From the NCBI GenBank assembly GCA_001516055.1, contig LOEZ01000014.1, positions 1 through 34,591 of the forward strand: a DNA stretch of 34,591 nt, given 5' to 3'. The notes beneath the pieces were generated by a model that saw only the letters and a program-made list of their open reading frames with translations, was not told where the DNA came from and searched no databases. This DNA comes from Gracilibacter sp. BRH_c7a (GTDB lineage: Bacteria; Bacillota; Desulfitobacteriia; Desulfitobacteriales; Syntrophobotulaceae). The position numbers and the translations under genes are program-made. Of this stretch, positions 1-34,591 are shown piece after piece. How positions within the stretch are numbered: position 1 is the stretch's first letter; the number at the start of each line of letters is the position of its first letter.

Positions 1-263
<263 letters not shown>

Positions 264-269
264 TATGAC

Positions 270-317
270 GTCCATGGATGGACTAACGCCGCGGGTGCCA
301 GGACGGCACGGAGCGGC
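270..317 (+). other. GC-rich double hairpin after the 23S gene
   Basis: Two hairpins follow the mature 23S end. The first has arms 270-274 and 279-283 (GTCCA/TGGAC). The second has an outer stem 288-292/313-317 (GCCGC/GCGGC) and an inner stem 295-299/305-309 (GTGCC/GGCAC). The first contains CCATGGATG, a motif that recurs in the structured repeats at 440-476 and 1955-1988. It could be an rRNA processing signal or a degenerate member of that repeat family. The structure is seen; the role is inferred. Confidence 0.5.
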
Positions 318-328
318 CCAAGTAACCA

Positions 329-359
329 AAAGGAGTACATGAATCGCATGTACTCCTTT
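329..359 (+). terminator. Terminator of the rRNA operon
   Basis: A perfect 13-bp stem (329-341 with 347-359, GGAGTACATG core) closes a five-base loop, AATCG. The 3' arm ends in TTT followed by ACTATATT, so the T tract is short but the stem is strong. It ends the rRNA transcript with no 5S gene before it. Confidence 0.8.
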
Positions 360-394
360 ACTATATTAATACGACTTACCTTCCGGTGCATGCA

Positions 395-487
395 TTAAAG
401 TCGTTGCGACGGAACACGATGTTCCTAGTGTCGTGCCTATCATGGATGGCATAAGGCACGACCGACGCCATGGATGACCAACTTTAA
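395..487 (+). repeat. Structured repeat element, copy 1
   Basis: This roughly 93-nt segment can fold as a multi-branched structure. The outer stem is TTAAAGT 395-401 with ACTTTAA 481-487. One hairpin is GGAACA/TGTTCC (411-416/420-425), and a 9-bp hairpin is GTCGTGCCT/AGGCACGAC (430-438/454-462). The part at 444-476 recurs almost exactly at 1955-1988 (one substitution, one extra base), on the other side of the chemoreceptor gene. With the hairpins at 270-317 it occupies the gene-free stretch 264-592. It may be a dispersed REP-like element or a structured RNA; no coding potential is visible. Confidence 0.55.
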
Positions 488-592
488 CGAAGATAAATAT
501 ATTAAAATTCCTTTCAAAAACTGTTACAATAAAAAGTAAATAGTCACGATAGTTCTAATTGAATTTTACATAGATAGAGAGGAGTTGCATAA

Positions 593-1882
593 ATGGAGAA
601 AGTAAAAAAGTACCGATTTGGCCTTAGAAAGAAGATGGTCTTACTTATTAGTCTATTAGCAATTATGACTTATTCTACAAGCGGATTTTTTATTTATTAT
701 ATTCGACCTAATTTTGCCCCAAATATTGATGAAGCCTTGTTCACTATAGGTACTTTAGCTTTGGGTGTTATCTGGTCTGGCATACTTGCATTTTTTATGG
801 CTAGTTTTATTATTAAGCCTTTGTTAAAACTTGAGACGGCAGTTATACGAGCCTCTGAAGGGGACATTAGTTCAAATGTTGAGGTATCAAAATCTGATGA
901 CGAAATTCGTTCATTAGGTATAGCCTTTGATAAGATGTTCTTAAACTTTCGAGAAATAGTACAGAGTATTGATGAGAACTGTATAAAAACAAATGATAAT
1001 GTAACTACTATTTTCAAGGCTTCTTCAACAGCATCACAACAAGCCAATTCAATGTTTCAGACTATGACTGAGATTTCTGCAGGTGCAGAAAAATCTGCCC
1101 TATCGATTCAATCTACGGCTGAAGCAGTAGAAGATGTAAGTCGCATTGCCATGGAAGTCCAGAGTCATGCTAAGTATTCCGAAGAAATTTCTGTGGAAAT
1201 GGTTGGACAGCTTACAGAGAGTAAGAAAGTCATTCACTCCTTAGTTGATGGAATTCAAGAACTTGCTAAAGGAAACGAGGCATCACTTGGAGTTGTCCAA
1301 AGTTTTGAGGATAAGGCTAAGCAGATTGGACAAATTATTCAACTAGTAGGTGATATAGGTGATCAGACTAATCTACTTGCATTGAATGCCTCTATCGAAG
1401 CTGCTCGCGCAGGTGAGCATGGAAAAGGCTTTGCTGTTGTAGCTGAAGAGGTACGTAAGCTTGCAGATCAAAGTGCCGAAGCGGTTCGAGGGATATCTAG
1501 TCTTCTTGAAAACATTCAGATGGAAGTGCAAAATGTTGTAAATCAGATTTCACTTCAAGTGGAAAGTGCCAATATGGAAGCCCAAAAAGGTACAATAACC
1601 AATGAGGTTATAGAGAAAATCTCAAAAACAATTCTTGGTGTAGCGGGAAGTGTTGAAAAGATTTCTAAACTCGTTGATCGACAAATGGAGAGTATTCACG
1701 AAACTTCACGACAATATCAAGATGTCGCTGCTATTGCTGAAGAAACATCTGCAGGGGCGTTTGAAGTATCTAGTGCTACGAAAGAACAAGCAGAAGTTAT
1801 TTATCAGGTGGAAGATTTGGCAAAGAACTTAAAAGAACGGGCCGAAAGCCTTACAAATACGATTTCCCGCTTTCGGTTATGA
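593..1882 (+). CDS. Methyl-accepting chemotaxis protein without a large extracellular domain
   Basis: This is a 429-residue chemoreceptor that would signal to a CheA/CheW complex at the inner face of the membrane. Two membrane segments (about 14-36 and 49-74) are joined by a loop of only about 12 residues, so there is no room for an external ligand-binding domain. A HAMP linker (about 71-124) follows, then a long helical MA signalling domain whose conserved hairpin tip is near 252-290 ([20 protein letters not shown]). No C-terminal CheR-tethering pentapeptide is visible. The ATG at 593 has GAGAGGAG at 577-584. A weak promoter (TTAAAA 502-507, TACAAT 525-530) lies upstream. It stands alone between two copies of a structured repeat. 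It may sense membrane state, cytoplasmic cues or partner receptors; that is inference. Family assignment is secure, ligand unknown. Confidence 0.95.
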   Translation: MEKVKKYRFGLRKKMVLLISLLAIMTYSTSGFFIYYIRPNFAPNIDEALFTIGTLALGVIWSGILAFFMASFIIKPLLKLETAVIRASEGDISSNVEVSKSDDEIRSLGIAFDKMFLNFREIVQSIDENCIKTNDNVTTIFKASSTASQQANSMFQTMTEISAGAEKSALSIQSTAEAVEDVSRIAMEVQSHAKYSEEISVEMVGQLTESKKVIHSLVDGIQELAKGNEASLGVVQSFEDKAKQIGQIIQLVGDIGDQTNLLALNASIEAARAGEHGKGFAVVAEEVRKLADQSAEAVRGISSLLENIQMEVQNVVNQISLQVESANMEAQKGTITNEVIEKISKTILGVAGSVEKISKLVDRQMESIHETSRQYQDVAAIAEETSAGAFEVSSATKEQAEVIYQVEDLAKNLKERAESLTNTISRFRL

Positions 1883-1893
1883 TTGAGGCTAGA

Positions 1894-2012
1894 CGGAACC
1901 TATGTTCCGAAGAAGGATTGAAAGGAGAAGCTTAAGACCCATCGAAGTTAAGAAGGATGACATAAGGCACGACCGACGGCCATGGATGCATCAACGCCTT
2001 GATGACCTTAAC
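1894..2012 (+). repeat. Structured repeat element, copy 2
   Basis: It begins 11 bases after the chemoreceptor stop codon. It contains a CGGAAC/GTTCCG hairpin (1894-1899/1904-1909), a possible outer stem GTTAAG 1947-1952 with CTTAAC 2007-2012, and a CATCAA/TTGATG hairpin (1989-1994/1999-2004). The 34-nt stretch 1955-1988 is nearly identical to 444-476 of copy 1. It fills much of the 348-nt gene-free stretch 1883-2230; the rest holds the promoter region of the next gene. No classical terminator follows the chemoreceptor, so this element may also serve as a transcript end. Confidence 0.55.
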
Positions 2013-2145
2013 CAGTGCCGTTATAAGCTAGGTTTTAATTGATATGTTTATAGTGCTGGTATATAATGGTAAACGTTAAGATAGATTTGAATTGACTCAA
2101 AAATTCAAAGGTTTCTGGGATGAGATTACTAAACTTTTTTATTCC

Positions 2146-2175
2146 TTGATAATGTATTCACAGAAATAATATATT
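2146..2175 (+). promoter_or_regulatory. Predicted promoter of the lipoprotein gene
   Basis: TTGATA at 2146-2151 and TATATT at 2170-2175 are separated by 18 bases, a plausible vegetative promoter about 50 nt upstream of the start codon at 2231. The direct repeats at 2148-2165 and 2181-2198 overlap its -35 box and its start region. Confidence 0.45.
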
Positions 2176-2198
2176 ATAGAGATAATATATTCACAGAA
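2148..2198 (+). repeat. Two 18-nt direct repeats in the lipoprotein promoter
   Basis: GATAATGTATTCACAGAA (2148-2165) and GATAATATATTCACAGAA (2181-2198) differ at one base and start exactly 33 nt apart, about three helical turns. Lying on the same face of the DNA across the predicted promoter, they look like a tandem operator for a DNA-binding regulator. The repeats are seen; the operator role is inferred. Confidence 0.6.
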
Positions 2199-2230
2199 TT
2201 TCTAGTGGGAAAAGAAAAGGAGAGGACTAG

Positions 2231-3682
2231 ATGAAAAAGTTTATTATTATTATTTTATTAATGACTGCTCTTGTAGTAGGTTGTTCCGCGGAAATTAAAG
2301 AAATTGATAGTGATTATGATAAAGAACTTGACCTGTTTAAAGATAAAGGGAACCAGACAATAATGGATATTCTTCCAAAAGAGTATTTGGAGTACATACC
2401 AAGTGAGGAAATAAGCAACGCTTCTGCGGAGATAAAAGACAACATTTGCACTATTTGGGTTACGTGGGAGACCGATAAATCTTTGGACGAAGTTGCTTCT
2501 ATGGTAAGTAATAAACTGGGGTACGAGTTGGAACTTGATGAAGGTAAATGGAAAGGAAATGCACCACAAGGGACATCTTTATCAAATGTTACCCTAAATA
2601 CATCCAATTCTTTAAAAGGTCTTCAAGTCTCTTACATGATAGATGTTAACCAGACAACTGAGAACCGAACATTATTGACTGAAAGTTTTCCTTTGGCTTG
2701 TTTTGATATACTGCCAGATAGTGTACAACAAGAAAATGCATTCAGAAAAGTTGAATACGGTAGTGATAATTGGGTATTTACATTGACATGGACTTACGAG
2801 CAGTCTGAGGGTCAAAAACTTGCTGATGAGCTTTTAAACATGTATGCAAAGATGGATAACTACTCCCAAAAGAAGATAGACAATGGCGATGAAGTTAGCT
2901 TTAACATTAATAACAAAGATACTATGTCTATACAACACATTTCAGAAGAAGATAAATCTATCATAAAGACAGCCTATACTTATAAGATACCAGGCCATTT
3001 GGAAAGTACATCAATGAAAAGTCTTCTTGATGATCCAACTAAATCACTGTTAGGAAACTATCTTGAAGACTATCAAAAAATTCTAGGGGAAACATTCGAA
3101 GGATTAACCTTATCGTTTTATCCAGAAGAAAAGATTCTGGCCTATGAAATGACGGTTGCCGAATCCGAAAATGTTCAAGAAATTGTTAGAAAAGCAGAAA
3201 GCATACTGAAAGGTGAATTTGCTTTAAATAATAAAGGACAGTATCGATTTAATTCTGAAAAGATTTCGTACACTATTAAACCCGGAAATGGCCTTATCGG
3301 ATTGATAATAGAAGAAGAGGTGGATGCAAGTTTTATTCATCCCTATATTCATGATGTGTATCCTGTTGAATATCAGCCGGAAATGCCTCCTGCACTTCGA
3401 GAAACCCCCTTTAGTATGGAAACCCAATATCACAATGATAAAGAGACGGATTATATTGTCCTAACAAAAACATGGAGGTTTAAAGAGGAATCTCAGAGCA
3501 AAGAAGTATGGGGAGAATTGGATAATAAACTTCAGGACCTCCATGGTTATAATGCCTATACCAACCAAGAGACAGATACTATAAACTGCACTATCAAGGA
3601 GTATGGCTATGAATGCAATTTATTTAAAAAAGGAGATCATTGGATAATTTCAACTGCATTTCGTTATCAAATTAACAATTAG
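2231..3682 (+). CDS. Lipoprotein of unknown function with four degenerate modules
   Basis: This is a 483-residue protein I do not recognise. Its N-terminus (MKKFIIIILLMTALVVGCSA) is a typical lipoprotein signal with the lipidated cysteine at position 18, so it should be anchored to the outer face of the membrane. The mature part looks like about four degenerate modules of 100-125 residues. Each has a beta-strand-like Trp/aromatic segment near residues 74, 180, 302 and 407, followed by a helical stretch and a Tyr/Asn-rich end. No catalytic motif is apparent. The ATG at 2231 follows AAAGGAGAGG at 2216-2225. The gene is monocistronic, with its own terminator and a repeat-bearing promoter. A binding, scaffold or sensing role outside the cell is possible but unproven. 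Confidence 0.85.
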   Translation: MKKFIIIILLMTALVVGCSAEIKEIDSDYDKELDLFKDKGNQTIMDILPKEYLEYIPSEEISNASAEIKDNICTIWVTWETDKSLDEVASMVSNKLGYELELDEGKWKGNAPQGTSLSNVTLNTSNSLKGLQVSYMIDVNQTTENRTLLTESFPLACFDILPDSVQQENAFRKVEYGSDNWVFTLTWTYEQSEGQKLADELLNMYAKMDNYSQKKIDNGDEVSFNINNKDTMSIQHISEEDKSIIKTAYTYKIPGHLESTSMKSLLDDPTKSLLGNYLEDYQKILGETFEGLTLSFYPEEKILAYEMTVAESENVQEIVRKAESILKGEFALNNKGQYRFNSEKISYTIKPGNGLIGLIIEEEVDASFIHPYIHDVYPVEYQPEMPPALRETPFSMETQYHNDKETDYIVLTKTWRFKEESQSKEVWGELDNKLQDLHGYNAYTNQETDTINCTIKEYGYECNLFKKGDHWIISTAFRYQINN

Positions 3683-3694
3683 TATTGTAGAGTG

Positions 3695-3726
3695 AAACTA
3701 CTTCGAAAGAGGTAGTTTTTTTTTAT
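3695..3726 (+). terminator. Terminator after the lipoprotein gene
   Basis: A 9-bp stem with one G-U pair (AAACTACTT 3695-3703 with AGGTAGTTT 3710-3718) closes the loop CGAAAG and runs into a ten-base T tract at 3716-3725. Confidence 0.85.
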
Positions 3727-3851
3727 TTCCAAATGCTCGAGTGCTTGGATGCGTGAAGACTTTGAATACCTTTACGGGATGGCAAAGAACACTTTTAAAT
3801 TTCCTGTTTTCATGTTATAAAAGAAAGCAAGTAGTTGTATGGAGGAAAAAA

Positions 3852-5489
3852 ATGATTAATGAAAAGGTCTATGTTCTAGGTCACAAAAATCCTGATACAG
3901 ATTCGATATGTTCTGCGATTGCTTATGCCGAGTTAAAACGTAAACTTGGAATCAATGCTATTCCTGGAAGACTAGGCGATGCTAATCAGGAAACGAAGTT
4001 TGTATTAGAATACTTTGATGTCCAGATGCCGGAACGAATTGAAACAGTAAAAAAACAAGTATCCGATTTAAATATGGATGCTATATATAGTTTGTCTCCT
4101 GAAATTCCTATCAAAACAACCTGGAATATCATGAACAAAACTAACCTTAAATCTTTACCCGTAGTTGATGGGAATGAGAAGCTTATCGGAATTGTTACCC
4201 TATCAGATATCACAAAAAAATATATGGATGCTGTGGATCAGAATATAATCGCTGTTAGTAAAACACCTCTTCAAAATATTGCGGATACATTAGAAGCAAA
4301 GATTGTAAGCGGAGAGCAGAAGGATTACTGCACGACGGGTAAAATTCATGTGCTGGCAGCGGAACCTTCCCAACTCAATGATTTTATCGAAAAAGGTGAT
4401 ATTGTTATTGCAGGAAATAGACCTAATAGTGTAACAAGGGCGATTGAGTTGGGAGCTAATTGCGTGGTTTTAACCTGCTGTAACGATGTAGAAGAGAAAA
4501 TTATAGATAAGGCGAAACAGTATAGTTGCATATTGATGATAACAAAAATGGATACTTTTACTACAGCACGCTTAATTAATCAAAGTATCCCAATCGGCTA
4601 TGTTATGACAACAAACAATATTATTAAATTCGATTGGGATGATTTTGTAGATGAAGTTAAGGAAACAATGCTTTCTACAAGATATAGAAGTTACCCCGTA
4701 GTGGACAGCTGCAATAAGGTAGTGGGTTTTGTCTCAAGATATCATGTTATCTCGCAGCACAAAAAGAAAGTTATTCTTGTCGATCATAATGAAAAGAGTC
4801 AAACAGTACAAGGAATCGAAGAAGCAGAAATTCTCGAAATTATTGATCATCATCGATTAGGAGATATACAAACAGGTAATCCTATCTTCTTTAAAAATGA
4901 ACCAGTGGGCTCTACATCAACCCTTGTAGCAAATATGTATTTTAATTCAGGAATTACTCCATCGAAAAAAATGGCTGGAATCATGTGTTCGGCAATATTA
5001 TCCGACACTCTGAAGTTTAAATCACCCACTTGTACTTATCTTGATAAAGTGACTGCTGAAAAACTTGCCGAGATAGCAAATCTTGAAATCGAATCTTATG
5101 CAATGCAAATGTTTAAAGAAGGATCGACTCTAAAAGGAAAAACACCAGAGGAAATACTTAATACTGATTTCAAAGAATTTGAATTCCATAAAAACAAAAT
5201 TGGTATTGGTCAAATTTATACCATAGATATTGAGAGCACAAAAGAAATTCGTGAATCGACTCTTCGTTATATGTCCGATATCTGTAAAGATAGAAACTAT
5301 GATTTAGTCTTACTACTGATAACAGATATCTTAAATCAAGGTTCTGAATTGCTTTTTGTTGGTCACCATAAAGATATTATTGGGAAGGCTTTTGAGGTTC
5401 AGACAAATGACAATAGTGTTTATCTGCCTGGAGTTGTATCGAGAAAAAAACAAGTCATTCCAAACATTATGAATGCTCTTGAATTTTAG
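3852..5489 (+). CDS. Manganese-dependent inorganic pyrophosphatase, CBS-DRTGG type
   Basis: This family II (DHH) pyrophosphatase hydrolyses cytosolic pyrophosphate to phosphate. The metal-binding motif GHKNPDTDS has H11, D15 and D17; VDHN is near 311-313 and DHH at 332-334, followed by an SDT motif and a C-terminal DHHA2 domain with RKK near the end. Between the DHH halves (about 70-300) lies the regulatory insert CBS-DRTGG-CBS. In characterised family members this insert binds AMP/ADP as inhibitors and diadenosine polyphosphates as activators. The start is ATG 3852, preceded by GGAGG at 3841-3845; an in-frame GTG at 3741 has no ribosome-binding site and would add 37 unlikely residues. The result, 545 residues, fits the CBS-DRTGG subfamily. 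Glycerol kinase follows after 33 bases, presumably cotranscribed. Confidence 0.93.
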   Translation: MINEKVYVLGHKNPDTDSICSAIAYAELKRKLGINAIPGRLGDANQETKFVLEYFDVQMPERIETVKKQVSDLNMDAIYSLSPEIPIKTTWNIMNKTNLKSLPVVDGNEKLIGIVTLSDITKKYMDAVDQNIIAVSKTPLQNIADTLEAKIVSGEQKDYCTTGKIHVLAAEPSQLNDFIEKGDIVIAGNRPNSVTRAIELGANCVVLTCCNDVEEKIIDKAKQYSCILMITKMDTFTTARLINQSIPIGYVMTTNNIIKFDWDDFVDEVKETMLSTRYRSYPVVDSCNKVVGFVSRYHVISQHKKKVILVDHNEKSQTVQGIEEAEILEIIDHHRLGDIQTGNPIFFKNEPVGSTSTLVANMYFNSGITPSKKMAGIMCSAILSDTLKFKSPTCTYLDKVTAEKLAEIANLEIESYAMQMFKEGSTLKGKTPEEILNTDFKEFEFHKNKIGIGQIYTIDIESTKEIRESTLRYMSDICKDRNYDLVLLLITDILNQGSELLFVGHHKDIIGKAFEVQTNDNSVYLPGVVSRKKQVIPNIMNALEF

Positions 5490-7022
<1,533 letters not shown>

Positions 7023-7070
7023 GAAGACTAATTAAAAGAGACGGGTCCATATGATAAATTATGTAATACC

Positions 7071-7110
7071 AAAGCAAAAACTACCTTTAACTACAGGTAG
7101 TTTTTGCTTT
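7071..7110. terminator. Bidirectional terminator between glpK and the Tad operon
   Basis: A perfect 16-bp stem (7071-7086 with 7095-7110) encloses an eight-base loop. The arms carry five-base A and T runs inside the stem, so both the plus-strand glpK transcript and the minus-strand pilus operon transcript end in a U-rich hairpin. Confidence 0.88.
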
Positions 7111-7132
7111 GTTCTGCTGATAAGGTTTCACC

Positions 7133-7483
7133 TTATATATATACATCCAGGAGGTCGCCTTCTTGACTTCCTGTGATTTCTGCCCATTTACTTGGAAATT
7201 CTATGATAAGGTGTGAATCGCCTACATAAGGTGATATTTTAAAGGGTTCGAGATCATCGATAATTCTTACTATTCTCAGTTTTTGGTCGACATACCAGAT
7301 CGATATTGAATAACGCATTCCTATCGTATGTACTTGTTTACATGGTTTAATCAAAAGTCCTTGAAAGGAAGATAAGGGACTACTTCCAAGGAGACCTTTT
7401 AGTCTGGTCGTAAATTTATTAGCAATTCGTACGTTGCCAATAAACATACTATTTCTTTTATTAACAACTTTTAATTCTTTCAT
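7133..7483 (-). CDS. DUF192 family protein
   Basis: This small (116-residue) protein matches the DUF192 pattern: an early RLKGLLGS segment, a central HTIGMRYSISIWYVD strand pair in place of the usual fWMknT.ipLD motif, and a final acidic EGDLLDVYI strand. No signal peptide is evident, although many relatives are exported. Members of this family often sit at the end of Tad pilus loci; here it is the last gene of the operon, 67 bases after tadC. Its biochemical role is not established. The ATG at 7483 is chosen because AAAGGA lies 8 bases upstream; an ATG at 7492 has no ribosome-binding site. Confidence 0.8.
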   Translation of the reverse strand: MKELKVVNKRNSMFIGNVRIANKFTTRLKGLLGSSPLSSFQGLLIKPCKQVHTIGMRYSISIWYVDQKLRIVRIIDDLEPFKISPYVGDSHLIIEFPSKWAEITGSQEGDLLDVYI

Positions 7484-7550
7484 GTTTGTCATCCTTTAAC
7501 TAGATAAATATAGATTGCTTTAACAAAAGTATATAGATTTTACACAAATA

Positions 7551-8465
7551 CTATTTACCGAAAACTTCGATAATACGGAGAACAGCAGGACCAAGAATGA
7601 CGATGAAAACGCTGGGAAAAATAAAAAACACTAAAGGGATCATTATTTTAACAGGTGTTTTTTGAGCTTGCTCTTTGGCTCTTTGTTTCCTTTTTTGTCT
7701 CAGCTGTTTTGATTGATTTCTAAGAACACTTCCCATTGATATTCCCAGTTGATCAGCCTGAACCAATGAAGCAACCACATTACTTAAATCTTCGACATTA
7801 TTCTTTTTGGCCATATCTCTAAGAGCATTACGCCGGGGTTTACCCATGTTAATCTCTTTCAATAGGATATTTAGTTCATCCGCTAAAACCCCATGTTGCT
7901 TTTCAACAACTTTCAATATGGCGGAATCAAAGCCTAATCCGGCTTCGACGCTTACCATAACCAGATCAAGAACATCCGGAAGACTATTGACGATTTCTTC
8001 TTTTCTTTTTCTAATCTTAATTTTTAACCAGTAGTTGGGTAAGAGATAGGCTATTATAATCCCTATGAGAGAGATTTCTAATTTAGCGAAAAGGGGAGCA
8101 GTAATAAAGAGGCTGGCGATTGAAGACAATAGAACACCGAACAGAGCTGAGGCATAAGTGAGTATTTTCCATTCTGTAGAGCTCCAACTGGTCAATCCAG
8201 CAGCAGCAAGAGCCTGGTCTTTTTCATTATACTTATTTTCCTTTTTGGAATTAGAAAATAAATGAAACGATTTATGAAAAAGAATCTGAACACGTTCTTT
8301 CAGAGAATACTTCGGAATCGGTTCACTTTCTTTTATGGGGCCAATCTGCCCAAGGGAACGGAGGACTCTATTCTGGGGAAGAGAAAGGTTAATCTTATTG
8401 GCAAATAGAGCTATTAGTAAAAAAAATACTAAACTGGCACCACTAAAAATAATAATTAATTCCAT
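7551..8465 (-). CDS. tadC: TadC-like pilus assembly inner-membrane protein
   Basis: This 304-residue type II secretion F-domain protein forms part of the membrane platform on which the Flp pilus is assembled. There is a membrane segment at 3-22, a hydrophobic pair near 100-150, the T2SSF domain (about 165-275, with LPDVLDLVMVSVEAGLGFD and a QADQLGISMGSVLRNQ stretch), and a C-terminal membrane segment near 272-298. Gene order (after tadB, same strand, 17-base gap) identifies it as TadC rather than another T2SSF protein. The ribosome-binding site GGAAG is modest, so translation may be partly coupled to tadB. Confidence 0.9.
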   Translation of the reverse strand: MELIIIFSGASLVFFLLIALFANKINLSLPQNRVLRSLGQIGPIKESEPIPKYSLKERVQILFHKSFHLFSNSKKENKYNEKDQALAAAGLTSWSSTEWKILTYASALFGVLLSSIASLFITAPLFAKLEISLIGIIIAYLLPNYWLKIKIRKRKEEIVNSLPDVLDLVMVSVEAGLGFDSAILKVVEKQHGVLADELNILLKEINMGKPRRNALRDMAKKNNVEDLSNVVASLVQADQLGISMGSVLRNQSKQLRQKRKQRAKEQAQKTPVKIMIPLVFFIFPSVFIVILGPAVLRIIEVFGK

Positions 8466-8482
8466 TATAATAAAGCACTTCC

Positions 8483-9424
8483 CTATACTTTAATTTTGAC
8501 TATCTTATTTATGGTCATGAAACCAAGCAATTGCAGAAATAAACCGGCGATTACAAAGCTTATTCCTATCCTATTTGAGAAGAGTACATTTAAGTAATCT
8601 GGTTGTAAAACACTTACAATTATACCTATTGCAAACGGGACAAAGGCAATTACGTAGCCGGATATTCTACCTTGAGCAGTCAGACTTCGCACCTCTCCCA
8701 TCAGGGTTAGACGTTCTTGAATTGTTTCATGGATACCTAATAATATCTCAGCCAAATTACCGCCAATCTGACGTTGGATGAGAATGGCTGTAACCATAAG
8801 TTCTAAATCCTTACTTCTGATTCTTCGGGTAAGGTTAAGAAAGGCAGATTCTGTTGATTCTCCATATGTAATTTCTTTCAAGGTTATCTTAAGCTCTGAA
8901 GCAATCGGATCAGGCATTTCTTGACTGGCCATCTCCATTGCTTGAAATAAACTGAAACCTGCTTTTAAAGAGTTGGCGATTACTAGAAGAACATCGGATA
9001 ATTGATTATTGAAGTTCCGGGTTTTTTTGCTCTGGGCCGACATAATATAAAGACGCGGCAGTAACAGTGCTATTAATGGTAAGAAGAGTGTTAGAGAACT
9101 AAAAGACGAAAGTGCAAGTCCAGTAAGGGTTAAAAGTATAAACAAAAATAATTGGAGGATAATAAACTCGCCTCCGCTAAGAGGGATTCCACTGCTGAGC
9201 AACTCCTCATCAAGTTTTTTAGTCCATTTCTGGGGAGTCAGATGAGAAAGACGGGAGATAAATCCTTTAAATGACACCTTCTTTTGAGGTTCTTTATTAC
9301 TTTTCTTTGCAGTTAAGCGGCTAATTCTTGCTTCTACCGTTTCTTCTTGGGGCCTAAGGGCCATTAAAAAAAAATAGATGAGAAAAAAACCTCCGCAGGA
9401 AATTATAAAAATAGTATGTAGCAT
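8483..9424 (-). CDS. tadB: TadB-like pilus assembly inner-membrane protein
   Basis: This 313-residue paralogue of TadC has a T2SSF domain in the middle (about 135-260, QLSDVLLVIANSLKAGFSLFQ). The topology is an N-terminal membrane segment (2-22), a hydrophobic pair at about 85-125, and C-terminal membrane helices from about 250. With TadC it should make the hetero-oligomeric platform coupled to the CpaF ATPase. GGAGG lies 6 bases before ATG 9424, and cpaF ends 12 bases upstream. The family assignment is firm, supported by position between cpaF and tadC. Confidence 0.92.
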   Translation of the reverse strand: MLHTIFIISCGGFFLIYFFLMALRPQEETVEARISRLTAKKSNKEPQKKVSFKGFISRLSHLTPQKWTKKLDEELLSSGIPLSGGEFIILQLFLFILLTLTGLALSSFSSLTLFLPLIALLLPRLYIMSAQSKKTRNFNNQLSDVLLVIANSLKAGFSLFQAMEMASQEMPDPIASELKITLKEITYGESTESAFLNLTRRIRSKDLELMVTAILIQRQIGGNLAEILLGIHETIQERLTLMGEVRSLTAQGRISGYVIAFVPFAIGIIVSVLQPDYLNVLFSNRIGISFVIAGLFLQLLGFMTINKIVKIKV

Positions 9425-9436
9425 GCTACACCTCCA

Positions 9437-10792
9437 TCACGGAAAGAAAATATCGTCAGGCATAGATTGACCTGATGAGATGAGTTGTTCTAAGAAGCGT
9501 GGTCTAATGCCAGTAGGTTTGAAATGGCCTACAATTCGTCCGTTCCCATCTACTCCCACCTGCTCGAATCTAAAGATATCCTGGGCGACTATGATATCAC
9601 CTTCCATTCCCATAATCTCTGTAATATGGGTTATTCTGCGGCTTCCATCTCTAAGCCTGCTTTGTTGAACGATAACATCGATGGCACTGGATATCTGTTC
9701 TCTGATAGCTCTAATTGGGAGATCCATCCCAGCCATCAGAACCATGGTCTCCAGACGGGAAAGCATATCACGAGGAGAATTAGCATGACCGGTGGTAAGA
9801 GAACCGTTATGACCTGTGTTCATTGCCTGAAGCATATCAAGGGCTTCACCGCCGCGTACTTCTCCTACGATAATCCGCTCAGGCCGCATACGTAGAGAGT
9901 TTCTAACCAAATCTCTTATACTTATAGCTCCTTTACCCTCGATATTTGGAGGTCTCGTTTCCAAAGTGACAACATGACTTTGAGGTAGCTGAAGTTCAGC
10001 CGCATCTTCTATGGTAATTATTCTGTCATGTTCAGGAATAAAAGAAGAAAGTACATTAAGAGTTGTTGTTTTGCCTGAACCGGTACCACCTGAAACAACA
10101 AGGTTAAGTTTACCCTTAACACAACATTCTAAGAATTGAGCCATCTCCTGGGTTAAAGTATCTAAAGATATTAAATCATCCACACCAAAAGGATCTTGAG
10201 AAAACTTTCGAATAGTGATTATCGGACCGTTTAAGGAAAGTGGGGGAATGATAGCGTTAACTCTAGACCCGTCAGGAAGTCTGGCATCAACCATTGGCTG
10301 ACTTTCATCAATTCTTCGACCTATGGGAGCAACTATTTTTTCAATTATATGCAGAACATGCGCATCATCATAAAAGGTGACATTGCTCAATTCCACTCTA
10401 CCCTGAGATTCTATATATATTTGGTTAGGTCCATTCACCATTATTTCCGAGACATTATTATCATTCAAAAGAGGAGTAATCGGCCCAAACCATAAGATCT
10501 CATTAATTACTTCTTCAATAATCTTGGTTTTTTCAATACGGGGCAGGGAAATATTATTAGATTCTATGTGATCATCAATGACCTTTTCGATAATGGTCTT
10601 AATCTCTTCTGGTTCCATCTTATTGGTTTTGATTGTTTTGATACTTTCTTGATGGATGATACCTTTTAAATTACGCCAAGGGTCGATAGCGGGGGTGGTA
10701 CTACTAATAGCCCTACCACTATCGTTAATAGGCCTATCATTTTTTGCTTTGATTTTTTCTTTTTCTTTCTCTAAGCGTTTAAGCAGAGACAT
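9437..10792 (-). CDS. cpaF: CpaF/TadA pilus assembly ATPase
   Basis: This is the GSPII_E-type ATPase that powers Flp pilus assembly from the cytoplasmic side. A charged N-terminal region (1-110) precedes the PilT/VirB11-like core with Walker A GGTGSGKTT (about 233-241), the acidic segment IITIEDAAELQLP, the Walker B/His-box stretch ERIIVGEVRGGEALDMLQA, and NTGHNGSLTTGHANS. About 451 residues is normal for CpaF. The preceding cpaE stop overlaps a GTG at 10801, but ATG 10792 has AGGTG 6 bases upstream and is preferred. Confidence 0.95.
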   Translation of the reverse strand: MSLLKRLEKEKEKIKAKNDRPINDSGRAISSTTPAIDPWRNLKGIIHQESIKTIKTNKMEPEEIKTIIEKVIDDHIESNNISLPRIEKTKIIEEVINEILWFGPITPLLNDNNVSEIMVNGPNQIYIESQGRVELSNVTFYDDAHVLHIIEKIVAPIGRRIDESQPMVDARLPDGSRVNAIIPPLSLNGPIITIRKFSQDPFGVDDLISLDTLTQEMAQFLECCVKGKLNLVVSGGTGSGKTTTLNVLSSFIPEHDRIITIEDAAELQLPQSHVVTLETRPPNIEGKGAISIRDLVRNSLRMRPERIIVGEVRGGEALDMLQAMNTGHNGSLTTGHANSPRDMLSRLETMVLMAGMDLPIRAIREQISSAIDVIVQQSRLRDGSRRITHITEIMGMEGDIIVAQDIFRFEQVGVDGNGRIVGHFKPTGIRPRFLEQLISSGQSMPDDIFFP

Positions 10793-10797
10793 CTTTT

Positions 10798-12018
10798 TCA
10801 CCTACCGAAGCCAAATATTTTCTGAAATGATTTTATCTTAACAGGTTCATTTTTTGCGATATCCTCTTGGGGCTTTTCTAAGACTTTGCCTGCAATTTTT
10901 CTTATTTCTTCAGCAGCATTCGAGTTAGGATAAGCTTCAATGAAAGGGACTCCCTTGTTCAGAGCGGTAATAAAAGGTTGTTCTTCGTTGGAGATGATAT
11001 AGTCTATTTTAACATCGATGGAGTTTTCAATATCCTTTATAGTTATCCCTGATTTTTTATCAAATCGATTGAGAATTATTTTAATTTTATGGCTGTAATT
11101 CAAATTGTGAATAATATCAAGGCTCAGTTTTGTATTCTTAATGGATGGGATATCCATCCCTAGAACTAGCCAAATCTCATCAGCAAGCTCTAAGCCACTT
11201 AGACTTATATCATCGAAGCGGCTTACATTGTCACAGATTATATAATCGAAGTGGGGTTTTACTTCATTCAAGATTTGCTGGATCTGTTCAGCAGTTATTA
11301 ATTCCGCATACTCTGGACGAGTAGAGGAAGCAAGAACTTCTACTCCAGATTTATGAGTAAGCATATGGAATCTGATTTCCTCGTACTTAATCGTTGATAT
11401 CTGAGCTAAATCTGCAATTGTTTTCCTTGGAACAAGATTAAAAAAGGAAGCAATATCACCGAATTGTAAGTTCAGATCGACAAGTAAAACCTTTGCTAAT
11501 TGGCTATTAGCCAGTTCAACAGCGACGTTAACGGCTGCCGTAGTCTTTCCAACGCCACCTTTGGTACTAAATAAGCTTATTATCTTGGCAGGGGATCTCT
11601 TCTCCAAAGGTTCTGAAGGTATATGGAGAATTTCTTTTTTACGAGAGTCTTTTTTATAAACTTTGACAATTGTATTAATTACATCGTTACCAGTAAATGG
11701 CTTGACTATATATTCCTTGGCTCCAGCCATCATAGCTTTCTTCATATATTCTGTTTCACTCTGAAAGGACATAATGATTACAGATGTTGAAGGGGCCCTG
11801 TAAGAAAGTAGTTCTGTGGCTCGAATACCATCCATATCAGGCATATTTATATCCATCAACACGATATCCGGATTAAGTCTCTCTGTTTGGCGAATTGCTT
11901 CCGAACCACCATTGGCTTCTCCCACAACCTCGATCTCAGTATTGAAATTAAGAATTCTGCGGATGCTTTCTCGGGTATTCTTGATATCATCAACTATAAG
12001 AATACGTATCTTAGACAT
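10798..12018 (-). CDS. cpaE: CpaE/TadZ-like protein: receiver domain fused to a MinD-type ATPase
   Basis: This 406-residue pilus-locus protein is expected to localise or regulate the Tad machine. The N-terminal receiver domain (1-125) looks functional: acidic pocket D10/D11, phosphoacceptor D56 in VLMDINMPD, a conserved Thr/Ser region (IIMSFQSE) and Lys in YIVKPF near 106. A linker leads to a ParA/MinD ATPase with the deviant Walker A FSTKGGVGKTT (about 149-159). The receiver of Caulobacter CpaE is regarded as degenerate, so the intact aspartate here is notable. No histidine kinase gene is in the window. The ATG at 12018 has GGAGG 9 bases upstream; the 3' end abuts cpaF. Confidence 0.92.
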   Translation of the reverse strand: MSKIRILIVDDIKNTRESIRRILNFNTEIEVVGEANGGSEAIRQTERLNPDIVLMDINMPDMDGIRATELLSYRAPSTSVIIMSFQSETEYMKKAMMAGAKEYIVKPFTGNDVINTIVKVYKKDSRKKEILHIPSEPLEKRSPAKIISLFSTKGGVGKTTAAVNVAVELANSQLAKVLLVDLNLQFGDIASFFNLVPRKTIADLAQISTIKYEEIRFHMLTHKSGVEVLASSTRPEYAELITAEQIQQILNEVKPHFDYIICDNVSRFDDISLSGLELADEIWLVLGMDIPSIKNTKLSLDIIHNLNYSHKIKIILNRFDKKSGITIKDIENSIDVKIDYIISNEEQPFITALNKGVPFIEAYPNSNAAEEIRKIAGKVLEKPQEDIAKNEPVKIKSFQKIFGFGR

Positions 12019-12036
12019 TTGTATGGACCTCCTTCC

Positions 12037-12777
12037 CTAATAATGACTAAAATAGTCGGAGTCAAAGTAGACACTAGGGTCAATAGGAGTTTCTGTGTAC
12101 ATCTCTTTATTAACAGGATTTCGTAAGATCAGCCTGATCGAGCCTCTTTCACTGCCTAGAGTGATGGACATGGCTTGAGGGACGGTTAAGGCTAGGATAC
12201 AAGAGTCGGTATTTAGGGTTTCTTCACTGGTTGACCCATTTTGAAAGCCGGTGTTTAAAACCAAGATATCTTGGGCAGCCAAGGAGGTTATAGTTCTTGT
12301 CCCTGCTTCTTCCCTGATATCTATGGTCACTAATACATCCACCCTGTCACCGGGGCGAACCTTATAACCAACACTGCCAATTAATCCTACTGGGACGGCC
12401 ACCGCTCTTTTTCCTTCCGGAACTGTAAGGGAGAATCCTTCATATGAAATGAAAGGATCTGAGTAGGATTTACTGGGTATTTCCAGCATCGGGACAATCA
12501 TCCAATCTCCTTTTTTTGTATTAACCAGCAGAACATTTCCAGCCACTTCTTCGATAGTTGAGATACCGCCTTGGGGATAACCTTCTGCAGGAATATTAAT
12601 AATTTCGAGCTGGTCCATTTGAATAATACTTCTAGCAGGAATATCGGCTTTGGCTATTACTATTGGTTTGGTCTCAATAACGACTGGTTCATCCATATTC
12701 TGAAGATAATAAAATAACGATACGCTAAAGATTATTGCGGAGAAAAGAGCCATAAATACATAAAAATTGCGTTTCAT
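12037..12777 (-). CDS. cpaB: CpaB/RcpC-like Flp pilus assembly protein
   Basis: A 246-residue membrane-anchored protein (helix 5-25) with an SAF domain (about 40-110; KADIPARSIIQMDQLEIINI) and the following RcpC/CpaB domain (AVAVPVGLIGSVGYKVRPGD, then a VDVLVTIDI strand). In diderm Tad systems it works with the secretin; here it must act in the cell wall zone, as no secretin gene is present. AGAGGA lies 6 bases before ATG 12777. It is in the same operon as tadG upstream (10-base gap) and cpaE downstream (18-base gap). Confidence 0.9.
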   Translation of the reverse strand: MKRNFYVFMALFSAIIFSVSLFYYLQNMDEPVVIETKPIVIAKADIPARSIIQMDQLEIINIPAEGYPQGGISTIEEVAGNVLLVNTKKGDWMIVPMLEIPSKSYSDPFISYEGFSLTVPEGKRAVAVPVGLIGSVGYKVRPGDRVDVLVTIDIREEAGTRTITSLAAQDILVLNTGFQNGSTSEETLNTDSCILALTVPQAMSITLGSERGSIRLILRNPVNKEMYTETPIDPSVYFDSDYFSHY

Positions 12778-12787
12778 ATTAATCCTC

Positions 12788-13723
12788 TCAATCCATTGTT
12801 AGTTTAGTCACAGATAGACCAAAATCATTAGTTGCTTCTGTATTATCTAATGAACTATTATCTCTTCCGGATGAAACCAATGTCTGGAGGAAACGTCCTT
12901 TGATGAAAGAGTCGTTCCCACAACCGCTATAATCTTCGATGAAAAAGGCTGCAAAGCCGACTACTTGTACTTCATGAACTGATTGACCGTTGTGAGCGAT
13001 TACATTAACAACCGGGATGTACATTATTTGGGGAGCATCCCTATCGTGGTCCTCAAAAGTGTTCTGGGGGATGCGCGTATCTGAAGAAAGCCTTATTGCC
13101 AACCCGCTCTGGGTAGGTCCACTCATATTACCGTGTTCAACTTCTAGTATCTGTCCGACGGATACCGAAGAATTGCTACCGTAAGCGAGACTATCCCGAT
13201 ATACAGATGCACCGTTGCCGTCTATTCTTAAAGGTCCGAACCAACCGCTATCGTTATTAGGGGCTGATTTAAGAGTGTATTCCTGTCCATAATTCAATTC
13301 CTGATTCGTAATACATAACGGAGCTACCCCTGTTAAAGACGTCGGGGTAAAGATGGTCGCTTTGGCTGATGCTCCTACATTTTTAGATTCTATTCCTAAG
13401 ATACGTGCCAAATATAAAGGTACATCTTTTTGAGCAGTAACTTTTATCTCTCTATTATCAGCAGAAATAACTACTGAAGTAAGAGTAATTTGGTTAGCAA
13501 CAGCATATTCTGTTGCCTTGGTAATAGCAGATTGAGGGTTATGGGGAAGCTCTTGAGAGCCAGCAAGAGCCGAAGAATCAACTGCATTTTGTAAATTTGA
13601 TTTTTCCGCATAGACAACAGCCATATCTGTAGCCAGTGCTCCAAAGCCTAAAAGGGTTGAGAGAACCAATATGGTGAGAACTGCTATACTGCCTTTGTCT
13701 TTGTTATCTTTCATTTTTCTCAT
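12788..13723 (-). CDS. TadG-like pseudopilin (Tad domain protein)
   Basis: A 311-residue protein with a pseudopilin-like N-terminus: a short basic leader, then GSIAVLTILVLSTLLGFGAL as membrane helix, then DMAVVYAEKSNLQNAVDSSA, the hallmark of the Tad domain found in TadG and relatives. The large outside part (about 120-311) is beta-rich and lacks an obvious von Willebrand A motif. It probably sits at the pilus base or tip as a minor pilin. The ATG is one base after the tadE stop, with a weak ribosome-binding site, suggesting coupled translation. Confidence 0.85.
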   Translation of the reverse strand: MRKMKDNKDKGSIAVLTILVLSTLLGFGALATDMAVVYAEKSNLQNAVDSSALAGSQELPHNPQSAITKATEYAVANQITLTSVVISADNREIKVTAQKDVPLYLARILGIESKNVGASAKATIFTPTSLTGVAPLCITNQELNYGQEYTLKSAPNNDSGWFGPLRIDGNGASVYRDSLAYGSNSSVSVGQILEVEHGNMSGPTQSGLAIRLSSDTRIPQNTFEDHDRDAPQIMYIPVVNVIAHNGQSVHEVQVVGFAAFFIEDYSGCGNDSFIKGRFLQTLVSSGRDNSSLDNTEATNDFGLSVTKLTMD

Positions 13724-13724
13724 C

Positions 13725-14120
13725 CTATTCTATCCGCATCGATAAAGAGCTTTCAATATTCACTGGATTCGGAAGTACTTGGCTTAGGACGGGGGTGGTT
13801 AAATGGACTTCGTAAGAGGCTGTAACAGTAACCTGAGTCCCTGATCTTCTATTCGTTTCATTAGGAGTTATGGTGACATTTAATAGGTTGGTGTCAAATA
13901 AGGGTGAGGATGTGGAAACTGTGTTTCTGATATTCGTGTCTAGACCTCCCAGGCTGGCAACCCTTGCTCCACTTCTTACAGCATTATTGAGAGTGACATA
14001 AGAATATCCCACATGGCTGATTTCAACTACCGCAAAGATCAGGAGAAGAAAGAGTGGGAGAACAAGAGCAAACTCCACCAGAGCTTGCCCAGACGAAGAT
14101 CTCCATTTTTTTTTAATCAT
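13725..14120 (-). CDS. TadE-like pseudopilin
   Basis: A 131-residue TadE family minor pilin. The prepilin-type site SSSG/QALVEFALVLPLFLL has the glycine before the cut and Glu at +5, followed directly by the transmembrane helix, then NNAVRSGARVASLGG, typical of TadE. It should be processed by the peptidase encoded just upstream. The start is ATG 14120, with GGAGG 7 bases upstream and one base after the peptidase stop; a longer in-frame TTG start at 14141 would overlap the peptidase gene and has no ribosome-binding site. Confidence 0.9.
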   Translation of the reverse strand: MIKKKWRSSSGQALVEFALVLPLFLLLIFAVVEISHVGYSYVTLNNAVRSGARVASLGGLDTNIRNTVSTSSPLFDTNLLNVTITPNETNRRSGTQVTVTASYEVHLTTPVLSQVLPNPVNIESSLSMRIE

Positions 14121-14121
14121 C

Positions 14122-14562
14122 CTATAACCTCCAGTATTCAAGTAGCAAATAAGCTAGTGCTCCTAATGAAAGGGGAATCCCATAAGGAAAAGAAGTGATT
14201 CTTGTTTTGTGGGTTAAATTATAGATATATATAATCAAGGTGATGACACCTCCGATAATTGCTCCTGCTAAGAAACTGTAGAGAACAAAAGATGCACCGC
14301 CAAAACTTCCGATTACCATGAGAAGTTTTACGTCACCAGCTCCCATCCCGCCTAAAAGGTAGGGGATTATAAGTAAAGCAAATCCGACCAGTACACCGGA
14401 TAGAGAATGAAGTAATCCGGAAGAACCTAAGGTTAGGTAATTCAGCAGAAAAGCGAGGAGAAGTGAGGGAAAGAGGAGAGCATTGGGTATCCGACGTTCT
14501 TTCCAATCCAGCCACGAAGCGAGGCCAAGAACGGGTAGCAAGAGGTAGATACTGCTTAGCAT
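14122..14562 (-). CDS. Prepilin peptidase (TadV/CpaA type, A24 family)
   Basis: A short (146-residue) A24 aspartic endopeptidase with about four to five membrane helices and no N-terminal methylase domain, as in TadV/CpaA. The two catalytic aspartates are visible: D19 in LDWKERRIPN and D77 in GGMGAGDVKLL. Its substrates should be Flp and the TadE/TadG-like pseudopilins in the same operon. AAGGAG is 8 bases before ATG 14562. It is separated from flp by 84 bases containing a strong hairpin. Confidence 0.93.
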   Translation of the reverse strand: MLSSIYLLLPVLGLASWLDWKERRIPNALLFPSLLLAFLLNYLTLGSSGLLHSLSGVLVGFALLIIPYLLGGMGAGDVKLLMVIGSFGGASFVLYSFLAGAIIGGVITLIIYIYNLTHKTRITSFPYGIPLSLGALAYLLLEYWRL

Positions 14563-14589
14563 GATAAATCTTACTCCTTAGGTTAAGAA

Positions 14590-14616
14590 GGCCCTACTGT
14601 TGGAAACAGCAGGGCC
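14590..14616 (-). promoter_or_regulatory. Hairpin between flp and the rest of the Tad operon
   Basis: A 12-position stem with one A-C mismatch (14590-14601 with 14605-14616) and a three-base loop follows the flp stop codon. On the minus strand it is followed by TTCTTAACC rather than a long T tract. It would act as a leaky terminator or a 3' RNA-stability element, letting flp mRNA exceed that of the assembly genes. Confidence 0.6.
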
Positions 14617-14646
14617 GATGAGAGGAAATAACTGTGTGATTCAGGT

Positions 14647-14817
14647 TTAGAAGTTGTCTCCAATGCCGTCGAATAGCGTATTTAAATCTGTTGCTAGATA
14701 TCCAAGACCGAGGATCACTACTATTCCAACTAAAGCAATTATGAGACCGTACTCTGTGAGGGCTTGCCCCTTTTCATCTCTTTTGAAACTTTGTAAGAAA
14801 TTAATGATATGCAACAT
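14647..14817 (-). CDS. flp: Flp/Fap-type major pilin
   Basis: A 56-residue prepilin, probably the major subunit of the pilus. The basic leader ends at G17 in KRDEKG/QALTEYGLIIALVG; Glu at +5 and Tyr at +6 after the cleavage site are the Flp signature, followed by a 20-residue hydrophobic helix and a short acidic tail ending in GIGDNF. ATG 14817 has AAGGAG 8 bases upstream; a longer reading from 14859 is unsupported. It is the first gene of the minus-strand Tad operon. The 391-base divergent stretch upstream (14818-15208) must hold its promoter, but I see no convincing -35/-10 pair. Confidence 0.94.
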   Translation of the reverse strand: MLHIINFLQSFKRDEKGQALTEYGLIIALVGIVVILGLGYLATDLNTLFDGIGDNF

Positions 14818-15208
14818 GGTCAACACTCCTTTTAAATATTTAAATTTATCCTGAAACAATTAGGTATTTTTATTAGTATCTAAACGTTACATTATTCGCT
14901 ATTAATTAACAACGGCCTCAAGTCACTTTATGCTAGGACTAATAGCTCATTAATATCTTGTGCCAAAGTAAATATGGCCTAAGAATATAGGGTAAAATAG
15001 TCCGACAATTATTCAATATCTTAGTTTTGATTCCAAAAGGCTGCAGATATCTTCTATATTACAATTGTCAGATTAGTAGCTGACGTGAGCTCTACTTCTT
15101 TTGCTGATGAATACCAAGATTGTTTATGCGAATTAAAGGAATTGGTTAAGAACTTGTTGAAATATAACTCTAGGTTCTAAATACATTAGTTCTTGGAGGT
15201 TTGGGGCA
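14818..15208. other. Divergent intergenic region between flp and ftsK
   Basis: This gene-free, AT-rich stretch separates the minus-strand pilus operon from plus-strand ftsK. It contains an inverted repeat GACAATT (15004-15010) and AATTGTC (15063-15069) with a 52-base spacer. A weak candidate ftsK promoter (TTGTTG, 18 bases, TAAATA) lies near 15153-15182. A TGGCAC reading on the minus strand at 14960-14965 lacks the second half of a sigma-54 site. No RNA gene is recognised. Confidence 0.4.
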
Positions 15209-17536
15209 GTGGCTGCTAAAAGGAAAACTCGCACTAGAAGCAAAAAAAGCGATAGGGTTAGTAATACGATTAAGAATGAAATATTAGGAATATTGATAGT
15301 CGGACTAGCTTGTCTAGGTTTGGTATTACTGTACTCAGATGGGGCAAGCCCTATAGCCGGTGCAGCTGTAAGGTTATTAAAGGTATTAGCAGGAGATGGC
15401 AGTGCTGGGATCTTTGTAGTCCTAGCTGCTCTCGGAATATCTCTTATGGGTAGGAATAAGAAAATACTGAAATTGAGGATTGCAGGAGTTGTTCTCCTCT
15501 GGCTTGTCTTAGAAGGATTTATGCACTTAGGTGTAACAGATACCTATGGATCGGTTGAATTATTTGAGGTTGGTAAGTCAGGTCAGGGTGGTGGTTTGAT
15601 TGGATTTGGGATTGTGGCTTTTCTTGTTAATACCATTGGAGTAACCGGTAGTTACATTCTCTTGGTTGTTTTCGCAATAGTAGGCTCAGTGCTAGTTATT
15701 AACCGATCCCTAGTTGGAACAGTGAGAGATCTCTTCACATTAACAGTTAAAGCCATAGGGGCTGTAATGCGACAGATAAACGATTTTATAAAAGTGTTAG
15801 CTGAAAACGAAAAAGAGAAGAAGGTGCAAAATAAAAATAAACCCGGGGTTTTCTCCTCTGTAAAGAAGAAGGAACCAACCAGAGTAACTCCGGAATATGT
15901 TTTTGAACCAGAATTACCTGATATTGAAGTCAGTGAGATTCCGCAAGAAGAGTCTGAGTTAAGGGGTAGGGAGATTATACGGACTGAAGCAGAACCTTTA
16001 TTGGAAAGACGGGTAGAGGGGATAGCTGAAGGAAGTAATCTGCCTGATGTATCCTCGACCAAAATAACCGGAACACCTCTTTCCCGTAAAACAGAAAGAC
16101 TTGTTAACTATAGACTTCCTCCGCTTTCCCTGGTGCATAAATCCATGAAAAGAGGACAAAAGAATAACAAGGATTTAGCTGATAATGTGAGGCTTCTAGA
16201 GGATACTTTAGCAAGTTTTGGGGTTAAAGTTAAAGTTACACGTGTTACTCAAGGACCGACGATTACGCGATATGAACTCCAACCAGCTCCTGGAGTGAAA
16301 GTAAGCAAAATCACTAATCTTTCTGATGATATTTCACTTAGTCTGGCAGCTTCGGATGTGCGTATAGAAGCTCCTATACCAGGAAAGTCTGTAGTGGGAA
16401 TCGAAGTACCGAATAAGGAGATTGCACTTGTTCATTTTCGTGAAGTATTAGAAAGTGAAGAATACCAGTCTTCCCAAAGTAAATTAACATTAGCCTTAGG
16501 CAAAGATATTTCTGGTTCTCCGATCATGGCTGACTTAACCAGAATGCCTCATCTTCTGATTGCCGGAGCCACTGGTTCAGGCAAATCAGTTTGCATCAAT
16601 ACCATTATCGCCAGTATTGTTTATAAAGCTAAACCAGATGAGGTGAAGTTGCTGCTTATCGATCCAAAGGTAGTAGAGTTAACAAACTATAACGGTATTC
16701 CTCATCTTATTTCGCCGGTAGTAGTAGAGCCACAAAAGGCCGCCGGGGCCTTAAAGTGGATTGTTACAGAAATGGAAACTCGGTATGAACTTTTCGCCGC
16801 TTCAGGTGTGCGAGATATTGTGAGATATAATTTTATTGTTAGCGAAAGAAAGGATAATGAACTAAAACCTCTGCCTTATGTCGTGGTAATAATTGATGAA
16901 TTGGCTGACCTTATGATGGTAGCTCCTGGAGAAGTAGAGGAGGCCATCTGTCGTTTGGCTCAAATGGCAAGAGCTGCAGGAATTCACTTGATAGTAGCTA
17001 CGCAAAGACCATCGGTTGATGTTATTACAGGACTGATTAAAGCTAATATTCCCTCGAGGATAGCCTTTGCCGTTTCATCTCAGATTGATTCTCGTACCAT
17101 CCTTGATATGGGTGGGGCAGAGAAGCTTCTTGGCAGGGGGGATATGCTTTATCATCCAATCGGGATAAGTAAACCTATTAGGGTTCAAGGGTGTTTTCTG
17201 GCAGATAAAGAAGTTAAAAATATTGTAGATTATCTAAAGGTACAAGCCAAGCCGGAATACCATGAAATACCGGTAGCTAATATAAATGTTGTTAACAGTG
17301 AAGAACCAAATGATGAACTTTTTTTCAAGGCAGCTAATATTTTTATCGATAATAATACAGCTTCAGTTTCTTTATTACAAAGAAGGTTGAAGATAGGTTA
17401 TACCAGGGCAGCTCGTATTATGGATTTCCTTGAAGAAAAGGGAGTAGTCGGACAATATGAAGGTTCGAAACCAAGAGAAGTGCTCATGACAAAAGGTCAA
17501 TTTGAACAAAAATTTGGTAAAGTAGAAGATTTATAA
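15209..17536 (+). CDS. ftsK: DNA translocase FtsK/SpoIIIE
   Basis: A 775-residue membrane-anchored ATPase that pumps DNA through the division or sporulation septum. Four hydrophobic segments lie in the first 170 residues, followed by a charged linker (190-320). The motor has Walker A GATGSGKS (about 452-459), Walker B VVIIDELADLMM and an ATQRPSVDVITGLIKANIPS stretch. A C-terminal gamma winged-helix (about 695-765, ending RAARIMDFLEEKGVVG) would read polar DNA motifs. The GTG start at 15209 has GGAGG 9 bases upstream. Length and layout fit the SpoIIIE/SftA-like Firmicutes enzymes. It is followed by mnmH after 69 bases. Confidence 0.96.
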   Translation: MAAKRKTRTRSKKSDRVSNTIKNEILGILIVGLACLGLVLLYSDGASPIAGAAVRLLKVLAGDGSAGIFVVLAALGISLMGRNKKILKLRIAGVVLLWLVLEGFMHLGVTDTYGSVELFEVGKSGQGGGLIGFGIVAFLVNTIGVTGSYILLVVFAIVGSVLVINRSLVGTVRDLFTLTVKAIGAVMRQINDFIKVLAENEKEKKVQNKNKPGVFSSVKKKEPTRVTPEYVFEPELPDIEVSEIPQEESELRGREIIRTEAEPLLERRVEGIAEGSNLPDVSSTKITGTPLSRKTERLVNYRLPPLSLVHKSMKRGQKNNKDLADNVRLLEDTLASFGVKVKVTRVTQGPTITRYELQPAPGVKVSKITNLSDDISLSLAASDVRIEAPIPGKSVVGIEVPNKEIALVHFREVLESEEYQSSQSKLTLALGKDISGSPIMADLTRMPHLLIAGATGSGKSVCINTIIASIVYKAKPDEVKLLLIDPKVVELTNYNGIPHLISPVVVEPQKAAGALKWIVTEMETRYELFAASGVRDIVRYNFIVSERKDNELKPLPYVVVIIDELADLMMVAPGEVEEAICRLAQMARAAGIHLIVATQRPSVDVITGLIKANIPSRIAFAVSSQIDSRTILDMGGAEKLLGRGDMLYHPIGISKPIRVQGCFLADKEVKNIVDYLKVQAKPEYHEIPVANINVVNSEEPNDELFFKAANIFIDNNTASVSLLQRRLKIGYTRAARIMDFLEEKGVVGQYEGSKPREVLMTKGQFEQKFGKVEDL

Positions 17537-17605
17537 AAAATTAAATTATTTTAGAAGGATTAGTAAACAATATTGTAGAATTACAAAAACTGGAGTAGAA
17601 ACTTT

Positions 17606-18652
17606 ATGTTAAAGGATGTTTCCCCTGAAGAACTGTTTAATATTCGTGACACCGTTTATATAGATGGAAGATCAGAAGATGAATATAATGAAGGAACAAT
17701 CCCAGGAGCTCTTAATGTTCCTCTCTTCGATAATGAAGAGAGAGCTGAGATTGGAACTATATATGCCCAGGATTCCCCGCAAAATGCTTATTCAAGAGGA
17801 CTAGAGATTGCTAGCAGAAAACTTCCTGAATTATATAAACAGATAAAGGAAGTTTCTAAGAATAGACCTGTACTCGTATTTTGTTGGCGTGGTGGTATGA
17901 GAAGTAAGGCCTTGGCAACGGTTCTTGATCTCATGGGACTTTCCGTATTACGACTTAGTGGTGGTTATAAAGCTTATCGGAATCTAATACTTGATTTCTT
18001 CGCAGCGGAATTTCCTTTCCATGTTGTGGTTCTTAGAGGAAATACGGGAACAGGTAAAACTAATCTACTAAAAAAACTGAAAAGTGACGGTTATCCAGTT
18101 ATCGATTTGGAAGGACTATCGAATAATAGAGGTTCGGTATTTGGTCATATTGGTTTGGGGTTACAGCCAACTCAGAAACAGTTTGAGTCATTACTGTATA
18201 ATGAAATTCAAGGTTATCAGAATTATCCGTACCTTATTATGGAATGCGAGAGTAAAAGGATTGGCAGGGTAACCTTACCGAATACAGTTTATAGTGCTAT
18301 GCAGCAAGGAACCCAGGTTTTGTTGTATGACACATTACCTAATCGTGTAGCAAGATTAGTTCAGGAGTATGCCGCTCTTCCTGAGATAACCGATGAATTG
18401 GAAGAATCCTTGGAACGTTTAAAAAAGAGGATTGGCAAAAAAGCTGTTGAAGAGTTAATTCAACACTTAAGGGATCACAATTACGAAAAATTAACAGAGC
18501 GTCTAATACTGGAGTATTATGACAATCTCTATGGTTATCCCAATGAAGACAGTGCTGATTTTTCTTATTGTATTTCTTATTCAGATGAAGAGGACGGTTT
18601 TAAAAGAATTAAAACCTACTTGGATAGTAATTTTTCTTTAAATAATTATTGA
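17606..18652 (+). CDS. mnmH: tRNA 2-selenouridine synthase
   Basis: A 348-residue enzyme (also SelU/YbbB) that replaces sulfur with selenium at the wobble 2-thiouridine of tRNAs for Lys, Glu and Gln, using selenophosphate. The N-terminal rhodanese domain (about 1-125) carries the catalytic cysteine C93 in VFCWRGGMRSKA; the C-terminal half has a P-loop GNTGTGKT at 145-152. The YAQDSPQNAYSRGLEIASRK segment is characteristic of the family. It implies that the organism makes selenophosphate (SelD), which is not in this window. The ribosome-binding site is weak (GGAG at 17592-17595). Its position between ftsK and rodZ is not part of the usual conserved order. Confidence 0.93.
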   Translation: MLKDVSPEELFNIRDTVYIDGRSEDEYNEGTIPGALNVPLFDNEERAEIGTIYAQDSPQNAYSRGLEIASRKLPELYKQIKEVSKNRPVLVFCWRGGMRSKALATVLDLMGLSVLRLSGGYKAYRNLILDFFAAEFPFHVVVLRGNTGTGKTNLLKKLKSDGYPVIDLEGLSNNRGSVFGHIGLGLQPTQKQFESLLYNEIQGYQNYPYLIMECESKRIGRVTLPNTVYSAMQQGTQVLLYDTLPNRVARLVQEYAALPEITDELEESLERLKKRIGKKAVEELIQHLRDHNYEKLTERLILEYYDNLYGYPNEDSADFSYCISYSDEEDGFKRIKTYLDSNFSLNNY

Positions 18653-18668
18653 CAAAGGTGGTGAAAAA

Positions 18669-19421
18669 ATGGCCGGCGAAGGGGTAATTCTGAAAAAGGC
18701 CCGAGAAGAAAAGGGTTGGACTTATAGTGATGTGGAAAACAATATCAAAATCAGAGTTCGGTATCTTGAGGCTATGGAAAATGAAGACTACGAAATCTTA
18801 CCCGGTCCAATTTATACTAAAGGATTTTTAAGAAATTATTCTCGATTACTTGGACTTAATCCAGAGGAAATAGTCAATTATTATCTATCTTCAATAGATC
18901 AACATACTGAGCCGGTAGTATATGCACCATTAAAACCTATTCGTAGTACTCCTGTATGGTTTAAGCCTATTATCCTTATAGTAATGGCAGTATTCACTAT
19001 AGTGTTAGTAGTTGGTATAAGCTATTTAAGCCAAGGAGATAAAGATCCTAATGGTTCAAGTTTCACTCCTACACCGTTACCAACTGCTCCTCAAACCAGT
19101 GATCCCGGAGAAGATGGCAAAGATACAGAACAGCCTCCTGATGAGTCACCCGTTGTCTACGAAGGTCTTGTGGCTGAACTATCATTTACAGAGGATTGTT
19201 GGCTAAGGGTTAGAGTAGATGGGAATGTAGTTATTGATGGTATGAGGCGGGCAGGAGTTACAGAAACATTGCAAGGAACAAAGCTTATCGAGTTCCTTAC
19301 CGTAGGTAATGCGGGGGGACTAACAATTACCTTAAATGGTAAAGAGATTCCGCCACTCGGTGCATCGAGAGAACCAGTGTACGATTATGTTATAACTGAA
19401 GAAACTCTGGAAGATCTGTAA
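18669..19421 (+). CDS. rodZ: RodZ-like HTH/DUF4115 membrane protein
   Basis: A 250-residue protein: a cytoplasmic HTH_25/Xre-like domain (about 5-70, GWTYSDVENNIKIRVRYLEA), one membrane helix (about 97-118), a Pro/Thr/Asp-rich linker (about 125-165) and an external beta domain (DUF4115; ELSFTEDCWLRVRVDG onward). RodZ bridges the MreB cytoskeleton and the cell-wall elongation machinery; in Firmicutes it is commonly found just before pgsA/rimO. ATG 18669 has AAGGTGG upstream. The gene ends in a strong terminator, separating it from the chemoreceptor insertion that follows. Confidence 0.85.
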   Translation: MAGEGVILKKAREEKGWTYSDVENNIKIRVRYLEAMENEDYEILPGPIYTKGFLRNYSRLLGLNPEEIVNYYLSSIDQHTEPVVYAPLKPIRSTPVWFKPIILIVMAVFTIVLVVGISYLSQGDKDPNGSSFTPTPLPTAPQTSDPGEDGKDTEQPPDESPVVYEGLVAELSFTEDCWLRVRVDGNVVIDGMRRAGVTETLQGTKLIEFLTVGNAGGLTITLNGKEIPPLGASREPVYDYVITEETLEDL

Positions 19422-19442
19422 AAAACTTTACAGTAATAAGGG

Positions 19443-19476
19443 ACGTTACGAACGTTGGTTCGTAACGTTTTTTTTT
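19443..19476 (+). terminator. Terminator after rodZ
   Basis: A perfect 11-bp stem (19443-19453 with 19458-19468, core CGTTACGAAC) closes the tetraloop GTTG and is followed by nine Ts at 19468-19476. Confidence 0.93.
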
Positions 19477-19676
19477 GTTGCTTTTTTTTACATCGGTGCA
19501 CTGCAACAAAGAAAATCAGCTATATAGTTGGTTTTTTTACTTTTTAGAACGTTAAGATATATTTACAAATACTTAACTTAAAGTTAATACCTTCAAAGAT
19601 TAAGTATTATACAATTTAAATGATCATCCAAATATATTTAAAGGTTCAATAACCAAAAGGATATGGAGCATAGTAA

Positions 19677-22067
19677 ATGAGAATAGAAAAAGACAAAAAA
19701 AATAATATAGTAAACGAGATATTCAAAATACATAAGCAAACTTTTTTTAAAATGATTAAGAGTGGAAAAAGTATATTGAGGAAAATACTAAATAAAGTAA
19801 AGAGTCTCGGCAGAAACATAAAAAATACCAATATGATGAAGACGTTAATATCAGGCTTAAAAAATGGTTTTAGAAATATTTACGCAAAAATATGGATAAA
19901 TAACAAAAAGAAAAACACCGATAAAAATTCTTTTATAAAAAAATTCAATCTTTTTAGTTTATTGAACTTAAATAATTTAAAAATACAAAATAAGTTATTA
20001 TTAATGGTTTTTTTAATAGTATTAGTGCCAATAACTATTTTAAGTCTAATATTTATTAATAATGCCAGTAATAAAATAGAAAATGAAGTATTAAAAGGCA
20101 ATGAATTATATACCGTATTAACTAATGAAAGAATCAATGAGTACGTTCATACCAGAGAAATAGATGCCAAAATATTGGCCAGTTCAGAAATTATCAGTTT
20201 AGGCTTAGAAAAACTAAATAATTATGATTCCAGCCAAGAAGAGGAAAAAGAAATCCTGGATAATTTCAAAGAATTCATTGATGTTGCTTTAGTAAATCAT
20301 GACTATACAGATGTGATTATTACCAATCAATATGGAGAAGTTGCTTTCAGTAATAAATATGAAAAACTTGATATAGCACCAATAATTGCTTCCGGGGACT
20401 TTAACCGCAAGGCTATGGAAGGGGAACAGAATTGGTCTCAGATATTCAGAGATAGTTTTATAGGGGATAATATCATTGTATTAGCTACCCCCATTTATTC
20501 TAAAACAGATGATAATGAACCTATAGGCGTATTAAATATAATATTAAACCAAGGTAAAATAAACTCTATTGTTCAGAATGGAATTAATAAACTTGGTTTA
20601 ACTGGTGAATCCTATCTCATTGATTCTAAAGGGACCTTACTTACAAATACTATGAAGAATGAAAAAACCCAGCTCAAACCTTTAGAAGATTCAATTAAAA
20701 CTGAGGCTGTGGATATTTTATCAGAACCCATAAATAACGAGGAAGCTGATTATAATCAAACCAGGATCTATAAAGGATACTCAGGAAAAAACGTTATAGG
20801 AACTCTGTCCTTGGCTAAAATTGGCAATAATTTTGTAGGGCTTGTGATTGAAGTTGAAGAGGATGAAGCTTATCAAAGCATCACCGATTTAAAAAGGAGT
20901 CTTATAACTATAGTGCTGATAATAGTAATAATATCTAATTTCATAGCTTTCAATATCGCTCGGTCAATAAGCAAACCTATAAGCCAGGTGATAGGATTTG
21001 CCGATGAAATCGCTGATTATAATTTGAAAAGCTATACTTTAAAAGGAGAAAACGGAGCAGATGAAATAACAAGGAAAGATGAAGTCGGGGACTTAGAAAG
21101 AGCCATAACAAAAATCGGCGATAACTTAATAAGTGTTATAAAAGAGGTTGAAAAATCTGCCAGGGAAATAACGATGTCTTCTCAAGAACTAAAGACGAAT
21201 TCACTCCAATCTTCAGCGGCATTAGACCAGGTAGCAAATACCATAAGTGAAATAAGTGAAAGATCCTTTGAACAAGCTGAAAATGCTAGAGAAAGCTCAG
21301 AAAAATCCAAGGAACTAAGTGATATCATTTCACAGGATATTATGGACTTACAAGAGATGACCAATGCGACTAATGAAGTAATACATCTGGTTGATTCAGG
21401 CTTAGCGGTGATTGATATCCTGTCTAAAATAGCAATAGAATCCAGCGAAGCAAATAAGGAAGTACACTCAAATATAATCAAAGTAAGTGAGAGTTCAAAA
21501 AAAATTGAGAAAGCTAGCAAACTAATTACCAATATAGCTGATAGTACTAATTTACTTGCATTAAATGCTGCTATAGAAGCTGCAAGAGCAGGGGAGCATG
21601 GTAGAGGATTTGCCGTAGTAGCAGACGAGATAAGAAAGCTATCTACTCAATCAAAAGAAACAACAAAGATTATAGATGCAATAGTTAAGGACCTGCATAA
21701 AGATAATATTGAAGTATTACAAACTATGGAGAACCTGATTAAAATATATAAGGAACAGGAAGATAGTGTTGATTCAACAAAAGAAAAATATATAGAGATT
21801 GCGAAGGCAATTAAATCAGCAGAAGAAAAAGTAGATACCTTGAACAAATCCAGTTTAAATATAGATGGTATGAGATTAGAAGTAGAAGAACGGATTATTA
21901 GATTAGCAGCCATGACTCAAGAAAACTCTGCCAGCACAAAGGAAGTATCTGAATCTATGGAGGAACAGGCTGCTTCAGTAGAAGAAATAACCAGTGCCAG
22001 TAAAAGCTTAGATGAATTAGCGCAGCATCTCCACCTGCTCGTGGGTCGATTTAAAATTAACATATAA
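19677..22067 (+). CDS. Methyl-accepting chemotaxis protein with Cache sensor and basic N-terminal extension
   Basis: A 796-residue chemoreceptor. A first membrane helix (about 106-128) and a second (about 407-427) bracket an external region of about 280 residues that looks like a double-Cache ligand sensor ([17 protein letters not shown] and [15 protein letters not shown] are typical PAS/Cache strands). HAMP follows (about 428-485), then the MA signalling domain with [20 protein letters not shown] near 620-640. Unusually, about 105 Lys/Asn/Ile-rich residues precede the first helix; relatives normally start within about 15 residues of it. In-frame internal Met codons exist but lack good ribosome-binding sites, while ATG 19677 has GGAG 8 bases upstream. 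It lies directly upstream of the phosphate operon, whose regulatory box overlaps its last codons. Confidence 0.93.
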
Positions 22068-22107
22068 GTTTACAAGCTCTTCAATAATACTTAACATATC
22101 CATAACA
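22057..22107 (+). promoter_or_regulatory. PhoP-type box upstream of pstS
   Basis: Five TT(A/T)ACA-like hexamers lie on the same strand: TTAACA 22057, TTTACA 22069, TTCAAT 22080, TTAACA 22091 and ATAACA 22102. The last four start exactly 11 bases apart. This matches the Bacillus PhoP box (TTAACA-like repeats with about 5-base spacers). It ends about 20 bases upstream of the TATAAT at 22128-22133, where activator boxes replace the -35 element. The first repeat overlaps the stop codon region of the chemoreceptor. Confidence 0.75.
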
Positions 22108-22127
22108 CAAAGGCCTGTATCGTTAAG

Positions 22128-22133
22128 TATAAT
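22128..22133 (+). promoter_or_regulatory. pstS promoter -10 element
   Basis: A perfect TATAAT with no recognisable -35 hexamer at the expected place (ACACAA at 22105-22110), as at activator-dependent promoters. The PhoP-type repeats immediately upstream would supply activation. A second pair, TTGTCA 22139-22144 and TAAAAT 22163-22168, is less likely because its transcript would start within the ribosome-binding site. Confidence 0.6.
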
Positions 22134-22187
22134 AAGAATTGTCAAAAAGACACATAATACTGTAAAATTATGAGGAGGATTTACCAA

Positions 22188-23180
22188 ATGTTTAAAAGGG
22201 TGCTTGTATTATTACTAGTTCTAAGTTTAGCAGTTACTATGGCAGCTTGTGGCCAACAGCCACAGACACCAGCGGACCCAAATGTTGAAGAACCAAAAGT
22301 AGAAGAACTCAGCGGTACTGTAATTGTTGATGGATCTGGTACAGTTTATCCTTTAATGGCTCATATTGCAGAAGAGTACATGACTAATGAACAGCCTAAA
22401 GTAAGTGTTCAAGTAGGTCGTGCTGGTTCCAGCGCTGGTTTCAAAAAGTTCATTCCAGGTGAAACAGACTTTTCAGATGCTTCAAGAAAAATTAAAGACA
22501 CAGAAATAGCTGCTCTTGAAGAACAAGGATTAAAGTTCGGCGAAGATATTTTAGAATTCAAACTGGCTCTTGATGGATTGACAATGGTAATCAACAAAGA
22601 TAATGACTGGGCCAAGGAAATGACCAAAGACGAAATCGTGAATATGTATCTGTCAGGAAAATATAATGCAGATGACAAAGTTCTTTGGTCAGATATCAGA
22701 TCTGAATGGCCTAATGAAGAAATCAAATTCTATGGACCAAACGAAAACCACGGAACTTATGAGTTCTTCTTTGAAACAATTTTGGACGAGCAGGAAATGG
22801 TTAAAACAGCTAGCCTACAGCAAGAGTACTCTACCCTGGTTGACTTAGTTTCCAAAGATAAAAATGCCATTGCCTACTTTGGATTTGGATACTATGTAAG
22901 CAATCAAGATAAGCTTCAAGCAGTAGCGGTTGATTTTGGTAATGGTCCAGTTGAACCTACTCTGAAAACAATCGGAGAAGACCTCCCTTATGCTGGGTTT
23001 ACCCGTCCAGTATTCACTTATCTGAATGTCGCACATGCTAAGGAGAAACCAGAAATATTAGATTATGCAAAGTATGTCGTATCAGACCAAGGTGCTGAAA
23101 GATTAGCAGGAGAAAACGGATTTGCACCTTTCCCATCATCAGTTTACGAAGGTTATCTTCAACAATTAAATGCAATTTAA
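22188..23180 (+). CDS. pstS: Phosphate ABC transporter, substrate-binding lipoprotein
   Basis: A 330-residue phosphate-binding lipoprotein that delivers phosphate to PstCA. The signal peptide ends in TMAAC, giving a lipidated cysteine at about 21. The mature domain has GSGTVYPLM near 47, GRAGSSAGFKKF near 80-91 and SDASRKIKDTE, the phosphate-binding loops of PstS, and GPNENHGTYEFFFE further on. The start is ATG 22188 with GAGGAGG 9 bases upstream; an earlier ATG at 22170 overlaps that ribosome-binding site. First gene of pstSCAB, preceded by a PhoP-type box, so phosphate-starvation control is expected. Confidence 0.95.
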   Translation: MFKRVLVLLLVLSLAVTMAACGQQPQTPADPNVEEPKVEELSGTVIVDGSGTVYPLMAHIAEEYMTNEQPKVSVQVGRAGSSAGFKKFIPGETDFSDASRKIKDTEIAALEEQGLKFGEDILEFKLALDGLTMVINKDNDWAKEMTKDEIVNMYLSGKYNADDKVLWSDIRSEWPNEEIKFYGPNENHGTYEFFFETILDEQEMVKTASLQQEYSTLVDLVSKDKNAIAYFGFGYYVSNQDKLQAVAVDFGNGPVEPTLKTIGEDLPYAGFTRPVFTYLNVAHAKEKPEILDYAKYVVSDQGAERLAGENGFAPFPSSVYEGYLQQLNAI

Positions 23181-23208
23181 TAAATCTCAATTAAAATAAT
23201 AGTTTGAC

Positions 23209-23263
23209 TTTAAGGTGAGAAGACTACAATACTTCTCATCTTAAAGTTGTTTTAAAGATGAGC
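23209..23263 (+). promoter_or_regulatory. Alternative hairpins between pstS and pstC
   Basis: Hairpin A is a 15-bp stem with one G-U pair (23209-23223 with 23233-23247), followed by TTGTTTT. Hairpin B uses part of the same 3' arm (CTCATCTT 23236-23243) with AAGATGAG 23256-23263. The two cannot form together. Hairpin A looks like a leaky terminator or 3' stabiliser that raises pstS output over pstCAB; hairpin B could counter it. Pairings are seen; function is inferred. Confidence 0.55.
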
Positions 23264-23300
23264 GACTGATCAAATATATTTTCAGGACGGAGAGAGTTTG

Positions 23301-24221
23301 ATGAGTGAAAGTAATCATGTCAGGGATATAATCAGAAATAATATAAAACACAGAAAAAATCGATTAGAAATCATTATGCCTAAGTTTTTTTTGATAGCAG
23401 GCTCAATCTCAATATTAACAACCATTGGCATTGTTTTGACTTTGCTAATTGATGCCTATCACTTTTTTGAACAAGTACCTATAAGAGAGATTTTCAGTAC
23501 AGAGTTAGCCCCCTTAGCTGTTAACCCTTCTTTTGGAATCTTACCCTTAATTAATGGGACTATTATTACTTCGTTGATAGCGATGTGTGTAGCAGTTCCG
23601 ATAGGATTAACTGCTGCGATGTATTTAAGTGAATTCGCTTCAGATAACACGAGAAAAACCATAAAACCTGTTATGGAGGTTTTAGCAGGTATTCCTACAA
23701 TAGTTTATGGTTTTTTTGCTTATTCTTTCGTCACTCCACTGCTAATGAATCTAATACCTACTTTAGAAGCTAAAAATGCTCTAAGCCCAGGGATAGTTAT
23801 GGGTATTATGATTATTCCCCTTGTTACATCCTTATCTGAAGATGCCATGAGTTCTGTTCCTAATGACATGAGGGAAGGTGCACTTGCACTTGGCTCAACA
23901 AGATTGGAAGTTACTTTAAAAGTTGTGATTCCAGCTGCGATTTCCGGTATTATTGCTTCTTTTGTTTTAGCTATTTCCCGGGCAATTGGAGAAACAATGA
24001 TTGTGACGATTGCCAGCGGGAGTTCAAAAAATTTCACATTCGATATAACACAATCCATGCAGACAATGACAGCCTATATAGTTGAATTTACAAGTGGCGA
24101 TGCAGGGATAGGAACAGGGTATTATAGTTTATATGCTGTAGGTTTAATATTATTTATTTTTACCCTTGTAATGAATTTGCTGGCACGATACATCTCTCGT
24201 AAGTATAGGGAGGAATACTAA
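23301..24221 (+). CDS. pstC: Phosphate ABC transporter permease PstC
   Basis: A 306-residue inner-membrane permease forming the phosphate channel with PstA. There are six predicted helices, the first near 28-50, and the EAA-type cytoplasmic loop reads [39 protein letters not shown] is the PstC signature. ATG 23301 has GGAGAG 6 bases upstream; a TTG directly before it (23298) is less well spaced. pstA starts two bases after its stop, so translation is probably coupled. Confidence 0.95.
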   Translation: MSESNHVRDIIRNNIKHRKNRLEIIMPKFFLIAGSISILTTIGIVLTLLIDAYHFFEQVPIREIFSTELAPLAVNPSFGILPLINGTIITSLIAMCVAVPIGLTAAMYLSEFASDNTRKTIKPVMEVLAGIPTIVYGFFAYSFVTPLLMNLIPTLEAKNALSPGIVMGIMIIPLVTSLSEDAMSSVPNDMREGALALGSTRLEVTLKVVIPAAISGIIASFVLAISRAIGETMIVTIASGSSKNFTFDITQSMQTMTAYIVEFTSGDAGIGTGYYSLYAVGLILFIFTLVMNLLARYISRKYREEY

Positions 24222-24223
24222 TC

Positions 24224-25174
24224 ATGAATCATCATAATAACTCAGATAATAATGAGAAAAATATTGGGTTGAATAATGAAGGTAAGTTAAAAACCTTTTT
24301 AAATAAAGAGATTACTAATAAAAGGATGGATAATCGTATTCTTCTAGATAAAGTTGGAAGAAAACTGTTTTCTTTATCTATTCTATTTGCTTTAACAGTA
24401 TTAGCAATATTATTTTACCGAATAGGGGCACAAAGTATCGGATGGTTAGACCTGCAATTTTTAACAAGTAATCTATCCATCTTTCCGGAAAAAGCTGGAA
24501 TATATGGTGTTATAATCGGATCATTTTTACTAATGGCAGTAGTCATACCTGTAACTCTGATATTAGGAATATCGACAGCTATATATCTGGAAGAATATGC
24601 AAACAAAGGGCGATTCCAATCATTTATCAATGTCAATATTTCTAATTTAGCAGGTGTACCTTCGGTTATCTTTGGATTACTCGGATTAACGGTTTTCGGA
24701 AGGTTGCTCAACTTGGGTTCCAGTATACTTGCAGGCGGATTAACACTATCTTTATTAGTATTGCCTATTGTTGTTGTAGCAGGTCAAGAAGCAATCAGAG
24801 CAGTACCTGGCTTTTTGAGAGATGGAGCATATGCTATGGGAGCAACGAAGTGGACTACAGTAAGAACGGTTGTTTTACCATCTGCCTTACCAGGGATTTT
24901 GACTGGATCAATTTTAGCTATTTCAAGAGCGATTGGAGAAACAGCACCTCTTGTTGTTCTTGGTATACCAGCTTTGATCCTTAGAGTACCTCATAGTATA
25001 ATGTCTGATTTTACTGCTCTACCCATTCAGATTTATTATTGGACACTTGATACAGTTCTTACTCCAGAGTATGCAAATCTGGCCGCAGCTACGATAGTGG
25101 TATTGCTGGTGTTATTATTTTTATTAAATTCAGTAGCAATTGTAATAAGAAACAAGTATCAAAGACGATATTAA
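24224..25174 (+). CDS. pstA: Phosphate ABC transporter permease PstA
   Basis: A 316-residue permease partner of PstC. Six helices begin near residue 48; the EAA loop is [20 protein letters not shown], and [19 protein letters not shown] is the PstA signature. A hydrophilic Asn/Lys-rich tail of about 45 residues (starting [13 protein letters not shown]) precedes the first helix, longer than in many relatives. The ribosome-binding site GGGAGGA lies within the end of pstC. Confidence 0.95.
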
Positions 25175-25196
25175 TATGGAGAGGAATGCTTTGTTA

Positions 25197-25982
25197 ATGT
25201 TAAACGAAAAAAATAATAATCATCAAAATAACGTTGTATATGACGTTAAAAACTTAAATCTCTGGTATGGTGATGTCCGCGCACTTAAGGACATAAAACT
25301 TACAATAAGAGAAAATCAAGTTACTGCGATTATCGGACCTTCAGGATGTGGTAAATCAACTTTTATTAAGACATTAAATCGTATGGTGGATAATATTCCT
25401 AGTGTAAGAACATCAGGAGAGGTCCTTTATTATGGGACAAATATTTTTAGCAATGGCATCAGGGTAGAGGAGCTAAGAACTTCAGTGGGCATGGTTTTTC
25501 AAAAACCGAATCCATTTCCCAAATCCATTTATGAAAATGTTGTCTATGGTCCAAAGATACATGGAATTAAGGATAAAAAAGAATTATTTGAAATTACTGA
25601 AAGAAGTCTTAGGAGTGCTTCTTTATGGGAAGAGGTTAAAGACCGGTTACATGCCAATGCCTATGGACTTTCAGGTGGTCAGCAACAAAGACTTTGTATT
25701 GCCAGATCCCTCGCGATTCAACCGGAAGTTCTATTGATGGATGAACCGACCTCTGCATTGGATCCAATTGCTACGACTAAGATTGAAGAATTAATTAATG
25801 AGCTGAAAAAATATTATACAATTGTTATAGTTACTCATAATATGCAGCAAGCAGCTAGGATCTCAGATATCACATCTTTCTTCTTAAATGGTGAAGTAAT
25901 AGAAACTGATGAAACTCAAAAAATATTTACGAATCCAAATGATAAGAAAACAGAAGACTATATTACAGGTAAATTCGGTTGA
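25197..25982 (+). CDS. pstB: Phosphate ABC transporter ATPase PstB
   Basis: This is the cytoplasmic ATPase of the phosphate importer (about 261 residues). Walker [10 protein letters not shown] is at 47-55, with the Q-loop [12 protein letters not shown] signature [16 protein letters not shown], Walker [14 protein letters not shown] and the switch His in VTHNMQQA. The start is uncertain: ATG 25197 and TTG 25191 both sit downstream of GAGGA (25181-25185), while ATG 25176 has no ribosome-binding site. The operon ends at a terminator 38 bases later; phoU, which commonly follows pstB, is missing here. Confidence 0.94.
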
Positions 25983-26020
25983 TTCTATGTTCACATTCAG
26001 TTAGATTGATAGATACTACT

Positions 26021-26049
26021 ACTGAAGTACCTCGTACTTCAGTTTTTTA
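26021..26049 (+). terminator. Terminator of the pst operon
   Basis: A perfect 10-bp stem ACTGAAGTAC/GTACTTCAGT (26021-26030 with 26034-26043) with a CTC loop runs into six Ts at 26043-26048. Confidence 0.92.
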
Positions 26050-26066
26050 TCATAAAAAACTTCATT

Positions 26067-26096
26067 TTGACACTTGGGGAAAAATTGGTATATACT
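26067..26096 (+). promoter_or_regulatory. Promoter of rimO-pgsA
   Basis: TTGACA at 26067-26072 and TATACT at 26091-26096 are separated by 18 bases (TATATA at 26089-26094 gives 16). This is a strong vegetative promoter about 45 bases before the rimO start, right after the pst terminator. Confidence 0.75.
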
Positions 26097-26141
26097 GAAG
26101 TGAAATAACACTTAACTTTGATTATTAAACAGAGGTGCAAG

Positions 26142-27464
26142 TTGAAAAAGAAGGCTGCAGTTATTAACCTTGGATGCCCCAAAAACCAGGTTGACAGTGA
26201 AGTAATCTCTGGGTTATTGGCTGAAAGATACGAGCTTACATCTAACCCCCAAGAAGCGAATATTGTCTTGGTAAACACCTGCGGCTTTATAAATGACGCT
26301 AAAGAAGAGTCTATAGAGGTTCTCTGTGATATAGTAGAGCTAAAAAGCGAAGGTGTATGTGAAAAAGTCTATGCATTGGGGTGTCTAGCTCAGCGCTATG
26401 GTAAAGAATTGGTTAAAGAGATTCCGGAACTTGATGGAGTCTTGGGAGATGGAGAACTGCATAATATTGTCTCCATTATTGAAAGTGACGATAATCAAAG
26501 AGTATTCACTTGGAAAGAAACTCAAGATTTTCTCTATACTCATGAGATGCCGAGGATAAGAACGGGATTTACCTTTTCTACTTATGTGAAAATTGCCGAG
26601 GGATGTGACAATCGTTGTAGTTACTGCGCGATTCCCGGAATCAAAGGTAGCTATCGGAGCAGGAATAAAGAATCAGTCCTTGAAGAGACCAAGAGGTTGG
26701 CTGGAGAAGGCACCAAAGAAATAATCCTGGTAGCACAGGATTTAACCCGTTATGGCCTAGATTTATATGGGAAACAAGAGTTACCATCTCTACTGAAAGA
26801 GATGGTGCGTATAGACGGGTTGGAATGGATTAGGCTGATGTATTGCTATCCCGATGTACTTACAGATGAATTGATTGATATCATAGCTTTGGAACCAAAA
26901 ATATGTAATTATTTAGATATACCTCTTCAACATGGGGACAATGAGATTCTTGCCCGAATGAATCGCCGTAACACAAGGGAACAGGCAGAGCAACTTATAG
27001 AAAAATTGCGCAGCCGAATTCCAGAAATATTTATCCGGTCAACTTTTATCACTGGATTTCCCGGTGAAACGGAAAGACATTTTCAAAACTTACAAAGCTT
27101 CATCAAACGTATGCGGTTTGATAGGCTTGGAGTATTTGCTTATTCGCAGGAGGAGAATACTCCTGCAGGTAAGATGAAGGACCAGGTTCCTAGTGCTGTA
27201 CGGGAAGCAAGAAAAGATAGCTTGATGGCTATGCAAGCTGAATTAGTGAATGAAATTCAACAAAAGAGAATAGGCCGGAGCTTAAAAATGATCCTGGAAG
27301 AAGAATTACCCGATGGTTGGCGAGGGCGTAGTGAAGGGGATGCCCCTGAAATAGATGGTCAAGTATATTGTAAAACTTTTCAGGGACATTCTTCTGGAGA
27401 TATTATCAATGTTAAGATTCTCCAGGCAGACAGTTATGACTTATGGGGGGAGGAACTGGAGTGA
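26142..27464 (+). CDS. rimO: Ribosomal protein S12 methylthiotransferase RimO
   Basis: A 440-residue radical-SAM enzyme that methylthiolates an aspartate of ribosomal protein S12, using two iron-sulfur clusters. The N-terminal UPF0004 domain has cysteines in LGCPKNQVDSE (C12), VNTCGF and ALGCLAQR; the radical-SAM cluster motif is C155, C159, C162 in GCDNRCSYCAIPG. A C-terminal TRAM domain (about 375-440) follows. The LGCPKN and YCAIPGIKGSYRSR stretches favour RimO over MiaB. The start is TTG 26142 with AGAGG 6 bases upstream; an earlier TTG at 26118 has none. Its stop overlaps the pgsA GTG. Confidence 0.95.
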   Translation: MKKKAAVINLGCPKNQVDSEVISGLLAERYELTSNPQEANIVLVNTCGFINDAKEESIEVLCDIVELKSEGVCEKVYALGCLAQRYGKELVKEIPELDGVLGDGELHNIVSIIESDDNQRVFTWKETQDFLYTHEMPRIRTGFTFSTYVKIAEGCDNRCSYCAIPGIKGSYRSRNKESVLEETKRLAGEGTKEIILVAQDLTRYGLDLYGKQELPSLLKEMVRIDGLEWIRLMYCYPDVLTDELIDIIALEPKICNYLDIPLQHGDNEILARMNRRNTREQAEQLIEKLRSRIPEIFIRSTFITGFPGETERHFQNLQSFIKRMRFDRLGVFAYSQEENTPAGKMKDQVPSAVREARKDSLMAMQAELVNEIQQKRIGRSLKMILEEELPDGWRGRSEGDAPEIDGQVYCKTFQGHSSGDIINVKILQADSYDLWGEELE

Positions 27465-28027
27465 ATCTACCAAATATGTTAACTTTGATAAGAATAATTA
27501 TGGTGCCAATTTTTATGATAGTTCTCTTACTTAAACTTCCTGGTGGTAGGACTTTTTTTCCCTATCAGGATTACGTTGCTGCAGGTATTTTTATCTTAGC
27601 TGCTACTACAGATGGTTTGGATGGTTATATAGCCCGCAAATTTGGGCAAGTTACTAATCTTGGAAAGTTCCTTGATCCACTCGCAGATAAGCTCTTAGTC
27701 TCAGCAGCCCTAATTAGCTTAGTGGAATTAGATCAAGTTTCTGCTTGGATAGTTTGGGTTATCTTAGCCAGAGAATTTACTGTTACCGGACTCCGAGCTA
27801 TTGCTGCGGCCGATGGAGTTGTTATAAGTGCCAGTAAACTAGGGAAAATCAAAACAGTTACTCAAGTGATAGCTATTTCTGCTATTCTGCTCCATGATTG
27901 GCCTTTGTCTTACTTGAATATACCTGTCGGAGAACCGATGCTTTACGTTGCCTTAGTATTTACTGTGATATCGGGAATTGATTATGTAATGAAGTCAAGG
28001 CACTATCTTAGTGCGCTGAAGAAATAG
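27461..28027 (+). CDS. pgsA: CDP-diacylglycerol-glycerol-3-phosphate 3-phosphatidyltransferase
   Basis: A 188-residue membrane enzyme making phosphatidylglycerophosphate, the precursor of phosphatidylglycerol. The CDP-alcohol phosphotransferase motif is complete: D51 G52 xx D54 G55 xx A58 R59, G68, D72 and D76. Several hydrophobic helices surround it. GTG 27461 is chosen: it overlaps the rimO stop in GTGA and has GGGAGG 7 bases upstream. An in-frame ATG at 27443 lies inside rimO and would itself contain the ribosome-binding site. Confidence 0.95.
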   Translation: MNLPNMLTLIRIIMVPIFMIVLLLKLPGGRTFFPYQDYVAAGIFILAATTDGLDGYIARKFGQVTNLGKFLDPLADKLLVSAALISLVELDQVSAWIVWVILAREFTVTGLRAIAAADGVVISASKLGKIKTVTQVIAISAILLHDWPLSYLNIPVGEPMLYVALVFTVISGIDYVMKSRHYLSALKK

Positions 28028-28065
28028 ATATATTACTGCATTGCCCGCCTCCAATGTAAGGTGAG

Positions 28066-28085
28066 AGCTGTACTGCAGTACAGCT
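28066..28085 (+). repeat. Perfect 20-bp palindrome
   Basis: AGCTGTACTGCAGTACAGCT reads the same on both strands and can fold as an 8-bp stem with a TGCA loop. It lies 39 bases after the pgsA stop. No T tract follows, so it is not a standard terminator; a dimeric protein site or an mRNA-end stabiliser are alternatives. Confidence 0.6.
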
Positions 28086-28140
28086 TACAACTGTGGATTA
28101 GGTTCGCTCATTAATGCACAAATACAGGGCTTAAGTAAGT

Positions 28141-28170
28141 AAAAGAGTTTTTTATCAAGAAAACTCTTTT
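28141..28170 (+). terminator. Terminator after pgsA
   Basis: An 11-bp AT-rich stem AAAAGAGTTTT/AAAACTCTTTT (28141-28151 with 28160-28170) has an eight-base loop. The U-run is the end of the 3' arm plus CTTAT, and the arms could work in either direction. Confidence 0.6.
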
Positions 28171-28191
28171 CTTATAACTTTCTATCCTATA

Positions 28192-28221
28192 TTGGATAAG
28201 TATTAACTTCGCGTGTAATAA
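28192..28221 (+). promoter_or_regulatory. Candidate promoter of cinA
   Basis: TTGGAT 28192-28197 and TAATAA 28216-28221 have an 18-base spacer and lie 36 bases before the cinA start. Confidence 0.4.
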
Positions 28222-28256
28222 TTAAGGAGGAAAATATAATTCAGAGGAGTTAGAAG

Positions 28257-29504
28257 ATGAAAGCAGAGATTATTTCTACAGGTACAGAGCTTTTATTAGG
28301 AAAGACTCTTAATACAAGTGCCTTTTATCTTACTGGGCAGCTCTCAGGATTAGGTATGGAAGTCGTTTATCATACCACTGTCGGTGATAACCAAGAGAGG
28401 CTCTTAGGAGCTCTTGAGCAGGCTCTTACGCGTTCTCAAATAGTATTTCTAACAGGTGGGCTGGGACCTACAGCAGATGATATGACTAAAGAAGTAGTAG
28501 CTCACGTTTTAGATCTTGATATGGATTTTTATCAGGATTGGATGAATTCAATTAGAGATTTCTATAATGAAAAGCTTAGCTTACCACCAGGTTCAGAAAA
28601 GCAAGCTATTTTTCCTAAAGGTGCTAAGATTCTTAAGAATGAGATGGGGACAGCTCCAGGAGCAATAATTGAAAAGAATGATAAATATTGTGTGATAATG
28701 CCAGGCCCTCCATCCGAAATGCAAGTGATGTTTGACCATCATGTTCTGCCAGAGCTGCAGAAAATTTTAAAAGAAGGTAAGGAAAGGATGTATGTAAGAG
28801 TTATAAAAGTTTTTGGGCTTGGGGAATCAGAGCTAGAACAACAGATTCAAGATTTAATGGCTCAATCATCTCCTTTTCTCACGCTCTTGGATAAACATAC
28901 TTATATGGATTTGAGAGTGACGATTAAAACAAAGGATAAAGGTAAAGCTCAAGTAATCTTAGACAATACTGAAGCTGTTATAAGAAAAAGACTTGGGGAT
29001 AGCATCTTCGGTGTTGACGATGAGACACATGCAAAGATAGTTGGGAATCTTCTTCGGAAAAATAAACTGGCCTTAGCTACTGCTGAGTCATGTAGTGGGG
29101 GTCTACTTGGTGGAAGGATTACTTCCGAAGCAGGAAGTTCCGATTACTATCTTGGAGGAGTAGTCAGTTACGCTAACTCAACGAAAGAGAAAATATTAGG
29201 AGTGAATTTGGATAGTTTAGCAGAACATGGCGCAGTCAGTGAAGTTGTGGCTAAGGAGATGGCTCAAGGAGTGAAAGAATATCTTCAAGCTGATTTAGGT
29301 CTATCTATTACTGGGATAGCAGGCCCAGACGGAGGGACAGAAGAAAAACCTATTGGTTTAGTGTATATCGGGCTGGCCCATTTTCAAGGGGTTGATATTC
29401 AGAAGTGCCAATTCGTTGGCAGCAGGGAATCTATCAGAAATATGACTGTAGAAACCGCCTTAAATATCTTGAGATTGTATTTACTCAAGCTAGGTTCAAC
29501 TTGA
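28257..29504 (+). CDS. cinA: CinA family protein (competence/damage-inducible protein A)
   Basis: A 415-residue two-domain protein. The N-terminal molybdopterin-binding-like (MoCF) domain (about 1-170) has ISTGTELLLGKTLNTS and FLTGGLGPTADDMT; in related proteins it has ADP-ribose/CoA pyrophosphatase activity. The C-terminal domain (about 255-412) has TAESCSGGLLGGRIT, the NMN amidohydrolase signature. It therefore probably acts in pyridine nucleotide recycling. AGGAG lies 8 bases before ATG 28257. It stands just before recA, the order known in many Firmicutes, but recA has its own promoter. Confidence 0.94.
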   Translation: MKAEIISTGTELLLGKTLNTSAFYLTGQLSGLGMEVVYHTTVGDNQERLLGALEQALTRSQIVFLTGGLGPTADDMTKEVVAHVLDLDMDFYQDWMNSIRDFYNEKLSLPPGSEKQAIFPKGAKILKNEMGTAPGAIIEKNDKYCVIMPGPPSEMQVMFDHHVLPELQKILKEGKERMYVRVIKVFGLGESELEQQIQDLMAQSSPFLTLLDKHTYMDLRVTIKTKDKGKAQVILDNTEAVIRKRLGDSIFGVDDETHAKIVGNLLRKNKLALATAESCSGGLLGGRITSEAGSSDYYLGGVVSYANSTKEKILGVNLDSLAEHGAVSEVVAKEMAQGVKEYLQADLGLSITGIAGPDGGTEEKPIGLVYIGLAHFQGVDIQKCQFVGSRESIRNMTVETALNILRLYLLKLGST

Positions 29505-29524
29505 AATTTTTTACAAGAAGTTTA

Positions 29525-29554
29525 TTGACAAAAAAGATAGATAAAAAGTATAAT
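29525..29554 (+). promoter_or_regulatory. Consensus promoter of recA
   Basis: A perfect TTGACA (29525-29530) and a perfect TATAAT (29549-29554) are separated by 18 bases, predicting a start near 29561, inside the LexA-type box. Confidence 0.85.
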
Positions 29555-29559
29555 GATAT

Positions 29560-29573
29560 CGAACATATGTTTT
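29560..29573 (+). promoter_or_regulatory. LexA (DinR)-type operator at recA
   Basis: CGAACATATGTTTT matches the Firmicutes SOS consensus CGAACRNRYGTTYC at all but its last position. It covers the predicted transcription start, so repressor binding would block recA (and recX) until DNA damage. Confidence 0.8.
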
Positions 29574-29601
29574 GTGCCAAATGTTAAGAGGAGGAAAAAA
29601 G

Positions 29602-30645
29602 ATGTCTGCTTCAGATAAATTAAAAGCATTAGATATCGCTCTAAGCCAAATTGAAAAACAATTTGGTAAGGGAGCGATAATGAAATTAGGTGAGGGATCA
29701 ACTAGACTAGCTATTGCAACTATTTCTACGGGATCATTAGCCCTTGATAAAGCTCTTGGTGTAGGTGGTATACCGAGAGGAAGAGTTACGGAAATATATG
29801 GACCTGAGTCATCCGGGAAAACAACTGTAGCACTTCATGTAATTGCCGAAGCTCAAAAGACCGGAGGAGTTGCGGCTTTTATTGATGCTGAACATGCTTT
29901 GGACCCAATATATGCTCGAGCTTTAGGTGTACAAGTAGAAGACTTATTGGTTTCCCAACCCGATACAGGAGAACAAGCTCTAGAAATTTGTGAAGCCCTT
30001 GTGAGGAGTGGAGCAATAGATGTTATCGTCGTAGACTCTGTAGCAGCTTTAGTACCACGAGCAGAGATAGAAGGAGAGATGGGAGACTCTCATGTAGGCT
30101 TACATGCTCGTCTTATGTCCCAAGCCCTAAGAAAGCTTACAGGGGCAATAAGCAAAAGTCATACATGTGTTATATTCATTAACCAGATAAGAGAAAAAGT
30201 TGGCATAATGTTTGGCAATCCTGAAACTACAACAGGAGGCAGGGCTTTAAAGTTTTATTCTTCAGTGAGACTAGAAGTAAAAAAACAGGATGTTATCAAA
30301 CAGGGGCAAGACATAATCGGTAATCGAACTAGGGTTAAAGTTGTAAAGAATAAAGTTGCTCCTCCCTTTAACTATGCTGATTTCGATTTGATTTATGGTG
30401 AAGGTATTTCCCGAGAAGGTAGTATTATTGACATGGCAGCAGAGTCAGATATCATAGCTAAATCTGGAGCATGGTATTCCTACAATGGAGAAAGACTTGG
30501 TCAGGGAAGGGAAAATGCAAAAGATTATCTTCGCCAGAACCCTGAAATCGCACAAGAAATCGAAAGCAAAGTAAGAGAAATGGTTTTAGGTTCTATTAAG
30601 AAAAGTAAGCCTCAAGAAGATATTGAAATCTCAAATGAGGAGTAG
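29602..30645 (+). CDS. recA: Recombinase RecA
   Basis: A 347-residue recombinase that forms filaments on single-stranded DNA, drives strand exchange and triggers LexA self-cleavage. Walker [10 protein letters not shown] is at 67-75; [19 protein letters not shown] and the loop-2 region [20 protein letters not shown] are canonical. The start is ATG 29602 with GAGGAGG 7 bases upstream. It is expressed from a consensus promoter under a LexA-type box. recX begins within its last codons. Confidence 0.99.
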
Positions 30646-31150
30646 TGACAAATCAGCTAAGAGTGCTCTTAGCATCGCCCTAAACTATTTGAGCAGAAGA
30701 CAGTTGACTATCTTTCAGCTTACTAAGAAGTTGGAACAAAAAGGTTTTACTTCAGATGAAATTCTTGAGGCCTTAGATAAACTAATCGAATGGAAATACC
30801 TTGATGACCATAGTTATGCTGTCGCTTACTGTAAAAATAAACGGGATAAGTATTCTAGGGCAAGGATAAAAATGGAGTTGCAAAAGGCAGGTATTGATAA
30901 ACAAATTATCTTTGTAGTGCTAGAAAATTTATATATTAGTGCTAGGGAAAACAAGACCTGCTTGGAGCTCGGACAAAAGTTATTTCAGATTGAACAGGAA
31001 AAATGGGAAAAAAGATATAAAAATATAAGTAAATTTTCGTTTGAAATATATATTAAGAAAAGAATAGGGGATAAGCTTTTGCAAAAGGGTTATCCCCTAG
31101 ATACTGTAAGAAATGTTCTTGCCGAAATTATCTCTGGAGAGAATTTTTAG
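30635..31150 (+). CDS. recX: Regulatory protein RecX
   Basis: A roughly 171-residue, mostly helical RecX family protein, built from three-helix repeats, that binds RecA filaments and modulates recombination. Signature stretches are [19 protein letters not shown] and [30 protein letters not shown]. The start is unclear: ATG 30635 and TTG 30623 both lie inside the end of recA and neither has a good ribosome-binding site, so translation is probably coupled to recA. Confidence 0.9.
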
Positions 31151-31170
31151 ATACGGTTAATTAAGTAAAC

Positions 31171-31199
31171 TTGACAATAATTATACATTTAATTAAACT
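31171..31199 (+). promoter_or_regulatory. Candidate promoter in the rny leader
   Basis: TTGACA 31171-31176 and TAAACT 31194-31199 are separated by 17 bases. A transcript from here would start near 31206 and meet the terminator at 31345-31366 before reaching rny. Confidence 0.5.
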
Positions 31200-31344
31200 A
31201 ATGATAATGGACCTGTACCATGTAAATTATTAACCTCTAAAAGGTTTTCTCTTATATATTTTTTGCAACCGAACATCATGTGGCATCTAGGCATTGAGTA
31301 TACGTTTTAAGGGAAGAATTATCATTAAGGTTATTTTTTACAGG

Positions 31345-31366
31345 ACTGGTCTGACCAGTTTTTTTT
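31345..31366 (+). terminator. Intrinsic terminator in the rny leader
   Basis: A 6-bp stem ACTGGT/ACCAGT (31345-31350 with 31354-31359), CTG loop and eight Ts (31359-31366). It lies about 195 bases after recX and 60 bases before the rny start. It may end the recA-recX transcript, end a small RNA from the promoter at 31171-31199, or attenuate rny. Confidence 0.7.
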
Positions 31367-31426
31367 ATTTTTGAAGATAAAATGAGATTAAGTTTATATT
31401 TTTTAAGTATGAGGGAGGTGAAAAAT

Positions 31427-32974
31427 ATGGGGTTATCAGTTTTGTATGTTGTAATTAGTTTATTGGCTGGACTGGGATTAGGTGGTCTAGTTGGATGGTT
31501 TATTCGTAAAACAGTTGCGGAGAAAACTATTGGTTCCGCTGAAATAGAAGCGAAAAGAATCAAAGTGAATGCTGACACCGAAGCTGAGGCCAAAAAAAGA
31601 GAAGCTATTGTTGCTGCTAAAGAAGAAGTCATGCTTATCCGTAATGATGTCGAAAAAGAAACAAGAGAGAGGCGCAATGAACTTCAGCGTATGGAGAGGC
31701 GTTATCTTCAGAAAGAAGAAACTCTGGAACGAAAATTAGAGACATTAGAACGTAAAGAGGAGAATTTACAGCGCAAAGAAGCGGATGTAGAAAAGCAAAA
31801 AAATAGTTTAAACGATTTAATTGCCAAACAAGTAGCCGAATTAGAAAGATTATCAGGTATGACCCCTGAAGAAGCTAAGCAACTTCTGCTAAAAAGTGTA
31901 GAAGAAGAAGTCCGTTATGAATCGGCGATTATGATTAAGGAATATGAGACCCGAGCCAAGGAAGAGGCTGAGAAAAGGGCAAAAGATATTATCTCTCTTG
32001 CTATTCATCGCTGTGCGGCAGACCATGTTGCTGAGAGTACTGTTTCTGTTGTAGCATTACCGAATGATGAGATGAAGGGACGTATAATCGGCAGGGAAGG
32101 TCGTAATATCAGAGCTTTGGAAACTCTTACAGGGATAGATTTAATTATTGATGACACACCTGAAGCAGTCATCTTATCCGGGTTTGACCCTATTAGAAGA
32201 GAAGTTGCCAGGGTAGCTCTTGAGAAACTTATATTGGATGGAAGGATTCATCCTGCTAGAATTGAAGAGATGGTTGATAAAGCTCAAAAAGAAGTTGATC
32301 AGAAAATTCGTGAAGAAGGTGAACAAGCTACTTTTGAAACAGCAGTTCACGGACTTCATCCCGAACTCATCAAACTTTTAGGTCGTCTAAGATTTAGAAC
32401 TAGTTATGGTCAAAACGTCTTAAAGCATTCTACAGAAGTATCTCATTTAGCTGGTTTAATGGCAGCTGAGTTAGGCATTGATGTTCAGAGTGCTAAACGT
32501 GCTGGACTATTACATGATATTGGTAAAGCAGTTGACCATGATATTGAAGGGACCCATGTTGAAATTGGTGTTGATATCTGCAAGAAATATAAAGAATCAA
32601 CTGATATTATTCATGCTATTGAAGCCCATCATGGAGATACTGAACCGAAAACTATTGTTGCCGTACTTGTGGCGGCAGCAGATGCTGTATCTGCTGCTAG
32701 ACCAGGTGCCAGACGCGAAACTTTGGAAACTTATATCAAACGTTTACAGAAGCTAGAAGAGATTGCTGAAACCTTTGAAGGTGTAGAAAAATCTTATGCT
32801 ATTCAAGCAGGTAGGGAAATACGAATAATTGTTAGTCCGGATAAAATTGATGATGTCCTGGCCCCAAGGGTAGCCCATGATATTTCTAAGAGGATTGAAG
32901 CAGAGTTAGAATATCCCGGACAAATAAAGGTAGTTGTTATTCGGGAAACCAGAGCAGTTGATTATGCTAAGTAG
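31427..32974 (+). CDS. rny: Ribonuclease Y
   Basis: A 515-residue membrane-anchored endoribonuclease that starts mRNA decay in Firmicutes. An N-terminal membrane helix (about 3-26) is followed by a long charged coiled coil (about 30-190), a KH RNA-binding domain (about 205-270, [17 protein letters not shown]) and an HD domain with [12 protein letters not shown] near 360-371. Length is typical. ATG 31427 has GGAGGTG 6 bases upstream; an in-frame ATG at 31382 has none. A terminator-bearing leader precedes it. Confidence 0.97.
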
Positions 32975-33007
32975 AATTAGTTTCTAGTACTTTAGATTTT
33001 GTAACCC

Positions 33008-33053
33008 AATTAGCTGTCTTAAGAGTAAATCCTAAGACAGCTAATTATTTTTT
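33008..33053 (+). terminator. Terminator after rny
   Basis: A perfect 14-bp stem (33008-33021 with 33033-33046, core TAGCTGTCTTA) with an 11-base loop, then six Ts at 33048-33053. Confidence 0.92.
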
Positions 33054-33154
33054 GTAATTATTACTAGAGAGAATAATGAAGGACTTTACGTATAAGCGAA
33101 GAATAATTATACGATTAGGAATACAATTTACTGTTTAGGGAAAGGAATAATAAG

Positions 33155-33667
33155 ATGGTCGCAATGGATGTAACTAATGTTGATTCCAACTATTTGAATT
33201 ACAGCACGGGGTTATTAGTATCTATACTATTAAGATACCCTGAAGTTGGAACCATCAGTTGCTGTCAAAAACAACAGGCACTAATTCTCAAATTCTTAGT
33301 GACTAAGGACTGTAAGTTTGAAGGGCTTAAAACAAAGCTGACACAAGCCTTAGAAATGTTTCATAAAATAGAAGGTCGTAAAATGCGATTGTTCAGTATT
33401 GAGAAACAAGAACAGGAACTCGATTTATTAGTTATAACTAGAGATCTTGGCAGCATTACTCAGAATGAAATGAACTTGATTGTGGAAATTATTAAAAATG
33501 ACCTCGAAAAACAATTGATTGTCGATGACAGTAATTTGATGGAAGAAGAAATTGTTTTTCAAGAAGAGACGATAAATCACATGTTAGCAGCTATACGTTC
33601 TAACGGAACAGAAAAAAATATTACAGCTTTAAGAGATGATGGAAGAGTCCTTGTTTTTAATGGTTAG
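33155..33667 (+). CDS. Uncharacterised protein between rny and ymdB
   Basis: A 170-residue soluble, acidic protein that I do not recognise. It has no signal peptide or membrane segment. The N-terminal part (about 1-115) alternates strands and helices (STGLLVSILLRYPEVGTISC, then LILKFLVTKD and LDLLVITRD), suggesting an alpha/beta fold; the C-terminal part is a charged helix (about 120-150) and a short tail. ATG 33155 has AAAGGA 9 bases upstream. It follows the rny terminator, and its 3' end is 50 bases before ymdB, so it may be cotranscribed with ymdB. Composition matches its neighbours, which argues against recent transfer. Function unknown. Confidence 0.82.
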   Translation: MVAMDVTNVDSNYLNYSTGLLVSILLRYPEVGTISCCQKQQALILKFLVTKDCKFEGLKTKLTQALEMFHKIEGRKMRLFSIEKQEQELDLLVITRDLGSITQNEMNLIVEIIKNDLEKQLIVDDSNLMEEEIVFQEETINHMLAAIRSNGTEKNITALRDDGRVLVFNG

Positions 33668-33717
33668 AATATAATTGTGGCTTAATGATTTAGGAATGAT
33701 TGTGGAGAGGAATTCAT

Positions 33718-34497
33718 ATGCAGATACTATTTATAGGGGATATAGTTGGGAAACCTGGAAGAGAGGCCATTGCAACCTTAATACCAGATCTTCAGAAAGA
33801 TTTTTCCTTTGATCTTGTTATAGCTAATGCTGAAAATGCTTCTGGAGGAAGAGGGCTGACAAAGGAAGTTGCTCAAGAACTATATGATTACGGAATCCAC
33901 TTTCTAACCATGGGGAATCATGTTTGGGATCAAAAAGAAATACTTAAGTATATTGATGATGAAAAAAAGCTTATAAGACCTGCAAATTATCCTATAGGCG
34001 CACCTGGTAAAGGTTACGGTTTTGTGATGAGAAATGGGATTAAAACCGGTATTATTAATCTCTCTGGACGCATATTCCTTGCTCCTTTAGAAAATCCATT
34101 TTCCATGGTTATTCAAATAATTAATAAGATTGCAGCTGAGACACCTGTGATTCTTGTAGACTTTCATGCTGAGGCTACTTCAGAAAAGGTTGCCATGGGT
34201 TGGTTTCTTAATGGGAAAGCTAGCGCAGTATTAGGGACACATACACATATTCAGACTGCTGATGCCCGTATTCTGGATAAGGGTACCGCTTATATTACGG
34301 ATGTAGGAATGACTGGACCTAAGGATTCGGTCTTGGGAGTTAAAAAAGAAATTATAATAAATAGTTTTATTACTCAAATGCCTGCTAAATTCGAGGTTGC
34401 TACAGGGACAGTACAGATTAATGCTGTTGTGTTAGATATTGATGAAAATACTGGAAAAACACGTCAAATTACTCCTATTCAAATATTTAGTAAATAG
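33718..34497 (+). CDS. ymdB: YmdB-type metallophosphoesterase
   Basis: A 259-residue calcineurin-like phosphoesterase of the family of Bacillus YmdB, which hydrolyses 2',3'-cyclic nucleotides and affects biofilm versus motility decisions. Metal ligands are visible: D8 in GDIVGKPGR, E39/N40 in NAENASGG, N67/H68 in MGNHVWDQKE, then DFHAEATSEK and GTHTHIQTAD. The start is ATG 33718 with GAGAGG 7 bases upstream; an earlier in-frame start at 33700 is unsupported. The rny-ymdB neighbourhood is conserved in Firmicutes, often followed by spoVS just beyond where this window ends. Confidence 0.94.
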   Translation: MQILFIGDIVGKPGREAIATLIPDLQKDFSFDLVIANAENASGGRGLTKEVAQELYDYGIHFLTMGNHVWDQKEILKYIDDEKKLIRPANYPIGAPGKGYGFVMRNGIKTGIINLSGRIFLAPLENPFSMVIQIINKIAAETPVILVDFHAEATSEKVAMGWFLNGKASAVLGTHTHIQTADARILDKGTAYITDVGMTGPKDSVLGVKKEIIINSFITQMPAKFEVATGTVQINAVVLDIDENTGKTRQITPIQIFSK

Positions 34498-34524
34498 TTT
34501 CGAAGACCTAATTATTTTTTAAAG

Positions 34525-34567
34525 AAAAAAATCCTTAAACTAACTTAGTAAAAAGAGGATTTTTTTT
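34525..34567 (+). terminator. Terminator after ymdB
   Basis: An A-rich 5' arm ending TCCT (34525-34535) pairs with AGGA plus a T tract (34556-34566) around a 20-base loop; about eight Ts follow the stem core. The stem is AT-rich and could act in both directions. Confidence 0.75.
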
Positions 34568-34591
34568 AATTTACTAGAATATTATATACAA

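Follow-up and report, generated by a model that had tools for sequence, protein, structure and literature searches.

The DNA analysed here, in the following called the window, has a length of 34,591 nt and represents the whole contig C14 of the 4.1-Mb draft genome of Gracilibacter sp. BRH_c7a, a member of the Clostridia; the draft comprises 98 contigs and is 95.8% complete. The features discussed are listed in Table 1. The palindrome downstream of the 23S rRNA gene is followed by a short T run and is probably, judging from its sequence, the terminator of the rRNA operon; a simple terminator scan of the window did not flag it. Within the 5S-related pieces that follow, AAAGTCGTTGC is approximately a direct copy of the 5S 3′ end, as compared with the 5S of contig C34 and of the genus-mate G001. 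A promoter scan of the window gave matches near 474-530 and 2039-2067 which barely exceed those in shuffled sequences, and a search for tRNA and tmRNA found none. Plasmid or phage origin was rejected, with zero matches in plasmid and phage collections.

Table 1. Features of the window (G001, genome of a genus-mate; C34, another contig of the same draft genome)
Feature	Position	Strand	Basis and remarks
23S rRNA 3′ end	1-265	+	RF02541 match; contig begins inside 23S
R1 unit	268-319	+	Covariance model R1, 51.8 bits, E 1.1e-10; alignment with G001 ortholog
Palindrome AAAGGAGTACATG-AATCG-CATGTACTCCTTT	329-359	+	Sequence; identical in G001 after 5S
5S-related pieces	371-407	+	ACGACTTACCTTCC is the reverse complement of the 5S 3′ end; leads into copy 1 module
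Outer stem around copy 1	395-487	+	395-401/481-487, 7 pairs; in centroid structure
Copy 1 module, R1-like	409-464	+	GGAAC-ACGAT-GTTCC and GTCGTGCC[TATC ATGGAT GGCA]..GGCACGAC; no GGA in first loop
Chemoreceptor gene	593-1882	+	HAMP and MCPsignal (Pfam); 89% nucleotide identity to G001 ortholog
Segment absent from G001	1884-3836	+	Synteny break in blastn; positions 1883 and 3837 separated by 14 nt in G001
Copy 2	1885-2030	+	Full length, diverged from the related C34 element; begins directly after chemoreceptor stop codon

Two segments, 444-476 (GGATGGCATAAGGCACGACCGACGCCATGGATG) and 1955-1988 (GGATGACATAAGGCACGACCGACGGCCATGGATG), had originally been predicted to be nearly identical structured repeats flanking a chemoreceptor next to the rRNA operon. 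Direct reading confirmed a single substitution and a single insertion between them, and all hairpins proposed were found: in copy 1 the outer stem (395-401 TTAAAGT, 481-487 ACTTTAA), the inner hairpin 411-425 (GGAAC-ACGAT-GTTCC) and the hairpin 430-462, in which GTCGTGCC (430-437) pairs with GGCACGAC (455-462); in copy 2 the hairpins 1894-1909 (CGGAAC-CTAT-GTTCCG) and 1989-2004 (CATCAA-CGCC-TTGATG). Likewise, the motif CCATGGATG is present at 272-280, 468-476 and 1980-1988 and TCATGGATG at 440-448, and, as had been stated, the segments are not accounted for by genes; no Rfam family lies there either. The position on both sides of a chemoreceptor is real but incidental, the copies trailing the rRNA operon and the chemoreceptor stop codon. 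Chance is no explanation for the two segments, because the 20-mer GGCATAAGGCACGACCGACG (up to three mismatches) has four matches in the 4.1-Mb genome, on one strand only, and none in the controls. Copy 2 consists of the GGAAC hairpin, the core 1955-1988, CATCAACGCCTTGATG and AACCAGTGCCG, and shares 87% identity with the C34 element over 1955-2020. As single RNAs, the window copies have moderate folding z-scores against shuffles (-2.45, -1.70 and -1.30); the full copy on C34 has -3.90.

The best-conserved unit of the family is R1, with a length of about 52 nt and located in the window at 268-319. The R1 model, built from an alignment of 43 copies, comprises a first hairpin of 4 pairs with an ANGGAN loop, a 4-nt linker, and a second hairpin composed of a 5-pair stem, a GG/AGGA-type purine internal loop, 4 further pairs and a second ANGGAN loop; both loops are A-N-GGA-N and closed by C-G. 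The unit in the window shows the hairpin GTCC-ATGGAT-GGAC and then GCCGC[GGGTGCC-AGGAC-GGCAC]..GCGGC. The segments 444-476 and 1955-1988 belong to a related, less typical module, whose first hairpin is degenerate or different; the copy 1 module scores 14.2 bits with the model, and intact versions on contigs C34 and C86 score 23.7. The original prediction was correct concerning the repeats but missed the CsrA-type A-N-GGA-N loops and the main unit.

A search of the genome with 395-490 detected further copies, mostly at contig ends beside rRNA (C34, C86 and C7). The order on C34 is 23S, 5S, the palindromic terminator, a multi-hairpin element of about 150 nt and a second terminator-like hairpin. 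The 3′ half of this element (GTGCCGCnnTGCCATGGATGGCAAGGAGCGGC) is itself dispersed and occurs in 11 of 25 genomes of the family, with zero matches for the reversed pattern. A 31-nt core of the C34 element with few free positions is found exactly in Desulfosporosinus, other Peptococcaceae and Syntrophomonadaceae as well as in Ferrimonas, Psychrobium and other Gammaproteobacteria; some of the gammaproteobacterial carriers are marine. Some carriers are MAGs, but the named strains Ferrimonas marina DSM 16917 and Desulfosporosinus HMP52 are among them too. At E<=1e-4, the model search detected 21 R1 copies in the genome of the window, 24 to 64 in six relatives (G001 24, G004 36, G005 28, G008 62, G010 64 and G330 24) and 16, 3, 13 and 15 in four gammaproteobacterial genomes; among 398 genomes sampled from the phylum, 26 carry R1 at E<=0.01. 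The suggestion of a dispersed family is borne out by these numbers, which exceed the two copies seen at first and extend to relatives. Many copies are contig-internal and located in complete genomes, which rules out mere assembly repeats at contig ends. A search against Rfam 15 at gathering and permissive thresholds returned no family match for R1.

Structured RNA, a further option named at the outset, gained support from the covariance model, with compensatory changes in every helix. The R1 alignment contains 104 matches, 85 of them distinct, with 96.5% of cells paired, a percentage inflated by the fitting of the 85-sequence alignment to the R1 model. Changes on both sides were found in 10 of 13 pairs and all three stems covary; cells changed on both sides number 148 in the 85 distinct sequences versus a shuffled mean of 34.7. 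The covariation score is 0.412 versus 0.128 for shuffled alignments and at most 0.08 for slid controls, no shuffle attaining the real value, and the first-round MAFFT alignment follows the same trend (0.170 versus 0.098). Stem variants such as GCCGC/GCGGC, GTCGC/GCGAC, GTCTC/GAGAC and GCAGC/GCTGC are visible by eye. An excess of G-U over A-C in the stems, considered as a possible proof of an RNA, is too modest for that purpose (18 versus 9).

Complete units were detected in G004 and G005, two genomes of one genus (loci L148-L179), and are mostly about 155-180 nt long. Between copies, the mean identity is 55% in the closing arms and 92% in the core; the arm sequences are unrelated, yet they pair within each copy, which is unusual among repeat families. 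In addition, 19 of 27 copies from this genus possess a third downstream ANGGAN hairpin with loops such as AAGGAT, ACGGAG, ATGGAT and AGGGAG. Taken together, the structure and the dispersal of the family are shown.

The loops resemble known CsrA sites. CsrA/RsmA recognizes an ANGGAN loop (PMC3791407), the hairpins selected for CsrA by SELEX have six-base loops and mostly not more than 4 contiguous pairs, and CsrB carries repeated CAGGA(U/A/C)G (PMC7652899). Across the 85 distinct R1 copies, the A, G, G and A of the loops are nearly invariant and the second and sixth positions are free, giving ACGGAT, ATGGAT, AAGGAT, AGGGAT, ATGGAC and others in loop 1 and CATGGAT, CAAGGAT, CATGGAC, CATGGAG and others in loop 2. 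The R1 hairpins thus have the form of a CsrA site, with GGA in a six-base ANGGAN loop, C-G closure and a short stem. Five-base loops (AGGAT in gammaproteobacterial copies, AGGAC near window 300-304) match the CsrB form.

A csrA gene is present in 24 of the 26 genomes with R1 at E<=0.01 in the phylum sample; the two carriers without it, G258 and G410, both rank within the three weakest R1 matches. Restricted to carriers at E<1e-3, the proportion is 23 of 23 versus 262 of 375 other genomes (70%; Fisher p 3.5e-4), in a test which ignores relatedness, with about 10 families contributing and csrA being common anyway. No csrA was found in G001, which is 84% complete and has 24 R1 copies. The genome of the window encodes an intact CsrA of 85 aa with L4 and R44 present; by resemblance of the genes, csrA directly follows a fliW-like gene and lies near a flagellin-type gene fragment. 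The chances that CsrA binding is the conserved function of the element appear evenly balanced.

Several known systems invite comparison. TwoAYGGAY RNA (RF01731; Weinberg 2010, PMC2864571) also has two adjacent hairpins with AYGGAY loops, to which the 85 distinct R1 copies with stems supported by covariation correspond; occurrence in Clostridia plus Gammaproteobacteria is a further similarity. An enclosing outer stem may be another: it is seen with covariation in the complete units of G004 and G005, but comprises only 7 pairs at window 395-401/481-487. R1 differs from TwoAYGGAY by the purine internal loop of hairpin 2, by a third GGA hairpin in many units, by tens of copies per genome and by tandem arrays. 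The RF01731 threshold of 43 bits was not reached in the window, on C34, at loci L046 and L068 or in the complete units L148, L156 and L171, even at E<=1, and two R1 copies gave sub-threshold scores of 19-20 bits. A true TwoAYGGAY (47.1 bits) is located in the same genome as the window at C31:100-257 (L110), at a contig end and within nested inverted repeats. A role of TwoAYGGAY as CsrA sponge has been proposed as a hypothesis, and together with Bacillaceae-1 it forms the only published RNA candidates found for CsrA titration in Firmicutes, described there as untested (PMC4333381). By analogy, R1 might work like TwoAYGGAY. The sRNAs CsrB/CsrC and RsmX/Y/Z share with R1 several GGA loops on short stems and the pairing of sites suited to the CsrA dimer; they are encoded by one or few unlinked genes in Gammaproteobacteria, whereas R1 is dispersed, short and mostly clostridial.

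In the explanation which we prefer, both segments belong to a dispersed and modular structured element, here linked to rRNA, and we give about an even chance to CsrA as its binding partner. The basic unit R1 offers, in its hairpin pair with short stems, the form recognized by CsrA/RsmA; in complete units a closing stem is added, and the number of such loops may reach three. Putative contexts of transcription are the rRNA trailer, gene 3′ ends, intercistronic gaps and read-through past terminators, and each transcribed copy might display paired sites for both faces of the CsrA dimer, acting as CsrA decoy or as local cis site. Transcription of R1, CsrA binding and CsrA titration are steps which we infer. 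Loop consensus, pairing of sites, three-loop units and the association with csrA favour a CsrA-binding RNA. An extension to a genome-wide, self-spreading set of decoys, with tens of hairpin-pair modules per genome, some of them in rRNA operon trailers, and with free CsrA set by rRNA transcription and gene-end read-through, seems rather unlikely. If true, such a set would apparently be the first RNA antagonist of CsrA outside the Gammaproteobacteria in the literature, and a mobile repeat acting as regulator-binding RNA. The question at stake is whether an RNA, besides the protein FliW, titrates CsrA in Firmicutes. Here, R1 is a second candidate besides the TwoAYGGAY/Bacillaceae-1 type, far more abundant and with strong covariation and a sharp loop consensus; its spread via intergenic sites and between phyla would show regulator-binding RNA modules multiplying like repeats.

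The dispersal, the polymorphism and the weak strand bias of R1 speak for a selfish DNA repeat of the REP or MITE type, which we regard as possible though doubtful. Its hairpins would act as DNA or transposition substrate without a cellular role, a transposase would spread the copies in trans, and the GGA loops would be marks for that enzyme. REP, BIME and REPIN elements are likewise short intergenic palindromes with many copies, tandem arrangement and variability between relatives, but R1 has a conserved loop, variable stems and no obligatory Y1 transposase. A copy number that is high and varies, tandem duplication, presence and absence, intergenic placement and few divergent-promoter sites (three copies in divergent gaps according to a simple ORF caller) are all in line with such a repeat, as are the Y1 transposases, which were found in 7 of the 11 genomes examined, that of the window among them. 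However, the complete G004 has 36 copies and no Y1 (PF01797) match, and a RAYT as obligatory mover was rejected for this reason. Furthermore, the terminal arms lack sequence conservation, which would be unexpected for the inverted repeats of a MITE, the loop positions that vary are those which CsrA tolerates, and a 31-nt core is shared across phyla. The earlier idea of a non-autonomous mobile element holds in part: one presence/absence site and changes of tandem number agree with it, but a transposase signature and conservation of the closing-stem sequence are lacking. A strong sense-strand bias was sought and is weak at best, with 20 sense versus 14 antisense copies between same-direction genes (simple ORF caller), which would be odd if every copy must be transcribed. 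CsrA-binding RNA and selfish repeat are compatible in an element that spreads and is, in its RNA form, subject to structural selection, and the best reading of R1 is a spreading structured RNA with paired CsrA-type sites.

Regarding placement, 21 of 106 non-redundant R1 copies start immediately downstream of an intrinsic terminator, or about 16 when false stems within larger units are left out. The rate for random positions is 1.1%, and on the opposite side of the copies a terminator is present in 3 of 106; six gammaproteobacterial copies sit behind unrelated terminators. These observations speak for a retro-inserted hairpin element which, like group IIC introns, targets intrinsic terminators, its RNA being inserted after the T-tract. 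We consider this very unlikely: the preference is shared by a minority of the copies, most lying elsewhere, the elements of about 50-155 nt have no recognized intron domains, and some carriers lack a maturase domain. A group II maturase as obligatory mover was rejected, with no PF08388 match in G005 (28 copies) or G001 (24). At loci L157, L162 and L169, copies start at the stop codon and end just before the ribosome-binding site. A cis-acting processing or stability trailer of rRNA or mRNA independent of CsrA, with hairpins protecting 3′ ends or serving as RNase III sites, would suit copies following rRNA, terminators and stop codons but leaves the A-N-GGA-N consensus in all hairpins and the antisense and promoter-side copies unaccounted for, and is the least credible proposal.

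Comparison with G001 illustrates the turnover of the units. The palindrome and the chemoreceptor gene are shared at the orthologous rRNA flank (89% identity), and at the position of copy 1 only a small hairpin (AGTCCATAGATGGAC) is present, about 56 nt being absent. As the module is missing at this orthologous flank, units come and go; the empty site has no clear target-site duplication. Behind the chemoreceptor gene, G001 proceeds straight to the next gene, and the 1.95 kb absent there (1884-3836) contain copy 2, a lipoprotein-like ORF (2231-3682, 483 aa), an orphan with no match in a Pfam search, and a terminator (3694-3719). Just past this terminator, GGATGCGTGAAG..CTTTACGGGATGG (3747-3783) resembles the hairpin modules of the family, so that repeat pieces may bound the segment on both sides. 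Sister genomes differ in tandem number, one versus two units; greater conservation of the element than of its flanks was not seen in them, the copies changing as fast or faster and in a concert-like manner. Gain, loss and duplication of R1 copies in units of about 50 nt is the best explanation.

In the window, an R1 unit also occupies the place taken in G001 by the 23S-5S spacer and the 5S gene. At 266-330, the rRNA operon seemingly lacks 5S, with R1 and the terminator following 23S at once, in contrast to G001 and C34, where spacer and 5S follow. Since a collapsed repeat forms the start of the contig, this arrangement may be a misassembly. C34 (L013, 690-915) harbors a second, broken 5S split by an insert of about 130 nt with two similar GGCCGAAAC..GTTTCG hairpins, and a related copy with one hairpin is located on C56. 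On C86 (L014, 118-200), the end of an R1 directly adjoins the final 32 nt of 5S, and a new module start follows; the array carries the 5S 3′ end along.

Follow-up and report, generated by a model that had tools for sequence, protein, structure and literature searches.

In a 34,591-nucleotide stretch of DNA from Gracilibacter sp. BRH_c7a (contig LOEZ01000014.1, positions 1 to 34,591; hereafter the window), the interval in front of rny, the gene for RNase Y, probably specifies a transcription attenuator that acts in cis as the 5′ leader of the rny transcript. RNase Y is a main initiator of mRNA decay in Gram-positive-type bacteria and sets mRNA lifetimes in much of the Bacillota. That a conserved, cis-acting rny leader exists is real, and such a leader is undescribed in the literature searched. 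Comparison among relatives, an argument from sequence, establishes the leader, its confinement to rny, its core helices and an alternative pairing of one helix (P1) with the terminator (Table 1). If rny is indeed controlled by a conserved termination switch, RNase homeostasis would have a second route, at the level of transcription, and the leader would be both a prospective Rfam family and a test case for the sensing of RNA-decay capacity through a leader RNA.

Table 1 Features of the rny leader and its gene, in window positions.
Feature	Position	Strand	Basis
Promoter TTGACA (31171-31176), 17 nt, TAAACT (31194-31199)	31171-31199	+	10/12 consensus positions
Structured rny leader RNA, about 160 nt	31206-31366	+	R2 match 31201-31365, E = 7.4e-11; start inferred from −10
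P1 5′ arm, putative antiterminator helix (GGACC-U-GU..CC.UGUAAA)	31209-31226	+	window fold; f2 counterpart covaries
P2 5′ strand UAACCU, partner 31328-31333	31231-31236	+	fold and alignment
P3 5′ strand UUUUCUCUUA, within the most conserved segment AACCU..GGUUUUCUCUUAUA	31245-31254	+	fold and alignment
P3 3′ strand UAAGGGAAGA	31308-31317	+	fold and alignment
P2 3′ strand AGGUUA	31328-31333	+	fold and alignment
P1 3′ arm; overlaps terminator 5′ arm	31336-31352	+	window fold; f2 covariation
Intrinsic terminator AGGACUGGUCUGACCAGUUUU and U tract	31342-31367	+	stem-loop 31342-31362, then TTTTATTTTT
Shine-Dalgarno sequence of rny, GAGGGAGGTG	31411-31420	+	sequence; ATG at 31427 follows
rny, RNase Y, 515 aa	31427-32974	+	TIGR03319, E = 4.2e-236; RNase_Y_N, KH and HD domains

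The leader lies in the order rimO, pgsA, cinA, recA, a recX-like gene, leader, rny, an unassigned ORF and a TIGR00282 (ymdB-like) gene. The 3′ end of recX is located 20 nt upstream of the −35 element of the leader promoter, and the gap between the terminator and the rny ATG amounts to about 60 nt. A 530-aa ORF start at 31382, given in the ORF listing of the rny frame, is mechanical, and the start of rny is the ATG at 31427. The nearest relative genome in the comparison set belongs to the same genus as the window. Three further features of the window were recorded: the unassigned ORF downstream of rny (33155-33667, 170 aa) had no match in NCBIfam or Pfam, a 23S rRNA gene extends into the window edge with its 3′ end (1-265), and a minus-strand promoter-like site (31207-31180) and ORF (31276-31677) offer a possible antisense reading.

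A sequence-only reading of this DNA had proposed the TTGACA/TAAACT promoter, a terminator at 31345-31366 and, between them, a transcript of about 160 nt that ends about 60 nt before the rny start. The promoter was confirmed, the terminator is present as 31342-31366, and the RNA was matched by covariance models and is conserved among relatives. Counts of such sites over the whole window stayed within chance (18 promoter-like sites versus 22.9 in shuffled sequence, 7 terminator-like sites versus 4.4), and we regard the promoter and terminator as real because they are conserved in relatives. In the family of the window (f1), promoter, RNA and terminator stood upstream of rny in the same order in 15/15 loci fetched by blastn (L001-L015, the window's copy included), and the promoter spacer is likewise conserved. 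All aligned leaders, 26 of family f2 and 14 of f1, share the terminator 5′ arm ACUGG, with one G for A as the sole exception. A strict TTGAC pattern was found upstream of rny in 57/57 further regions of the order (shuffles 1.9) and in 60/60 regions of the phylum (shuffles 2.6). The arrangement of promoter, terminator and gene was present in 54/57 rny regions of the order (failing in L139, L157 and L158) and in 43/60 of the phylum, regions which, L157 excepted, had been chosen by rny; for L157 the stretch scanned for terminators fell inside rny. The background among non-rny ORFs was 6/111. This background is all that we took from a separate count, which gave the arrangement for 27/27 rny genes, because 32/33 of its sources had been pre-selected by a pattern that included part of the promoter and of the core.

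The spread of the RNA was assessed by homology searches. A blastn search with 31130-31440 matched 26 of 61 genomes at E ≤ 0.01, and rny was the next gene in all 15 loci fetched from these matches, the window's own among them. Covariance model R1, built from 14 f1 leaders including that of the window, had matches in 46/73 genomes of the order and covered 31200-31364 in the window. Within the order, 57 further rny upstream regions were fetched, and a recognisably homologous leader was present in those of family f2. From 26 of these f2 leaders we built a second model, R2, with a hand-written structure and zero f1 sequences. The window leader was detected by this f2-only model (E = 7.4e-11), which places it in one RNA family with the rny leaders of f2, including those of Desulfosporosinus. 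Across the class, R2 yielded 62 matches in 61/82 genomes (17/25 in f1 and 44/45 in f2) and none in the 12 class genomes of other families. All 62 adjoined rny on its upstream side; for 61 the distance from the end of the match to the first aligned codon of rny was 39-142 nt, and the remaining one (G068) had rny downstream in the same locus. An exact-pattern scan of records with contigs of up to 430,787 bases retrieved 32 records that bear the names Desulfosporosinus, Peptococcaceae or related ones, or are MAGs.

The 21/82 class genomes without an R2 match comprised eight from the f1 genera g5 and g11, one from f2 (G072), three from family f3 and nine from f4. Ten rny regions from g5, g11 and f3 that lack an R2 match keep the TTGAC promoter, and inspection by eye showed a terminator ahead of the gene in them; long rny leaders were observed in these groups despite the lack of a match (f3: L150, L151, L158; f1: L146-L148 and L152-L155). 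Genome G064 carries two rny matches (contigs C84 and C33), each with its own leader, which reflects a duplication or a mixed bin, and in the leader L102 (G019) the 5′ part is apparently duplicated in tandem.

The window leader folds into a rod-like structure of −36.5 kcal/mol (z = −2.08). For the 26 f2 leaders we proposed seven helices, in which 87.2% of the cells were paired; two-sided changes in these helices numbered 52, compared with 18.1 in shuffled alignments (0 of 500 reached this value) and 13-26 in slid controls. Helix P1, which is mutually exclusive with the terminator, was 87.3% paired in f2 and had 12 two-sided changes versus 4.3 shuffled (0 of 500) and at most 6 slid. A U/U mismatch in P1 sits at the same position in most f1 and f2 folds. 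Covarying stems among relatives, which the sequence-only reading had named as a check, were found in f2 for the core and P1, but not within f1 alone, where the pair counts of P1, P2 and P3 equalled the shuffles and the helices were formed in 96.9%. Locus L008 was omitted from alignment A2.

In the window, the two predicted states are close in energy, with −36.5 kcal/mol for the antiterminator form (P1) and −34.3 kcal/mol for the terminator form. We compared these forms in a competition test in which the terminator was kept and the sequence upstream of it was shuffled. In f1, 13/13 leaders had an antiterminator form better than the shuffled mean; the 14th (L002) was left out of the energy test, where the script had anchored on a wrong CUGG. 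The test was mixed for the 26 f2 leaders (p = 0.055, with 38% of the shuffles doing as well as the native sequence), and in the f2 genus g12 the terminator form was favoured by 5-11 kcal/mol. Both the mixed f2 result and the preference in g12 are attributed to a 5′ arm that forms its own hairpin. A 5′-arm hairpin of the g12 type would free the terminator, and this hairpin, P1 and the terminator together make up the three-way scheme typical of attenuators.

According to the mechanism that we propose, RNA polymerase would start near 31206, and P2, P3 and an apical hairpin would form in the nascent RNA. Pairing between its 5′ end and the terminator 5′ arm could give P1. With P1 formed, the terminator would be blocked and transcription would continue into rny; with P1 absent, transcription would stop at about 31366 and an RNA of 160 nt would be released. 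Termination in vivo and this direction of the switch are what we infer from the two alternative folds. The leading candidate for the signal is RNase Y itself, which may bind or cut the conserved core when in excess, and the leader would then provide homeostatic feedback. Feedback by RNase Y is plausible because the enzyme autoregulates in B. subtilis, though via mRNA cleavage (PMC10303841).

A different signal is conceivable. The core may be a metabolite riboswitch that controls rny via the same terminator switch, a reading that differs from attenuation by RNase Y in the signal only. The layout of a core plus an expression platform, with core parts far better conserved than the rest, would suit a riboswitch, but the gene directly downstream was rny in 62/62 cases and never a biosynthesis or transport gene, and no Rfam riboswitch matched; we therefore consider a metabolite signal unlikely. 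It is also quite improbable that the interval mainly gives rise to a free small RNA, rod-shaped and 6S-like in outline, with its own promoter and terminator, from which rny is reached by incidental read-through. Such an RNA would fit the strong promoter, the discrete terminator, the rod-like fold and the near-invariant core segment. However, an RNA of this kind should occasionally turn up at other loci, whereas all 62 matches in the class are located directly at rny and the only ones elsewhere are three weak matches in the phylum that we judged to be chance. The RNA is also not 6S RNA, for which the RF00013 match lies at another genome position, and the spacer offers rny no other strong promoter. 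Between the terminator and the Shine-Dalgarno sequence, the best promoter-like scores were on average at shuffle level (f1, 7.9 versus 7.5; order, 7.4 versus 7.3; phylum, 6.5 versus 6.4) among leaders with a pattern-found hairpin and a Shine-Dalgarno sequence 15-130 nt beyond it. Scores of 9 or better occurred in 2/15 f1, 9/46 order and 1/33 phylum leaders, and the spacer of the window holds one 9-of-12 site (TTGAAG/TATATT, 31371-31400). Transcription of rny could also come about by read-through from recA-recX. The sequence-only reading had offered a small RNA and an attenuating leader side by side. We favour the leader over a free small RNA because the RNA occurs only at rny, the terminator-exclusive helix covaries in f2 and the downstream promoter scores equal the shuffles; the leader may in addition have a role as a released small RNA.

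The two remaining alternatives appear very improbable to us. If the hairpin were the terminator of a recA-recX operon and the promoter match had arisen by chance, the short distance from recX to the −35 element (20 nt) and site counts not above those of shuffles would be expected, but the roughly 160 nt between recX and the terminator encode a conserved RNA with covariation in f2, and the promoter recurs in 15/15 f1 loci and in the 57/57 further regions of the order. Attenuation by a leader peptide would require that translation of a near-leaderless ORF (M-D/E-L-F-L-V-N...) over the 5′ arm in f1 sets the fold. Such a frame was seen by eye in many f1 leaders and in the window comprises eight codons (MDLYHVNY; 31207-31233, ATG at 31207) that overlap the 5′ arm of P1. 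It has no Shine-Dalgarno sequence, though, its start is missing in L005, it is stopped after two codons in L015, and by eye no conserved frame was present in f2; moreover, P1 accounts for the same bases.

The attenuator that we prefer has parallels among known systems. At the gathering score, Rfam 15 returned only the 23S rRNA end for the window, and at permissive E-values no family reached its gathering score for the leader and sets of 17 and 20 loci. The rod-like fold led us to consider 6S RNA (RF00013), which shares with the leader this fold, a similar length and an own promoter and terminator. The leader, however, did not score as 6S RNA (no match up to E = 10), and the 6S RNA of the genome is found at another place (G000:C7:63507-63689). 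Six 6S RNA matches were noted on several contigs of genome G044, compared with one in most relatives. Attenuation leaders and riboswitches of the Bacillota (T-box, SAM box and others) resemble the rny leader in that a single gene is preceded by a conserved core, an antiterminator and an intrinsic terminator, whereas the rny leader is without Rfam match and the controlled gene is that of the RNase itself. In E. coli, the rne 5′ UTR is a structured leader of the main decay-initiating RNase that senses its own enzyme and thereby exerts feedback on RNase E. Unlike the rny leader, it works by mRNA decay instead of termination and belongs to an unrelated enzyme, and it gave no Rfam match here.

RNase E leader feedback has been set against RNase Y in the Discussion of a study on B. 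subtilis (PMC10303841). According to this study, RNase Y autoregulates by cutting its own mRNA in the UTR and the first 100 nt of the ORF, followed by RNase J1 (Korobeinikova et al. 2023). The rny 5′ UTR of B. subtilis is similar to the leader described here in that it precedes the same gene, has its own sigma-A promoter, measures 164 nt and is subject to sensitive RNase Y feedback, but this feedback acts by mRNA cleavage, and the words ‘terminator’ and ‘attenuat’ are absent from the main text. Terminated riboswitch leaders build up in B. subtilis upon RNase Y depletion (PMC3542257). Neither our searches of the open-access literature nor the accessible text of two structured-RNA surveys (PMC6429828, PMC2864571) yielded an account of a terminator-bearing rny leader, and the descriptions of RNase Y autoregulation found there, within the same bounds, concern B. 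subtilis only and act via mRNA cleavage.

Judging from the upstream regions compared, dedicated rny leaders are widespread in the phylum. Our sample consisted of 60 rny upstream regions (L214-L273) of 43 families, taken non-randomly, mostly down the score list, from 60 of 106 rny-bearing genomes. A sense terminator was detected by the scanner in 44/60 regions (antisense 4; shuffles 1.8). Likewise 44/60 regions, from 31 families, contained a hairpin CCGRG...CUCGG, referred to here as the CCGAG...CUCGG hairpin, between promoter and rny, where 0.35 were expected. The conservation of its sequence (CCGAGUU...ACUCGG) goes far beyond the need of an intrinsic terminator. Some hairpins of this type have no good U tract (e.g., L251 and L258), which makes a second role, such as protein binding, possible. 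Elsewhere in the phylum genomes, the loose pattern CCGAGTTN{1,8}CTCGG occurred at about the frequency of reversed controls. The exact 16-mer CCGAGTTTCTACTCGG, however, occurred at least seven times, and all seven among the matches listed were at rny. The phylum leaders gave a positive mean result in the competition test (native 6.1, shuffled 8.7, p = 3e-6, n = 39), and direct P1-like duplexes were weak (native −9.4, swapped −8.8 with p = 0.12, shuffled −8.2 with p = 0.022, n = 39). The duplex test kept 39 of 44 leaders, L259 and L265 having been dropped and three short ones removed by the length rule.

We make no claim of a single family for the window RNA and the CCGAG-type leaders because a common 5′ profile failed to join them: an nhmmer profile of the 5′ parts of 25 phylum leaders matched 3/92 targets, all from f3 (E 0.0005-0.0013; reversed controls 0), and none of the f1 or f2 leaders; it also matched 0/35 held-out phylum leaders and is therefore a weak profile. 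The core string TTCTTATA was present in 7/60 phylum leaders (0.3 expected) and in 3/3 f3 leaders. A spread of the R2 family beyond the order was considered and rejected; the three weak matches among 398 phylum genomes (G166, G199 and G203; E 4e-4 to 4e-3) had no rny in the fetched locus. We tentatively suggest that much of the phylum may meter RNase Y by termination in a dedicated leader whose core, outside the order the CCGAG...CUCGG hairpin, senses RNase Y activity. If so, such a leader would meter the very enzyme by which terminated leader RNAs are cleared, and Gram-positive bacteria would possess an analogue of the RNase E leader that acts via termination instead of decay. As a minor observation from the phylum searches, the palindrome-like CCGAGTTTTAAACTCGG or its reverse complement stood out by its count on contig C2 of genome G131, with nine places among the matches listed.
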